64,000 nucleotides of DNA, taken from NCBI GenBank assembly GCA_028045305.1, contig JAOFTV010000001.1, forward strand, positions 184,355 to 248,354, given 5' to 3'. Shown piece after piece: positions 1 to 64,000 of this stretch. The notes beneath the pieces were generated by a model that was given only the letters and a program-made list of their open reading frames with translations, searched no databases and had not been told where the DNA came from. The stretch is from Opitutales bacterium. GTDB lineage: Bacteria > Verrucomicrobiota > Verrucomicrobiia > Opitutales > Seribacteraceae. Each line of letters opens with the position of its first letter. The stretch's first letter is position 1. The position numbers and the translations under genes are program-made.

Positions 1-147
1 GAGATTGTATGCTACCGCGTGATTGCTGGTGAAGATCCGCGTCATGAAATTCTTTCCGATGAATTAATCCATTTAGATTTGAATCGTTCCTCGCAGCCTA
101 GGTATGTCGAGGTCGAACAACTTTTATTCCAACGATCCAGCTTATGA
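1..147 (+). CDS. jetA: C-terminal fragment of probable JetA-like (DUF3375) Wadjet subunit, truncated by window start
   Basis: Frame 1 is open from base 1 (EIVCYRVIAGEDPRHEILSDELIHLDLNRSSQPRYVEVEQLLFQRSSL) to TGA at 145-147, overlapping the ATG of the next gene (ATGA at 144-147). Identity rests mainly on its position upstream of jetB/jetC. Confidence 0.55.
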   Translation, partial: EIVCYRVIAGEDPRHEILSDELIHLDLNRSSQPRYVEVEQLLFQRSSL

Positions 148-764
148 ATCCAGCTATTACTCATCGTCATGTCATCGTCCGTTTACTAAACGGTCCCATT
201 TATCAGGAAGATCTCGACCTGTGGAGTAGGTTGGGGGCAGAGTGGGAAAAAATAAAGAGTCACTTTGGCGAGATGGGTATGGATGTCGCCCGTGATGATT
301 CTGCGGGATACGCTTATGTTCACCAGCGGGAAGAAGATTCCCAAGAGGATGAAAACTGGGAGGAAGGGTCGGCACCCTTGCCCAGGGTATTACGTCGTAC
401 CCGTTTGTCTTACCACCAGACCATTTTCATGGTCTTACTGCGCGAGGAATTAATGCGCTTCGAACAAAACCAAGAAGAGGGCGATCATCTCTACCGCTCG
501 AGCTTGGACTTGATCGAGCTAATGTCTCCCTACTATCCTGAATTGCACGATGAGAAAAAAGCTCACCGACAAATATCTGGGCTCATCAATAAGTTCGAAG
601 AGTGGGGAATTATCAAAAAAGTACGCGACAAAGATGAAGGACTCTACCGGGTTGAACGAATCATCAAAGCAAAATTACCCCCTGAGAAATTAACTGAAGT
701 GAAAGAACAGATTAAACGCAGAGCCCCCGAATTAGAAGAGAATATGGAGGAAGAAGATGCTTGA
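144..764 (+). CDS. jetB: Wadjet/MksE-like subunit JetB (DUF4194 family)
   Basis: 206 aa; HVIVRLLNGPIYQEDLDLWSRL...YAYVHQ N-terminus and winged-helix-like region; overlaps the downstream SMC-like ATPase by 8 bp. Confidence 0.8.
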   Translation: MNPAITHRHVIVRLLNGPIYQEDLDLWSRLGAEWEKIKSHFGEMGMDVARDDSAGYAYVHQREEDSQEDENWEEGSAPLPRVLRRTRLSYHQTIFMVLLREELMRFEQNQEEGDHLYRSSLDLIELMSPYYPELHDEKKAHRQISGLINKFEEWGIIKKVRDKDEGLYRVERIIKAKLPPEKLTEVKEQIKRRAPELEENMEEEDA

Positions 765-3700
765 ATCCCAATTAGAACTTGAATTCTCTCCGGATAAATC
801 AACCGCCGGATACCGCTTGCACGAACTTTCTCTTCTTAACTGGGGAACATTTCACGAGAAAATCTACACCATAAGGCCAGATGGTCGGACATCTATGATT
901 ACCGGAAGAAACGGCTCCGGGAAATCAACTTTGGTCGATGCCTTGCTTACCCTTTTAGTGCCCAATCGGGCTCGTAATTACAATGTCGCTTCCAGTCAGG
1001 CAGGTAGTCGTGAGCGTAACGAACGAGACTATGTGCTTGGAGCTTATTCTGAAATTCATGACACCGTAACCGGTCAGGGTCGCAAGGAAACTCTTCGCAA
1101 TCCGGGTGAAAGCTACACTGTATTACTGGCTCATTTTTTTAATGAGGCATATCAATCTGAAGTAACAGTTGCCCAGGTGCTTTGGTGCTTACCTTCCGGG
1201 AAAGTGGATAAAGTTTACTTGGTCGAAAAACGTAAGCTTACCATAGAAGAAGATTTTAATCATCTTGGAGACTCCGACAACTTGCGTCGGATTCTCAAAG
1301 AACGTGGTTATAGCACCTATGATTCTTTTACTGCATATCATAAAAAGTTCGAATCCATGCTTTTTCTTGATGCCGATTTGGGGACACGATCACCCATGTC
1401 TATCTTTAACCAGGCGGTTTGTATTAAGGATGTAAAGGACCTAACCCAATTTATCCGGGAACATATGCTTGATGATGGGGGCGCTAAAGAGAAATTGTTA
1501 GCCTTGCAGGAAAGGTTTGATGATCTACGCAGTACACATCGTCGAATTGAAACTGCTTCTTATCAAATTGAGCAATTGGATGAAATTCAGGCGACCCATG
1601 GTCAGTTCATTGAATCAATGAACCAACGGTCCAATGCCGAGAATATTCGTCAGGCCATTGAACCTTTTTACGCCCAAGCTGAACTGGAACGCAGAACCGA
1701 GTGGGTGGACGAACTTAAACATCAAGAAGAAGCCGAACGGGCACGCCTGAAAACAGCCCGCGGAGAAGTGGATCGTTTTCGTGAAAAACTTAATCATTTG
1801 GAACGTGCCCTTTCAGATAGCGATGAGAATCGACGACTTGAACAAGTGGGTGCTGAGATTGACCGGTTGCGTGATAAAAGAGAGGTGGTCAGTAAAAGGT
1901 CTGCAAATTTTGAACGCCATTTAAGTGCGTGGGAAAAAGGATCTTTCGTTAAACAAGAAGACGACTTTCTTACTCTTCGCCGCGAACTTGATTCCCAATT
2001 GCCAAGAATGGAAGGTAAGATTGCCGAGCTTGATGAAAAGATCGTTGAAGTTTCTTACCAGTTAAAAAAAGCCAATGAACGGGTGGAAACTTTGGAAGAT
2101 GAAAGAAACTATCTTTTGGAATCCAATACTAATGTTCCTCCTGAAATTGCCCGTTTGCGTGCTTCTTTGGCCAAGGCTTTGGACAGAGATTTAGCGGAAC
2201 TTCCATTTGTCGCTGAACTGATCCAGGTTCTTCCTGATGAAGCAAAGTGGACGGGGCCGATTGAGCGTGCTCTTCGCACCTTCGCACTTAGCGTGGTTGT
2301 TCCGCCAAAATTGGCAGATCAGGCAGAAAAATTTCTCGAAGAAAATCATCTGGGGGATCGTCTTGCTTTTATTTGTCCAGGTTCTGGAAATTCTAAGGTT
2401 AAGCCAGATGATGATTCTTTGCTTGCCAAATTGGTTATTCGTGCAGAGATGGAAAAATCCAGGCAGGCTTGGTTACGTGCGGAAATTAATCAGAGGCTTC
2501 CCCATATTTGCTTCGATAATCGCAACAAGCGTTTTGATGATTTGAGTGATGCTCTAACCTTGGACGGGGTTATTAAATCAGGGGGCTCGTTACGTGAAAA
2601 AGATGATACATTCTTTCTTGGCGATGCATCTACCTGGGTATTGGGTTGGGATCTTAGCTCCAAGCAAAAGTCACTCGATGAGGCTTTGGAAAAATGGCGG
2701 GAAGAAGCGGATCGTGCTGGCCGTTCTATTCGTGAATCTGAATTTGAGCGTCAAAGTTTGCGCGCAAAATTGCGTGCCGGCGTTCAACTACAAGCTTGTG
2801 CCAATGAGTTTTCCGATATTGATGTACTCGGAATTTCCACACGTATGGCTGATCTTGAGGAAGAAGAGCGTGTGATTGTAGGTGGGTCAGATGTCCTTAA
2901 AAAATTAAAGGATGATCATGACACCATGCTCGAAAAATTGGATAACTTACAATCAACCCGCGATCAAATACTACAAAGAATTGGAGGTGTTGAAGCCCGT
3001 GCAGAAAGAAATGAAATTCGCATGGAAGCCATTCGTTCGATGTTGGCGAAGTATCGGGATGAAATTCTTCCTTCCTGTTCGAAGGGAGATGTTGATGAGG
3101 ATGCCAAAGAAAAGGCAGAGCATGCTTTACAGACCCTCTACGATCAGATTGAAAATGAATTTGGTTCACCGCCTGCTTCTCCTGATGACATCGAGGAATC
3201 AGCTCGAGATGCCACTCATAAATTAGATGGTCGAATCCATAAGCTTGAGGGGTCCCTCGATAAATTAAGAGATAAGAATGTTGCAGCGATGCAAAGGTTT
3301 ATTGCCGATGGTAGAAACCAGGCTTTCCGTGATGAATTAGTGCTTGATTTAGAGGAAGGATATTCTGATTCCACTTATTCCTCCTTCGAGCAGGTACGCA
3401 AACAAATCGAAGAGGAAGACCTTGCAAAAAATCATCAACGATTTGAAGAACTTTTGCGGGTTCAGGTGCCAGAGGAAGTTTCTGGTTTTAGTGAAGCTCT
3501 CGAATCCCACCGGGATCGTATACGCAAAAGAGTGAGTGAATTAAATGAGCATCTTTCGCGGGTTACTTTTGATCGCAAGGAACTTACCTACATTCAATTA
3601 ATGATGGAAGATGCTGGTGACGATGGAGTGCGAAAATTTAAAAAACTTCGCCGGCATGCACTCGAAGGAGACCTCGAATCAGATGATGATGATGAGCGCC

Positions 3701-4242
3701 GTCGCGAGCGTTACCATCGTGTTGAGCAATTTCTTGGCGAACTCGAACAGGATCTTAGTTGGACAGAGCGAGTGATCGATGTTCGAAACTGGTTCAAGTT
3801 TCGGGCGGATGAATTTTACAAAGAAGAAGATACCTTAAGGCAAAGTTATAGTGGGGCCGCGGGGAAATCGGGAGGTGAGAAAAACCGTCTAGCCTCCACC
3901 ATTCTTGCAACTGCGATCGCCTACCAGTATGGAATAGATGTTGGTGGCAAGCAGACCGAGACCTTCCGTTTAGTGGCAGTCGATGAAATGTTTAGTAAAA
4001 CGGACGATGAATTCTCTCAATACCTACTCGATTTATTTAAGGAATTCCATTTGCAGCTCCTGATCGTGCAACCTTTGGATGCCAAAATTCATGTGGTTCA
4101 AAGATATGTTGAAAGGTATCATGTAGTTGAGCGCAGGGAAGGAGAGTCCTTTGTTGGAGACCTCAGCGTTCATGAATATCTAGGTCAAGAAAAGGCAGAT
4201 TCAGATGAAGCTGATCCCATTGAAGAGGAAACGGTTTCATAA
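757..4242 (+). CDS. jetC: Wadjet SMC-like ATPase JetC (SbcC/MukB-like)
   Basis: 1161 aa; Walker A GRNGSGKST, long coiled coil, signature SGGEKN, Walker B-like RLVAVDEMFSKTD. Confidence 0.85.
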   Translation: MLESQLELEFSPDKSTAGYRLHELSLLNWGTFHEKIYTIRPDGRTSMITGRNGSGKSTLVDALLTLLVPNRARNYNVASSQAGSRERNERDYVLGAYSEIHDTVTGQGRKETLRNPGESYTVLLAHFFNEAYQSEVTVAQVLWCLPSGKVDKVYLVEKRKLTIEEDFNHLGDSDNLRRILKERGYSTYDSFTAYHKKFESMLFLDADLGTRSPMSIFNQAVCIKDVKDLTQFIREHMLDDGGAKEKLLALQERFDDLRSTHRRIETASYQIEQLDEIQATHGQFIESMNQRSNAENIRQAIEPFYAQAELERRTEWVDELKHQEEAERARLKTARGEVDRFREKLNHLERALSDSDENRRLEQVGAEIDRLRDKREVVSKRSANFERHLSAWEKGSFVKQEDDFLTLRRELDSQLPRMEGKIAELDEKIVEVSYQLKKANERVETLEDERNYLLESNTNVPPEIARLRASLAKALDRDLAELPFVAELIQVLPDEAKWTGPIERALRTFALSVVVPPKLADQAEKFLEENHLGDRLAFICPGSGNSKVKPDDDSLLAKLVIRAEMEKSRQAWLRAEINQRLPHICFDNRNKRFDDLSDALTLDGVIKSGGSLREKDDTFFLGDASTWVLGWDLSSKQKSLDEALEKWREEADRAGRSIRESEFERQSLRAKLRAGVQLQACANEFSDIDVLGISTRMADLEEEERVIVGGSDVLKKLKDDHDTMLEKLDNLQSTRDQILQRIGGVEARAERNEIRMEAIRSMLAKYRDEILPSCSKGDVDEDAKEKAEHALQTLYDQIENEFGSPPASPDDIEESARDATHKLDGRIHKLEGSLDKLRDKNVAAMQRFIADGRNQAFRDELVLDLEEGYSDSTYSSFEQVRKQIEEEDLAKNHQRFEELLRVQVPEEVSGFSEALESHRDRIRKRVSELNEHLSRVTFDRKELTYIQLMMEDAGDDGVRKFKKLRRHALEGDLESDDDDERRRERYHRVEQFLGELEQDLSWTERVIDVRNWFKFRADEFYKEEDTLRQSYSGAAGKSGGEKNRLASTILATAIAYQYGIDVGGKQTETFRLVAVDEMFSKTDDEFSQYLLDLFKEFHLQLLIVQPLDAKIHVVQRYVERYHVVERREGESFVGDLSVHEYLGQEKADSDEADPIEEETVS

Positions 4243-4290
4243 TCGTCTCGATTCTTTCACGGTTTATTTTTTAGTTAGCTTTTATATTCC

Positions 4291-5316
4291 ATGACCGCTG
4301 CGGATCCGCCTCCGTCCCGATACGACGGACGAATGCCTTATCGGCAATGCGGGAAATCAGGAGTAAAGCTGCCTCTGCTCAGTCTTGGTTGTTGGCATAA
4401 TTTTGGAGGAGATACACCAAGCTCTGAACAGACTGATATGATAAAGACTTCATTTGATGGGGGCATTACTCATTTCGATCTGGCCAATAATTACGGACCT
4501 CCTTACGGATCCGCCGAACATAATGTTGGAAAGATTTTAAAGGATTTGCCCAGGGATGAACTACTCGTTTCAAGCAAAGCTGGATATGATATGTGGCATG
4601 GGCCATACGGGCAGGGTGGATCCCGTAAACATTTACTGGCCAGTTTGGACCAATCCTTAAAGCGTACAAATTTGGAATACTTTGACATCTTTTATTCTCA
4701 TTGCTTTGACTCTAATGTGCCTCTTGAGGAAACCCTGACTGCACTGGATACCGCTGTAAAGCAGGGGAAGGCACTTTATGTAGGGATTAGTAGTTATTCG
4801 ACCAAGCAGACGAACGAAGCTGTGGAAGCCTGTAAAAACCTTAATCTTGTTGTACCGATTATCCACCAGCCCAATTATTCAATGCTCAATCGTTGGGTGG
4901 AGCAGGAATTACTCGCTTTTTGTTCGGACAGTGGGTTGGGAGTGATTGCATTCTGTCCGCTTTTCCAAGGGCTTTTGACTCAAAAATACTTGGATGGGAT
5001 TCCTCAAAAAAGCCGCTTGAATCAGCCCTTGTCCCCCTTGCGCAAGAATGAGGTTAGTGAGCAGAACCTTCGGGTAATCCGTGAACTTAATGCCATGGCG
5101 GAAAAAAGAGGACAATCCCTCGCTCAAATGTCCTTGGCGTGGGTGTTAAGAAAAGAGCAGGTGACGAGTGCTTTGATGGGTGCAAGTAGCAAAGAACAAA
5201 TTCTTGAAAATATGAAAGCGATCCAAAACTTAGAATTTTCTAGTGAAGAAGAAAGCTTAATTAACCGAACGGTGGCAAAAATCAATTTACCTAAATCCCT
5301 TTGGGCAACGGATTAG
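4291..5316 (+). CDS. Aldo/keto reductase
   Basis: 341 aa; YGPPYGSAEHNVGKIL, ELLVSSKAGY, YFDIFYSHCFD, YVGISSY. Confidence 0.85.
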   Translation: MTAADPPPSRYDGRMPYRQCGKSGVKLPLLSLGCWHNFGGDTPSSEQTDMIKTSFDGGITHFDLANNYGPPYGSAEHNVGKILKDLPRDELLVSSKAGYDMWHGPYGQGGSRKHLLASLDQSLKRTNLEYFDIFYSHCFDSNVPLEETLTALDTAVKQGKALYVGISSYSTKQTNEAVEACKNLNLVVPIIHQPNYSMLNRWVEQELLAFCSDSGLGVIAFCPLFQGLLTQKYLDGIPQKSRLNQPLSPLRKNEVSEQNLRVIRELNAMAEKRGQSLAQMSLAWVLRKEQVTSALMGASSKEQILENMKAIQNLEFSSEEESLINRTVAKINLPKSLWATD

Positions 5317-6104
5317 TTCTTGGGAGACTGAATTAAATCCTCACGGATATCTGATAAAGCGGGGAATGAAGAACGCCAGTTTACAACATCTCCATAGGTA
5401 AGTGTAGATTGCAGAACTTGCTCTTCTTCATTTGCTTGGGCAATGGTCAAGCCTTTGGGGTCAATTATTTTAGACCCTCCTGCATACTTATAATTTGGAT
5501 CTCTTCCCGTTCGGTTGATCCCTATGACATAAGCCTGGTTCTCTATGGCTCTGGCTTGTAATAAGGTATGCCAATGGTTCATACGGGCATTCGGCCAGCT
5601 TGCAAGGACGGCAAAGAGGTTGGCTCCTTGTTGCGCACCGTGACGAAATAATTCAGGAAAACGAAGGTCATAGCACAGGATTGGACAAAGCATAAAATCT
5701 CCTATTTTAAATAGTTCGTATTTCTTACCTGGTAAATGAGCCTTTTCTTCACCCAGCAAAGTAAATGGGTGCATTTTTTGATATTCCCCAACACATTCCC
5801 CACTGGGGTTAAAAAGTACGGATAGGTTTTTACCTAATTCTTGGTCCTTATCCGGTGCAATCGTTCCCGCTAATACCCAGGTCTTATATTCAGAAGAGAG
5901 CTTGGATAAAAAAGTACTTGTTTCACGAGGTTCGTAGTGGAGCGTTTTGCTCAAGTTTAGTGAAAAACCAGTGGCAAATGCCTCGGGGAGAATAATGAGA
6001 GAATTGGGTTCAGGTTTATTTTGCCTGAGCAGTTTTTGAACTTTAAAAAAGTTGGCCTCTTTGTTTTCCCATTCGGGTGCAAATTGGACGAGGTGAACTT
6101 TCAA
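5313..6104 (-). CDS. Carbon-nitrogen hydrolase (nitrilase/omega-amidase-like)
   Basis: 263 aa; LIILPEAFATGF (Glu), EYQKMHPF (Lys), LCPILCYDLRFPELFR (Cys). Confidence 0.85.
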   Translation of the reverse strand: MKVHLVQFAPEWENKEANFFKVQKLLRQNKPEPNSLIILPEAFATGFSLNLSKTLHYEPRETSTFLSKLSSEYKTWVLAGTIAPDKDQELGKNLSVLFNPSGECVGEYQKMHPFTLLGEEKAHLPGKKYELFKIGDFMLCPILCYDLRFPELFRHGAQQGANLFAVLASWPNARMNHWHTLLQARAIENQAYVIGINRTGRDPNYKYAGGSKIIDPKGLTIAQANEEEQVLQSTLTYGDVVNWRSSFPALSDIREDLIQSPKN

Positions 6105-6106
6105 AC

Positions 6107-6790
6107 TTACAGCTCGAGAATTTTAATATTTCTGAACTCCACACGGTGGGGAACGCCATGGTCCTGCAGACCGATGTGTCCACGCATTGGTCGCTTGGAA
6201 AGATCGTAGGGAGGAAGTCCATCATCAGGTTCACTGTCGAGGTAAACATTTTGCACCTCCACGCCATTCAAGCCCACCCGGATATGATGTCCTTCGCAGG
6301 AGACAATGAGATGGTTCCATTCACCAGGTCTTTTTGAAGCATTTTTGGCGGGCATTTTAAACCTTATGATTCCCCCATGGTCATGATGGGTCATGGACTC
6401 ATCCTTCTGGCCAAAGCAATCTAAGATTTGGATCTCCGTACCTGTGTCTACTGGGTTTTGAGGGTTTCCAATGCGGAAGAAAAGTCCGCTGTTTCCCTTC
6501 GGGGGGTATTTGTATTCCATTTCTAAAATGAAATCACCATAAGTTTTTTCCGAAATCAAGTAGTCTTTGAACCGTTTCCAGCCGGTCTGTTCGGGCAGCG
6601 GATCGATGATCAGGCAGCCCTCTTTATTCACTACCCAGTTCCCCTCAGTTTTCCAGCCGCTTAAATCTTTCCCGTTCAAAAGAGGGACAAATTCTGAGGT
6701 AGTGGGATAGGGTTTAGATTGGGCATTTCCCTCCAAAGAATTTGCTAACATGAGGATAACAGCAGAGGAGATAATAGAAAAACTTTTCAT
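6107..6790 (-). CDS. Exported DUF1080 / 3-keto-disaccharide hydrolase-like protein
   Basis: Signal peptide; FVPLLNGKDLSGWKTEGNWVV; YKYPPKGNSGLFFRIGNP; IGLQDHGVPHRVEFRNIKI. Confidence 0.85.
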   Translation of the reverse strand: MKSFSIISSAVILMLANSLEGNAQSKPYPTTSEFVPLLNGKDLSGWKTEGNWVVNKEGCLIIDPLPEQTGWKRFKDYLISEKTYGDFILEMEYKYPPKGNSGLFFRIGNPQNPVDTGTEIQILDCFGQKDESMTHHDHGGIIRFKMPAKNASKRPGEWNHLIVSCEGHHIRVGLNGVEVQNVYLDSEPDDGLPPYDLSKRPMRGHIGLQDHGVPHRVEFRNIKILEL

Positions 6791-7136
6791 ATATTTGAAC
6801 TCTCGTAAATTAAGAGCTTTCTCGTTGGTGAGGGCAAGTTGTTTAGAAGGTCACTGTTGGTACTACAGATTTTGGAATCCCATGGTTTACTGTGTTTATG
6901 TATAACCGAAAAAAAGGCATTAAGAATTTTTTTAAGCCGGCTCTTTAAGTGGAAAGATACGGGGAAATAGCAATGTTGGGAAAGAAAACTCTTATCGAAT
7001 GAGACCATTCGATCCGTACCTATTTTGGGGGTCCGAAATTATCAACCAATTCGGCTTTACATCTCTCATTTAAACGATACAGAATTTGGGTAATTTTAGT
7101 TTTATTACCTAAGCTAATCCTTTACCCCTTTTACCC

Positions 7137-8159
7137 ATGAAAAAAATCCCTGCTGGGCTCATTGTTCCTAGTGCTGCTTTTTGTTTACAAAAATCATCCA
7201 TTGCTGGTTATCAAATGTTGGATAAGTCTCCTGAGCCTGGAGATCTCGTATTTGGCTCGATTCGTCGCATTGGGCAACATTCATCTTTGGAGAATGTGTC
7301 GGGTCGAATACATGCTGTGCACAATGGATCCAAAGCGGTTTTCGTTTTTGGAAACCGTTATGCTCCGGATCATTACGAAGGGATCATTCAGGAAGACTTA
7401 ATAAAGGATGTCGATCTTTTGGCTCGTTCGGGAATGATTGGTACAGTTGTTACTAAAAATGCGATGCTTAAGGATCCTACGAGGATTCGCATCCATGGGC
7501 ACTTGGTTGATAAGCAGGGTAAAGTGTTAAACACCCGAGACTTTCCTAAATTCAAGAAAACCCCAGCAAAGAAAGGAAAAGCCAAATTGGTCCTTGTTGT
7601 GGGTACCGCTATGAATTCAGGAAAAAGTCTCGCCGCAGCAGCATGTTGTCGGGCTCTTCATCAAATGGGATATGCTGTAAATGGGTGTAAAATGACTGGA
7701 ACAGCTAGCTTGAAGGATATCCTGCATATGAATGACGCAGGTGCCAAAGAATTTGCTGATTTCACTTACCTTGGCCATCCTTCCACCTACAAGCTAACCT
7801 TAGATGAAATGCTCGATGTGTTTCATACCCTTGACTCCAAACTTGGTAGCAATAGCAAAAATTTTCTTGTGGTTGAATTTGCGGATGGAATCAACCAACG
7901 GGAAACCGCCATGCTCCTTGAATGCCCGGAAATTGTTTCCCGGATCCACAAATTAATCTTTTGTGCCGCAGACGCTTTAGGAGCCGTGGGCGGGATCCAT
8001 ATTTTGAAGACCAAGTTTAACCTGGTTCCTGACGCGGTTTCAGGTCTTTGTTCAAGCTCTCCTTTGCATATCCGGGAATTAAATAATTTCACCGATGCTC
8101 CTGTCTTTAATGGAGCAGATCTTAAGCTCGACCAAATGGCGGAAATTCTCTTGAACTAA
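7137..8159 (+). CDS. P-loop protein, DUF1611-like
   Basis: 340 aa; P-loop VVGTAMNSGKS followed by KMTGTASLKDILHMNDAGAKEFADFTYLGHPSTY. Confidence 0.65.
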   Translation: MKKIPAGLIVPSAAFCLQKSSIAGYQMLDKSPEPGDLVFGSIRRIGQHSSLENVSGRIHAVHNGSKAVFVFGNRYAPDHYEGIIQEDLIKDVDLLARSGMIGTVVTKNAMLKDPTRIRIHGHLVDKQGKVLNTRDFPKFKKTPAKKGKAKLVLVVGTAMNSGKSLAAAACCRALHQMGYAVNGCKMTGTASLKDILHMNDAGAKEFADFTYLGHPSTYKLTLDEMLDVFHTLDSKLGSNSKNFLVVEFADGINQRETAMLLECPEIVSRIHKLIFCAADALGAVGGIHILKTKFNLVPDAVSGLCSSSPLHIRELNNFTDAPVFNGADLKLDQMAEILLN

Positions 8160-8164
8160 TCCCT

Positions 8165-9052
8165 GTGGGAAATGGGAAGTGTAAATTAATTATTCATGGT
8201 GGTGCGGGCAGGCTCGAAGGCAAGGTAGCTACCAAGGAACAATATCGCGTCGGTTTGCAGGAGGCTTTGCATCCTGCATACGAAACCTTATTGCAGGAAG
8301 GTGCCCGTGCCGCGGTTCTTCATGCGATTCGGCTTCTTGAGAGTGATCCTATTTTTAATGCGGGTACAGGCTCGAAACTTCAGCGGGATGGTCGGGTAAG
8401 AATGTCTGCCGCCCTTATGGATTCAATGGATTCAATCTTCTCGGGCGTGATCAATATTTACGATGTCGAACATCCGATTTCGGTGGCTGATTCCTTGCGG
8501 GGAGAAGTGCATCATCTGCTCTCCGGAAATGAAGCAACCGAATACGCTCGACGGAAAGGATTTCCCTTTCATGACCCAATTACTATGTCCCGTTTCATTG
8601 AGTACCGCAAAGCGTTAAAGAACCGGGAAAAATTTGGTACTGTGGGAGCAGTTGCCTTGGCTGAGGATGGAATTGTCTGTGCTGGTACTTCCACTGGTGG
8701 TATAGGCAATGAAACGCCCGGACGGGTGAGCGATAGTGCCAGTGTGGCAGGTACTTACGCAGATGAAGTTGGAGGGGTTTCCTGTACAGGCAAAGGTGAG
8801 CATATTATCAATCAGGCGGTGGCTGCTCAGGTGATATATCGTTTACGGGATGGTGTGCCCCTCAAAACCATTCTATTGGATTTAATGAAGGAAGGTGCTT
8901 CGCGTAACCATGAATTCGGATTGATATCTTTGAACAAAAAAGGGCGTTTCGGCGTTCGTTCAACCAAGAATTCAATCAGCGTGCTCTATGCCCTGAAAGA
9001 CGCCTCCCATGAATTAGACTTTACGACGGGCAGAAGAAACCTGATTCTTTGA
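8165..9052 (+). CDS. Isoaspartyl peptidase / plant-type L-asparaginase (Ntn hydrolase)
   Basis: GTG start; IHGGAGRLE, FNAGTGSKLQRDGRVRMSAALMD, GTVGAVALAEDG with presumed catalytic Thr, TSTGGIGNETPGRVSDSA. Confidence 0.85.
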   Translation: MGNGKCKLIIHGGAGRLEGKVATKEQYRVGLQEALHPAYETLLQEGARAAVLHAIRLLESDPIFNAGTGSKLQRDGRVRMSAALMDSMDSIFSGVINIYDVEHPISVADSLRGEVHHLLSGNEATEYARRKGFPFHDPITMSRFIEYRKALKNREKFGTVGAVALAEDGIVCAGTSTGGIGNETPGRVSDSASVAGTYADEVGGVSCTGKGEHIINQAVAAQVIYRLRDGVPLKTILLDLMKEGASRNHEFGLISLNKKGRFGVRSTKNSISVLYALKDASHELDFTTGRRNLIL

Positions 9053-10410
9053 TGCTTTTTATGAAGATTTTACAATCCATTTATCTATTTCTTTTCTTCA
9101 GCTCAGTTTCTTTCGGTGATGAGAGGCCAAATATAATTTTTATTTTTGCGGACGACTGGGGGTGGGGAGATCTTGGCTGTCATGGTCATCCTTATGTGAA
9201 AACTCCGAATATTGACCGCTTGGCAGAGGAGGGTACAGACTTCCACAGATTTTCGGTTGCGAGCGGGGTATGTTCTCCCAGCAGAACCGCGGTGATGACT
9301 GGTCATTTTCCGGCTCGCTACTCGATCGACGGACACTTTGCCTGGGTTCCATCCAATCAAAAGCGCAATATGCCGGACTGGTTAAACCCTCAGGCTCCTT
9401 TGCTTACACGATTTTTACGGGAAGCTGGCTATGCCACTGCTCACTATGGAAAATGGCACTTGGCTAACGATATGATTCCCGATTCGCCTCTTCCCAGTGC
9501 CTATGGGGTTGATGAGTATGGTGCCTTTAATTGTGCCGGTCCGCAAATGTTTGTCCATGACGATGTGAAAATGGCCATTCCTTTCATCGAACGAAGCCAC
9601 GAATTAGGAAAGCCATTTTTTATTAACTTATGGATGCATGAACCCCACACCCCATTTCATGTCGATCCCAAGTTACTCAATAAATTTTCTGATTTGGATG
9701 AGCCAGATGCCATCTATGCGGCCACTCTTTACCATGCTGACTTACGGATTGGTGAGTTGCTCAATGCCTTAGACCGTATTGGGTTGGCTGATAATACCTT
9801 GGTTATTTTCTCTTCTGATAATGGGCCAGCACGTTCGGTTCCTGCAGCTCCCTTGGCACTCACATATGACTCAGCAACAGGTCTTGGATACGGTATTGGT
9901 GCAGCCAAGGGGATAACCGGAGGCCGGAGGAAATACAAAGGTTCTCTTATGGAAGGAGGGATTGGAGTACCTTTTATTGCCCGTTGGCCGGGTAAAATTC
10001 CTGCTGGCAAGGTGGATAAATCAAACTTTCTTTCCGCAGTGGATTTACTTCCAACCTTTTGCGAACTGGGCGGATTAACCCTGCCTGTTGACTACCGACC
10101 AGACGGAGTGAGTCAGGTTTCTGCCCTGATGGGAAAGGAAAAAGGTACACGAGAAAAGCCTTTGTTTTGGAGAATGTCGCATGGGTATGCCATGGTTCAC
10201 AAACAATGGAAATTGGTGAGTGACCGAAAGTTCTCAACCTTTGAATTATTTGATCTGGTTGCCGATCCACTCGAATCTAAAGATTTATCCAAATTGAATA
10301 ATGAAGTTACTCAGAATTTAATTGGGATGATTAAGGATTGGACCAAGTCCCTGCCTGAAAACCCATCCGGCCCAGTTTTTTCTTCCTTGCGTGCTGAACC
10401 AGCAAAGTAA
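9049..10410 (+). CDS. Secreted type-I sulfatase
   Basis: RPNIIFIFADDWGWGDLGCHGHP; formylglycine motif CSPSRTAVMTG. Confidence 0.92.
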   Translation: MMLFMKILQSIYLFLFFSSVSFGDERPNIIFIFADDWGWGDLGCHGHPYVKTPNIDRLAEEGTDFHRFSVASGVCSPSRTAVMTGHFPARYSIDGHFAWVPSNQKRNMPDWLNPQAPLLTRFLREAGYATAHYGKWHLANDMIPDSPLPSAYGVDEYGAFNCAGPQMFVHDDVKMAIPFIERSHELGKPFFINLWMHEPHTPFHVDPKLLNKFSDLDEPDAIYAATLYHADLRIGELLNALDRIGLADNTLVIFSSDNGPARSVPAAPLALTYDSATGLGYGIGAAKGITGGRRKYKGSLMEGGIGVPFIARWPGKIPAGKVDKSNFLSAVDLLPTFCELGGLTLPVDYRPDGVSQVSALMGKEKGTREKPLFWRMSHGYAMVHKQWKLVSDRKFSTFELFDLVADPLESKDLSKLNNEVTQNLIGMIKDWTKSLPENPSGPVFSSLRAEPAK

Positions 10411-10419
10411 TTCAAGCTT

Positions 10420-11748
10420 TCAGGGGAGTCCCGTTGCGATTCGATAGAGGGCTTTTTCGGTCCGAACAAGAAAGCTACCTCGCAGGGGTACGAAAGAAGC
10501 CATATGGCCATCATCCAACTGGTTTTCAGCAAGAATTTTCATAGAGGTACCTGGCTGGATAACTGTGGTTTTTCCAGAATGATTAGAAATATAGATTTTC
10601 CCACCTGCAAAAGTGGGGGACGAACTGTATTCTCCTTCTAATCTTGAGCGCCATAGTACTTCTCCATCTCTTGCGTTTAAACAGGTTAAAATTCCACCGT
10701 CGTTTATCACATAAAGCAACCCATCAACGATTATTGGGGATGGTTTTTTTGGTGCCCCCTTGGTCATTTTCCATACCAGGCTTGGAGGATGGTTGCCGTG
10801 CATTTGATAAGCATGAATTTCTCCTTTCATAAAGCCTGTGGAAACAATAAATAGATTTTCAAACCTCAAGGGTTTACTCACATTTGAAAAGCCAAGGATC
10901 CCATAGTTGATTTTCCAAAGCTCCTTACCGGTTTCTGGGTGATAACCGTACACCCAGTCGGCACCCGTGGAGATTAAAACAGGACCATTCGAACCTTGTA
11001 CGATTAGGGGAGTGGCGTAGGCCTTTTTTGTTTGAGGATTTTCTCTTAATTTTCCACTTCGCTTACGATGCCAAGCGATTTTGCCAGTTTCTTGAAAGAG
11101 GGCAGCTACGCTCTGTTTATCAGTTCCATCAAGATGAAAAATCATCAATTTATTCCAAAGTACTGGGGTGCTGCCTGGTCCATTTTCATGATGAATCCAA
11201 AGATCAGGGTCTTGGTTTTTCCAAATAATTTGTCCGGTTTTACTATTTAGGCAGGCATTTCCAAAAGCACCAAAGTGTATGAATAACTTTCCATTTTTTA
11301 GAATGGGAGAGGGGGAGGCGTAACTATTTAAGCGATGAATTGCTTGGGGTGCTTTCTTTTCGAAAACTTTGATCTGACGAATGATCTTCCCAGTCTTTAG
11401 ATCAACCTGCAGAGCGATAAATTCTACTTTTGACAGATAATGCAATCCCATAGCCCCCGGAAAGGAACTTTCATTTGCTCTTCTCTCCCGCTCCTCTTGC
11501 GAAGCCACGGTTTCAAGGGCTGTGGTAATCCATGCGGTTGAATCTTGATATACTGGGGAGGAATGTCCTCTTCCGGGTAGAAGGGTTTTCCACGAGAGGT
11601 TTTTATTTTCTGACCATTCGAGGGGGTATTCTCCTGCGGGTGCATGTCCATGTCCGTTCGGCCCTCTCCACTGCTCCCAGCCTTGGTTGGAAAGAAGAAG
11701 GGATTGAGCGAAAAGAAAAAGAAAAACTAACTGGGCGGGTTTATACAT
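10420..11748 (-). CDS. PQQ-like beta-propeller protein
   Basis: 442 aa; EQWRGPNGHGHAP...SWKTLLPGRGHSSPV and repeated GKIIW/GKELW/GEVLW blades. Confidence 0.85.
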   Translation of the reverse strand: MYKPAQLVFLFLFAQSLLLSNQGWEQWRGPNGHGHAPAGEYPLEWSENKNLSWKTLLPGRGHSSPVYQDSTAWITTALETVASQEERERRANESSFPGAMGLHYLSKVEFIALQVDLKTGKIIRQIKVFEKKAPQAIHRLNSYASPSPILKNGKLFIHFGAFGNACLNSKTGQIIWKNQDPDLWIHHENGPGSTPVLWNKLMIFHLDGTDKQSVAALFQETGKIAWHRKRSGKLRENPQTKKAYATPLIVQGSNGPVLISTGADWVYGYHPETGKELWKINYGILGFSNVSKPLRFENLFIVSTGFMKGEIHAYQMHGNHPPSLVWKMTKGAPKKPSPIIVDGLLYVINDGGILTCLNARDGEVLWRSRLEGEYSSSPTFAGGKIYISNHSGKTTVIQPGTSMKILAENQLDDGHMASFVPLRGSFLVRTEKALYRIATGLP

Positions 11749-11825
11749 TCAGTCGATAAAGATATTATCCTAACTACCACTAGCACCTAGGGAAGAACGA
11801 AAACCCAGAGACCACCTAAAATAAA

Positions 11826-13250
11826 TTAGGAAAGAATGGGTTTGACTGCATGCCCATGTACATCGGTTAAGCGAAAATGCCTTCCTTGATACTTGAAAGT
11901 AAGCCGCTCGTGATCGATGCCAAGTAAGTGGAGTATTGTAGCGTGAAAATCATGCACATGGATCCCACCATCTTCCACATTGTAAGAATAGTCGTCTGAT
12001 TGACCATAAGTGATTCCTGGCTTTACCCCTCCACCGGCAAACCAAGTTGAATGGTTCCGTGGGTGATGATCCCGGCCAAAATTGGTTTTATTGAATTTCC
12101 CCTGGCAATAATTAGTTCGTCCAAATTCACCACCCCAAATTACCAGGGTATCATCAAGCATTCCGCGTTGTTTGAGATCAGCTACCAGGGCATAAGATGC
12201 ACGATCTGTTTCCTTGCATTGCTTTTTTATTCCACCAGGTAGGCCACCATGATGATCCCATCCCTGGTGATAGAGTTGAATAAAACGAACATCCTTTTCA
12301 GCCAACCTTCTAGCAAGTAAACAATTTGCCGCAAATGTACCAGGGGTACGGGCATCTTCTCCATAAAGTTTAAAAGTTGATTCAGGTTCGTTTCCAAGAT
12401 CGGTTACATCTGGTATCGAACTTTGCATACGAAAGCCCATTTCGTACTGGGCAATACGGGTTTCCAAAGCAGAATCTCTGGTCCGTTCAAGTTGAATTTC
12501 ATGAAGTTCTTTAAGATGATTAAGTGCATTTCTTCGACTTTCTCGGGAAACTCCTTCAGGACTATTGAGGTAGAGGATAGCATCTTTGGCTGAACGAAAT
12601 CGTGTACCCGCATGTTTGCCAGGTAGAAATCCGCTTCCCCACAGCCTCGAAACTAATGGTTGGCCACTTTTTCCTTTGGTTACCAGGGTGACGAAATTTG
12701 GAAGGTTTTCATTCATCGAACCTAGTCCATATGATAGCCAAGAGCCCATACTTGGACGCCCTGGCAACTGGGAACCCGTCTGCATGAAAGTCACGCCTGG
12801 TCCGTGGTTAATGGCTTCTGTACACATTGAATTTACAATGCACATATCATCAGCAATTTTTGCCGTGTTGGGTAAAAGCTCGCTAATCCATTGTCCGCTT
12901 TTTCCATGCTGTGCAAATTGAAAGGGGGATCCAACCAGGGGTAAACTAGCCTGGTTACCTGACATTCCGGTCAGTCTTTGCCCTTGGCGCACAGATTCGG
13001 GTAATTCCTTACCAGTTTCTTGGATTAACCTTGGTTTATAGTCAAACAAGTCGATTTGGGAAGGACCACCAGATTGAAATAGATAAATGACTCGTTTTGC
13101 TTTGGCGGGATGATGGAATTTTGAGCCGGTTTCAGCATGGAGCATATTGGCCAGGGCCAGGCCGCCAAGTCCGCCCCCAAATCGATGGAGGAAGTTTCTG
13201 CGGGTCAAGCCAACAGAAGAATCAAAGCCGGTGCATTCAGGTCGTTTCAT
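11826..13250 (-). CDS. DUF1501 protein (exported sulfatase-like)
   Basis: [77 protein letters not shown]. Confidence 0.9.
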   Translation of the reverse strand: MKRPECTGFDSSVGLTRRNFLHRFGGGLGGLALANMLHAETGSKFHHPAKAKRVIYLFQSGGPSQIDLFDYKPRLIQETGKELPESVRQGQRLTGMSGNQASLPLVGSPFQFAQHGKSGQWISELLPNTAKIADDMCIVNSMCTEAINHGPGVTFMQTGSQLPGRPSMGSWLSYGLGSMNENLPNFVTLVTKGKSGQPLVSRLWGSGFLPGKHAGTRFRSAKDAILYLNSPEGVSRESRRNALNHLKELHEIQLERTRDSALETRIAQYEMGFRMQSSIPDVTDLGNEPESTFKLYGEDARTPGTFAANCLLARRLAEKDVRFIQLYHQGWDHHGGLPGGIKKQCKETDRASYALVADLKQRGMLDDTLVIWGGEFGRTNYCQGKFNKTNFGRDHHPRNHSTWFAGGGVKPGITYGQSDDYSYNVEDGGIHVHDFHATILHLLGIDHERLTFKYQGRHFRLTDVHGHAVKPILS

Positions 13251-13258
13251 GGTTTATT

Positions 13259-16200
13259 TTATCTTTTGGAAATTGTGCCATCAAAATTCATGAGGGTGGA
13301 AACGAGACTCGTCACTGCGGCTAAATATTTTTTGTCTTTTGATCTCGCTTTGTAATATCCAACCTTGAGAAATTTTTCGATTTCCTTTTCATCAGTGAAA
13401 TATTTTTTTTGTTCATCCAATAAGTTCTGCAAGATGCTGACTTCCTTATTATTTGGCAGACGACTGGTGAGTTTTTGAAAAGCTTCCTTGATTAAATCAT
13501 TAGGCTTGGCAGTTCCATGGGTTTGGATAAGGGCATCTGCAGTCGCACGGGCTGCTTCGATAAATTGGGTACCGTTGAGCATGATGAGAGCCTGTGCTGC
13601 TGAGTCTGTGCGCTCTCTGCGTACGGTACAAACATCACGTTTGGAGGCATCTAGTGCCATCATTACGGGAGTGGGACCGGTCCGTTTCCAAAAGGTGTAA
13701 AAACTTCTGCGGTACACATTGGGAGCACTGTCCGGATTGATTGGCTTGAAGGAAACTTTTAAATCGTAGGGTTTAGCACCAGGTCCTCCAATTTTCTTGT
13801 GTAATAATCCGCTGTGTGCGAGCAGGCTGTCCCGGATCATTTCTGCGGGTAAACGATATGCGGGAGCCCGACTGAGTAGCAAGTTTTCCGGGTCAATTTG
13901 TTGAGCGATTGGGAGGATCTTACTTTTTTGGCGGTAGGTATGTGAAAGAACCATTTTTTTGAGAAGTTTGTGAAGATCCCAGCCAGAATCAACAAAGTCC
14001 CGAGCGAGCCAGTCAAGTAATTCGGGGTGGCTGGGTGGTTTGCCTTGCATTCCAAAATCCTCGGATGTGGAAACCAAACCTTTGCCGAAGATCATTTGCC
14101 AGTATCTATTCACGGTTACCCGGGCGAGCAATGGATGATCCGGGGCGGTTAACCATTTGGCCAAACCGAGACGGTTTACCGGTTGATCTTTGGGGAAGAG
14201 AGGAAGAATTTCCGGGGATGCACGATGGACGACTTTCCCCCGGTTTGCGTAGTGTCCGCGCTCAAGAATGTGAGTCTCCCGTAAACCGGGCATTTCTTTC
14301 ATTACCATGATCTCACTAATTTTTTGCCTTTGATCTCCAAAACTCTTCCTTTCTTTAAACAGTGCATTTTGAGCAGTGATTGATTTTGGGTATGCAGAGT
14401 CTAGGAAAATAGAAACTTTATCAGCTTTGGTTAGTTCCTTGGTTTTTCCGGCAAGCAGCTGGATTTCGGAGGGCGTAATGACTCTCTCGTAGAGATAAAA
14501 CTCATCGAGCATACCATTTTTGAATCCACGATCCCGCATCCTCTCTGCAAATCCAAGAAAAGGAGATCCGCCACCAGTAATTTCTCGAGTTAGTTGATCC
14601 TTAATGGTTTCTACTTTTGCGAGGGCTCCATTTTCATAGAGTTTTAGGCCGTTTGCCTTGCTGGAGCCATTGTATGTAAGGGCGACATGTGTCCATTGGT
14701 TAATCGGTAATTGTAATTTTGATTGAATACGAATCGCATTTCCTGGCCAGAAATGAATCAGGGCAGGGGAGAGTTTCCCGTCCTCAATTAAAATTTCATA
14801 CCCCCTGCTAGCCGCATCGGTCCAGGCTTTTGACCGCCGAAGTACGACTCCACGATCTAAGTATTGGGTAGGTTGTATCCAAAAAGCCATACTGAAGGAC
14901 TGGTGGCGATTGAAGTCTCCAAATCCCGAAGGAAAGTTGAGGGCATCATCTCCAGTGAAATGGATTCCTTTTCCCCTTTTTCCCGTAACTTCCTTATTGT
15001 TTCCATTGGTGTTAGCTGCCTTGCTTGGAGTGGCAGAATTGGGATAGGAGTTTCCCTTGCGTTCATCAAAAGAGAGGTAGGCCACGGGGGCACCGTAGCG
15101 TATTTCGGTTTTCTTTTTAATTTTCCACTTTGTAATTAAATGATTTTCAATCTTTTGAATATGCTCATCAGTCAGCGGTTCGGAGAAGATGAGCAATTCC
15201 CCGATCTCTCCATCCCAGTTGTACTTCCCTCCATGATTTCGATCCTTACCTAAGCGACTGGCGGTTACATTACCAGTGGTCCTAAGTGAAACTATACCCA
15301 GAGAATTTGGATAGTTGGAGTGGCTCGAGCCAGCTAATCCATTCAGGCGCAAACTTCCGCTACGAATATGTTCATGAGTGTGTTGAGGATGCCAAAACTT
15401 ACTTCCATCTGAATAAAAATGGTGAGTGGTTGCGTGGGCGAGTGGAGAACCAGAATTCCCCACCTTTTTACTCATTACCCAAAAGACGGTGCGTATATTA
15501 TTTATTTCCTTAAATTCGTGGTAATCATTCTTTTTGGAGTCGTATGACATCACCATCAGTCCACTGGCTGGGTGAGGCCTTGTTTTTGGAGAAGCATATT
15601 TTTTTGCATGGTTTTTATTACCGCTTTGATCCAGCCAAATAGATGATGATGCATTTTGTTCATTCGCATCCAACCAAAGCATGGGTTTGTATGTTAACAG
15701 ATCGAAGTTGCTGTCGGACGAATTTGTATCCTGCAAATTTTTGGAAAAATAAGGAGCACTGCCAATAGATTTAAGTGACACCTCCTTAGTCCAATTATCA
15801 TATGACTGCTTAGCTTCTAAGGATTGAACAATTTCTTCCAATTGATTTTTGGCGGCCTTGATTTTTTTATCACTTGGCAAGTTTCCAAGTTCCAGGGTTG
15901 GTGTTGGAACCGAACCTGTCATAAAAGAATAAAGTCCCGCCTCATCAATATTGTTAAAGAATGCGGAGAGTGAGAAATAATCCTTTTGTGTGATCGGATC
16001 GTATTTGTGGTCGTGGCAACGGGTGCATTCAAAACTCAGGCCTAGGAACGCCGTGCCAAAAGTATGTACCCGGTCAGCCACATACTCGATGCGGAATTCT
16101 TCGGGTACACTTCCACCCTCCACCTTTTGAGGATGTAAACGGTTGAAACAGGTCGCAAGGATCTGATCGCGGGTAGCATTGGGTATTAAGTCTCCAGCCA

Positions 16201-17005
16201 ATTGCTCCGTAACAAATTGGTCATAGGACTGATTCTTGACGAATGATTGAATAACCCAGTCTCTCCACTGCCAGACATTACGATTTCGGTCGACTTGGTA
16301 TCCATAGGTGTCTGAGTACCGTGCCACATCCAGCCATTCCGAGGTCATCCGTTCGGCATATTCATCCGTGTTAAGCAAGCGCTCAACCACTTTTTCGTAA
16401 GCATTTGTGGAGGTATCTGTTGAAAACTCATTCAATTGCTTGAGTGTTGGAGGCAGGCCAGTCAGATCAAATGTGACCCTCCTTAGCCAAGTGTTCCGAT
16501 CCGTCTCTTCGCTTATTGAAAGTTTGGAGGACTCCAACTTTTCTGCAATAAAAGCATCAATTTCGTTTCCTGGGTATGGGTGTTTTGTCTTGGGAAGAGG
16601 AATGGATTGAGCCAATGGTAAAAAAGACCAATGTTTTTCATATTTGCCCCCCTCTTTAATCCACTGATCAAGTAAATCCTTTTCTTCTTCAGATAAAGAA
16701 ATTTTGGACTCAGGGGTGGGCATCATGTCGAGCGGGTCATCACTACGAATTCTCCAGTGTATTTCAGAGTCCTCCAGGTTTCCGGGAGTCAGTCCAACAA
16801 ATCCGTCGTGTTCCTTGTTCGCCTCCTCAAATGAATCTAAGCGAAAATCGGACTTTTGATTTTTTGCATCGGGGCCATGACATTTAAAACATTTGTCCGA
16901 AAGAATTGGGCGAATTTGTGTGTTAAAGTCTACCTTGGCATGAAGAACAAAAGCACCGGTTGTGAGAATTACTTTTAAAGTAAGTAATGTAATAAATGAT
17001 TTCAA
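13259..17005 (-). CDS. PSD1 (DUF1549/DUF1553) cytochrome c-domain protein with LamG/ConA-like insertions
   Basis: 1248 aa; FNTQIRPILSDKCFKCHGPDAKNQ (CxxCH), [29 protein letters not shown]-terminal MNRYWQMIFGKGLV-type segment. Confidence 0.9.
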   Translation of the reverse strand: MKSFITLLTLKVILTTGAFVLHAKVDFNTQIRPILSDKCFKCHGPDAKNQKSDFRLDSFEEANKEHDGFVGLTPGNLEDSEIHWRIRSDDPLDMMPTPESKISLSEEEKDLLDQWIKEGGKYEKHWSFLPLAQSIPLPKTKHPYPGNEIDAFIAEKLESSKLSISEETDRNTWLRRVTFDLTGLPPTLKQLNEFSTDTSTNAYEKVVERLLNTDEYAERMTSEWLDVARYSDTYGYQVDRNRNVWQWRDWVIQSFVKNQSYDQFVTEQLAGDLIPNATRDQILATCFNRLHPQKVEGGSVPEEFRIEYVADRVHTFGTAFLGLSFECTRCHDHKYDPITQKDYFSLSAFFNNIDEAGLYSFMTGSVPTPTLELGNLPSDKKIKAAKNQLEEIVQSLEAKQSYDNWTKEVSLKSIGSAPYFSKNLQDTNSSDSNFDLLTYKPMLWLDANEQNASSSIWLDQSGNKNHAKKYASPKTRPHPASGLMVMSYDSKKNDYHEFKEINNIRTVFWVMSKKVGNSGSPLAHATTHHFYSDGSKFWHPQHTHEHIRSGSLRLNGLAGSSHSNYPNSLGIVSLRTTGNVTASRLGKDRNHGGKYNWDGEIGELLIFSEPLTDEHIQKIENHLITKWKIKKKTEIRYGAPVAYLSFDERKGNSYPNSATPSKAANTNGNNKEVTGKRGKGIHFTGDDALNFPSGFGDFNRHQSFSMAFWIQPTQYLDRGVVLRRSKAWTDAASRGYEILIEDGKLSPALIHFWPGNAIRIQSKLQLPINQWTHVALTYNGSSKANGLKLYENGALAKVETIKDQLTREITGGGSPFLGFAERMRDRGFKNGMLDEFYLYERVITPSEIQLLAGKTKELTKADKVSIFLDSAYPKSITAQNALFKERKSFGDQRQKISEIMVMKEMPGLRETHILERGHYANRGKVVHRASPEILPLFPKDQPVNRLGLAKWLTAPDHPLLARVTVNRYWQMIFGKGLVSTSEDFGMQGKPPSHPELLDWLARDFVDSGWDLHKLLKKMVLSHTYRQKSKILPIAQQIDPENLLLSRAPAYRLPAEMIRDSLLAHSGLLHKKIGGPGAKPYDLKVSFKPINPDSAPNVYRRSFYTFWKRTGPTPVMMALDASKRDVCTVRRERTDSAAQALIMLNGTQFIEAARATADALIQTHGTAKPNDLIKEAFQKLTSRLPNNKEVSILQNLLDEQKKYFTDEKEIEKFLKVGYYKARSKDKKYLAAVTSLVSTLMNFDGTISKR

Positions 17006-17191
17006 AATACGGGAGAGGCTTTAAAGAATTAAGGAATTTTTTTATGTAGAATACATTTGCGAAAACATTTCATTCCTATAGGCGAAGTCTTAGTAAGTAA
17101 AGTAAGGTAAGCCAAAAGAAGCTATTTTAAAATTGGATGCTTTCTAGTCTACACCTCTTAGGTCTTTACTTTTAAACGTGACAATTTCTTT

Positions 17192-18556
17192 TTGAATTGG
17201 GAGAACAGAACCTTGAACAGTCCAAAAAAAATGGAAAATAAAATTCGTCTGGCTGGCTCTCTTTTTTCAGGAGGAGGATTGGGAGATGTGGGAATCGAAT
17301 GGGGAAGCAAAATTCCGGTAATTGCTGCTTGTGAATTGCTTCCTTCAAGAGCTTCTTTAATTCGTAAGAATTTCCCGGGTGCACAGGTCTTCGAAGGCGA
17401 TATTTGGCAGGTTAAGGAAGCATATATTCAATATTTTCGAAAAGTACTTAAAGGACAATCTCCTTGGTTACTCACTCTATCTCCTCCCTGTCAGGGTATG
17501 TCATCAAACGGGGCTGGGCGTATATCTTCGGCCATTCGGGCGGGAAATAGACCGTTGGAGGACGAGCGCAATCGTTTGATTCTTCCTGGGATTGAGGTTC
17601 TGGAGGCACTCCAGCCCGAATGGTTTCTTTTGGAAAATGTCAGGAGAATGGAAAACACTGTAATTCGAAACGAAAGAAATCAGCCAGAAAATATTCTTAC
17701 ATGCCTGGCAAGACGGATGCATCCACTTGGTTATACCTTACGTTCCTGCATTCTTGATTTTAGAGATTACGGAGTGCCTCACCATCGTGAAAGATTGATC
17801 ACCATTGGTTGCCGCATTCCTCAAGTTGTTGCTCATTTTCCCAAGGTTACGGATGTGCTTTGTTCAGGTATCAGCCCATTACACCCTCGCCCTACTCATG
17901 GCGAGGGAACGAAGCAAGTATGGGTAACCCTTCGTCGTGCGATCGGCAAACTTCCTTCCCTTGATTCGAAAACAAATTGTAAGGATGTGCATGATCCCTA
18001 TCACTGTGTGCCTAAATGGAATGATAATCAGTACTTTTGGATGAAGAATACTCCAGAGGGACAGACTGCATTTGATAATACTTGCTGTGCGGATTGTGGC
18101 ACAATGAAAACCAACCAGGAAGAGGTGATTTGCCGTGCATGTAGGAGGCCATTACCGGTTCCACAAATGAAAAAATCAGGAAAAGTAAGACTGATAAAAG
18201 GCTTTCGTTCGTCTTACCGCAGAATGTGGTGGGATCGACCAGCTGGTACATTGACCATGAACAGTGGGGTTATATCAAGCGATCTCAAGGGACACCCAGA
18301 GCAAAACCGGGTACTTTCCTTAAGAGAGATCTTGCGCTTGTCTACTTTGGATCATGATCAATGGAAAAGGAACTATGATTTTACTGGAATCCCACTGGGC
18401 AAGTGGGATGATTCACAATCTTTTTCTGCCAGGCTTGTCAGGGAGGTAATTGGTGAGTCGATTCCTCCCTTAGCAATGAAATGTATGGTAGATCATTTGC
18501 TCCAATTAGAAAAGAGTATCGAGTATAAAGCAAAAAAAACGGCCCGTCCTCGGTAA
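17192..18556 (+). CDS. DNA cytosine-5 methyltransferase with CxxC..CxxC insert (start uncertain: TTG 17192, TTG 17213 or ATG 17231)
   Basis: GSLFSGGGLGDVGIEW, LTLSPPCQGMSSNGAGR (PCQ), LLENVRRME (ENV), DYGVPHHRERLITIGCR; insert CCADCGTMKTNQEEVICRACRRP. Confidence 0.88.
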   Translation: MNWENRTLNSPKKMENKIRLAGSLFSGGGLGDVGIEWGSKIPVIAACELLPSRASLIRKNFPGAQVFEGDIWQVKEAYIQYFRKVLKGQSPWLLTLSPPCQGMSSNGAGRISSAIRAGNRPLEDERNRLILPGIEVLEALQPEWFLLENVRRMENTVIRNERNQPENILTCLARRMHPLGYTLRSCILDFRDYGVPHHRERLITIGCRIPQVVAHFPKVTDVLCSGISPLHPRPTHGEGTKQVWVTLRRAIGKLPSLDSKTNCKDVHDPYHCVPKWNDNQYFWMKNTPEGQTAFDNTCCADCGTMKTNQEEVICRACRRPLPVPQMKKSGKVRLIKGFRSSYRRMWWDRPAGTLTMNSGVISSDLKGHPEQNRVLSLREILRLSTLDHDQWKRNYDFTGIPLGKWDDSQSFSARLVREVIGESIPPLAMKCMVDHLLQLEKSIEYKAKKTARPR

Positions 18557-18569
18557 CCGAGAACGGGCC
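18532..18569 (-). terminator. Rho-independent terminator on the minus strand
   Basis: Minus strand reads GGCCCGTTCTCGGTTACCGAGGACGGGCCGTTTTTTTT: stem GGCCCGU-U-CUCGGU/ACCGAG-G-ACGGGCC (one U-G wobble) followed by eight T. Confidence 0.85.
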
Positions 18570-18735
18570 TAAAGCCAAGAAAGCCTACCCCAAAACTTCC
18601 TTGGATAAGTCGATTTAGGTCGATGGGGACAACTTGGTCAACTGAGATTCATGATGCCCGGAGGCACCAGGTGGAAGAGTTCTCCTAACCACTTGCCTAT
18701 GAGGAAATAAGTTAAGATTAATTACCTTATAAAAC
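18540..18735 (-). ncRNA. Candidate structured non-coding RNA or long structured 3'UTR (class unknown, boundaries approximate)
   Basis: About 240 bp non-coding on the minus strand before the terminator. Manual fold: TGGTGCC-TCCG-GGCATCA (7 bp stem, UNCG-type loop), GTGG[TT]AGGA-GAAC-TCTTCCAC, GTTG-TCCCCAT-CGAC, and a possible outer pairing AACTT..CC with GGAAGTT. Confidence 0.35.
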
Positions 18736-18810
18736 TTATTCGCACCCACGATTCACGGGTGTGAGCAAGCTAATGCTGCCCCCTTTAAAAGGATTAAAAA
18801 AGAAGAAGAA

Positions 18811-20223
18811 TTAGTACTCTGTTTTAAGCATTCCGGGCTGAGGAATTGCGTAACTTCCGTCTGCATTGGCCAAAAGGGGAGAGGGTGAGTTTTCACCGGA
18901 AATCTCATCGATACCCGCACAGAAATCATGAGAGCAGTTAAGCATTTCATCATAGGTCACTTCGCGGCCCAAATGAGTAGCCATGCGACCCATTGAGGTT
19001 ACGACACTAGCGGCTACACCTCTTTCAACTTCGTTATATGGCTTATCGTTTACGATGGCATCAAGTAAGTGATCCCACTCATCTACATAGGCACTGTTCT
19101 CACGGCGCGGACGACCGCCATTTTCGGCACCAAACATCCAGGATAATTCACTTTTCGGACCTTGTCCTTTATGAATTCTGGCTTTCGATGCATGACCGCC
19201 GGGGCCGGAAATTAAGGCATATCCCTTGGTCCCGTGGGCATGACTGGCAAATTCTTCATAGCACTTGTTCATACTGCGACCTTGGAAATAAAGTTTAGTA
19301 TCGTCAGGGAAAGTATACTCCACCGAATAACTGTCTAAGTTCTGGTCGATCTCATCTCCACGATAATGACGGCCACCAAGTCCCATAGCTTTTACGGGCC
19401 ACATTCCCTTCATCCAGCAACATTCATCAATATTATGGATATTAAAGTCGCTGTAAACGCCACCACTCAGCCAAAGAAAACCGTGGAAGTTTTTAATTTG
19501 GTACATCAAATCGCTGATGTCCTTATCTTTAGTCTCCTGTTTTCTCTTATCCCATCCGATCAGGCGTCCTTGCATGCGAACTGCTTTTAAGGAAAGCAAC
19601 TCTCCTAATTCACCGTTGTCGATACGGTCTTTTAGTTCGAGTCGGGCTTCACTGTGACGACACATTAATCCGACGCCGACCTTGAGATTATGTTTTTTAG
19701 CCTCTTCATTAACGCTTAAAATCTTCTTGGAGGATGGACCATCCGGAGTAACCGGTTTTTCCATGAATACATTGAGCTTCTTTTGAATTGCATATTCGTA
19801 ATGGGGGCGACGGAAAGCACAGGGTGAGGCAAAAATGGCAATATCTCCGGGATCCAAGCAATCCATGGCTTTTTTGAAGCCGTCAAAGCCAACGAATTGA
19901 CGATCCTCAGGAACATCCAGGTTGTCTTTGTAGCGCTGTTCTAGTCCTTTGTAGCTATTCTTAACTCTCCATTCAAAAACATCTGCCATCGCATGAAGTT
20001 TTAATTGGCAGTATGGACCAGAGGCATCGATCGCATTGGCAACGGCACCGGTACCACGCCCCCCACATCCGATAAGGGCAATTTTTTTGGTCGAACCACT
20101 TTGCCCGTAGACCGTGGGCAATATCATTCCAGCAAGGGCGCCTCCAATGGCGGCTTTTCCGGAGGTGCCAAGAAAATGGCGGCGCGAAAGGGGGTTGGGG
20201 AGATCGGGCTGGGCTGGATTCAT
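18811..20223 (-). CDS. Tat-exported Gfo/Idh/MocA oxidoreductase
   Basis: SRRHFLGTSGKAAIGGALAG Tat signal; KIALIGCGGRGTGAVANAI; NVFMEKPVTPDG. Confidence 0.9.
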   Translation of the reverse strand: MNPAQPDLPNPLSRRHFLGTSGKAAIGGALAGMILPTVYGQSGSTKKIALIGCGGRGTGAVANAIDASGPYCQLKLHAMADVFEWRVKNSYKGLEQRYKDNLDVPEDRQFVGFDGFKKAMDCLDPGDIAIFASPCAFRRPHYEYAIQKKLNVFMEKPVTPDGPSSKKILSVNEEAKKHNLKVGVGLMCRHSEARLELKDRIDNGELGELLSLKAVRMQGRLIGWDKRKQETKDKDISDLMYQIKNFHGFLWLSGGVYSDFNIHNIDECCWMKGMWPVKAMGLGGRHYRGDEIDQNLDSYSVEYTFPDDTKLYFQGRSMNKCYEEFASHAHGTKGYALISGPGGHASKARIHKGQGPKSELSWMFGAENGGRPRRENSAYVDEWDHLLDAIVNDKPYNEVERGVAASVVTSMGRMATHLGREVTYDEMLNCSHDFCAGIDEISGENSPSPLLANADGSYAIPQPGMLKTEY

Positions 20224-20369
20224 AACTCGTTCGTATGTTTCGTATTTGGTTTGTTAAGTTTTAAAGGTAACAGGTGTAAACTATGGCTAAAGGTGCCTTA
20301 ATTTGACAAGCCTAGATTCAATTTTGAATGGAAGGATAAATTTGGAGGTTTACAAGGGTTGGAGAAAAA

Positions 20370-21506
20370 TCAGGGTAGCTCCTTGAGGAAATTAAGAATG
20401 GTAGAGTGAGCTCGTTCGACTTGATTAAGATCAACCCATTCATTTTCAGCGTGAGCCTGAGCAATATTTCCTGGGCCAAAAACGACTGATGGAGTGCCAC
20501 CTGCTGAAAGGGGCGAGGCATCTGTAAAGTAGGGAACACCGCAGGTTTTTCTTCGCCTTGCTTTATTTAAGAGCATTTGAACATAGGGCATGGATGAATC
20601 GGTGTGGAGCGGTGGGCAAGGCACCCTTCTTGATACCTTAATTTTTGGGGCCTTTTTGCCAAGTGATTGAAATAAATCTTTTAATTCAGTAATGACAGTA
20701 TCAATACCTTCTCCCGGAATTGTTCTTCGATCCAGATCAACAGTGCACCGATTGGGTACAACATTTGGTTGGCTGCCTCCAAGAATTTTCCCGACGCTTA
20801 AGGTGGGCGAGCCCAGTAAGGGATGATTTTTGGATCTGAGGAGAACCGAATACTCATTGAATAAAATATCCAATGCATGGTGCATTTCTAAAATCGCATT
20901 TTCTCCCTTTTCTGGGGTGGAACCATGAGCTGCTTTCCCATGGGTTTCTAATTGTAACCAAAGACTACCTTTGTGAGCAGTTACTACTTGCAGACCGGTG
21001 GGTTCACCAACGATTGCTAGGTTGCCCATTGGTCCTTTCCGGGCTAAAGCCCGTGAGCCAGATTGACTGAATTCCTCATCGACTAGACCGACAAAGACTA
21101 TCTCGGTTTGAGCTGGTCGATTTGTCGATAGGGATAAATCCAGCAGCGCTTGAAAAAAACAAGCTACGGATGCTTTGGTGTCACAGGCTCCCCGTCCGTA
21201 AAGCCTACCCTTTGATATTTTTGGGGAAAATGCATCTAAGGAAGCAGGTACAACATCCAAATGCGGTGCAAGAAAGATACGTTGCTTCGCTTTCTTCATC
21301 GGGGATAGACGTACTATTAAATTATCTCTCCCGGGAATGACCTTTTGTCTATTAGTCCTAAGACCGGCTTTTTGGGACAGTTCTTCTAGGAAAGCAGTTA
21401 CTGGTTCTTCTGCACAACCTAAATTATCATGGTCCAGCGAGGGATTGATACTTGGTATGGATACGAGATCGCATAGTAGTTTACTCAGGGGACTGTGCTT
21501 GGCCAT
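20370..21506 (-). CDS. M20 peptidase / acetylornithine deacetylase-like (ORF extends to 21548; start MAKHS preferred)
   Basis: FLAPHLDVVPA, LYGRGACDTKASVACF, FVGLVDEEFSQSGS, AHAENEWVDL. Confidence 0.88.
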   Translation of the reverse strand: MAKHSPLSKLLCDLVSIPSINPSLDHDNLGCAEEPVTAFLEELSQKAGLRTNRQKVIPGRDNLIVRLSPMKKAKQRIFLAPHLDVVPASLDAFSPKISKGRLYGRGACDTKASVACFFQALLDLSLSTNRPAQTEIVFVGLVDEEFSQSGSRALARKGPMGNLAIVGEPTGLQVVTAHKGSLWLQLETHGKAAHGSTPEKGENAILEMHHALDILFNEYSVLLRSKNHPLLGSPTLSVGKILGGSQPNVVPNRCTVDLDRRTIPGEGIDTVITELKDLFQSLGKKAPKIKVSRRVPCPPLHTDSSMPYVQMLLNKARRRKTCGVPYFTDASPLSAGGTPSVVFGPGNIAQAHAENEWVDLNQVERAHSTILNFLKELP

Positions 21507-21605
21507 GCGAGAAATTTCATCGCGACGGTGGGAAGATGCAAGCCACATCTTTGGCTTAAAACAAAGCTTAGTGCCTTTGGGGGGCTAAAGTAGTTAGGAA
21601 TAAAA

Positions 21606-22247
21606 TTAGAGGGATTTTATCCGAAAATTACGAAAATCTATTTTCATATCCCGATTGCCATGAAGTTGTATACCAACAGGTCCTTCCTTGATTGCCTTTG
21701 GGGATATATAATCTACCACTTCTTTGCCCTGTAGAGTCACAATGTAACGTGGTCCGTTACACTTAATGGTCATCTTGTTCCAATCTTTTTGTTTCAGAAG
21801 CTTGGCCACACCCTGTGCATGTTTGGGATATCCCAAACCGGGGATGTAGGGGGATCCAGTCATGTCCTTTTTTAAGGATCCCGAAATACCTATTTGAATT
21901 TGATCATTATTTCTCAGTTCAATCCCAGAATCAATATTTCCATCTACAAAAAGAAATTCGAAACTGCAGAAAAAATTACCGTAATTTGCTTTGGTTTTTA
22001 GAACGGAGTGTTTTCTTTTTGTCCCACTGCGTAATTCAAGCACCTGATCCTTTACTCGATACCAACCTTTAATGTCATTTTCCTTGGGCACGTTCCATAA
22101 TCCTAAATCTTTTGTAATCAATGACATATCGCTATCCTTGCCGTGCAGGCCATCAAGGGGAATAAACATAATAAGAACCGTGCACAGAAAGATAATCAAT
22201 GCATGGACCTGTGATCCAAAGCTTATTTTCGGAAGTAATAAATTCAT
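21606..22247 (-). CDS. Exported DUF1080 family protein
   Basis: 213 aa; signal segment; KGWYRVKDQVLELRSG...GNIDSGIELRNNDQIQIGISG...GPVGIQLHGNRDMKIDFRNFRIKSL. Confidence 0.7.
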   Translation of the reverse strand: MNLLLPKISFGSQVHALIIFLCTVLIMFIPLDGLHGKDSDMSLITKDLGLWNVPKENDIKGWYRVKDQVLELRSGTKRKHSVLKTKANYGNFFCSFEFLFVDGNIDSGIELRNNDQIQIGISGSLKKDMTGSPYIPGLGYPKHAQGVAKLLKQKDWNKMTIKCNGPRYIVTLQGKEVVDYISPKAIKEGPVGIQLHGNRDMKIDFRNFRIKSL

Positions 22248-22328
22248 TTGTTTATCCTGTTGTTGAGATGAGTCATCTGCAAATAAAGAATTATAAATTG
22301 AATAATATTCCTTTCAAAACAGTAAATA

Positions 22329-22397
22329 ATTTTCCGGAAAATATAAAATTAGCTGAAAGTAAAAAATTGACTAAGCTAAGTATAAATATTAGCTAAT
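22329..22397. promoter_or_regulatory. Candidate operator region for the downstream toxin-antitoxin operon
   Basis: 14-bp palindrome ATTTTCCGGAAAAT (22329-22342), 10-bp palindrome ATTAGCTAAT (22388-22397) ending 4 bp before the antitoxin ATG, and further TTAGCT / AAGCTAA half-sites between them. Confidence 0.45.
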
Positions 22398-22401
22398 TAA
22401 T

Positions 22402-22635
22402 ATGCACACTGTTCATTATGCAAAGACTCATTTATCCAAATTGCTTGAACAAGTTGAAGACGGAAAAGAGATTATTTTAGCTAGGGGAAGAAAACCAGTT
22501 GCCCGATTGGTCTCATGCAGTGAGGCAATTGGACTGAGCCGACCCAAAGTCGGTGAAACTACTTCCAAAGCTTTTAAAATTAAGGAGAAAAGGGAAGTAG
22601 CTGGCAGGGTTGGGGATACTGTGGTTTACTTTTGA
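22402..22635 (+). CDS. Phd/YefM-type antitoxin
   Basis: MHTVHYAKTHLSKLLEQVEDGKEIILARGRKPVARLV. Confidence 0.88.
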   Translation: MHTVHYAKTHLSKLLEQVEDGKEIILARGRKPVARLVSCSEAIGLSRPKVGETTSKAFKIKEKREVAGRVGDTVVYF

Positions 22636-23021
22636 TGAGGCTGTTACTCGATACATTTACATTTGTTTCGATGACAAGTGATCCTTTTAAATTAGGACGC
22701 CAGGCAAGGGACATTCTCGACGATTCATCCAACCGATTTTTTCTAAGTGACGCATCGGTTCTGGAAATATGTTTAAAATATAATGATGGAACTTTGGAGA
22801 TGCCAGAAGCTCCCCGTTCATGGCTCAAAAAACAGTGCGATATCTGGCAAGTACGTTCCTTAGCGATTACCAGAGAGCACAGTTTTCGACTGTCAGAGCT
22901 TCCTTATCATCACGATGATGCAATCGATCGTATTCTGGTTGCTACTGCTCTTGCGGAAGAATTACCAATTGTAACAGAAGACGAGAATATCAAAAAATAT
23001 CCTGTCAGTGTAATTTGGTAA
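22635..23021 (+). CDS. PIN-domain toxin (VapC-like)
   Basis: MRLLLDTFTFV; SDASVLEICLKYNDGTLEM; HHDDAIDRILVATALAEELPIVTEDENIKKY; TGATG overlap with antitoxin stop. Confidence 0.85.
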   Translation: MRLLLDTFTFVSMTSDPFKLGRQARDILDDSSNRFFLSDASVLEICLKYNDGTLEMPEAPRSWLKKQCDIWQVRSLAITREHSFRLSELPYHHDDAIDRILVATALAEELPIVTEDENIKKYPVSVIW

Positions 23022-23167
23022 TCAACTTAATTTCAATGACTTAAAGCAATTAAGGGTAAAGCTTCTGAAAACTTTCATATAAACATCTCCGTAGTGTTAA
23101 TACCCTTAAGGTAGAAATATTAATTAAGTTTTAATTTACTGATCCTTATGTCCTAGGGGGGTGTATT

Positions 23168-24601
23168 TCAGTCAAAGTGTTTTTCGACGGAAGCTTTCAT
23201 TGTATGTATACTTTGACGTCTTTTATCAAAAGTTTTGATCCCGTATTGCTTGAAGTGCTCAATGATGGCGTAGCTATCGCTTTGAAGCCCTTGATCTTGG
23301 CTGTTTGCAAGCCAGTCCTCTAATTGCCTCTTAAGTTGATGATGAACTTTTTCAAAACTAGTTTTCCCTATTAGATTAACGGTTTCATAGGGGTCGTTCT
23401 CAATGTCATACAATTCTTCACTCTCCAAGGGCGTAAGTAACTTTGCCTGAACTGGAGTAAGTAAATTCTTTTCTCCCATTATATTTAACAAGTGGTAAAT
23501 CGGATGTGTTGATCTGCGGTACGCGGTTGTATATTCGTTGATTGATCCTGCGGTTTTGAAATTACGAATATATTTGTACCTCTTGGATCGGATCGCTCGG
23601 CTGCAAATATCCACATCTCCGAATCGATCAGCAGCGGTGTGTATGAACTGGCGTGACTGGGAATTTTTCTGGAGGAAGGTTCTTCCCTGCATCCAGTCAG
23701 GAATGGTACCTCCAGCCATAAGTATTGTCTCCGCAACAAGATCAATAGCACTTGTGAGAGATGAGTTTTCGGTACCTGATTTGTATCCAAACGGATGTTT
23801 TACTCCCGTAGGATAAAAAATGATTACAGGGATATGAGTCCCACTATCGTAGAGCCAGTTTTTTCCACGAATCATGGGCCTTCCATGATCTGAAAGAATG
23901 CAAATGATGGTGTTCTTTTCGAGGTTGTCAGCTTGAAGCTGCTTAATGATTGCTCCGACTTGTTTGTCGAAACGGTTGATACTTTCGAAATATCCGGCCC
24001 AATCACTTCGGCTTACCGGGTGATCTGGATAGTAAGGAGGAATTACGATCTTCTCTTTGGGAATATTTTTCGAAGGATAGAAACCTCTGTGGGACTCTCT
24101 GGAGTTGATTTGAGCAAAGAATGGCTGGTTTTTGACTAACTTTTGCCATGCATGAGTATCCCAGGATTTCTTCGATGTTTTAAACTGCCAGTCATCCTTT
24201 CCCGTTCCACCAAGGCCTTTAATATTTCCTGTGTAATATCCTCTTTCACTCATCAATTGAGGCAATGTTTTCACCACAGGAGGGAGGGCAGGCATGAGTT
24301 CCTTGCTGTAACGCATGTGATGAGCACCAAGTGTTGTTTGGAATACACCAGTGGCAAGGGCTGTTCTGCTCGGCGAACAGGCAGGACTGGTGGTGAAGAC
24401 ATTGGTAAATTGCATCCCTTTTACTGCCAGACCATCAATGTTGGGGGTCGTAACTACTTGGTTTCCGTAGCAACCGAGATCGGGTGACATATCTTCTGCA
24501 ATAATCCAGACGATATTGGGCCTTTCCGAATCTTCAGCATGTAAGATTGAAGAAGAAAATAACAGGGCAATACCTGTTACAAAAAATATGGACTTACTCA
24601 T
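23168..24601 (-). CDS. Secreted type-I sulfatase (ORF extends to 24634)
   Basis: RPNIVWIIAEDMSPDLGCYGN; CSPSRTALATG; SDHGRPMIRGKNWLYDSGTHIPVI. Confidence 0.92.
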   Translation of the reverse strand: MSKSIFFVTGIALLFSSSILHAEDSERPNIVWIIAEDMSPDLGCYGNQVVTTPNIDGLAVKGMQFTNVFTTSPACSPSRTALATGVFQTTLGAHHMRYSKELMPALPPVVKTLPQLMSERGYYTGNIKGLGGTGKDDWQFKTSKKSWDTHAWQKLVKNQPFFAQINSRESHRGFYPSKNIPKEKIVIPPYYPDHPVSRSDWAGYFESINRFDKQVGAIIKQLQADNLEKNTIICILSDHGRPMIRGKNWLYDSGTHIPVIIFYPTGVKHPFGYKSGTENSSLTSAIDLVAETILMAGGTIPDWMQGRTFLQKNSQSRQFIHTAADRFGDVDICSRAIRSKRYKYIRNFKTAGSINEYTTAYRRSTHPIYHLLNIMGEKNLLTPVQAKLLTPLESEELYDIENDPYETVNLIGKTSFEKVHHQLKRQLEDWLANSQDQGLQSDSYAIIEHFKQYGIKTFDKRRQSIHTMKASVEKHFD

Positions 24602-24695
24602 TATAATTTTTTCCCGTTGAAGTAACTTAAACAATACAATTCATTTGTCTCGCTACTCTTTAAATTATTTTTCAATTTTGAATTTAAAGTTACTG

Positions 24696-25268
24696 TTAAA
24701 TCCCGCAATCAAATGCAATTGCGGTGCCGAATGAAGTTATTTGTACATAAAACAGATACATACATAGAGCTATGCCAATATTGGCATTCCTAACTTTTGA
24801 TTTTTCTGCACCCCTTTTCTTTAACAAAAATTTGTAAACGGTTGTTATTATTAAAAGTACAGCGTGTAAGATGAAAAAGATCATAAACCATTCCATACTC
24901 GCGTAGTTGAATAATAGTATAAATTGCCAAAGCCAGATTACTACTAAGAAAAAGACAAACCATTTAACCCAAGCCCTTGAGGTGAGTGTTTGGTCGATTC
25001 TTTGCCTCGCCATTTTCAGGGAAATAGCAAAACAAAATATGTAGCCCAACGCCTGGATGATTGCATTGGCAAGATGCCCGCAAATCATTAGCGAAATGAG
25101 TCCTCCTGACGCACAGACTTGAATTGAGGTTATGAGCAGGTTTTTCTTGGTTAACAATCCACTTTCTAGATTACAGTGGTCTCTGGCAGTAAGAATTCCA
25201 GCAAGAATTCCTAGCCATGAGAGTTGAAGGAAAAAAAGGATTGGGAAGAGGAAGTAAATTTTGGACAT
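24696..25268 (-). CDS. Polytopic membrane protein of unknown function
   Basis: 190 aa with several hydrophobic segments. Confidence 0.6.
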   Translation of the reverse strand: MSKIYFLFPILFFLQLSWLGILAGILTARDHCNLESGLLTKKNLLITSIQVCASGGLISLMICGHLANAIIQALGYIFCFAISLKMARQRIDQTLTSRAWVKWFVFFLVVIWLWQFILLFNYASMEWFMIFFILHAVLLIITTVYKFLLKKRGAEKSKVRNANIGIALCMYLFYVQITSFGTAIAFDCGI

Positions 25269-25273
25269 GAGGG

Positions 25274-25540
25274 TTACAAGCCCTTACTTTCCTCTTTTAA
25301 TTCCTGGATGAATTTTTCCGGATTTTTCTTAAATTTTGGAATGCAGGGTTTGCAGCAGAATTTAAATTCCTGCCCATTGTGCACATAGGAAACGGGTTCT
25401 CCCATATCGCCCAGGTCACTACCTCCAACCAAGCAATAATCCAATGGATATGGCTTGGCATCTCCTTGTTGTCCGCAGCTTACAAGGAAGGTAAGTGGAC
25501 TTAAACTGAGAATTATTAATAAATGGACTTTTTGTTTCAT
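25274..25540 (-). CDS. Small lipoprotein with YHS/TRASH-like Cys-rich domain
   Basis: Lipobox LVSC; YPLDYCLVGGSDLGDMGEPVSYVHNGQEFKFCCKPCIPKFKKNPEKFI. Confidence 0.7.
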   Translation of the reverse strand: MKQKVHLLIILSLSPLTFLVSCGQQGDAKPYPLDYCLVGGSDLGDMGEPVSYVHNGQEFKFCCKPCIPKFKKNPEKFIQELKEESKGL

Positions 25541-25660
25541 AACTCCAACTCTACTCGTACGATTTTCAAAAGGTCAAATGGAGAATCTCAAAATAATTTT
25601 TAAAAAAACTGGCAGTTAAACCGTTGATTTTTATACCTATCGGTAGCGTTATGGGTAGCA

Positions 25661-26209
25661 ATGGTATCTAATGGACATAATACCTCAAATAATGAGGCTT
25701 TTTTAAAGCTCTTTCTAAAGCATGAGAGTGGTTTAAGGTGTTACATTCGTTCCTGTGTCATCAGACCGGAGGAAGTGGACGAAATCATGCAGGAAGTAAG
25801 CTTGGTTGCCTGGAGGAAATTCGAGACGCTTGAGCAACCGGAAAAGTTTGGAGCATGGGCATGTTTGATCGCACGGTTTGAGGTTTTGAAGTTCAGAAGA
25901 AAGAAGGCTCGGGATCGATTGGTCTTGGACGAGGATATTATCACAAAAATTGGCATCGATGCCGAAGAGCAGGTGACCCGTAGGCAGTTACAATTGTTTG
26001 CCTTGGATAAGTGCCTGAAAAGGTTAAAGGCTCCTGAGAAAGTATTAGTTCAGCAAGCTTACAGCCCCAAGGTATCCAAGAAGGAATTGGCAGAAGAGTT
26101 TGGTCAGACTGAAGCGGCTTTTTATCAAAAACTAGCCCGTATTCGTATGAAACTTCGTGATTGTATGAACCATAAAATGATCGCCATGAATACAGGAGTC
26201 TCAGAATGA
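25661..26209 (+). CDS. ECF-type sigma-70 factor
   Basis: 182 aa; EVDEIMQEVSLVAWRKFETLEQPEKFGAWACLIARFEVLKFRRKKARD; C-terminal HTH SKKELAEEFGQTEAAFYQKLARIRMKLRDCM. Confidence 0.88.
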   Translation: MVSNGHNTSNNEAFLKLFLKHESGLRCYIRSCVIRPEEVDEIMQEVSLVAWRKFETLEQPEKFGAWACLIARFEVLKFRRKKARDRLVLDEDIITKIGIDAEEQVTRRQLQLFALDKCLKRLKAPEKVLVQQAYSPKVSKKELAEEFGQTEAAFYQKLARIRMKLRDCMNHKMIAMNTGVSE

Positions 26210-27504
26210 CTGAAGAAGAAAAAGAATTAATACTCGGGTATCTGGACGATCGTCTTTCAGCCTCTCAATTTGATTCCTTACAAACCTTGTTGAGAGAAAA
26301 TAAGGATGCCCGTTCTTTTCTTTTAGATTTGGGCACGATTGATACCAAGCTGGATGATTTCAGTTTATCTGTTGATGAAGAGGACAAAGCTTCACGACTT
26401 ATTTCTTTTTCTTGGCGTGAATATGCTTGGTCAGCTACAGCCTGTTTGCTGATTCTTTTTTTGTGTTCATCGGGATACTTTCTTTTTTCAGAACCTAAAA
26501 TTGCCACTATTCAGTCATGCGAAGATGCAGCCTGGGAAAGTGATTTACCCACGACTCCAGGATCTGAGCTTATTCCTGGCACTTTGAAACTTCGCACGGG
26601 TCTGGCATCCATAGAACTTCGATCTGGAGTCAGTTTTGTTTTGGAGGGTCCGGCAGAAGTTGAGCTCATCTCTGTAATGAAAACCCGGTTGGTTGCAGGT
26701 ATGGTCATGGTGGAGGTTCCTGAACAAGCTATTGGTTTTGTGCTGGAAACACCGGATGGTTACGCGATTGATTACGGTACTAGTTTTGCTGTAGTCGTAG
26801 ATCCGAAAAAAAATGTTTCCTCATTTGAGGTTATAGATGGTGAAATTGGGGTGCATCATCCAGAAAGCGGGTCAGAAGTCCGTTTGGTTGATAACCAAAC
26901 TATATCGATTGAAAAGGGAATTGTATCTCCCATGAAAGAAGGAGAAGGCGAAAAAAAGATACCTGCTAGTGCTGAGATAAAAAGAGTTTTTGCAGGTAGG
27001 AACTCAACCAGTATTATTCGTAACGATCAGCGTGACCTTTACTTGTCCAGTGATGTTTTGTTAGTCAAAAGTACCGATATTCTTCCTTCTTTTGACCGTC
27101 GGGCATTACTTGAATTCGACATAAGTGAAGTCGATCTTACCCAATATAAAAAGATTCGCCTTAGCCTCAATTTAGTCCCAGCCAATGGATTACGTTCCCA
27201 CCTTCCTGAAGAAAATATCTTTGCGATATATGGGATTAAGCAACCCTGGGGAGAAGGCTTGCTCTGGGCAGAAGCTCCTCAAATTGAACAGGCAGAAAAA
27301 TTAGGAACCTTTTCCATACCCCGGAGTAAACAGTTCGGAAATTATGGAATTGAGAATGATGCATTAAAAAAGTTCGTACAATCAGGGCATGGTAAATTAT
27401 TGATTGTCCGCGAAACTTTTGAAACTCGTCCATCAGGAATGATTCACGCCTTTGCTAATCACAATCATCCATACTACGCGCCACCAGTATTGGAGTTTTA
27501 TTAA
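26206..27504 (+). CDS. FecR-like membrane anti-sigma/regulator with C-terminal CBM96/DNRLRE-like domain
   Basis: Overlaps sigma gene by 4 bp; ELILGYLDDRLSASQFDSLQTLLREN; one TM; FecR-like TPDGYAIDYGTSFAVVVDPKKNVSSFEVIDGEIGV; C-terminus RALLEFDISEVDL...VRETFETRPSGMIHAFANHNHPYYAPPVLEF. Confidence 0.75.
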   Translation: MTEEEKELILGYLDDRLSASQFDSLQTLLRENKDARSFLLDLGTIDTKLDDFSLSVDEEDKASRLISFSWREYAWSATACLLILFLCSSGYFLFSEPKIATIQSCEDAAWESDLPTTPGSELIPGTLKLRTGLASIELRSGVSFVLEGPAEVELISVMKTRLVAGMVMVEVPEQAIGFVLETPDGYAIDYGTSFAVVVDPKKNVSSFEVIDGEIGVHHPESGSEVRLVDNQTISIEKGIVSPMKEGEGEKKIPASAEIKRVFAGRNSTSIIRNDQRDLYLSSDVLLVKSTDILPSFDRRALLEFDISEVDLTQYKKIRLSLNLVPANGLRSHLPEENIFAIYGIKQPWGEGLLWAEAPQIEQAEKLGTFSIPRSKQFGNYGIENDALKKFVQSGHGKLLIVRETFETRPSGMIHAFANHNHPYYAPPVLEFY

Positions 27505-27516
27505 AAGTCCAAAGTA

Positions 27517-30500
27517 ATGAGAAGATTTTTTCAATGGGTTCTTGTTATCTGCTTTGTTTCATTTCCCTGTTTGTTCGGGGAGGAGCAGAAATTAAAGTTT
27601 AATCGGGACATTCGTCCCATTCTCTCTGATGCTTGTTTTCATTGCCACGGTCCGGATGTAGCGGACCGGCAGGGTGGTTTACGATTGGACCTTGAGGAAT
27701 TTTCTCAAAAACCAGGCAAGTCTGGTTTTTCGGCTATCGTGCCCGGAGATTTGGAAGAAAGTGAAATGATCTTTCGTATCCATTTGCCTGAGGACGATGA
27801 GGAACACATGCCTCCTTTAGGTAGCGAGAAATCGATTACCCCTGAACAAAAGAAAGTCTTGGAAAGATGGATCAAGGAAGGTGCTAAGTATGAAAAACAT
27901 TGGTCTTTTGAAAAACCAATAAGACCGGGCGTTCCAGCTGGTGTAGCTGAGCATCCGGTGGACTCATTTATTTTGAGAAAGTTACAGAGCGAGGGAATGA
28001 CCCTGAATCAACCAGCAGACAAGGAGACTTTGTTGCGCCGCGCCAGTCTGGACCTTATTGGCCTACCGCCAACGGTTAAGGAAATCGATTCATTTTTAAC
28101 GGATGATTCTGAGTCTGCATACGAGCAACAACTCGACCGTCTATTGGAATCGAAGCATTTTGGCGAGCGGATGGCTCTGGAATGGTTGGACTTAGCCCGA
28201 TACGCAGACAGCAATGGATTCCAGAGTGATGGAAGCCGGGATATCTGGATGTGGCGGGAGTGGTTGATTGGTGCATTTAACCGTAACCTTCCTTTTGATC
28301 AATTTACCATTGAGCAATTAGCCGGGGATCTCTTGCCCAACCCATCGGAAGACCAAGTTGTCGCAACTGGCTTCAATCGTAATCATCGGCTTAATGGGGA
28401 AGGGGGAAGAATTGAGGAAGAGTGGTTTGTGGAGACTGTGATCGACAGAGTGGAAACAACTGGGTCAACCTGGATGGCACTCACCTTAACTTGTGCCCGT
28501 TGCCATGATCACAAGTACGATCCCATTTCCCAGCAGGAATTCTATGAACTCTTTGCTTTTTTTAATTCAGTGGAAGAAACGGGTGTTCTTCACCCAAAAG
28601 GCAAGTTTGGAGTCAACACCCCACCAATTTTGAAAGTACTCAATGAGGAGCAAAAGCAGAGGAAAGTGAATTTACAAAAATCAATTCAACAAGCGGAAGT
28701 TGCCGTCAAGGAAGCTGAGGGAAGTATGGATTCTGCTTTTGAGGAATGGAAAAAAACAGAGCGAAGGAAAGTCCTGGAGGGAAAACAGGAAAACTTATGG
28801 TCCCCATTTGAGGACAAATCTGCTATTTCCAAGCTTGGGAGTAAGATAGGTAAACAAGCGGATGGTTCCTTGCTCGTAGGAGGCAAAAACCCGCAAGGGG
28901 ATGTTTACCATCTGAACGGAAATCTCAACCTTTCTCATGTTGGCGCTTTGCGTTTGGAAGTACTACGGGATGAGACTCTTCCCTCTGGGGGGCCGGGCCG
29001 GGCAGGTAATGGAAATTTTGTACTCACTGGAATTGAGACAAAATTTATATTCGAGGATCAGGAAAAAAAGCCCGTTTTTATCGAATGGGATCGTGCCAAA
29101 GCAGATTATTCACAACCCAAATGGCCGGTTGAAAATATTCTTAAAAATGCCAAACACTTAAACAGGGCCAATGCATCCGGGTGGGCGATTGGTACGTTTG
29201 AAGAAAAAAACCGTGTGCCTAGAGAAGCAATCTTTTTAGCTAAAAAGCCGGTGGCTGTGCCCAAGGGAGCTAGCTTACAAGTTTCCCTCTATCATAAGTC
29301 CAAATATTCGGATCATAACATTGGTAAATTTAGGATCTCATTGGCCTCTCAAAATTACGCGGATTTAAATCAGAAATTTATGCTTCCATCCCATTTGGTT
29401 TCTTTACTTGATTCATCGGTCGAGAATTCATCAGTGGATCAAAAAGTTCTCAAAAAGCATTTTCGGGAAAATACCCAGACTCCATTAAAAGTTGCTGAGA
29501 TAGAGGTTAAGAGGGCTAGAGAGAAGTTTAATCAATTTATGGATAAGGTTCCTTCTACCTTGGTCATGCAGGAAAGAAAAACTCGGCGGGACGCTCATAT
29601 TTTGCACCGGGGAGAATACGATCAAAAGAGAGAAAAAGTGGGTAGGGCATTACCAGCGGCATTGCCTCCATTACCCAATGGTGCCCCTATGAACCGCTTG
29701 GGCTTTGCTCAGTGGTTGGTGACTGGTGAACATCCACTCACGGCTCGGGTCTGGGTCAATCGTTTATGGGAGAGACTTTTTGGTGTGGGGATCGTAAAGA
29801 CTTCCGAAGACTTTGGTTCGCAGGTTGAATGGCCGTCCCATCCAAATCTTCTCGATTGGTTGGCCGTTGAATTTGTTCAACCCACTGCTTTACCAAATCT
29901 AAACGGGATTTCTGCTCAGTCATGGGATATGAAAGCGATGATCAAATTCATTATGCTGAGCAAGACCTACCAGCAGAGTTCCTCTGCCATGGAAAGTCTT
30001 TACCAGAAGGATCCTGATAACCGTCTACTCGCCCGTGGTCCACGTTTGAGATTGCCCGCAGAAATTATTCGGGACCAGGCACTCGCTGCCAGTGGTCTGC
30101 TTGTGGCAAAGATTGGTGGACCCAGTTCCCGGCCCTACATGCCCGAGAAAGTATGGGATGAAACCAGTACCTTTGGAAATATGCTCAATTATAAAGCAGA
30201 TCAGGGGGACGGGTTGTATCGGCGCAGTATTTATACAATTTGGAAACGCACCGCAGCCCCGCCCTCCATGCTTCTTTTCGATGCTCCCAATCGTGAAATT
30301 TGTATGCCTACGCGTTCACGAACCAATACCCCTCTTCAAGCATTGGCTTTACTGAATGAAGTTACTTATGTGGAAGCAGCCCGTGCACTCGCAGAGAAAA
30401 TGTTGAGTATTGAATCAACCAAAAATTCCGAAGACAGATTGATTTTAGGTTATAGGTTGGCCACTGGTAGTTCGCCAAATGCGGAGACTTTATCCATTTT

Positions 30501-30678
30501 ACAAGATGGGCTTAATAAAAGACGAAAGAGGTTCTTGGAAAACCCAGAAGCAGCAAAGAGTTTAATCAACCAAGGATCTTCGACCCCTCCGTCGGATATG
30601 GATGAAGTCGAATTAGCAGCCTACACCAGCACGGCTAATATTTTGCTGAACCTTGACCGTGTAATCATGAAAAACTGA
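27517..30678 (+). CDS. PSD1 (DUF1549/DUF1553) cytochrome c-domain protein
   Basis: 1053 aa; [31 protein letters not shown] (CxxCH), [27 protein letters not shown]. Confidence 0.92.
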
Positions 30679-30686
30679 GAATAAAT

Positions 30687-32162
30687 ATGAATACATTTTC
30701 ACAATTACTTGTACAAAAACCAGGTAGCTTAGCGGCTCAGGACTTTTTAAACCGCAGGATCTTTTTGCGCAATGGAGCGGCTGCTCTAAGTGCGGCCGCC
30801 CTTGCCGGTTTACTTCCCAAGGGAGCACAGGCTTCACCCCTTTCATCAATCGGTTCTTTTCCCAATTTTGCTCCCAAGGCGAAGCGGGTGATCTATCTAT
30901 TTCAGTCGGGTGCACCCTCCCAAATGGATTTATTTGATCCCAAGCCGATGATGGAAAAGGAGCGGGGTAATGATCTTCCTGAATCGATACGCAAAGGACA
31001 AAGGCTAACCACGATGACCTCGGGTCAGAAGAGTTTCCCAATTGCACCAAGTATTTTCAAGTTTGCCCAGCATGGTCAGTCTGGCCAGTGGATGAGTGAA
31101 CTACTGCCTCATTTATCAAAGAAAGCAGATGAGCTTTGTTTCATTAAGTCGATGCACACGGAAGCGATAAATCATGACCCCGCAATGACCTTTTTCCAGA
31201 CGGGACATCAGCTTGCGGGCCGGCCAAGTTTTGGTTCATGGGTGAGCTACGGGCTGGGTGCATCCAATCAGGATTTACCCTCCTATGTGGTTTTAACTTC
31301 ATTCGGTAGCGGTCGACCCAGTTGCCAGCCTCTTTATGACCGCCTCTGGGGTGCCGGGTTTTTACCTACCCGTTATCAGGGGGTTAAGTTTCGCAACAGT
31401 GGAGATGCGGTGTTGTATCTATCTGATCCTCCGGGGATAGACCGTGCAATGAGAAGGGGCATACTCGATGATTTGGCCAAGCTCAACCGAATGGACCACA
31501 AAGTGGTGGGGGATCCCGATATTGACGCCCGTATTTCCCAATACGAGATGGCCTTTCGAATGCAGGCAAGTGTGCCTGACTTACTGGACTTTTCAACGGA
31601 GCCTGAAAGTGCAATTAATCAGTATGGACCGGATGTCCGTAAGCCCGGTTCCTATGCCGCAAATTGCCTGCTTGCCCGACGCATGGCCGAGCGGGATGTC
31701 CGCTGCATTCAATTGTTCCATATGGGCTGGGATCAACACGGCAACCTACCCAAGCAGATTCGTGGTCAATGCCGCGATGTGGACCAGCCTACGGCTGCTT
31801 TGATTTCCGACCTTAAGCAAAGAGGCTTACTGGATGATACCTTAATTGTATGGGGCGGCGAGTTTGGCCGTACGATATATTCTCAGGGTGCATTGACAGA
31901 AAACAATTATGGTCGTGATCATCATCCTAGGTGCTTCACCATGATGCTTGCAGGAGCTGGGGTGAAGAAAGGATTTTCTTATGGAGCAACTGATGATTTT
32001 TCCTACAATATTACAAACGACCCTGTCCATGTGCATGATCTTAACGCCACGATCCTTCACCTGATGGGCGTGGATCACAAAAAGCTTACCTATAAGTTTC
32101 AGGGCAGGGATTACCGGCTGACCGATGTTCATGGACATGTGGTCAAAAACATACTTTCTTAA
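30687..32162 (+). CDS. DUF1501 protein
   Basis: [75 protein letters not shown]. Confidence 0.92.
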
Positions 32163-32173
32163 AAATTAAAATC

Positions 32174-34042
32174 ATGAATCAACATTCAAAAAGACGTGAA
32201 TTTCTTCGGGTGATTGGTGGGGTAGGGATTACTTCCATGTTTGCTCCCAATTATGTAATTGGGGCAAAGCCAAGTAGTGCTCTGAGTCGCTCAGGAGTTT
32301 TCCTCGAGGCATCATCCTTTGCCAAAACTGGCGGATGGAAAATTGATACCCAGCATTATTTACAAATGGGAGGAAATTATTTACTCGCTCATGGGATGGG
32401 CAAACCCGTCGAAGATGCGCAGACTACCATTGATTTACCCAGTGCGGGGAAATGGAATGTCTGGGTAAGAAACCGGGACTGGTGTAAAGGCGACTGGCAG
32501 TCTCCCGGGCGGTTTGAGGTGATGGTCGAAGGAAAGTCGTTGGAGGTAACCTTCGGCGAAGCTGATGAATCCTGGCATTGGCAATCCGGAGGAAGTGTGG
32601 AAATTGCCAAGGCTGGTAAAACCAAAGTCTCTCTGCGTGACCTTACTGGATTTGATGGCCGTTGTGATGCTATTTATTTCACCCAAGAATCAGATCCTCA
32701 ATTACCCGGGGATGACCTTAAGGAATTATCGGACTGGAAAGATGAAGTCAGTGGGCGGTCAAAGGAAAAGGTAGAGGAACTTTCTTTTGATGTCGTGATC
32801 GTTGGAGGAGGCATGTCCGGTTGTGGTGCCGCTTTGGCTGCTCGGTCGCAGGGGCTTAAAGTAGCCCTAATCCAGGATCGTCCCTTATTTGGGGGAAATG
32901 CGAGTGAAGAGGTACGAGTACATTCTTTGGGTATTCATGGTTACGGTACCAAAATCTTAAAAAAGATAGATACCGCTCATTATCCCAATGGCCATGCTAA
33001 GGCAAAAAATGATCAGGAAAAGCGGGAACAGGCCATGGCTCAATCTGGCGTTGATCTTTTTGCTCATCACCTTGCCTGTGGTCTGGAAAAGGATGGTAAT
33101 CAAATTGTAAGTGTTGAAGCTAGGGAAGTTAATTCGGGCCGGATTAAACGATTTAGTGCCCCTTCTTTTATTGATGCCACTGGAGATGGCTGGCTAGGCT
33201 ATTGGGCAGGTGCGGATTATCGCTACGGCCGGGAGGCTGCCTCTGAGCACAATGAGGGGTGGGATAAGTATGGAGACCTGTGGAGTCCTGAAAAACCAGA
33301 CAATCGGGTAATGGGGACAAGCGTGCTTTGGAACAGTGTACGTTCCAAGACCAAACAGGATTTCCCCAAGGTTCCTTGGGCTTTACCCGTGGCAGGAAAT
33401 CATGCTGCGATTAATGGGGAATGGTACTGGGAATATTCAGAGAATAAGTTAAATCAAATTGATGATGCAGAGGCGATTCGGGATCACATGTTGCGGGCTA
33501 TTTTCGGAAGTTTTTCCAATGCCAAGAAAAACCCCAAATATGCGCCTAATCGTTTGGCATGGGTGGCTTATGTCGGAGGGAAGCGTGAATCCCGGAGGAT
33601 CATGGGTGATCATATTTATGACATGCATGATGCGGTCGAACGCAGAGAATTTTCGGATGCCGTGGTCGTTGAGAAAAGAGAGGTGGATGGTCATTTTCAG
33701 CGAAAACTAAAGGGCTCAAAGCAGGATTTTCTATCTGCTGCTATGTTTCGACATACCGGTGGTCACTATTACATCCCTTTTCGTAGTTTTTATTCTAGGA
33801 ATCTTTCCAACCTAATGATGGCGGGTCGTTGTTTTAGTTGCACTCATGTCGGACTTTGCGGCCCTCGGGTGATGAATACCTGTGGGCAAATGGGGATCGC
33901 TACAGGTTTTGCTGCAGCCTTGTGTAAAAAACATAATGCCAACCCCCGAGAAATAGGAAAGTCTCATATATCGGAACTAAGAAAGTTAATTGGATTTGAT
34001 GGATCCAAACCTCTTGGTAATCCAAGTAAGCCCGGCCACTGA
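32174..34042 (+). CDS. Tat-exported FAD-dependent oxidoreductase
   Basis: KRREFLRVIGGVG; dinucleotide fold VVIVGGGMSGCGAALAARSQGLKVALIQDRPLFGGNASEE; C-terminal LMMAGRCFSCTHVGLCGPRVMNTCGQMGIATGFAAAL. Confidence 0.88.
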   Translation: MNQHSKRREFLRVIGGVGITSMFAPNYVIGAKPSSALSRSGVFLEASSFAKTGGWKIDTQHYLQMGGNYLLAHGMGKPVEDAQTTIDLPSAGKWNVWVRNRDWCKGDWQSPGRFEVMVEGKSLEVTFGEADESWHWQSGGSVEIAKAGKTKVSLRDLTGFDGRCDAIYFTQESDPQLPGDDLKELSDWKDEVSGRSKEKVEELSFDVVIVGGGMSGCGAALAARSQGLKVALIQDRPLFGGNASEEVRVHSLGIHGYGTKILKKIDTAHYPNGHAKAKNDQEKREQAMAQSGVDLFAHHLACGLEKDGNQIVSVEAREVNSGRIKRFSAPSFIDATGDGWLGYWAGADYRYGREAASEHNEGWDKYGDLWSPEKPDNRVMGTSVLWNSVRSKTKQDFPKVPWALPVAGNHAAINGEWYWEYSENKLNQIDDAEAIRDHMLRAIFGSFSNAKKNPKYAPNRLAWVAYVGGKRESRRIMGDHIYDMHDAVERREFSDAVVVEKREVDGHFQRKLKGSKQDFLSAAMFRHTGGHYYIPFRSFYSRNLSNLMMAGRCFSCTHVGLCGPRVMNTCGQMGIATGFAAALCKKHNANPREIGKSHISELRKLIGFDGSKPLGNPSKPGH

Positions 34043-34049
34043 TGGGTGA

Positions 34050-35030
34050 ATGAGGCATTTAGTAAATTTTGGCCTGCTCTTTAGCTTTCTTGCCCTGGCT
34101 ATTACGGGCGGGTGGGCTTACTTTCGCCCTTTTTCCCTTACAGCTACACAGGTTCATTTGCTTGCAGGCTTTATCACTCTGGCTCTAGTGGTTTTGCACT
34201 TGTCCGCCCGCCTTCCTTACTTTCGTAACCGAACAAATAAAGGGCATGGTAGGGATAAGTTTCGCAAACAACTGCTTATTTTACTGATTCTATTTGGAGG
34301 TCTGCTCTATGCAGCGGTTGAAAATATTCCTCCCGTTTCCTGGTTGATTGATGGGAGTTATGAGTCTCGGAACCGAGCGGAGATCGTTCGATCTTCGAGC
34401 CTGGCCGCTTTTTCTAAACCAGCACCTCATCGAAAATTGATTATTCGTGATTGCCGTGAGAAAAACTCTTCGGGTTTATCTGTTCTACTTCATTTCCCAG
34501 AAAACCTGAAGACCATGCCATCGGTTGCGGTTTGGGCGGAGAGCACTACTGGGTCGATGATCGAGACCCTGTATTTAGAGCAATCCCTCGCCTATTCTCC
34601 TACTCCTTTGTGGGAAGATTACCGGACTGAGAGGCACCACATTCTGCCCCTGTGGCGTCACCGCTATACCTTGATTTCTGGAATCGCTCCATCGGGGGAT
34701 GTGGACTCCACCTCCGGCGCCACCCAGTCTCACCAATACGCACTGGATCCTTATTTAGTGAAGGGTCAGGAGAAGGAATTTGTACTCTGTGTCGAAATTA
34801 ATGCACCTTTTGATTCCAACCCAAGCTTTCCTGATAAATTATTGGGTCAACCCTCTTTGATCTACACCTGTTTGATCGAAGTGGACCGTGATGATCCTTA
34901 CTACCTTCTCGAACTAACCGGGCATGGGGGAGGCGATGCCATCGAAACCGGTAACTTTCAATATGATTTTGATGGGATTGGATCTGCTCTATACCTGCGA
35001 GATCTTTTTCTCACTAAGGTTGAGAAATGA
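34050..35030 (+). CDS. Small membrane protein with DUF4405/PepSY-like heme-b candidate helices and extracytoplasmic DUF2271-like domain
   Basis: About three TM helices; His pair in TM (QVHLLAGFITLALVVLHLS, 14 residues apart); DVDSTSGATQSH motif; 7 bp after the FAD oxidoreductase. Confidence 0.6.
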   Translation: MRHLVNFGLLFSFLALAITGGWAYFRPFSLTATQVHLLAGFITLALVVLHLSARLPYFRNRTNKGHGRDKFRKQLLILLILFGGLLYAAVENIPPVSWLIDGSYESRNRAEIVRSSSLAAFSKPAPHRKLIIRDCREKNSSGLSVLLHFPENLKTMPSVAVWAESTTGSMIETLYLEQSLAYSPTPLWEDYRTERHHILPLWRHRYTLISGIAPSGDVDSTSGATQSHQYALDPYLVKGQEKEFVLCVEINAPFDSNPSFPDKLLGQPSLIYTCLIEVDRDDPYYLLELTGHGGGDAIETGNFQYDFDGIGSALYLRDLFLTKVEK

Positions 35031-35066
35031 ATTTACCTGTCCGTTTTTGCGGAGTTAAATAGGGAA

Positions 35067-36554
35067 ATGAAAATATCGATTTTACTAAGTATTTCTTTCC
35101 TGGCTGCCTGCTTTTTTACTTACGGTCAAAAGCCTTGGATCTTAGAGACAACTAAGCAATGGGATTCTGCCCTGATTAAACAAAAGGGGGTTTCCATAGA
35201 TGAAGGAGAGATTAGGCTTCAGAACAAATCCGGACAGGCAACGGTGAGGACTCCTAATTTCAAAAAGAAAAGATCGGTCAGTTCCCTCTTGCTTCGACAA
35301 TCTACAAGTTGGCAAAACTGGGATGCGGTTCCTCAGGTTGGTCCCAGTAATCTTCAGGATGCACCGGTATTCTTGGTAAAAGGACCCCAAGATTACTGGT
35401 TGTTCGGGCGTTATAAAAGAATCAATAAACAAGGTAAAAAATTTATTGCTCAGGATGCAACCCTTCCGGGGTTTGATATTCCTTTAAAAACTACTCCGCA
35501 TCCTAATCAGTTTAATGCTCCCGGTGGCTTAAAAAGAAACCTTCAGGGATATAATGCTTGGCAAAGTCGGGACATGATCAATTGGGTACACCATGGTTCA
35601 GTCACTCCTGCATTTGCTAGATGGACGACCACTGCTGAACAAGTGGGTGGGAAGACATACATTTATTATGACTTTCCCAATGATCAAGATCCTCATCTAT
35701 TCATTGACGATGACCTGACTGATGGTCTCCCCGGTAAAAATATGGGTATGGCTTTTGCCGACCCCTCCCATGGTTCCGACTGTGCTGTGATTCGTGATTT
35801 GGATGGAAAGTTTCATATTATTTATGAAGATTACAGCCCAATTAATGCCAGTAAGCATTCATGGGACTCTCCGTTGGCCGGGCATTCGGTAAGCCCCAAT
35901 GGTATGTATCCTTTTAAGATTTTACAGCCTGCTGTTGATCACCGAACCAAGCCAACCGGAAAGGTTGGAACCTACCAACATCCTCACTGGACAAAGGAGG
36001 ACCCCAAGAGATTTCCCTCAAATGTCGCTGAGTATGAAATTCACGAACCCCTACAAAATGCTTATGGTGACTGGGCTGCTATTTGCATAGGTGGCCAATA
36101 CTATTTGTTTGGAGATTATCATCCCGCTCATAAAAAAATACGCACGGCTTGGTTTACTTCTTCGGATATCAACAAGCCTTTCGAGTTTTGTGGAGAAATT
36201 GGCAATGGTCATCCTGATCCGGATATTGGCTTTGCCAATGGCACATTTTATTTAATCACTCAAACCAATGAAGATTATGTAAGCCCCGGTCCATGGGTGG
36301 AAAAAGTGGAAACCCGGGTAGGAGTGGACAAAACTGGTGACGGTTCGATTGACCAATGGAGTAAGTGGAGCGAAGTTAAGGAGAGTTATGATTATGTGCC
36401 GGGCTTTTCTAAACAGGTTAGCCGCGAACCTGCCCAACTTGACATTTCCTCACTCCCTGCCGGTCATTCTTTTCAAGTGGAACTCCGAATGACCGACAAA
36501 ACCAACAACGCTTCGTCTCCAGTTCTTGATGGACTTGAACTTTCCTTTTTGTAG
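35067..36554 (+). CDS. Exported glycosidase-like (GH43-type beta-propeller) protein
   Basis: 495 aa; signal peptide; propeller-like segments NAWQSRDMINWVHHGSV, GKTYIYYDFPNDQDPHLFIDDDL, GQYYLFGDYHPAHKKIRTAWFTSSDINKPFEFCG. Confidence 0.5.
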   Translation: MKISILLSISFLAACFFTYGQKPWILETTKQWDSALIKQKGVSIDEGEIRLQNKSGQATVRTPNFKKKRSVSSLLLRQSTSWQNWDAVPQVGPSNLQDAPVFLVKGPQDYWLFGRYKRINKQGKKFIAQDATLPGFDIPLKTTPHPNQFNAPGGLKRNLQGYNAWQSRDMINWVHHGSVTPAFARWTTTAEQVGGKTYIYYDFPNDQDPHLFIDDDLTDGLPGKNMGMAFADPSHGSDCAVIRDLDGKFHIIYEDYSPINASKHSWDSPLAGHSVSPNGMYPFKILQPAVDHRTKPTGKVGTYQHPHWTKEDPKRFPSNVAEYEIHEPLQNAYGDWAAICIGGQYYLFGDYHPAHKKIRTAWFTSSDINKPFEFCGEIGNGHPDPDIGFANGTFYLITQTNEDYVSPGPWVEKVETRVGVDKTGDGSIDQWSKWSEVKESYDYVPGFSKQVSREPAQLDISSLPAGHSFQVELRMTDKTNNASSPVLDGLELSFL

Positions 36555-36620
36555 GTCGGTAAAGTTTACCAGGGCTTGCTCTTTTTAATAAGCTGTCATT
36601 GTGTAGGGGCAGGTAAAATT

Positions 36621-37142
36621 ATGAGGTTGTTTTATTTGTTTTTCTTTACCCTTTTTTCAGGGAGTTTTCTTTTATTTGCAGAAAATAAGGGTAAAGAGGT
36701 TGTTCAAAAGTTGGGCGAATCAATCAAGTTTGACTGGACCAAGCCCATACCCATTCCGTCCCCTCTTACTTTGAGCGTGTCTGTAAAAGGAGGAGACCCT
36801 GCTCAGGATCCGGACGGGTTTGGAGTGGTTGGGAACGGTTCCAACCGGGTGGATTCCGGGGAGGCTTTGGCCATCCGTTTCCAACAGGATGTACAGGTTG
36901 ATTCTCTAAGCCTTGATATTGGCGAAACTGGCAAGCAAGGAGGTTTTATCCGCATGGGTAGCAAACCGCCTGTCCAGATTTCGTCGAGTTCTCAGAATAG
37001 GGTTATTAAGATTGATAAACTGGGTCTTCTTAAGCGCGGGGAGATGTTAATCCTTGATCCCAAGGCCTTTAAGAAAGGCCTAAGTGGTGGTAGTTGGAAA
37101 CTGGTTGGATTAACGGCTCGAGCATACCCTCAGGAAAACTGA
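36621..37142 (+). CDS. Exported hypothetical protein
   Basis: MRLFYLFFFTLFSGSFLLFAENKG signal peptide; no recognised domain. ORF extends to 36576. Confidence 0.55.
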   Translation: MRLFYLFFFTLFSGSFLLFAENKGKEVVQKLGESIKFDWTKPIPIPSPLTLSVSVKGGDPAQDPDGFGVVGNGSNRVDSGEALAIRFQQDVQVDSLSLDIGETGKQGGFIRMGSKPPVQISSSSQNRVIKIDKLGLLKRGEMLILDPKAFKKGLSGGSWKLVGLTARAYPQEN

Positions 37143-37254
37143 GGGTTAACTCAATCGAGTTGGGCAAATGTTAGCTACTATAAGCCTTTGTTTCATTACT
37201 ATTATTTCTGTTTGTTAGGTAAAGAGGGAGGCTTTAGCTATAATAAAAAATATT

Positions 37255-38019
37255 ATGAACCGTAGAAAATTTTTACAAAGTACTACCTTATCGGCAGGTG
37301 CTCTAAGCTTAACCACGCTAGCTGGCGCAAACCCCTCCATTCTCCCAAATGGATATAAATATTCCTTACCTGGATTCAAACAGGATGAGCATCTTTTATT
37401 CATTGGAGACTCGATCACCGATATGCAAAGAAGTCGTAAACCAAATGGTTGGGACCAGAACCATTTACTTGGGCACAGTTATGTTTTCCTGATTGCCGCC
37501 CGTTTAGGCGTTGAATTAGGCAGTTCACTACCGAAGATCTCTAACCGTGGAATCTCTGGTCATAAGATTGCCGATCTTCGTCGACGTTGGAAGGCAGATG
37601 CAATCGAACCCAACCCTAACTTGCTCAGCATTCTTATCGGTACTAATGATGTGGGCAAAGATGTTAAGCCTATTGATTTTGAGGGGGACTACCGCTTTGT
37701 CTTGGATGCAAGCCGCAAGGCAAATCCAGCACTTAAAATCATTCTGATCGATCCTTTTGTCCTGAGGTCTGGTAAAATCGGTACGGATCATGCCTGGGCC
37801 AAGCGCCGTTCCGCGACCGATGAATTGCGAAAGGTGGTTGTTCGTTTAGCCAAGGATTATGATGCTCTTCACTTACCCATGCAGGATATTTTTGATCAAG
37901 CCGCAAAGACCTCTTCTCCTAATCATTGGATTTGGGATGGCATCCACCCCTTGCCAGCCGGGCATGAATTGATTGCCCGTTCATGGCTCGATGCGGTCTC
38001 TGCCCGTTGGCCCGCCTGA
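37255..38019 (+). CDS. SGNH/GDSL-family hydrolase, exported
   Basis: NRRKFLQSTTLSAGALS; LLFIGDSITDMQR; SILIGTNDVGKD; WDGIHPLPAGHELIA. Confidence 0.9.
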   Translation: MNRRKFLQSTTLSAGALSLTTLAGANPSILPNGYKYSLPGFKQDEHLLFIGDSITDMQRSRKPNGWDQNHLLGHSYVFLIAARLGVELGSSLPKISNRGISGHKIADLRRRWKADAIEPNPNLLSILIGTNDVGKDVKPIDFEGDYRFVLDASRKANPALKIILIDPFVLRSGKIGTDHAWAKRRSATDELRKVVVRLAKDYDALHLPMQDIFDQAAKTSSPNHWIWDGIHPLPAGHELIARSWLDAVSARWPA

Positions 38020-38027
38020 GCACATTT

Positions 38028-38606
38028 ATGAGTGAGACAAATTGGAACCAAAGGTATGTGGATGGGGATACACCCTGGGACAAGGGAGATGCGGCTCCAG
38101 GCCTTATCGATTGGTTGGTGGGAAATGATATGAACCCTGATTCCCGCATCCTTGTTCCCGGTTGTGGGTGTGGGCACGATGCCCACGCATGGGCAAGGGC
38201 TGGGTTTGAAACGACCGGAGTTGATTTATCAGAGCTTGCCCTTAATCGAGCAGACGAAAGATACGAGGCGATTCCTGGCCTTGCTTTTTTCCCAGGTAAT
38301 TTTTTACAAGATGCACCACAGGAACCCTACGATCTCATCTTTGAGCACACCCTGTACTGTGCCATCGATCCGGCACGACGGGATGAATATGCCAAGGCAG
38401 TGACGCGTTGGTTAAAACCGGGTGGGCATTTCCTGGCTATTCACTTTACCTTTCCTCTGACCGAAGAGGGTCCACCTTTTGGTGCAAGTAGGGAGGAGAT
38501 CATCGATCGATTTTCGGACAAATTTGAACTGATCGAAGAATGGGAACCCCGAAACTTTGAAGGTAGGGAGAGAGAAGAACGGATGTTTTATTGGAAACGC
38601 AAATAA
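38028..38606 (+). CDS. TPMT-like SAM-dependent methyltransferase
   Basis: WNQRYVDGDTPWDKGDAAPGLIDWL; RILVPGCGCGHDAHAWARAGFETTGVDLSELAL; ORF start at 37983 would overlap the upstream gene. Confidence 0.82.
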   Translation: MSETNWNQRYVDGDTPWDKGDAAPGLIDWLVGNDMNPDSRILVPGCGCGHDAHAWARAGFETTGVDLSELALNRADERYEAIPGLAFFPGNFLQDAPQEPYDLIFEHTLYCAIDPARRDEYAKAVTRWLKPGGHFLAIHFTFPLTEEGPPFGASREEIIDRFSDKFELIEEWEPRNFEGREREERMFYWKRK

Positions 38607-38613
38607 CCTTTTC

Positions 38614-40614
38614 TTAACGGTTCCAATCTTTTGCGGGTAAGCTTTGAGGCTTGAGGATTTTTAATCCCGACCAAATTTTATAGGTATCTTTTTTATCCTT
38701 ACCTAGAGTAAAAGGTCCGAATGGATCGTCTTTATTATTGATACGGTTTTTACCAAAAAAATCCTCTTCCATATTATATGGACTGGACGAGGTTCCTTTG
38801 GGTGAAGATTGCCTAAAGTTAAGGATCTTAATTTCCTGCTTATGCTCGTCGTATCTAATTTTACAATCTGGGGAGAAGAAACTGTTTAGGTCATTTTTCT
38901 GATCTTTATTTTTCCAAAAAGTTTTCCACTCATCGATATTGATGGAGACTTTATTTTTCAGTTTTATCCATTCAGCTGGAGATTTTCCGTAACCGAGCTC
39001 TTTGAGGATTAAAACGTGAAAAGCATCTTGTTTCCATGGATAGGGCACATCGCTTTTATTGCTAATTAGAAAGTTTCTGTCGTCCTTGTGGAATCCATAA
39101 CCATTGAAATCAAATCTTTGTATGCCGCTTAAAAACTCAGGGTAATTGGTTTCGATCTTCGCTAATCTACCCACAAATAAATTATAAAAAAAGCTGTGAT
39201 TTGCGGTACTTGCCCGGTGGCTTACTTGTTGAATTCGGACCAATTGCCCGCCGCTTGATGGATTGGAAGAGTCAGAAATTAAATTGTGAGTGAAAGTGGC
39301 CCCAGATGCATCGTGAATATAAATTGCATCCATACGGTTTTCGAAAATTAGATTGTGATCCACCAGTAATTGATCGAATTCATAATTGCTCATTTCCAGA
39401 AAGATACCGTGCGTGCCGTTATGGTGAATGATATTTCGACTGATTCGACTGTCTGGGAATTCATTATCGAACCATATTCCCGGAGAGTAAGCATTGTGGG
39501 CGATATAGTTTCCTTCAATTTTTCCCTTTTTAAAATGATGGCATTTGATACCGCCATGCTCCCATCTCTTTTTACCAAAAAAATTTAGGGTGTTATTCCG
39601 GAGGATCACATTGTTGCGTATGGTTAAGTTTTTTGATCCATAACTGAGGATTCCTGCAGATCCATTATCAATGAAATAATTTCCTTCAATTAGGTTATCA
39701 TGCGAATATCCATTGTAGGGAGTATTCCCATCCACTCTGCCACAATCAATCGCGGTAGTTTTGGCATAGCGCACGAGATTATTCCGAATAACCCAGTTGT
39801 GGCCTGCTTCTAAGCCAATCGCACCTTTTTGGGGGTACCTTTTATCCTTCCAAAAATTGGTGGGATATTGGTTTCCGCAATGCTCAAAAATAAAGCCTTC
39901 CACAATGATATGACCAAGTCCCCGCTCTATGGGAGCAAAAAGCCTGCGTCGGGAGGTGATCTCGATCTTTTGCTCTTCTGGTACTACATTGCCAAAATGA
40001 ATCCAAATTCTTTCGCTCTTTGGATCATACCACCATGTTTCCGAAGCCAGTTCTTCTTTCAATGGAACTTCCATCCATGGAAGATCATTTACAATAATTT
40101 GCCCACAAGTGTAAGCTATACGATCGTCAGTTTCACTAAAGCGAAGATCCCCTTCTGCTTTACGCTCAGCTTCTTTTTTGCCTTCTCTACGATACGGAGT
40201 GGACGCAAGTAATACTTTAAATGGATTATGGTTATCGAGGTATTCGGAACTTCGGTCATCAAACAGATCATCCTCTGGTCTGGCTGAGTAGATTCCCTTT
40301 CCTTCTTTGCACCATTTGGGTGTCCATATTTCCGAGCCTCTTATAAATACCCGTTTCCCTCTCTCTGCCCGATAAGTAATCGGAATACCGGGTCGACCAC
40401 CTCGGATGGGGGTTACTCGTTCCCGATAGATTCCTTCCTGTACCAGGACGGTGTCTCCTGGCTGAGCCCTTCTTGCACCTGATGAAATAGTCTGAATTGG
40501 ATATTCAAAGGTGCCAGGGTTACCGTCGTTCCCCTGTGGCGATACCACATAGGTTCTTGCATGCACGACACCTGCAACAAAAAATATTAGAAACCAAAAA
40601 TTTATGAATTTCAC
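38614..40614 (-). CDS. Exported right-handed parallel beta-helix protein
   Basis: TYVVSPQGNDGNPGTFEYPIQTISSGARRAQPGDTVLVQEGIYRERV; repeated N-rich coils (LIEGNYFIDNG, LTIRNNVILRNN, RISRNIIHHNGTHGIFLEMSN). Confidence 0.85.
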   Translation of the reverse strand: MKFINFWFLIFFVAGVVHARTYVVSPQGNDGNPGTFEYPIQTISSGARRAQPGDTVLVQEGIYRERVTPIRGGRPGIPITYRAERGKRVFIRGSEIWTPKWCKEGKGIYSARPEDDLFDDRSSEYLDNHNPFKVLLASTPYRREGKKEAERKAEGDLRFSETDDRIAYTCGQIIVNDLPWMEVPLKEELASETWWYDPKSERIWIHFGNVVPEEQKIEITSRRRLFAPIERGLGHIIVEGFIFEHCGNQYPTNFWKDKRYPQKGAIGLEAGHNWVIRNNLVRYAKTTAIDCGRVDGNTPYNGYSHDNLIEGNYFIDNGSAGILSYGSKNLTIRNNVILRNNTLNFFGKKRWEHGGIKCHHFKKGKIEGNYIAHNAYSPGIWFDNEFPDSRISRNIIHHNGTHGIFLEMSNYEFDQLLVDHNLIFENRMDAIYIHDASGATFTHNLISDSSNPSSGGQLVRIQQVSHRASTANHSFFYNLFVGRLAKIETNYPEFLSGIQRFDFNGYGFHKDDRNFLISNKSDVPYPWKQDAFHVLILKELGYGKSPAEWIKLKNKVSINIDEWKTFWKNKDQKNDLNSFFSPDCKIRYDEHKQEIKILNFRQSSPKGTSSSPYNMEEDFFGKNRINNKDDPFGPFTLGKDKKDTYKIWSGLKILKPQSLPAKDWNR

Positions 40615-40698
40615 TAAGATTGAATCTTTGATTAAATCTGCAAATTATACAATGCCTCTCCTTATTTCTTATAAATAAAAAGTTTTGATTTTGATCCC

Positions 40699-41580
40699 AT
40701 GAAAGAGAGTATTTTGCTGAAGGTCTTTTATGTATTCTCTTTGTCCCTAAGTACATTCGAACTACAAAGTAAAAACCAAAATCTTCAGTTAGATGATCTG
40801 GTCACTCCAATGATGACCAAAAGTGCACCTTCACCTGGCAAACGAGTTCGACAGGTTGCTTCGGAATATAATGGCACTCAGGTTTATCACTCTTTGTATT
40901 TGCCGACCGATTGGCAATGGGGGAAAAGCTTTCCCGTTTTGATTGAATACACCGGAAACAAGTTTGTGCCATCTGGGGCAACGGGAGAAGTTAAAGATGC
41001 CAATCTTGGTTATGGGTTGAGCGGTGGAAAAGGATTTATTTGGGTAACCATGCCCTACATTCAAAAGGGTAAAAAAGAAAATGCTTTAATATGGTGGGGG
41101 GATAGAGAGGCGACGATCGATTATTGTAAAGTTAATCTCCCGCGCATCTGTGCGGACTTTGGAGGAGATACCAATAACCTTTTTATCTGCGGTTTTTCCC
41201 GCGGAGCCATTGCCTGTAGTTACATTGGACTTGCGGATGATGAGATCGCATCGTTTTGGAAAGGCATGATTACTCACGATCATTTTGATGGGCAAAGAGA
41301 GTGGGAGTACCAAGCGAGTGACCGAGAGTCTGCACTTAGGCGGATTAATCGACTCAATAATCGACCCGCACTCATTTGCGGGGACAAAAACTCATTTTTG
41401 AAAGACCATACAGATCTTGCAGATTTCACTTTTTTACCGGTGCCTGTGAACGATATTTTTTCCATCCCAGAGGGAGAGGTTCTTCATCCCCATACCGATC
41501 TTTGGGCACATCGGGAAAGTTCAACCCGGCAAAAAGCGAGGGCTTGGTTAAAGCAAAAGGTAAAACTGAGAAAAAATTAA
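40699..41580 (+). CDS. Exported alpha/beta-hydrolase (esterase-like)
   Basis: FPVLIEYTGN; nucleophile elbow GFSRGA; N-terminal signal segment. Confidence 0.6.
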   Translation: MKESILLKVFYVFSLSLSTFELQSKNQNLQLDDLVTPMMTKSAPSPGKRVRQVASEYNGTQVYHSLYLPTDWQWGKSFPVLIEYTGNKFVPSGATGEVKDANLGYGLSGGKGFIWVTMPYIQKGKKENALIWWGDREATIDYCKVNLPRICADFGGDTNNLFICGFSRGAIACSYIGLADDEIASFWKGMITHDHFDGQREWEYQASDRESALRRINRLNNRPALICGDKNSFLKDHTDLADFTFLPVPVNDIFSIPEGEVLHPHTDLWAHRESSTRQKARAWLKQKVKLRKN

Positions 41581-41620
41581 GGAGAATGGCCTTCAACAAA
41601 GTTTCTCTTGCCAAAAATAA

Positions 41621-42583
41621 TCAGGGCTTTTCGATCTTCTGAAAAAAGGAGTTCTCGTTTTCTCGCTCAATTTGCAAAAGAGCACTGTCCACGATTTCAA
41701 AAGCAGATTCAATACTTTGATCCACATAGCTGAGGTACCACTCGTCTTTTTCTTGGTCCAAGGAAGGATAGCCCACAAGTTCAAGTAGTTGAAACGTTCG
41801 GGGGTCAAAATTATCCACTTCCACTTCATAAACCAGGGAAGGTTGGTCATCCAGTTGGCTGGATGGATCATTGGGTTGGTTGATTTCGAGCATCACCCGG
41901 TAGGGCATCGAGGAATTTTGGTCTTTGGGCAGGATGTAATCTGATGGATCGAAGGAACCATTTGCAGTAGCCTCTGAAATCGCATCAATTGATTCATCCA
42001 GGGACAACTGTTTTTCCTCTGCATCTCGTTTCGCTTGTTCCCAACCCTTGACCTTAAAGGCCCAGTAGGGGAGTTGTTTCTGGCTGTCGTTCAGGTCAGT
42101 TGAATAGAGAGTCTTGATATGATAAAGAGACTGATTTTCTAGCCAAATCGCTAAATGAGGAGGGTTTTGCGGATCATAACTTGGACCGGTTCGTACATCC
42201 AAAAGTAATTTGTAACCAGGGTCTGGTGAGTACTGATAGGTGAGACCCTTCTCTTCCAGTTCAAACATATCCAAAGCTGGTCCAAGGTTACCACTTAATC
42301 CAAGAACAGCCTTGATGGGTGCTGGTTGGTAGTAAAAGAATGCAGTGATTAAAGCAACCGCAAGTCCGACTGCCATTGCGGTACTATGCTTAAAATATTT
42401 TTTGAGAGGAACAATATTGTTGAGAATATGCCCAACAACCACCGCAATGAAAACGAACCCGGATAAGGCGTGTAGGCCGATAATTTCGATGGAGAATGGC
42501 TGTGAAAAGGCATAAATGCCCGACAATGCCATGACCAAAAAGAGGAGGGCATTGAAAAGAGATATGATCCGCCTTCTGTTCAA
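41621..42583 (-). CDS. Small membrane protein, paralogue-like of 34050-35030 (DUF4405/PepSY-like plus DUF2271-like)
   Basis: TM segment with His pair (LHALSGFVFIAVVVGHILN, 14 apart); DAISEATANG aligned with DSTSGATQSH; VMLEINQPNDPS vs LCVEINAPFDSN; QLLELVGYP vs YLLELTGHG. Confidence 0.6.
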   Translation of the reverse strand: MNRRRIISLFNALLFLVMALSGIYAFSQPFSIEIIGLHALSGFVFIAVVVGHILNNIVPLKKYFKHSTAMAVGLAVALITAFFYYQPAPIKAVLGLSGNLGPALDMFELEEKGLTYQYSPDPGYKLLLDVRTGPSYDPQNPPHLAIWLENQSLYHIKTLYSTDLNDSQKQLPYWAFKVKGWEQAKRDAEEKQLSLDESIDAISEATANGSFDPSDYILPKDQNSSMPYRVMLEINQPNDPSSQLDDQPSLVYEVEVDNFDPRTFQLLELVGYPSLDQEKDEWYLSYVDQSIESAFEIVDSALLQIERENENSFFQKIEKP

Positions 42584-42589
42584 ACTCTC

Positions 42590-43966
42590 TTAAGACTTGG
42601 AGGGTACAATTGCTCCATGTTCATGTAACAGGGAGTAAATATCATCCAGAGGAACTTCTTGGGGGGTTGTTGAAGACTTTGCGGCGAGCACTGCAGTACA
42701 GGCTGCTGCCTGCCCCATTCCCATGCAGGATGCCTGTACCCGTGCTGCAGAATTGGCATAGCGATCACTGGATAGGCAACGACCTGCAACCATTAAATTC
42801 TTGGATCCCTTCGGAATCAGCGAGCCTCTTGGAATGGTTGGAACCACACCTCTCTTAAGATGTTTGGGTACCACACCATCCTTGGTGTGCAAGTCGATTG
42901 GGTAAAAGGAATAACACAGGGCATCATCAAATATTCTGCCGTGCTGGTAGTCATGGACGGTAAGGGTCGTCTCCCCTTTGATACGAAAAGTCTCACGGGT
43001 TGCGGTCTCGTTCATCATTCTGTCAATGCTGGCATTCTTTCCTCCAGGGATAGTCTTGAGAAACTTGAGCATTCTCAGAACTGATTTTCTACCTGCCAAG
43101 TTGGTTTGGGTTTGGGTGCCCGCATCTGTGGAATCGGCACCAAAGATATGATTCACATTTCCTCGGGTGCTACGGATTGGTTGCATCACATTACCGCTCC
43201 AGGTATCTCCTTTCTGCAAGCGACCTTCCTTGATGGCCTCATTATACATTTGCTGAATTTGCGTGGCGTTTTTGTTGACTACTGCCATATCAAGTCCCTT
43301 GTAAATAACTACCTGCGTACCAGGCTGACGCTCATCTCCACGCAACCGCTCAAATCCTAGCATCCCAACCACGGTGGCATTTCCAGTGCAGTCTATAATT
43401 TGTTTGCAACGCAATGAATAGCTGACTCCCTGCCCTCGAACATCGACTATCCAGCCCTCGGGAACTTGGCTAACCTTTTCTGGGAATTGATAGTAAGCGA
43501 GTGATACGCCTGCATCCAAGCAGGCTTCTTCCGCAAGCAGGGAATACAACTGACCATTTAAATCAACATGATAGGGAACATGGGATCGATGATTTTTGGT
43601 GAAATCCTGAAGCTTACGACCATCAATTTCCACAGATTTTTCGACCAGTTCCCAACCAATTCCGGAAATGACCTGCTTGCCCCAAGCGTGAAAAAGTCCA
43701 GGGAAGCAAACACCACCGGTAGTCGTGGTTCCTCCCAATTGGGAATTTCTTTCAAGCAGAACAGTCTTGGCTCCCAAACGACCGGCTTGGATAGCTGCCA
43801 CATGTCCGGCGGACCCACCACCGACAACCAGAATATCGACATCAAGGATCGAAGTATGTTCGTTTACTGCAGGAGGGTTCTTGGCATTTGCCTTACAGAC
43901 TAGACCGGAGGAAGCAAGAATGGCTGTTCCAGCAACTTTCGATTTAATAAAGTTTCTTCGATTCAT
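42590..43966 (-). CDS. Tat-exported FAD-dependent oxidoreductase
   Basis: NRRNFIKSKVAGTAILASS; VDILVVGGGSAGHVAAIQAGRLGAKTVLLERNSQLGGTTTTGGVCFPG; NLMVAGRCLSSDRYANSAARVQASCMGMGQAA. Confidence 0.9.
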   Translation of the reverse strand: MNRRNFIKSKVAGTAILASSGLVCKANAKNPPAVNEHTSILDVDILVVGGGSAGHVAAIQAGRLGAKTVLLERNSQLGGTTTTGGVCFPGLFHAWGKQVISGIGWELVEKSVEIDGRKLQDFTKNHRSHVPYHVDLNGQLYSLLAEEACLDAGVSLAYYQFPEKVSQVPEGWIVDVRGQGVSYSLRCKQIIDCTGNATVVGMLGFERLRGDERQPGTQVVIYKGLDMAVVNKNATQIQQMYNEAIKEGRLQKGDTWSGNVMQPIRSTRGNVNHIFGADSTDAGTQTQTNLAGRKSVLRMLKFLKTIPGGKNASIDRMMNETATRETFRIKGETTLTVHDYQHGRIFDDALCYSFYPIDLHTKDGVVPKHLKRGVVPTIPRGSLIPKGSKNLMVAGRCLSSDRYANSAARVQASCMGMGQAAACTAVLAAKSSTTPQEVPLDDIYSLLHEHGAIVPSKS

Positions 43967-44153
43967 AATTTGATAAATTTAATTCAAGGTTTGGAGCTTG
44001 TGACCATGTTCCAAAGCCTAAATCTTAGGTTTGATAATATTAGTATAGAAGTTTTTAAATTAATAAGTGTGGTTTTATGAATTCCATATAGTTCATACTA
44101 AAAATTCAGTAAGAATTGTGTAATGGCTGATAACAAGAAGAAATCAGATGGAA

Positions 44154-45263
44154 TTATAAATTATTTTTGGCAGAAAAAAGGCGTTGGTAGGCCGTACTGT
44201 ATTGGAATTCTATTTTATCGTCTACTTCTTTGCAAAAGCGAGCGACCAGATTCATTTCTTCGGCTTTTTTCATGCCCTCCTGCAGTCCCATGACCATCAA
44301 GGCTGTGGCCCAGGCATCCGCATCCCTGGCAGTGGGGGCAAATGCATTGACTGCAATTAAATTATGCTCAATTGGACTTCCTGTTTTGGGACTCAATAAA
44401 TGAGAAGCACTTCGATGGGATTTCGGGTTTGTTTTTTTGATTCGGTAGGTGCCAGAAGTGGCCACTGCATAGTTACGAAGGGGGACGGACACTATGATAT
44501 CTTTTCTGGATCCACCATTTTCCAGTCCGACAATCCATCCCTTTCCACCTCTGCCTTTTCCATTGGCTCTAACTTCTCCGCCAATTTCGACGAGATAATT
44601 TTCAAAATTCAAGCGTTCTAAGAGGTCGCATATTTGATCAATAATTTCTCCTTTAGCTGAGGCAGAAAGATCAAGTTGCAGGGCTGGGATTTTTTTACGA
44701 ACCCTTCCTTTTGGTAACATTTCAAGGTTTTCCATTCCGGTAATTTTTCGCATCTTAGTAATTTGTTGCTCAGTAGGGATGGTGGACCGTGAATTACCCT
44801 GAGGGCCAAATCCCCAAAGGTTTACCAGGGGGCCTAGGGTCGGATCAAGCAGACCTGCGGTCTCACGGTGCATCCATTGGGCATGCTTTAAGAGACCATG
44901 CAGTTGGGGGTGAATGACCATATCGTTCGAGGACTTGTTGGCGTTGAATTGGAAAAGTTCGGAGTCTGGCCGCCAATGAGAAAAGATTTTATCCGCAGCC
45001 TCGAGATTTTGGACGATATCTTTTTGTAGTTTTACTTTCTCGAAAGTTTGATCCTTTAACACCTGGACCATCCAGGTTGTACCCAAGGCATTCCCGGAGA
45101 GCTTGGTGAGGGTGGGGACTTTCGTTGCATCTTGCTGGGTGCACCCGCCAAGCCATAGACATGATGCCAAGCATAAGAACGATAAAATTGAGCCGATCCA
45201 CCCTGGCAGATAGAAATTAATACCGCTCTTTGGGCTCCGGTAGGTATTGAACAAAATCACCAT
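44154..45263 (-). CDS. apbE: FAD:protein FMN transferase (ApbE family lipoprotein)
   Basis: Lipobox WLGGC; LSGNALGTTWMVQV; LDPTLGPLVNLWGFGP; DLSASAKGEIIDQIC; NYLVEIGGEVRANG; SHLLSPKTGSPIEHNL; ARDADAWATALMVMG. Confidence 0.92.
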   Translation of the reverse strand: MVILFNTYRSPKSGINFYLPGWIGSILSFLCLASCLWLGGCTQQDATKVPTLTKLSGNALGTTWMVQVLKDQTFEKVKLQKDIVQNLEAADKIFSHWRPDSELFQFNANKSSNDMVIHPQLHGLLKHAQWMHRETAGLLDPTLGPLVNLWGFGPQGNSRSTIPTEQQITKMRKITGMENLEMLPKGRVRKKIPALQLDLSASAKGEIIDQICDLLERLNFENYLVEIGGEVRANGKGRGGKGWIVGLENGGSRKDIIVSVPLRNYAVATSGTYRIKKTNPKSHRSASHLLSPKTGSPIEHNLIAVNAFAPTARDADAWATALMVMGLQEGMKKAEEMNLVARFCKEVDDKIEFQYSTAYQRLFSAKNNL

Positions 45264-46695
45264 CCTTTTTTTGTATCTCCTTAGACGTTTTAGTCCGTAA
45301 TTTTATGAGAAGATCATGCCATTTTGAATCAACCGCCAAATTATTAAGCTCCTCGGGGTCTTTGTTTAAATCATAGAGCTCCTCGATGGTATCTTCATCG
45401 AAATGACGGATGTATTTGTATGGTCCATCTCGCATCATCATCCAGGCGGTAAGGCCTCTTCTTTGGAAGATATCGTAATTCTTGTTTTTTAGGCGTTCGG
45501 TGACGGTATTTCCATACTCATAGGTTGTATTGATGAGAAGCATGGGCTCAGTCAAAGAAGATGAGGGTTTTTCAAGTAAACCTGAAAGGTCTCTTCCATG
45601 CATTTGCCAAGCAGGAACTGTTCGGCTCAATGAATGAATGGTTCGGGTAATATCGACTCCGTTTACAGGTTCCTTACAGATTGTATTTGCTTCTATTTTC
45701 CCTTGTGAAGAAAAAATTAATGGGGCTAAAAGGTTTGCGTCATAGGCTGCCCATTTTTCTTGCATGCCATGCTCTCCCCAGGCAAAGCCCTGGTCGGAGG
45801 TAAAGATGACTACGGTGTTTTTCAATTGGTCGGTTTTTTTCAAGGCAGCGAGCATAGTACCCACACCATCGTCCAAAGACCTGACCGACCGATGATATTT
45901 TTTTACAAGATTGTCATACTTAAGAGGGTCTCCGTTGCTGTCCTTTTTCCAGCGCGTCAAGTCTTTGAGGTGTTCGGGCTTGGTCGGGCGGGGGCCAAAT
46001 ATATCAACGGGAACTTTGGCGTCAGGTGTTCCAGAGTAGTCCTTCATATGTCGATCGGATGGGGTGTAGGGGCCGTGGACTCCAGGGTAGCACAGCCAAA
46101 GGAACCACGGCTTTGAGATAGCGGCTTGTTTTAGGATATACTCTTCGGCGATTTCGGTGAATCGGTCATTACTGTATCCTCCCAGAGCTTCTCTTGGGCC
46201 ACCATTTGTTCGGACTTGGGTGCCATGGTAGTAAGCCATGGCATTCCTTCTTCCCCCTCCACGGTCCCAGATAACCGAATAATCCCAGTCTCTGCCATGC
46301 CCCACATCTTCACCGAGGTGCCACTTTCCAATACAGGCGGTTTCATATCCGTTCTTTCTAAGTACAGACGGGAAGAATGGCAGTTTTTTGGGGTCGTACG
46401 ATGCCATCGGGTATTTGGTGACCTTGATCGAGTCCAGTCGATGCTGTAAAAGTCCTGTCAGTGCGGAGGCACGGGAAGGTTGGCACCATGTGCCGGAGTA
46501 GCACTGGGTGAAGCGAACGCCTGATTTTGCCAATCGGTCGATATGAGGAGTGCTTACCCAGGAGCGTGCCTTCTCATAGGCGGATACGGAACGAACCGAT
46601 TGATCATCGGTGAAAATGTAGAGAATGTTAGGCTGCTCGTCTCTGGCCCAGATAAATGAACACAGGGAGAAGAAAGAAAAAACAGTGAGGCGCAT
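45217..46695 (-). CDS. Secreted type-I sulfatase
   Basis: QPNILYIFTDDQSVRSVSAYE; CQPSRASALTG; FTSDQGFAWGEHGMQEKW. Confidence 0.92.
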   Translation of the reverse strand: MRLTVFSFFSLCSFIWARDEQPNILYIFTDDQSVRSVSAYEKARSWVSTPHIDRLAKSGVRFTQCYSGTWCQPSRASALTGLLQHRLDSIKVTKYPMASYDPKKLPFFPSVLRKNGYETACIGKWHLGEDVGHGRDWDYSVIWDRGGGRRNAMAYYHGTQVRTNGGPREALGGYSNDRFTEIAEEYILKQAAISKPWFLWLCYPGVHGPYTPSDRHMKDYSGTPDAKVPVDIFGPRPTKPEHLKDLTRWKKDSNGDPLKYDNLVKKYHRSVRSLDDGVGTMLAALKKTDQLKNTVVIFTSDQGFAWGEHGMQEKWAAYDANLLAPLIFSSQGKIEANTICKEPVNGVDITRTIHSLSRTVPAWQMHGRDLSGLLEKPSSSLTEPMLLINTTYEYGNTVTERLKNKNYDIFQRRGLTAWMMMRDGPYKYIRHFDEDTIEELYDLNKDPEELNNLAVDSKWHDLLIKLRTKTSKEIQKKDGDFVQYLPEPKERY

Positions 46696-46700
46696 TAAGG

Positions 46701-48263
46701 CTACTGGGAAACAGAGTCGGTTTCTCGACTGCGCCCCGCATCAAGAATTATCTGAAGTTCGGCATTTAACTTTTCGACTAGGTCGGAGTTGGATTTAGCC
46801 AGATTCTTGGTTTCGCCAGGATCTTCTTCTAAATTAATTAAAGTGAGTCTTTCCACATTTGTATTGGCCAAAGTTTCTTCGACTTTTACATTCCTGGCCA
46901 TTTTTTTGGCGTGCCGAAGAAGTTTCCATTTTCCCTTTCGGAACCCAAAGTTACCTCTTCCTCCATTGTCCTGCTGGATTAGGTGTTCGCGACCCTTAGC
47001 TCCTTCCTCTCCCAGTAGAGCCCCTATAATATTTTGGCTATCCACTAGGGCTTGTTCAGGAATAGAAACGCCAGCCTGAGAGACAAGGCTGGTGGCTAGG
47101 TCGATAGTGCAAACAATTTCATCTGATACTCCCGGCCTAATTTTTCCTGGCCACCAAGTAATAAAAGGTGTGCGGGTACCACCCTCAAAAATACTGTACT
47201 TTCCACCTTTATAGGGCCCAGCTGGTTTGTGGTCTCCCATATGTTCCAAGGCACCATCTTTGTATCCATCATCGCCAACAGGCCCATTGTCCGAGCAGAA
47301 AATAATCATGGTATTATCATCCAGGTTTTGCTCTTTGAGAATACGAACGATTTCCCCAACGCACCAATCCAGTTGCACGATTACATCTCCGCGGTAGCTA
47401 AGAGCAGATGTTCCGCGAAATCGTTCGTGGGGGATGCGTGGAACATGTAGGTCATGAGAAGCAAAGAAGAGAAAGAAAGGATCCTTCTTGTTCTGCTTGA
47501 TCCATTCTTCAGATTTTTCCACCCATTTGTCTGCCAGATCTTCATCCCGAAAACGGGCAGCATGCCCGCCTGTATAAAAACCAATCCGACTTATGCCATT
47601 ATGAATGGTAGAGTTGTGGCCGTGCGACCAGTCCATCTTCAGCGTATCCCGATGAGTAATGCCTGTTGGATGGTCTGGGCTGGGTTTTCGGGATCCCACC
47701 CAAAGCGGGTCTTTGGGATCTAAATTTAGTACACGATCATTCTCTACATAGACTTGTGGAACTCGGTCATTGGTTGTGGGTAAAAGAAAATTGTAGTCAA
47801 ACCCGATCTCCCTCGGGCCAGGCTTGAGTTGTCCATTCCAGTCTGGTCCTTTACCAGGAGCTCCAAGCCCGAGGTGCCACTTCCCAATGACCGCTGTTTT
47901 GTATCCTGCTTTTTTAAGCAGATCTCCAATCGTGGTTTCGCCAGGCTGGATAATCGATGGCCCGTTGGGTGGAGCGATCCCAGTACCTTTTCTACGAAAG
48001 GCATAGTTTCCAGTAAGAAAAGAATAACGGGTGGGGGTACAGGTGGATGCAGAGCAGTAACCACTGGTAAAACGCAATCCTTCTTTAGCCAAACGATCAA
48101 TGTGTGGGGTTTTTAGGTTTTTTGGCTTGGCTCCGTAGCAACCGACATCCCCGTATCCCATATCGTCAGCCATAATCACAATGACATTGGGTTTGCTGGC
48201 AAAGAGACAAGTCGAGCCAAGAAAGGCGGTACAAAAAATGGGAAGGTAATGTTTTAGGTACAT
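46701..48263 (-). CDS. Secreted type-I sulfatase
   Basis: KPNVIVIMADDMGYGDVGCYGAK; CTPTRYSFLTG; FCSDNGPVGDDG. Confidence 0.92.
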   Translation of the reverse strand: MYLKHYLPIFCTAFLGSTCLFASKPNVIVIMADDMGYGDVGCYGAKPKNLKTPHIDRLAKEGLRFTSGYCSASTCTPTRYSFLTGNYAFRRKGTGIAPPNGPSIIQPGETTIGDLLKKAGYKTAVIGKWHLGLGAPGKGPDWNGQLKPGPREIGFDYNFLLPTTNDRVPQVYVENDRVLNLDPKDPLWVGSRKPSPDHPTGITHRDTLKMDWSHGHNSTIHNGISRIGFYTGGHAARFRDEDLADKWVEKSEEWIKQNKKDPFFLFFASHDLHVPRIPHERFRGTSALSYRGDVIVQLDWCVGEIVRILKEQNLDDNTMIIFCSDNGPVGDDGYKDGALEHMGDHKPAGPYKGGKYSIFEGGTRTPFITWWPGKIRPGVSDEIVCTIDLATSLVSQAGVSIPEQALVDSQNIIGALLGEEGAKGREHLIQQDNGGRGNFGFRKGKWKLLRHAKKMARNVKVEETLANTNVERLTLINLEEDPGETKNLAKSNSDLVEKLNAELQIILDAGRSRETDSVSQ

Positions 48264-48294
48264 GTCGTGTTTGTATGGCAGGATTAAAAGAAAT

Positions 48295-49584
48295 TCAAGT
48301 GTTCATCCGCTCTTCAATCTCATTTGGTTCGAGAGGTGTGTCTTTCATTAAATTGATCGGTTGGTTTCCAGAAATTACGATATTGTCCTCCAAGCGAATA
48401 CCGATTCCTTCATTTGGTATGTAAATACCTGGCTCCACCGTAAAGACGGCTCCATCGACAAGTTTTTTTTGTCCATTTGAAACATCGTGCACATCGAGGC
48501 CAAGGGAATGTCCTAGTCCGTGCATAAAATACTTTCGGCAAGCAGGGTGATTAGGTTTTTGATTTTTAACTTCTTTTAGCGAAAGAAGTTTTAGTCGAAC
48601 CAGTTCCTCATTCATCATCTCATGAGCCTCGCTCCTCCATTGCTTGATCTCTTTACCTGCTTTGGCACCTGAGATGGATTTTTGCAGAACTCGAAGCACC
48701 GCTTGATACACCTGTTTTTGTCTACGGGAAAATTTACCGCTTACCGGCACAGTACGGGTGAGGTCGGCGTTGTAGTTCGCATAGCAGGCACCGACATCCA
48801 TAAGTAGGAGGTCTCCCTTTTTACAGGCCTGGTCGTTTTGTAGATAATGTAGCACGCATGCATTCTTGCCGGAGGCAATAATTGGGCCGTAAGCAAACTT
48901 ACACCTTTTACGGATGAATGAACGAGCCCACTCTGCCTCAATCTCATATTCCATTACACCTGGTTTAATTTCCGGCAATACCTCGTTGAAGGCATCTGTG
49001 GTAACTTCCACCGCTTGCTTGATTAGATCGACCTCACATAAATCTTTCCTAAACCTAAGGGCGTGCAGGTGCGGCGCGAGACGAAGAAAGCGACGTTTGG
49101 AAAAGCGTTGGCGCAGAGTGTTGCTGAATCGTTGATCCCTAGTTTCCACAGGATTGTCAGCTCGTTGATGCTCGTTGTCGTTGAGGTAAAAAGGGCCATT
49201 ATTATTTTTGGCTAATTTTCCAAAGACTTCAGTGAAATCTTCTAACCAATGAATCTTGGATATGGCAGAGATTTTACGGGCATCTGTTTTGTTTAGTTTA
49301 TATCCTTCCCAAAGTTGTAGGGTGGGGTTGGGTTTGCGGATGAAGAGGTGGGCCTGTTCGCTGGGTTTTTGGGCACTGGGCTGTAGAACGAGGATGGATT
49401 CTTCCTGCTCGATACCAGAGAGGTAGAAAAGATCGGAGTTTGGATGGTAGGGTAGGGTGCCATCCGCATTGCTGGGCATCAGATCGTTGGCATTTAGCAC
49501 AGACAAAGTGTTTGCCGGCATCCGCTCGAGCAAATGTTTGCGGTTGGTTGCAAACAATTGTGGATCGATTAGGGAGTGGCGCAT
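48295..49584 (-). CDS. Xaa-Pro aminopeptidase (M24)
   Basis: N-terminal FYLSGIEQEESILVLQP; metal-ligand segments LLMDVGACYANYNADLTRT, MHGLGHSLGLDVHD, FTVEPGIYIPNEGIGIRLEDNIVI. Confidence 0.92.
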   Translation of the reverse strand: MRHSLIDPQLFATNRKHLLERMPANTLSVLNANDLMPSNADGTLPYHPNSDLFYLSGIEQEESILVLQPSAQKPSEQAHLFIRKPNPTLQLWEGYKLNKTDARKISAISKIHWLEDFTEVFGKLAKNNNGPFYLNDNEHQRADNPVETRDQRFSNTLRQRFSKRRFLRLAPHLHALRFRKDLCEVDLIKQAVEVTTDAFNEVLPEIKPGVMEYEIEAEWARSFIRKRCKFAYGPIIASGKNACVLHYLQNDQACKKGDLLLMDVGACYANYNADLTRTVPVSGKFSRRQKQVYQAVLRVLQKSISGAKAGKEIKQWRSEAHEMMNEELVRLKLLSLKEVKNQKPNHPACRKYFMHGLGHSLGLDVHDVSNGQKKLVDGAVFTVEPGIYIPNEGIGIRLEDNIVISGNQPINLMKDTPLEPNEIEERMNT

Positions 49585-49600
49585 CGGTTCGATTGGTGGG

Positions 49601-50686
49601 CTAGGAGACGCGCCTTAATTTAGTTATCCGACCAGTTTGTACCCACTCGGCCACAAAGATATCTCCATTGGAAGAGAAGCAGGCATCGTGCGGATGAACG
49701 AATTTCCCGTTTTTCCAGGTCTTGGCATTTCCCCGCTTTACTTTCTTTTGGGTGACCACATTTTCGACATCGTCTCCTAGTCGGGCGACCACCTTGTTGT
49801 TTTTATCGAGCAGAGATATACGGGCGTGCAATTCCGGAATCATTAATAAATCATTCCAAACATCTGCATTGGCTGGCAAACCAAACCCATCTATGGTTTG
49901 AAGATGTTTTCCATCGAGGCTTAAAAATTGTACGGTGTGATGTGCCCGGTCGCAAACCACCACGGTTTCTTCTCCATTTCTACGATCTGTCCAAATGCCG
50001 TGTGGAGTTCTAAAGCTACCCTTTCCATTGCCGGGTCCGCCGAACTTGGAAACCCAATTCCCATCCTTGTCATACCTATGAATCCAGAAGGATCCATATC
50101 CATCTGCGAGCAAAAACCCACCATCATTGAGGAAGGCAAAATTGGTCGGCAGAAATGCGTCCTTCCCCCAGCGTGGTCTTCCTTTTCCCTCAAAGCGTAC
50201 CGACTCCTTGCTGTCTTCTCCCTTCCTGTAAACTCCGCTATCCATAGGTGCATATTTTTCCCAAACTGTTTCACCAGTTAAGGTGAGTTTGGCAAAAGCC
50301 TTAATGTTCTGGTAGGCACAAACATAGAGGAATTCCTCGTTCCCTTCTTTTCGAACCTCGATGCCATGACCACCTCCTTGAAATTGACTACCAAATGCCC
50401 GAACGAATTTTCCATTTGGATCAAATACGAAGATGGAGGGATGTTCTTTTAGGTGCTTTCTTCCCTCATGAATGACATAGACAAAACCTGCTTGATCCAC
50501 GGCTAAATTGTGGGTGGTCTGCCAGCTGTATTGTGACGGAAGTTTTGCCCAGTCGTGAGTCACTTCATATTGATGAACACCTTCACCGATGACCAAGGGG
50601 CTGTTGCCCGACTTTTTGCCTAGGAGTAAATGAGGAAGAAGAAGGCTTCCGGACGCAGAAGTAGTAAGAAAAGATCGTCGATTCAT
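49601..50686 (-). CDS. NHL-repeat / six-bladed beta-propeller exported protein
   Basis: NRRSFLTTSASG; VDQAGFVYVIHEG, FVFDPNGKFVRAFGSQFQGGGHGIEV, KFGGPGNGKGSFRTPHGIW. Confidence 0.82.
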   Translation of the reverse strand: MNRRSFLTTSASGSLLLPHLLLGKKSGNSPLVIGEGVHQYEVTHDWAKLPSQYSWQTTHNLAVDQAGFVYVIHEGRKHLKEHPSIFVFDPNGKFVRAFGSQFQGGGHGIEVRKEGNEEFLYVCAYQNIKAFAKLTLTGETVWEKYAPMDSGVYRKGEDSKESVRFEGKGRPRWGKDAFLPTNFAFLNDGGFLLADGYGSFWIHRYDKDGNWVSKFGGPGNGKGSFRTPHGIWTDRRNGEETVVVCDRAHHTVQFLSLDGKHLQTIDGFGLPANADVWNDLLMIPELHARISLLDKNNKVVARLGDDVENVVTQKKVKRGNAKTWKNGKFVHPHDACFSSNGDIFVAEWVQTGRITKLRRVS

Positions 50687-50786
50687 AAATGGCTTAGGTA
50701 AAGGGGATGATAAGGAGGTTTTTAATTAGGACAGGAGATATCGGGTGGAGCAAGGTTTCGATTTCTCGATGCCTGGAAAATGGAAG

Positions 50787-52646
50787 TCAGGGAGAGGGAA
50801 TCATCTCTATGCGTTGAAGGTATCGAGGTTCATCGATGCCAGAAAGATCAAGTTTTTGCTTGGATTCAAGGTCGGTTATTGAAATAGAGAAATTCACGAT
50901 GGCAGACCATGAGAGGGGCTCGTCCTTTTTCCCATTAAATTGGTCGATGGTAAAAACAATCTTTTGTTTTCCCTTACCAGATATTTTGCGGGTCGCATGA
51001 AAATCGCCAATATTTTTTCCATGGCCAAGAAAACGGCTCGAAGTATTTAACCTTAGCACCAAGTCCCTGCCCTGTGGGTTAATGGTCAGGCAAAGGGCAA
51101 GGTTATCCCAACGGTCCAGTTCAGGGTTCTGGAAAATATATCCTTTCAGATTACTTCCATTTTGTGTCGCCCAGTTTTGAGTGCCCTGAGAAAAATCATC
51201 AATTAAGCGTGTCTTAGGGATATTGCTAAAGGCATTCAGGTTGAGATCTTTGGGTTCATAAATCTGCTCAACCGAATTAACAGTGATTGTTTCTGTGGAT
51301 CCATTTTGCAAAGTGATGGCCTCGTCAAGTTTGTAGCGACATAAAGCAAAAGCATAAATGGGCAGTTGAGGAAATACGGGGATCCTTGTGGTGTAGTGCC
51401 TTAGGTGGTTGGAGAGATGCAAATCTGCAGGTTGACTCTTCCAAAACCGGGTCCGGGAATTTGGGTCGTAACTGTAGTAGATTTCTACCTCTTGCAGATT
51501 TTTTAAATCCTCGGGAACTACGGTGAACAAAGCTTCTCCATCCTTAATTTCCATGGTAGATTTTGGAGTCCGTGGAATGTAAATGTTTTCACCTTTCAAG
51601 TGCCGGGCAAACCATAGATTAAGAAGAGTCCACTGTTCTGGGCCTGGTCCATGGTTTTTGTGGATATTAGCGGAAACCCGCCAGTTATTATGGGGCAATA
51701 AATCCATTGCCTGCTGGATGCGTTCATAGGTGGAGTGGAAATCGTTCGATGAGGTAATGAAGGCAACGGGGCATTGGACGAGTGGCCAGGTTGAACTGCA
51801 ATCGATGGTATTTTTATAAAGCTCAAGATGCTGGAAATGTGCCTTTGTGCTACTTCTGGGAATTCCAGTGAGATCGATATGACGAAATCCAGTGCCACCG
51901 ACAAAGGGTGCAACTGCTTTCAATCGTGGGTCGATCGCATTCATTGCCGTGATCACTCCACCCATGGAAAATCCGGCAAATCCGATCCGGTTCCTATCCA
52001 CTTCCTTTTGTTGCTCCAAAAAGGTGATCCCCCGCTTTCCAGCCACGGCCAGAAGAAACCAGTTTGAATTTCTGGGGCTGGGAACCGGATCAATCGAATA
52101 CTCATCTGGCACCAAGGTTCTTTTCCATTGTTTACGCAGTGCATTCTTGTAAAACCTTGGACCCTGGGTGGGGTCAACTTTTCCCCAGTCGGTATTTTCT
52201 TTTACGCCGTTCTCCATCGATCGGCCGAGCCAATTGATATCGATCACGGCGTATCCCTGCTTAGCGAAGTAGATCCCCCGATCTTTTTCAGCTCTCTGCC
52301 CACCACCATGTGTCCATACGAATGCTGGATGTTTGCCAGGTTTATCGGGAAAGGTGTAGTAGGCGGCTACGCGGGCTTCTACCCCCTTAAAGGTTCCAAC
52401 TCTGTAGGTAACATAGCGACTGATCACTCCATCCTCCTTGGTTTCATTAATCACCTTGGTATCAAGTTCTTCTGAGGATGGATTATAGGAATCCCATAAT
52501 TCAACAACATTTACGGGCACATCTTTGCTACTGGAATATGGCGTGAAGGTCTCGGAAGCTTGAAGAAAAAACGGGAGGATCAAGCCAAGGATAAAGATCC
52601 TAAGGAAATGAATGGTTTGAATCATAAGAAGTATGCTTTTGCGCAT
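50787..52646 (-). CDS. Exported alpha/beta hydrolase (acetyl-xylan-esterase/dienelactone-hydrolase-like)
   Basis: HPAFVWTHGGGQRAEKD; GFAGFSMGGVITAMNAI nucleophile elbow; C-terminal beta-rich extension. Confidence 0.75.
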   Translation of the reverse strand: MRKSILLMIQTIHFLRIFILGLILPFFLQASETFTPYSSSKDVPVNVVELWDSYNPSSEELDTKVINETKEDGVISRYVTYRVGTFKGVEARVAAYYTFPDKPGKHPAFVWTHGGGQRAEKDRGIYFAKQGYAVIDINWLGRSMENGVKENTDWGKVDPTQGPRFYKNALRKQWKRTLVPDEYSIDPVPSPRNSNWFLLAVAGKRGITFLEQQKEVDRNRIGFAGFSMGGVITAMNAIDPRLKAVAPFVGGTGFRHIDLTGIPRSSTKAHFQHLELYKNTIDCSSTWPLVQCPVAFITSSNDFHSTYERIQQAMDLLPHNNWRVSANIHKNHGPGPEQWTLLNLWFARHLKGENIYIPRTPKSTMEIKDGEALFTVVPEDLKNLQEVEIYYSYDPNSRTRFWKSQPADLHLSNHLRHYTTRIPVFPQLPIYAFALCRYKLDEAITLQNGSTETITVNSVEQIYEPKDLNLNAFSNIPKTRLIDDFSQGTQNWATQNGSNLKGYIFQNPELDRWDNLALCLTINPQGRDLVLRLNTSSRFLGHGKNIGDFHATRKISGKGKQKIVFTIDQFNGKKDEPLSWSAIVNFSISITDLESKQKLDLSGIDEPRYLQRIEMIPSP

Positions 52647-52696
52647 ACACCGTGAATTGTCACCCGCAAAGGTTCCCGGAACGCGGGAATTTATTC

Positions 52697-53950
52697 TTAA
52701 TGGAGCGACCGAATTTCTTCGGCGATAATGGACAGTCCACGAGAAACAACTTCTTCATCCTGAGCAAAGGTCACCCGTATGCATTCCTCCTTATGTTTCC
52801 ATGGTTCATTCAGTCCTGGAAAGAAATAATGCCCGGGAACAACTAATACTCCCTTGGTTTTCAATCTTTGGTAGAGCTCTTCGGTGGTGATCGGTAAATT
52901 CTTTAACCACAGCCAAAGGAATAAGGCTCCTTCGGGCTTATGAATGGCGTAGGGTAAGCCATCGAGTTCTGCCTGGAGTTGGCCAACAGCTTGTTGAGAC
53001 TTTTTTCCGTAGTGGGGTTTTATTACTTCACGGCTTACCTGCATAATATCTCCGCTTCTCACAAGTTCGAGAGCAAGGGCGGGACCAAGGCTACCCGGAG
53101 CTAAACTGAAGACGGATGTCATTCGTGAGACCAAACGGATGATTTCCTTACGGGCGATGACGATTCCGGTGCGCAAAGTGGGTAGTCCAAATTTCGATAG
53201 GCTCAGGCACAGGACGATATTTTCATCCCAGACCGGAGTGATCTCGGCCTGAATGATATTGGGGAAAGGGGCTCCGTATGCATTATCAAGGATGAGCGGG
53301 ACTCCTGCACTACGAGTGAGTGTCCTAAGCCTTTCCACCTCTTCGTCGGTAACTACATTTCCTGTGGGGTTGGTGGGTCGGGATAGGCAAAGAGCTCCAA
53401 CTTCCTTTCCAATTGATAAAGTATCAAAGTCGATTCTGTATTTGAAAAAGGAATTATCAAGGTGTTCGATGTGGGGCTTGCTGGATTGAAAAAAGTCCGA
53501 CTCCATCCCGACTTCGTTGTATCCAATATATTCTGGAGTAAGGGGGAGCATAATTTGTTTTTTTTGGGAACCTTCAAATCGGCCGGCAAACAAATTAAAC
53601 AAAGAAAGAAAAGCGTTCTGGCTGCCATTGGTCAGAGCTATGTTTTCTGGACTAATTCCCCACCCATACTCCCGGTTAAACAAATTGGTTAAGGCATCAA
53701 GAAAAGGTGCGGATCCCTGAGGAGTATCATAGTTTCCGATCAATCTTTCAAATTCGCCCGGTTGATCAAGAATTCGCACCATGCGTTGGCGGACAATTTC
53801 CTGTATCTTGGAAACATGGGCGGGGTTTCCTCCCCCAAGCATGAGGGGGGCGGGATCTGCGGAAAGTGCGGACCCTAAGTCGTCCATTAACTCCGCAATT
53901 CCTATCTTGCCAGCAAAGCGTTTACCAAAATCAGACAGTTCATACTCCAC
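52697..53950 (-). CDS. avtA: PLP-dependent aminotransferase, valine-pyruvate aminotransferase (AvtA)-like
   Basis: LSDFGKRFAGKIGIAELMDDLGSAL; MLGGGNPAHV; SRPTNPTGNVVTDEE; LCLSLSKFGLPTLRTGIVIA (PLP Lys). Confidence 0.8.
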   Translation of the reverse strand: MEYELSDFGKRFAGKIGIAELMDDLGSALSADPAPLMLGGGNPAHVSKIQEIVRQRMVRILDQPGEFERLIGNYDTPQGSAPFLDALTNLFNREYGWGISPENIALTNGSQNAFLSLFNLFAGRFEGSQKKQIMLPLTPEYIGYNEVGMESDFFQSSKPHIEHLDNSFFKYRIDFDTLSIGKEVGALCLSRPTNPTGNVVTDEEVERLRTLTRSAGVPLILDNAYGAPFPNIIQAEITPVWDENIVLCLSLSKFGLPTLRTGIVIARKEIIRLVSRMTSVFSLAPGSLGPALALELVRSGDIMQVSREVIKPHYGKKSQQAVGQLQAELDGLPYAIHKPEGALFLWLWLKNLPITTEELYQRLKTKGVLVVPGHYFFPGLNEPWKHKEECIRVTFAQDEEVVSRGLSIIAEEIRSLH

Positions 53951-54069
53951 GAATCTATTTCAAAAGAAAAGCGGAGGGACGGGCGAGTTCAATCTCGCCC
54001 GTCTAGATATTATCAAAATTAGTTTTTATAGAAGGTTACCGATCGTTCAACTTCCTGAGTCAAAAAACT

Positions 54070-55374
54070 TTAGATGAATTCGTTTATCAAATTCTCAAGC
54101 ATTTCCTGGCGCCCGCTAGCCAGGCTAGGTTCGCCATGGGCCAATGCATGGGCTTCCAATTCCTCAAAGGTGCAGGATCCAGATTCAACTTTGGCTCCTA
54201 CATTGGAATCAAAGCTGGAGTAGCGCTCTTGCACAAAATCAGCCAGGCGACCGTCTTCGCGTATGGCCTGGGCGATCTTTAGCCCACGGGCAAAGGTGTC
54301 CATTCCACCGACATGGGCATGAATCAAGTCGATGGGTTCATGGGATTCCCGACGACGCTTGGCATCGAAGTTAAGACCCCCGGTAGTAAAGCCCCCTGTA
54401 TTTAATACAACGAGCATGACTTGGGTGGTGAGATACAAATCAGTGGGGAATTGATCGGTGTCCCAACCAATCAAGGTATCTCCACGATTGGCATCTATAC
54501 TTCCAAGTTTTCCAGCATTGGCTGCCACGGTAAGTTCATGCTCCATAGTATGACCTGCAAGAGTGGCATGGTTGGTCTCGATATTCAGAGTGAAGCGGTC
54601 CATCAATCCATATTCACGAAGGAAATTCAGGCAGGCCGCAGAATCACTGTCGTATTGATGAGTCGATGGTTCGCGGGGCTTGGGCTCGATGTAGAAGGGC
54701 CCGTCAAAACCGATTTTGTCCGCATGGGCGACCGCCATGTGCAGAAAGGCAGCAAGATGATCGAGTTCCCTTTTCATATTGGTATTAAGCAGCGTGGAAT
54801 ATCCTTCTCTGCCTCCCCAAAAAGTATAGCCCAGTCCGTCGAGTTCTTTGGTTGATTCCAGGGCCTTTTTCACCTGAGCACCTGCATAAGCATAGATATT
54901 GGCGTCTGGCGATGTCGCTGCTCCCTGAGAATAACGGGGATGAGCAAACAGACAGGCCGTTCCCCATAACAATTTTACTCCGGTTTCAGACTGCTTTTGT
55001 TTGAGCTTGGCCACCACCTGATCAAGGGCGGCATTGGAGGCGGATAAGTCATTGAGTTCTGGGGCAATGTCCCGATCGTGCCAGCAATAATATTCGATGC
55101 CCATTTTATCAAGGAACTCAAAAAAGACATCCACTCGAGCGAGTGCGTTTTCCACTGAATCGCTTCCATCATCCCAGGGCATCTGGGCGGTTCCTCCACC
55201 AAACGGGTCGGCAAGGACATTGCGCATTACATGCCAGTATGGTGCCGCAAATCTCAGATGTTCTTTCATGGACTTTCCGGCAACCATTTCTTCCGGGTTG
55301 TAGTGTTTGAAAGCAAAAGGGTTTTTTGAGGATGGTCCCTCGTACTGAATTTTTTCGCAGGGGAAATGAGCCAT
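54070..55374 (-). CDS. xylA: Xylose isomerase (ORF extends to 55485; start [13 protein letters not shown] preferred)
   Basis: [87 protein letters not shown]. Confidence 0.95.
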
Positions 55375-55449
55375 GATATCTATCGGTTTCTGGGTTTTGT
55401 TAATGTATGGAAAATGGTTACAATAATTCTTTCCTTTGTCGGGTAAATC

Positions 55450-55466
55450 CGCAAATTGCGTATAAT
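55450..55466. promoter_or_regulatory. Candidate operator/promoter in the xylA-regulator divergent intergenic region
   Basis: Inverted repeat CGCAA-A-TTGCG (55450-55460) directly abutting TATAAT (55461-55466); a TTGTCG lies 19 bp upstream of TATAAT. Confidence 0.4.
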
Positions 55467-55507
55467 TTCTGTTGAATTTCGTCATTTATCGGTCTGTGAT
55501 CTTTTTC

Positions 55508-56665
55508 ATGAGTCAACCGATTGCTATTATAATGACAGAAGTCTTTCTTCGTCGACTAACCCCTTCGCTTGCATCATTTGCTGGACGGGTACAGGATTAT
55601 CGTATTCTCAGTATTCATCGAAAGGTAGAGGAACTTGAGGCACTAATCGATCAGATAAAACCTCGCGGGATTATCCTCGAACGGCTGCCCAACCGTGCAG
55701 ATGAACTGATCAAGTTATGCAGAAAAACCCCAACGGTTCTACTTGCAACCGATGATTCAATTCCGGGGTGTGTCTCTCTCGATGTAGACGACTGGGCAGT
55801 CGGACGTGAAGCTGCCGAGGCGTTCTCCTATGCCGGTTTACAAAGCTTGGCTTGCCTCGGTAATGACACACCGTACTCCGCGCAAAGAATTGAAGGTTTT
55901 CAAAAAGCTATGCTAGCTCAAGGGATGCCATTTTCGGTTTTTACAGAATCTGGATTTAATGATGCCAGGTATAGTGAATCATTTCGTCCACCGAGTAAAA
56001 AGCTTCAAAGTTGGCTTCAGGAATTACCTAAGCCAGCCGGAGTGTTTGCGGTACATGATCCGCTTGGTCGTTACCTGTGCGGTGCTTGTTCGCAGTTGGG
56101 TATTGAAGTACCCCACGAAGTAGCAGTGATTGGTGCAAATGATGACCCTTTGGTCTGCAATCTCACCTATCCCACACTTTCCAGTGTGACCATTCCTTGG
56201 GATGCTTTAGGGGAGAGGATTGCACGGTCAATGGACGAGTTACTCAGAAGTCCGAAAAGAAAATATGTACCCATTTGTATCCCACCAACAGGAGTATCCT
56301 TGAGGCATTCCGCCAATCATCTTGCGGTAGAAGACCCTATCCTTCGCCGGGCAATGTCATACCTTACTGAACGAATTCAAGAGCCTGTATCTATAGGAGT
56401 AATGTGCCATGACTTACGAATTGCCAGGCGTACACTGGAAAGACGTTTTAAGGGTTATTTCAAAATAACTCCGTGGGAAATGCTCTGTCGTCTTCGAGTA
56501 AACCATGCCAAGCAATTACTTGCCGAAACCAATCACTCTATCGCTGGTGTATCGGAACTGTGTGGTTTTAATGATGCTGAGCGCATGACTGTTGTCTTTA
56601 ATCGGGTGCTTGGAAAACCTCCTTCATCCTTCCGTAAGTCCATCCGAGCAGGGGTTAGCTTTTAA
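55508..56665 (+). CDS. XylR-like regulator: periplasmic-binding-protein-like sensor plus AraC HTH
   Basis: LacI-like effector segment (LLATDDSIPGCVSLDVDDWAVGREAAEAF, VAVIGANDDPLVCNLTYPTLSSVTIPWDALG) and AraC HTH (RIARRTLERRFKGYFKITPWEMLCRLRVNHAKQLLAETNHSIAGVSELCGFNDAERMTVVFNRVLGKPPSSFR). ORF extends to 55472. Confidence 0.9.
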   Translation: MSQPIAIIMTEVFLRRLTPSLASFAGRVQDYRILSIHRKVEELEALIDQIKPRGIILERLPNRADELIKLCRKTPTVLLATDDSIPGCVSLDVDDWAVGREAAEAFSYAGLQSLACLGNDTPYSAQRIEGFQKAMLAQGMPFSVFTESGFNDARYSESFRPPSKKLQSWLQELPKPAGVFAVHDPLGRYLCGACSQLGIEVPHEVAVIGANDDPLVCNLTYPTLSSVTIPWDALGERIARSMDELLRSPKRKYVPICIPPTGVSLRHSANHLAVEDPILRRAMSYLTERIQEPVSIGVMCHDLRIARRTLERRFKGYFKITPWEMLCRLRVNHAKQLLAETNHSIAGVSELCGFNDAERMTVVFNRVLGKPPSSFRKSIRAGVSF

Positions 56666-56705
56666 TTTTTTCGTTTAATTTTCTTAGTTGCGGGAGCTAC
56701 TTAAT

Positions 56706-59273
56706 ATGAGCCGAATTTTAACTCTTCACTTTATTCTCATAACCTGTCTGGGAACTATTCTTTTGGCAGAGTCTCCCTCGGTGGCAAAATTTGGAGGAGT
56801 GAATGGGGTAGAGCAAATGCTCGAGATTTCAGGTACTCGTAAGATCAGTGGGGTGTATCCTCATCTAACCACCTATTCTCAAAGTCGAAAAGATGGGTAC
56901 TTTTTCAAACAGGGTCATCAGGAATGTGGAATAGGTGCGGTTGTGCCATGGGCAAACAAGTTGTGGATGATCACTTATGCACCGCATATGCCTCGTGGTT
57001 CAGATCATAAGTTATACTCCATTGATGAAAACTTAACCATGACTCTTCATCGGGAAAGTGTGGGAGGTACCCCAGCTGCCCGCATGATTCATCACGAGTC
57101 CGAACAACTCTTTCTTGGCCACTATGTAATAAATAAAGCAGGAACTATCCGGGTGATTAGTCCGAAAAAAATGCCCGCCCGGGTAACCGCAATTATGCGA
57201 CACCTCAAGGATCCAGAAAACTTTGTTTATCTCTACGATATGGAAAATATGTTTTACGAAATCAATGTACATACACTTGCTTTCACAAAACTTTTCCATG
57301 ACCCAATTCCAGGATATCATGGCAAAGGAGGATATACTTCTCAGGGTGTGGTGGTCGTATCCAATAATGGTGAGACAAGTGCAGAACACCTTGACCAGTC
57401 GGATCATTGGCAGGTTTCCAAAGATTTCAAAAAGCGCGGAATCGAGGATCGGGGTTGTCTTGCCACTTATGACGGCGAAAAGTGGAAAGTAATCGAGCGC
57501 AGGCAATACACGGAAGTCACCGGGGCCGAAGGGATTCGTCCAACGAGTGCTGGATTAAGGGATCCATTATGGGCGATCGGTTGGGACAAGAGGTCCTTAC
57601 GGTTGCAGGTGCTCAAGGACGGAGAGTTTACGATTTTCCTTCTCCCCAAAGGCTGCCTCAATAATGATGCCAGTCATGGATGGTTTACTGAATGGCCAAG
57701 GATACGGGATGTAGGTCAAAAGGATTTACTCATGGATATGCATGGCATGTTCTTTCGCTTTCCACGAAATTTTGGACCGAAAAATTCAGCAGGCATCGAA
57801 CCCATTGGTTCCCATCTACGTTACATTCCCGACTTTTGTGAATGGAACGGCCAACTAGTGCTCGCGACTGATGAAGCGAGTATTCAGGGTAACCCACTTA
57901 CCGGCCAACCACAGTCAAATTTGTGGTTTGGTAGTTTTGAAGACCTAAGCGAGTGGGGGCCACGCAATGCAGCAGGGTCGATTTATATGGATGATGAAGT
58001 AAAAGCGGGAGTGCCTTCTTCTCCTTTTTTAATTAATGGATTCCCTCATCGCATGGTTCATTTTGCGACCGATCGGCCAGTCACTATGACAATGCAGGTC
58101 GATCGTAAGGGTACAGGAGAGTTTAAAACATATGAACAAATATCGGTAGATCGGTATGCTTCACATATTTTTGACCATGGGTTCGAGGCTCAGTGGATTC
58201 GGGTGATAGTTGATGAGGATTGTCGTGCCTCAGTATCCTTTCAGTTTTCTGAGAGTGAATATCGATCTAAAGAAGAAGGGGCTGAATTGTTTAAGGGGCT
58301 AGTTGAAGTGGGAGAAACCAGGGTCCAGGCTTCGCTGTTATTCCCGAATGCTTCGAATCGTGAACTTTCCGTCTGCTCATCCAATGGATCGAGCTATGAG
58401 TTGGATCATCTGAAATTTTCCTTCAAGAAATTGATCAAGAACGCACGGGCGGTGGATTGTATGACAGCAGCAAACCTTGCGAGTCAGGGAGCCAAAGTAT
58501 CCAAACAAAACCTGGGGGAGAAAACCCTGCGGCAATTCCTCACTCCGAAAGCGGAGTTCTCGGTGGATGATGCATCCGTCATTTTGGTAAGCAGGGAAAA
58601 CCGGTCGATCGTCGGCAAGAAAGGAAACTACACCATTCTTCGTTTGCCTAAAGGACATCCAGCGTTCGACCAACCCTTTGCATTTGGGCACCCGCGTATG
58701 CACCGCGAGTTGGAGTCAGAACGAATGATAGCAAATGTACATGGCACTTTTTACGAGGTACCCTTCTGGATAGTTGGACAAGCTCCGCTCTACACCAAGA
58801 TGCGACCCGTTAGCAGTCATAAGAAACAAATCTCCGACTTCACCACATGGAATGGACTCTTGGTGATGGGCGGTCTAAAGCCAGGAGCACAATCCTCGGA
58901 GCATGTATATTTATCAAAGGATGGAGGAGCCTCTCTTTGGCTTGGTGGGATTGATGATCTTTGGAAACTGGGTAAGCCAGTCGGAATTGGAGGACCATGG
59001 AAAAATTCCAAGGTTAAGGCAGGGGAACCCTCCGACCCTTATCTGATGACTGGGTATGATCAAAAGACCTTAGTGCTTCAAGCCGACAAGGATTGTAAGA
59101 TCACCGCGGAGATTGATGTGGACCATTGGACTGGCTTTCATCCCTGTAAAACTTTTAATCTTAAAGCGGGGGAAAAGCTAACGTATCAATTTCCCAAAGG
59201 CTTTGCTGCCCACTGGATACGCTTCCGTTCAAGTCAGGATACCCGGGTAACCGCTCAGTTGGTTTATCGATAG
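56706..59273 (+). CDS. Large exported protein of unknown function with internal duplication (ORF listed from 56688)
   Basis: Signal peptide MSRILTLHFILITCLGTILLAES; segments around 57740-58256 and 58738-59270 align with each other. Confidence 0.7.
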   Translation: MSRILTLHFILITCLGTILLAESPSVAKFGGVNGVEQMLEISGTRKISGVYPHLTTYSQSRKDGYFFKQGHQECGIGAVVPWANKLWMITYAPHMPRGSDHKLYSIDENLTMTLHRESVGGTPAARMIHHESEQLFLGHYVINKAGTIRVISPKKMPARVTAIMRHLKDPENFVYLYDMENMFYEINVHTLAFTKLFHDPIPGYHGKGGYTSQGVVVVSNNGETSAEHLDQSDHWQVSKDFKKRGIEDRGCLATYDGEKWKVIERRQYTEVTGAEGIRPTSAGLRDPLWAIGWDKRSLRLQVLKDGEFTIFLLPKGCLNNDASHGWFTEWPRIRDVGQKDLLMDMHGMFFRFPRNFGPKNSAGIEPIGSHLRYIPDFCEWNGQLVLATDEASIQGNPLTGQPQSNLWFGSFEDLSEWGPRNAAGSIYMDDEVKAGVPSSPFLINGFPHRMVHFATDRPVTMTMQVDRKGTGEFKTYEQISVDRYASHIFDHGFEAQWIRVIVDEDCRASVSFQFSESEYRSKEEGAELFKGLVEVGETRVQASLLFPNASNRELSVCSSNGSSYELDHLKFSFKKLIKNARAVDCMTAANLASQGAKVSKQNLGEKTLRQFLTPKAEFSVDDASVILVSRENRSIVGKKGNYTILRLPKGHPAFDQPFAFGHPRMHRELESERMIANVHGTFYEVPFWIVGQAPLYTKMRPVSSHKKQISDFTTWNGLLVMGGLKPGAQSSEHVYLSKDGGASLWLGGIDDLWKLGKPVGIGGPWKNSKVKAGEPSDPYLMTGYDQKTLVLQADKDCKITAEIDVDHWTGFHPCKTFNLKAGEKLTYQFPKGFAAHWIRFRSSQDTRVTAQLVYR

Positions 59274-59401
59274 TTAGTCAACCCTTTCCTTACGGGAGGC
59301 TAGATCAGGGAGGCTGGAGCTATCTCTTTTCGAGTCGATGGTTCCTCTTGTGTTGGATGAGTGCGATCCGCTAGTTTAGATGTCATGATACAATCTATCC
59401 G

Positions 59402-60811
59402 ATGAGACCCTATCTGATTTTAGTCCTCTTTTGCAGGTTGCTTACTTTTGCAGAGGCCAATCTCAATGTAGTCTTCATTCTTGGGGATGATATGAACCGG
59501 GACAGTTGGGGAACTTATGGGAATAAAGACTGCAAGACCCCGCATGTCGACCGGTTAGCCAATGGAGGCGTCCGTTTCGAACGGGCCTACTGCTCAGTGG
59601 CTATGTGCGCCCCTTTTCGCCAAGAGCTTTACAGTGGGCGTTCTCCGTGGCGTACGGGTACATTACCCAATCATTCCAAATCTGTGCCGGGTACAAAAAG
59701 CATTGCCCATTATCTCAAGCCCTTGGGTTATGAGGTTGCCTTGCTGGGTAAGTCTCACATCGGACCGAAAGAATGTTACCCGTTTAAAGGATTGGGGGAT
59801 GTTAGCAAAGCAGTCGACGCCAATCCTGAACTTTTGAAACGCTCGAAAAAATTCTTTGATAACTGCGAGAAAAAGGGGCAACCGTTCTGTCTCTTCATTG
59901 CTTCCCATGATTCCCATGCACCGTTCACCACCGGAGACCCGACTGCATACGATGCTCAAAAAATATCCGTTCCTCCCTACTGGATAGACACTCCTGAACT
60001 TCGGCAGGAAATGGTGAAGTACTACGCAGAGGTTACCAATTTTGACCGGCTCGTAGGAATGATCCGTACCGAACTGGAAAAACGAAAACTCTGGGAGAAC
60101 ACCATTTTCATCGTCTGCAGTGAACAGGGCACCCAACTTCCCTTTGCCAAGTGGACTTGCTACGATAATGGACTCCGTACTGGATTGGTGATGCATTGGC
60201 CTGGACTTTCCCGGGCTGGATCGATTGTGGAGCCACTGGTTTCCATTCAGGATATCGTACCCAGTTTGATCTTGTTTCTAGGGGGTGAGTTGTTCCCTGG
60301 CGACTGCGATGGGAAAAGCTTTTTATCTTTGTTGAAGGAAGGTTCTGAACCCATTCATTCTTATCTTTATGGTGCTTTTACAAACTGCCGAATTAACGAC
60401 AATAGGGAACGAATTTTTCCAATCCGCTCCATTCGAGACGAGCGATACTCTTTGATTTACAATCCAAATTTTAAGAGTGGCATTACTTCAAACATAACTC
60501 TATCAAAAGCTCTTCGTATGGTGGAGGATGATAACTTTCGTCCTTCGAATCAAGGCCTTGCCGGGTCTTGGGTCGATCGACGAGACCGAGATGACCGGTT
60601 TAGTGCCCTGGTCCACAAATTGCACCACCGAACTGAATATGAATTGTACGATTTAGAGGAAGATCCTCATGAATTGTTTAACTTAGCCGAAAAGAATGCG
60701 TATCAATCAATGTTCAAAAAACTTAAGCGTACTCTTGAAAAAAAACTCCATTCCCTTGGAGATTCTGATCCAATAGTAACGGAAAGAAGTTATCTTTCAC
60801 AAAGCAGATAA
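59402..60811 (+). CDS. Secreted type-I sulfatase
   Basis: NLNVVFILGDDMNRDSWGTYGN; CAPFRQELYSGR (CxPxR); SKSHIGPKE-type Lys/His segment. Confidence 0.85.
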   Translation: MRPYLILVLFCRLLTFAEANLNVVFILGDDMNRDSWGTYGNKDCKTPHVDRLANGGVRFERAYCSVAMCAPFRQELYSGRSPWRTGTLPNHSKSVPGTKSIAHYLKPLGYEVALLGKSHIGPKECYPFKGLGDVSKAVDANPELLKRSKKFFDNCEKKGQPFCLFIASHDSHAPFTTGDPTAYDAQKISVPPYWIDTPELRQEMVKYYAEVTNFDRLVGMIRTELEKRKLWENTIFIVCSEQGTQLPFAKWTCYDNGLRTGLVMHWPGLSRAGSIVEPLVSIQDIVPSLILFLGGELFPGDCDGKSFLSLLKEGSEPIHSYLYGAFTNCRINDNRERIFPIRSIRDERYSLIYNPNFKSGITSNITLSKALRMVEDDNFRPSNQGLAGSWVDRRDRDDRFSALVHKLHHRTEYELYDLEEDPHELFNLAEKNAYQSMFKKLKRTLEKKLHSLGDSDPIVTERSYLSQSR

Positions 60812-60818
60812 GTAAAGT

Positions 60819-61523
60819 ATGAACAGCCAACTTAAGGCAGTCGTTTTTGATATGGACGGCGTGGTAATAGATAGTGAGTTTACTCATTACTCTGCAATTT
60901 GTGAAGCGATGGGGAAAGGAGCCACCGCGAGCTTCGAACAGTTTCTTGAGCATTGTACCGGACGGGATGAAGTCTATGCGATGACCCGGATGGCCGAACT
61001 TTCTGGTATGAGCTTTGTGCCGGGTGACTTGCCGAAGTGGGGTGTTCGCAAAGGCAAGGCCTATGCAAGACTGGTGGGGGAGCAAGCACGCCCCATTCCT
61101 GGTTCGGTGGAACTTGTCCTTTCGGTGGCCAAGGAATTGCCCGTGGGGCTTGCCACCGGATCAAGACGCCATGATGTTGAGTCTGCTCTGCCTGTACTCT
61201 CTGGCGGACTATTAAATGGCGTGTTTTCTTCGATTGTTACCTCCAGTGAAGTGGAGGCACCCAAGCCTCACCCGCAGACTTATATGGAAGTAGTAAAGCA
61301 ACTTAAGGTTCAGCCGATGGAATGCTGGGCGATTGAGGATTCACCCAACGGGATTACCTCTGCAAAGGCCGCAGGCTTACGGGTGATCGGGGTCTTGGGA
61401 ACAAACCAAGAAGCGGATTTACTGGGGGTGGGGGCAGAACGATTGGTAACGGATCTTAGCGAACTTTCCTTACCCATTCTCAGGCGGTGGTTTATCGAGG
61501 ACACTGGTTCGGTCTCAATTTAG
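60819..61523 (+). CDS. HAD-superfamily hydrolase (phosphatase / beta-phosphoglucomutase-like)
   Basis: AVVFDMDGVVIDSEFTHY; VGLATGSRRHDVESAL; KPHPQTYMEVVKQL; AIEDSPNGITSAKAAGLRVIGV. Confidence 0.9.
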   Translation: MNSQLKAVVFDMDGVVIDSEFTHYSAICEAMGKGATASFEQFLEHCTGRDEVYAMTRMAELSGMSFVPGDLPKWGVRKGKAYARLVGEQARPIPGSVELVLSVAKELPVGLATGSRRHDVESALPVLSGGLLNGVFSSIVTSSEVEAPKPHPQTYMEVVKQLKVQPMECWAIEDSPNGITSAKAAGLRVIGVLGTNQEADLLGVGAERLVTDLSELSLPILRRWFIEDTGSVSI

Positions 61524-61592
61524 AAATTGTGGTTTTATTTCTTTTTGGACTCGTCTTTCAGAAATGATTTTAGATAAAAGGATGTTATTTAA

Positions 61593-61982
61593 ATGATTCG
61601 TAAAGCCCTCACAGCCCTTAGTTTAGTAGCCGTATTTTCTTCGGCGAGTCTGCCTTTGGCTGTTTTGCAGGTTGGCGTTTGGGCTAATATGTTTGGTGAA
61701 TTTTATGGTGAAACCGGTTCTATTGTTGAATCTATGGAATGGACTTTTGATGGTGAAAACCGATGTGATGGGTGTGAACTGGTGAGTTCCCTGAATGGCA
61801 AGAAAAGTGAAGTTATGGCATGCACTCTCTCGCTTGTAGAGGAGACCAAAGCAATTCCTTGTGATGTAAAAAGATCGAACATTTATGGGCTTCCCGAAAA
61901 TGTTTTTCTTGTTAGTGGGCAATTCCCCGTGGAATCCTGGGTGCAGGAGGTAGCTTCACCTCCTCCCAAAAATTTGGTTTAA
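61593..61982 (+). CDS. Small exported CxxC protein
   Basis: 129 aa; signal segment; MEWTFDGENRCDGCELVSSLNGKKSEVMACTLSL. Confidence 0.65.
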   Translation: MIRKALTALSLVAVFSSASLPLAVLQVGVWANMFGEFYGETGSIVESMEWTFDGENRCDGCELVSSLNGKKSEVMACTLSLVEETKAIPCDVKRSNIYGLPENVFLVSGQFPVESWVQEVASPPPKNLV

Positions 61983-61994
61983 AAAGCCTTTGTA

Positions 61995-62033
61995 AGTTTG
62001 GCTTCCTTTTTAAAAGCCAAACTACTTTTTATT
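61995..62033 (+). terminator. Rho-independent terminator after the CxxC gene
   Basis: Perfect 10-bp stem AGTTTGGCTT...AAGCCAAACT (61995-62004 / 62014-62023), then ACTTTTTATTT. Confidence 0.85.
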
Positions 62034-62091
62034 TATCCGTCTTTATAATGGCGGTGTATTCTTTTGTTTTATTCCAAATTTAGTACTTATT

Positions 62092-63111
62092 ATGAAATTC
62101 TTTAAATCTCTTTTTCTTAGTCTCTTTCTTTCATCCTCTTTTCTTTTCGCCCACGAAGGTCCATGGACTGCTGCCCGCCCGGATGGTCATGCACCTATAT
62201 CCGTGATGGGGGATCATATGCACGCGATGGGGGAATGGATGGTTTCCTACCGCTACATGACCATGGATATGAAGGGCTTGTTAAAGGGGTCGGATAATGT
62301 AACTACCAAATCACAAACAGGAACCATGATGGCACCAGGTGATTACATGATGGTGCCAACAGAGATGACTATGGACATGCATATGTTTGGTGCTATGCAT
62401 GCGATTTCAGATCAATGGACCTTGATGTGCATGCTCAATTATTTGGATAATGAAATGACGATGATTAATCGTATGGATGTAACTTCCAAGATGGAGACTT
62501 CAGGAATTAGTGATCTAAAGCTAGCCGGGCTCTATGATCTTGCCCGTTGGGAAGATGGCAGGCGAGCTCACTTAAGTTTTGGGCTCAGTGCACCCACTGG
62601 ATCCATCGATGAGAAGTCTGGAGGAAATACTGTTGGGTATGGCATGCAATTAGGTTCGGGTACCTGGGACTTTCATCCAGCCATCACTTACTTAGGTCAG
62701 ACCGAAAATTATTCCTATGGTGCTCAGTTGGGAGGAATTCTACGAATTGGTGATAATGATCAGGGGTATACCCTGGGTAACCGTGTTGAGGCAACTTTGT
62801 GGGGAGCCCGTAAATTAACCGACTCATTGAGTGCTTCATTGAAACTTGATTACTCATCGCAGGAAGAAGTAGATGGTTCTCATAAGGGCATTTCCAATAT
62901 GCAAAAAATGATGACACCGGCAAAGAACCCTGATCATCAGGGGCGCGATCTTACCTCGCTTGGTTTGGGATTAAATTACTACTTCCAATCAGGTGCCCTG
63001 AAAGGTCATCGCATTGCCGCGGAGTGGGAAACCCCATTGGATCAAAAAGTAAATGGCGTTCAGCTCGAGCTTGACTCTACCTGGACGGTTGGTTGGCAAT
63101 ACGCTTGGTAA
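62092..63111 (+). CDS. Met/His-rich outer-membrane beta-barrel-like (transporter/MetA-pathway-like) protein
   Basis: Signal peptide; Met-rich HAPISVMGDHMHAMGEWMVSYRYMTMDMKG...MTMDMHMFGAMHAISDQWTLMCMLNYL; amphipathic C-terminus ending in aromatic W (TWTVGWQYAW). Confidence 0.7.
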   Translation: MKFFKSLFLSLFLSSSFLFAHEGPWTAARPDGHAPISVMGDHMHAMGEWMVSYRYMTMDMKGLLKGSDNVTTKSQTGTMMAPGDYMMVPTEMTMDMHMFGAMHAISDQWTLMCMLNYLDNEMTMINRMDVTSKMETSGISDLKLAGLYDLARWEDGRRAHLSFGLSAPTGSIDEKSGGNTVGYGMQLGSGTWDFHPAITYLGQTENYSYGAQLGGILRIGDNDQGYTLGNRVEATLWGARKLTDSLSASLKLDYSSQEEVDGSHKGISNMQKMMTPAKNPDHQGRDLTSLGLGLNYYFQSGALKGHRIAAEWETPLDQKVNGVQLELDSTWTVGWQYAW

Positions 63112-63167
63112 AGTTTTACATTCTAAGACTTGATCGATGCCTTTAGATTATTCAGAAATGAATACCT

Positions 63168-64000
63168 ATGGTAAATCGATCCATTACTTGGCTCTTGTGC
63201 CCCCTTTTGCTTTGGGCACAAGAGCCTACTGAATTATCCAAAGATGTTCTTTCTCCCCTTGTGGTTACCGCACAGGGTGGGTTTCCTGAGCCGCTGGGTA
63301 AATCGGTCTGGTCTTTAACTCAATTAAAGACAGATGACCTTCTAGTATTGTCCCGGTCGATGCCAGAGGCGATGACGGGGATGCCCTCTGTAATGGTTCA
63401 AAAAACCGCCCTCGGGCAATCATCTCCTTACATTCGTGGACTGACTGGTTATCACAATGTTTTGCTGGTGGATGGCATAAGGCTTAATCATTCTGCGATG
63501 AGATCGGGCCCCAATCAATATTGGAGCACGGTCGAGCTTTATGGCACAAACCATATCGAAGCTTTACGAGGTTCTTACGGCACACTCTATGGGGCCGATG
63601 CAGTGGGTGGTGTGGTTAATGTTTTATCCGGTAAACCATCCTTTGGCTATGGTAGGAAGTATTCAACTGGAGAATTTTTTGGCCGACTTTCCTCTGCTGA
63701 GCGTTCATGGACTGTGGGTATATTAGGTGAGGTTACTTCAGGTGATTGGTTTGTCGAAGTTTCGCATACGGAGCGTTCATTTGGAGATCTTGAGGGAGGA
63801 AGCGATATCGGTAGGCAGCCTAATACAGGGTACGATATGAGTGGAACTCAGGCCCGTTTGGCCCGCAAAATCTCGAATAATGCCCACTGGGTATTTGGAT
63901 TCCAGAGAGCTTTCATGGATGATGTGCCAAGAACCCATAAAACAATTGATGGTCTGAGCTGGGAAGGATTGTCTGTAGGGAAGGAACTTTGGAGGCAGCT
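63168..64000 (+). CDS. TonB-dependent receptor, N-terminal part (truncated by window end)
   Basis: Open from ATG 63168 through the last base; MVNRSITWLLCPLLLWAQEP signal; LVVTAQ; plug motifs SPYIRGLTGYHNVLLVDGIRLNHS, VELYGTNHIEALRGSYGTLYGADAVGGVVNVLS. Confidence 0.92.
   Translation, partial: MVNRSITWLLCPLLLWAQEPTELSKDVLSPLVVTAQGGFPEPLGKSVWSLTQLKTDDLLVLSRSMPEAMTGMPSVMVQKTALGQSSPYIRGLTGYHNVLLVDGIRLNHSAMRSGPNQYWSTVELYGTNHIEALRGSYGTLYGADAVGGVVNVLSGKPSFGYGRKYSTGEFFGRLSSAERSWTVGILGEVTSGDWFVEVSHTERSFGDLEGGSDIGRQPNTGYDMSGTQARLARKISNNAHWVFGFQRAFMDDVPRTHKTIDGLSWEGLSVGKELWRQ

Follow-up and report, generated by a model that had tools for sequence, protein, structure and literature searches.

A FAD oxidoreductase and a membrane protein encoded by adjoining genes of an Opitutales metagenome assembly (Verrucomicrobiota), here called FAD2 and MEM2, probably act as an extracytosolic electron-transfer pair, in which MEM2, flavinylated by an ApbE FMN transferase, would carry electrons to or from the respiratory chain. 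The window, that is, the whole stretch of 64,000 nucleotides that was analysed, holds a second such pair, FAD1 and MEM1.

The FAD2–MEM2 locus and its ApbE neighbor

An earlier note had placed three genes side by side on the minus strand, and all three open reading frames were confirmed. FAD2 (42590..43966, minus strand, 458 aa) is a PF12831 FAD oxidoreductase with a Tat signal, and is followed after 6 bp by MEM2 (41621..42583, minus strand, TTG start, 320 aa), a membrane protein of three helices whose C-terminal domain is periplasmic. Upstream, an ApbE FAD:protein FMN transferase (44154..45263, minus strand, 369 aa) carries a lipoprotein-type signal (LGGC), keeps the S/H/D catalytic positions, and ends 187 bp before FAD2, where about 190 bp had been estimated. 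The other pair lies on the plus strand and comprises FAD1 (32174..34042), likewise a Tat-type PF12831 FAD oxidoreductase but bearing an N-terminal beta domain that weakly matches Golvesin_C, and, after 7 bp, MEM1 (34050..35030), a MEM2 paralogue with a canonical ApbE motif. The pairs had been described as two independent occurrences with the same gene order and spacing. The order is indeed the same and the spacing nearly so, but both pairs also co-occur in another genome of the genus (G007) and in others of the family (G010, G015, G022, G025), and they are paralogous and not independent inventions. Window neighbors identified with Pfam encode sulfatases, a beta-helix protein, DUF1501, and an M24 peptidase. 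Scans for promoters and terminators found no more sites than in shuffled sequences. The ApbE reading frame begins within the 3' end of the upstream sulfatase gene, an overlap of 47 bp (45217-45263) that recurs in locus L057.

The transferase is complete: it scores 232.5 bits against the ApbE profile (cut-off 25.6) and can be aligned over its full length to FMN transferases of solved structure, keeping the ATSG, SHLL, and DADAWAT positions. Direct linkage of ApbE to the pair is seen in the window's genus (G000, G002, G003, G006, G007) and in G047; G168 and G345 have the order ApbE-FAD2-MEM2, with ApbE overlapping FAD2 by 4 bp, and G409 has overlapping genes in the order FAD1-MEM1-ApbE. ApbE adjoins the pair in a minority of loci only. 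The linked transferases are scattered over the ApbE tree, which means that three or more lineages either gained or retained the linkage. ApbE is encoded in 29 of the 29 MEM-bearing genomes searched, and the single genome of 41 that lacks it (G004) also lacks MEM.

FMN_bind, DUF3570, and NqrB/RnfD are absent from the window's genome and seven genus mates, and no DUF2271 match above the cut-off was found in the window's own genome. With ApbE present in a genus that lacks a known ApbE substrate, MEM1 and MEM2 are the best candidates for that role; together with the linkage in at least three lineages, this supports the earlier view of ApbE as the maturation enzyme. Co-occurrence of MEM with ApbE of the window's type is weak (21 of 29 MEM-bearing against 4 of 12 MEM-less genomes, Fisher p = 0.034, from hand counts of incomplete MAGs), and all four of these MEM-less genomes carry a NapH-like FMN_bind protein beside that ApbE. 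A second, distant ApbE (L088:7074-8075; C1:87136-87963 in the window's own genome) is not beside any recognised flavinylation substrate, and an ApbE of its clade is present even in a member of the genus that has no MEM gene (G005).

Membrane protein architecture and predicted flavinylation motif

MEM1 and MEM2 are homologous, with 25% identity over 340 columns (E = 2e-13) in pairwise alignment. The equal spacing of their His pairs, pointed out previously, is borne out: H38 and H52 of MEM2 (42428..42472, minus strand) and H36 and H50 of MEM1 lie 14 residues apart in helix 2. Both residues, predicted heme b ligands, are kept in every relative in which helix 2 is present in the multiple alignment. 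MEM2 has three hydrophobic segments, and the positions of its basic residues, N-terminal and in the loop following helix 2, put the C-terminal domain outside.

Profile matches are weak yet repeated across many members, with DUF4405 at the N-terminal end and DUF2271 at the C-terminal end. For DUF4405 (PF14358, cut-off 26.7 bits), MEM2 and MEM1 stay below the cut-off with 10.8 and 25.6 bits, and one relative (L233) passes it with 28.6 bits. DUF2271 (PF10029) matches MEM2 at 16.3 bits, below its cut-off of 27.3, and the best of 15 MEM members reaches E = 2.2e-5 with this profile. To judge from these matches, MEM2 seems to be a fusion of a DUF4405-type cytochrome with a DUF2271-type flavinylation domain. 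Heme b binding is established for DUF4405 proteins (PMC11334425), and ApbE is known to flavinylate DUF2271 (PMC8238504). A DUF4405 domain has six helices and four central His, whereas each MEM chain has three hydrophobic segments and two conserved His; a dimer could supply the four. Neither MEM alignment, used as a profile against solved structures, found a meaningful match, and the AlphaFold2 models of MEM2 and FAD2 were left unused as their pLDDT (38 and 35) was too low. Relatives of the MEM flavin domain also occur as soluble, lipoprotein-like proteins that lack the helices (L242:6082-6780 and L243:5707-6405; motifs DAITGPT and DALTGPT); these two lie near dehydrogenase-type genes.

The ApbE-type motif of MEM2 is DAISEAT (residues 200-206; 41966..41986, minus strand), with Thr206 as the predicted FMN acceptor, and that of MEM1, whose gene lies at a distance of about 7 kb, is the canonical DSTSGAT (residues 219-225; 34704..34724, plus strand). 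The alignment of the two motifs proposed in the earlier note is recovered in the multiple alignment of relatives but not in two-sequence alignments. The SEAT of MEM2 departs from the [S/T]GA[S/T] pattern, which MEM1 and several MEM2 orthologues follow with SGAT; nearly all MEM1 members read D-x-x-[ST]-G-x-T. Among MEM2 members the Gly position is occupied by G, E, A, D, S, Q, or R, with Glu also found beyond the window's genus (G010, G025, G031, G034), and a tree computed with the motif columns left out requires at least seven changes at this position. The predicted acceptor is Thr in all members of the multiple alignment except for one with Ser, and is constant in the outgroup motifs LAVSGAT, DAVSSPT, DAITQPT, and HAMARAT.

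Since Thr is kept at every state of the neighboring position, the SEAT motif is probably relaxed and still used for flavinylation, and not dead. Were it dead, MEM2 would be a plain heme carrier, or one with non-covalently bound flavin, and ApbE would serve MEM1. MEM2 does lack the Gly on which ApbE activity partly depends: where PMC12052999 cites Bertsova et al. 2019, a Gly to Ala change in another ApbE target is given as reducing flavinylation to about half. Moreover, a canonical MEM1 is available in the same genome, and genomes with MEM1 only carry ApbE too. This alternative is nevertheless unlikely, given that a dead site would be expected to lose its Thr and that ApbE adjoins the Glu-bearing copy and not MEM1. 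The G-bearing L075 and L076 also speak against it, falling within an otherwise Glu/Ala/Asp subclade whose inner branches lack resolution. If the relaxed motif is indeed used, ApbE would accept D-x-x-S-E-A-T, a motif excluded by the known rule. The natural G/E/A/D/S series on a fixed Thr offers a ready-made test of the strictness of flavinylation.

The FAD enzymes and a proposed electron route

FAD2 and FAD1 match PF12831 with 260.8 and 217.1 bits, respectively (cut-off 27), and have this fold alone in common (30% identity over only 132 aa, E = 1e-11), in line with the original description of FAD2 as a different oxidoreductase. Searches of solved structures with either enzyme returned matches mostly to dinucleotide-binding N-terminal motifs, and no known substrate was found for paired PF12831 enzymes. 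The window's genome encodes several PF12831 flavoenzyme copies. A twin-arginine motif is present in nearly all paired FAD enzymes with an intact N terminus, including FAD1 and FAD2. Tat export was considered as a mark of all membrane-linked PF12831 enzymes and rejected, as those linked to NapH-like proteins in sister genomes appear to be Sec-type.

Gene content, homology, pairing, the conserved His and Thr residues, ApbE linkage, and discordant histories of the partners are observed directly; from them we infer the heme, FMN, complex, substrate, and electron direction of the following model. FAD2 would fold in the cytoplasm with its FAD, be exported by the Tat route, and in the periplasm oxidise (more likely) or reduce a small substrate or sugar, oxidation being preferred on account of the neighboring sulfatase and probable polysaccharide-degradation genes. 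MEM2 would span the inner membrane, its N terminus on the cytoplasmic side, holding heme b between the two His of helix 2, probably from a dimer, and FMN on Thr206 of the periplasmic domain, attached by the neighboring ApbE. Electrons would pass along the route FAD, FMN, heme, and quinone. FAD1 and MEM1 would form a paralogous unit with a different substrate, the membrane protein being a port with an exchangeable enzyme.

The same components might also run in the other direction, with MEM2 passing electrons from the quinol pool to FAD2 as a periplasmic terminal reductase. This reading partly coincides with the model above and draws on the known flavinylated flavoenzymes of PF00890, which serve as respiratory reductases (PMC8238504), but FAD1 and FAD2 belong to PF12831 and not to that group. 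The sulfatase and probable polysaccharide-degradation setting, while not decisive, suggests oxidation of a carbohydrate-derived substrate, and the reductase reading is judged rather less likely. Far more doubtful is an assimilatory ferric reductase resembling the PepSY/DUF2271 systems, in which MEM2 would pass electrons outwards to iron and FAD2 would be incidental. Clusters of DUF2271 and PepSY are tied to iron elsewhere (PMC8238504); here, Pfam profiles for PepSY (PF03929 / PF16357) had zero matches among the five proteins, the conserved partner is a FAD enzyme, and the Pfam-identified neighbors in the window are not iron genes. An extracytosolic pair in which flavinylated MEM2 exchanges electrons with the respiratory chain is the preferred explanation.

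Flavinylated DUF2271, DUF4405 cytochromes, and modular NapH-like conduits are all known, and the pair resembles each in part. DUF2271/PepSY-like cytochromes (PMC8238504) share an ApbE substrate domain with an [S/T]GA[S/T]-type motif that is tied to a membrane cytochrome; however, DUF2271 is in most of those cases secreted as a protein of its own and partnered by PepSY, whereas here one protein combines the DUF4405-like three-helix part with the flavin domain and has a PF12831 enzyme as its partner. With the DUF4405 domain, MEM2 has conserved membrane-helix His in common; DUF4405 and FezC have both been shown to bind heme b, FezC being modelled as a homodimer (PMC11334425). MEM2 differs in having three helices, not six, and a fused periplasmic flavin domain. 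NapH-like and NosR-like systems (PMC8238504) are likewise modular membrane electron conduits for various periplasmic oxidoreductases, but are based on iron-sulfur centers and FMN_bind; the combination of Fer4_5 (PF12801) and FMN_bind, present in sister genomes, is lacking from the window's genus. Flavinylated fumarate-reductase-like enzymes also link an exported FAD enzyme to the membrane through ApbE-attached FMN. In contrast to these PF00890 enzymes, which often carry their own FMN domain, the FMN domain is here on the membrane partner of a PF12831 enzyme.

Conservation of the pair and exchange of its enzyme

A search with a MEM profile found relatives in 30 of 110 related genomes; in an even sampling of the phylum, 18 of 388 genomes contained them. 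Counting a PF12831 gene within 300 bp on the same strand as a pair, 44 MEM genes outside the window, from several families and classes, adjoin such a gene (20 MEM1 + FAD1, 22 MEM2 + FAD2, and two other combinations), most commonly with gaps of 4-8 bp. Nine intact MEM genes lack a directly adjacent PF12831 gene: three are MEM2 genes of Opitutales, one has a sulfatase gene in between, and five come from the genus g108 and carry the motif DGLSAAT. One further MEM gene (L067) lies at a contig end. The earlier suggestion of a functional unit, to be sought in other Verrucomicrobiota, is supported by the 44 loci; both points on which it had been staked, significant homology between the membrane proteins and pairing beyond this genome, hold.

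The two partners have different histories. MEM2 of the window is 61-72% identical to most MEM2 of the family and 45-46% to those of four distant genomes (G071, G287, G303, G407), while FAD2 is about 51% identical to FAD2 of its family mates and 72-76% to that of the same distant genomes. The MEM2 tree unites the family with support of 100/99, whereas a constraint that makes the family's FAD2 monophyletic is rejected, with a log-likelihood lower by 230 and an AU p of about 3e-54. Transfer of a FAD2 gene, or old duplication with differential loss, before a retained MEM2 would explain this pattern, the enzyme apparently having been exchanged in the window's lineage and MEM2 kept. With FAD2 grouping with distant lineages and MEM2 following the family, the membrane protein appears to be a reusable electron port.

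It is this sharing of FAD2 with distant lineages by a partner that follows its family which, on sequence comparison, is new here. The literature searched yielded no description of a one-protein DUF4405-like/DUF2271-like port, of PF12831 enzymes as its partners, or of such units in Verrucomicrobiota. Tentatively, with the balance leaning slightly against it, a one-protein flavin-heme port may serve interchangeable PF12831 enzymes in several classes of Verrucomicrobiota. If so, the large, substrate-orphan PF12831 family would gain a respiratory function. The link of the paired enzymes to a membrane electron port predicts that they are respiratory and periplasmic, and the exchange of the enzyme points to separate evolution of port and enzyme.

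In sister genomes, a FAD1-like PF12831 enzyme is followed by a NapH-like protein (two FMN_bind, Fer4_5) with two SGAT motifs and by an ApbE of the window's clade (L134:2-4595; L256:1686-6704; L118, L119, L120, L125, L128, L136, L139, L141, L142, L147). This is a third enzyme/port combination, and the principle seems to be a PF12831 enzyme joined to an exchangeable flavinylated membrane port.

Two further loci were observed. L225:7064-10380 (G303) has two tandem FAD2-type genes before one MEM2, possibly an intermediate of enzyme exchange. The pair of L087, from a genome of another genus (G039), is nearly identical to that of the window's genus and carries DAISDAT, which may reflect a recent transfer or a binning error.
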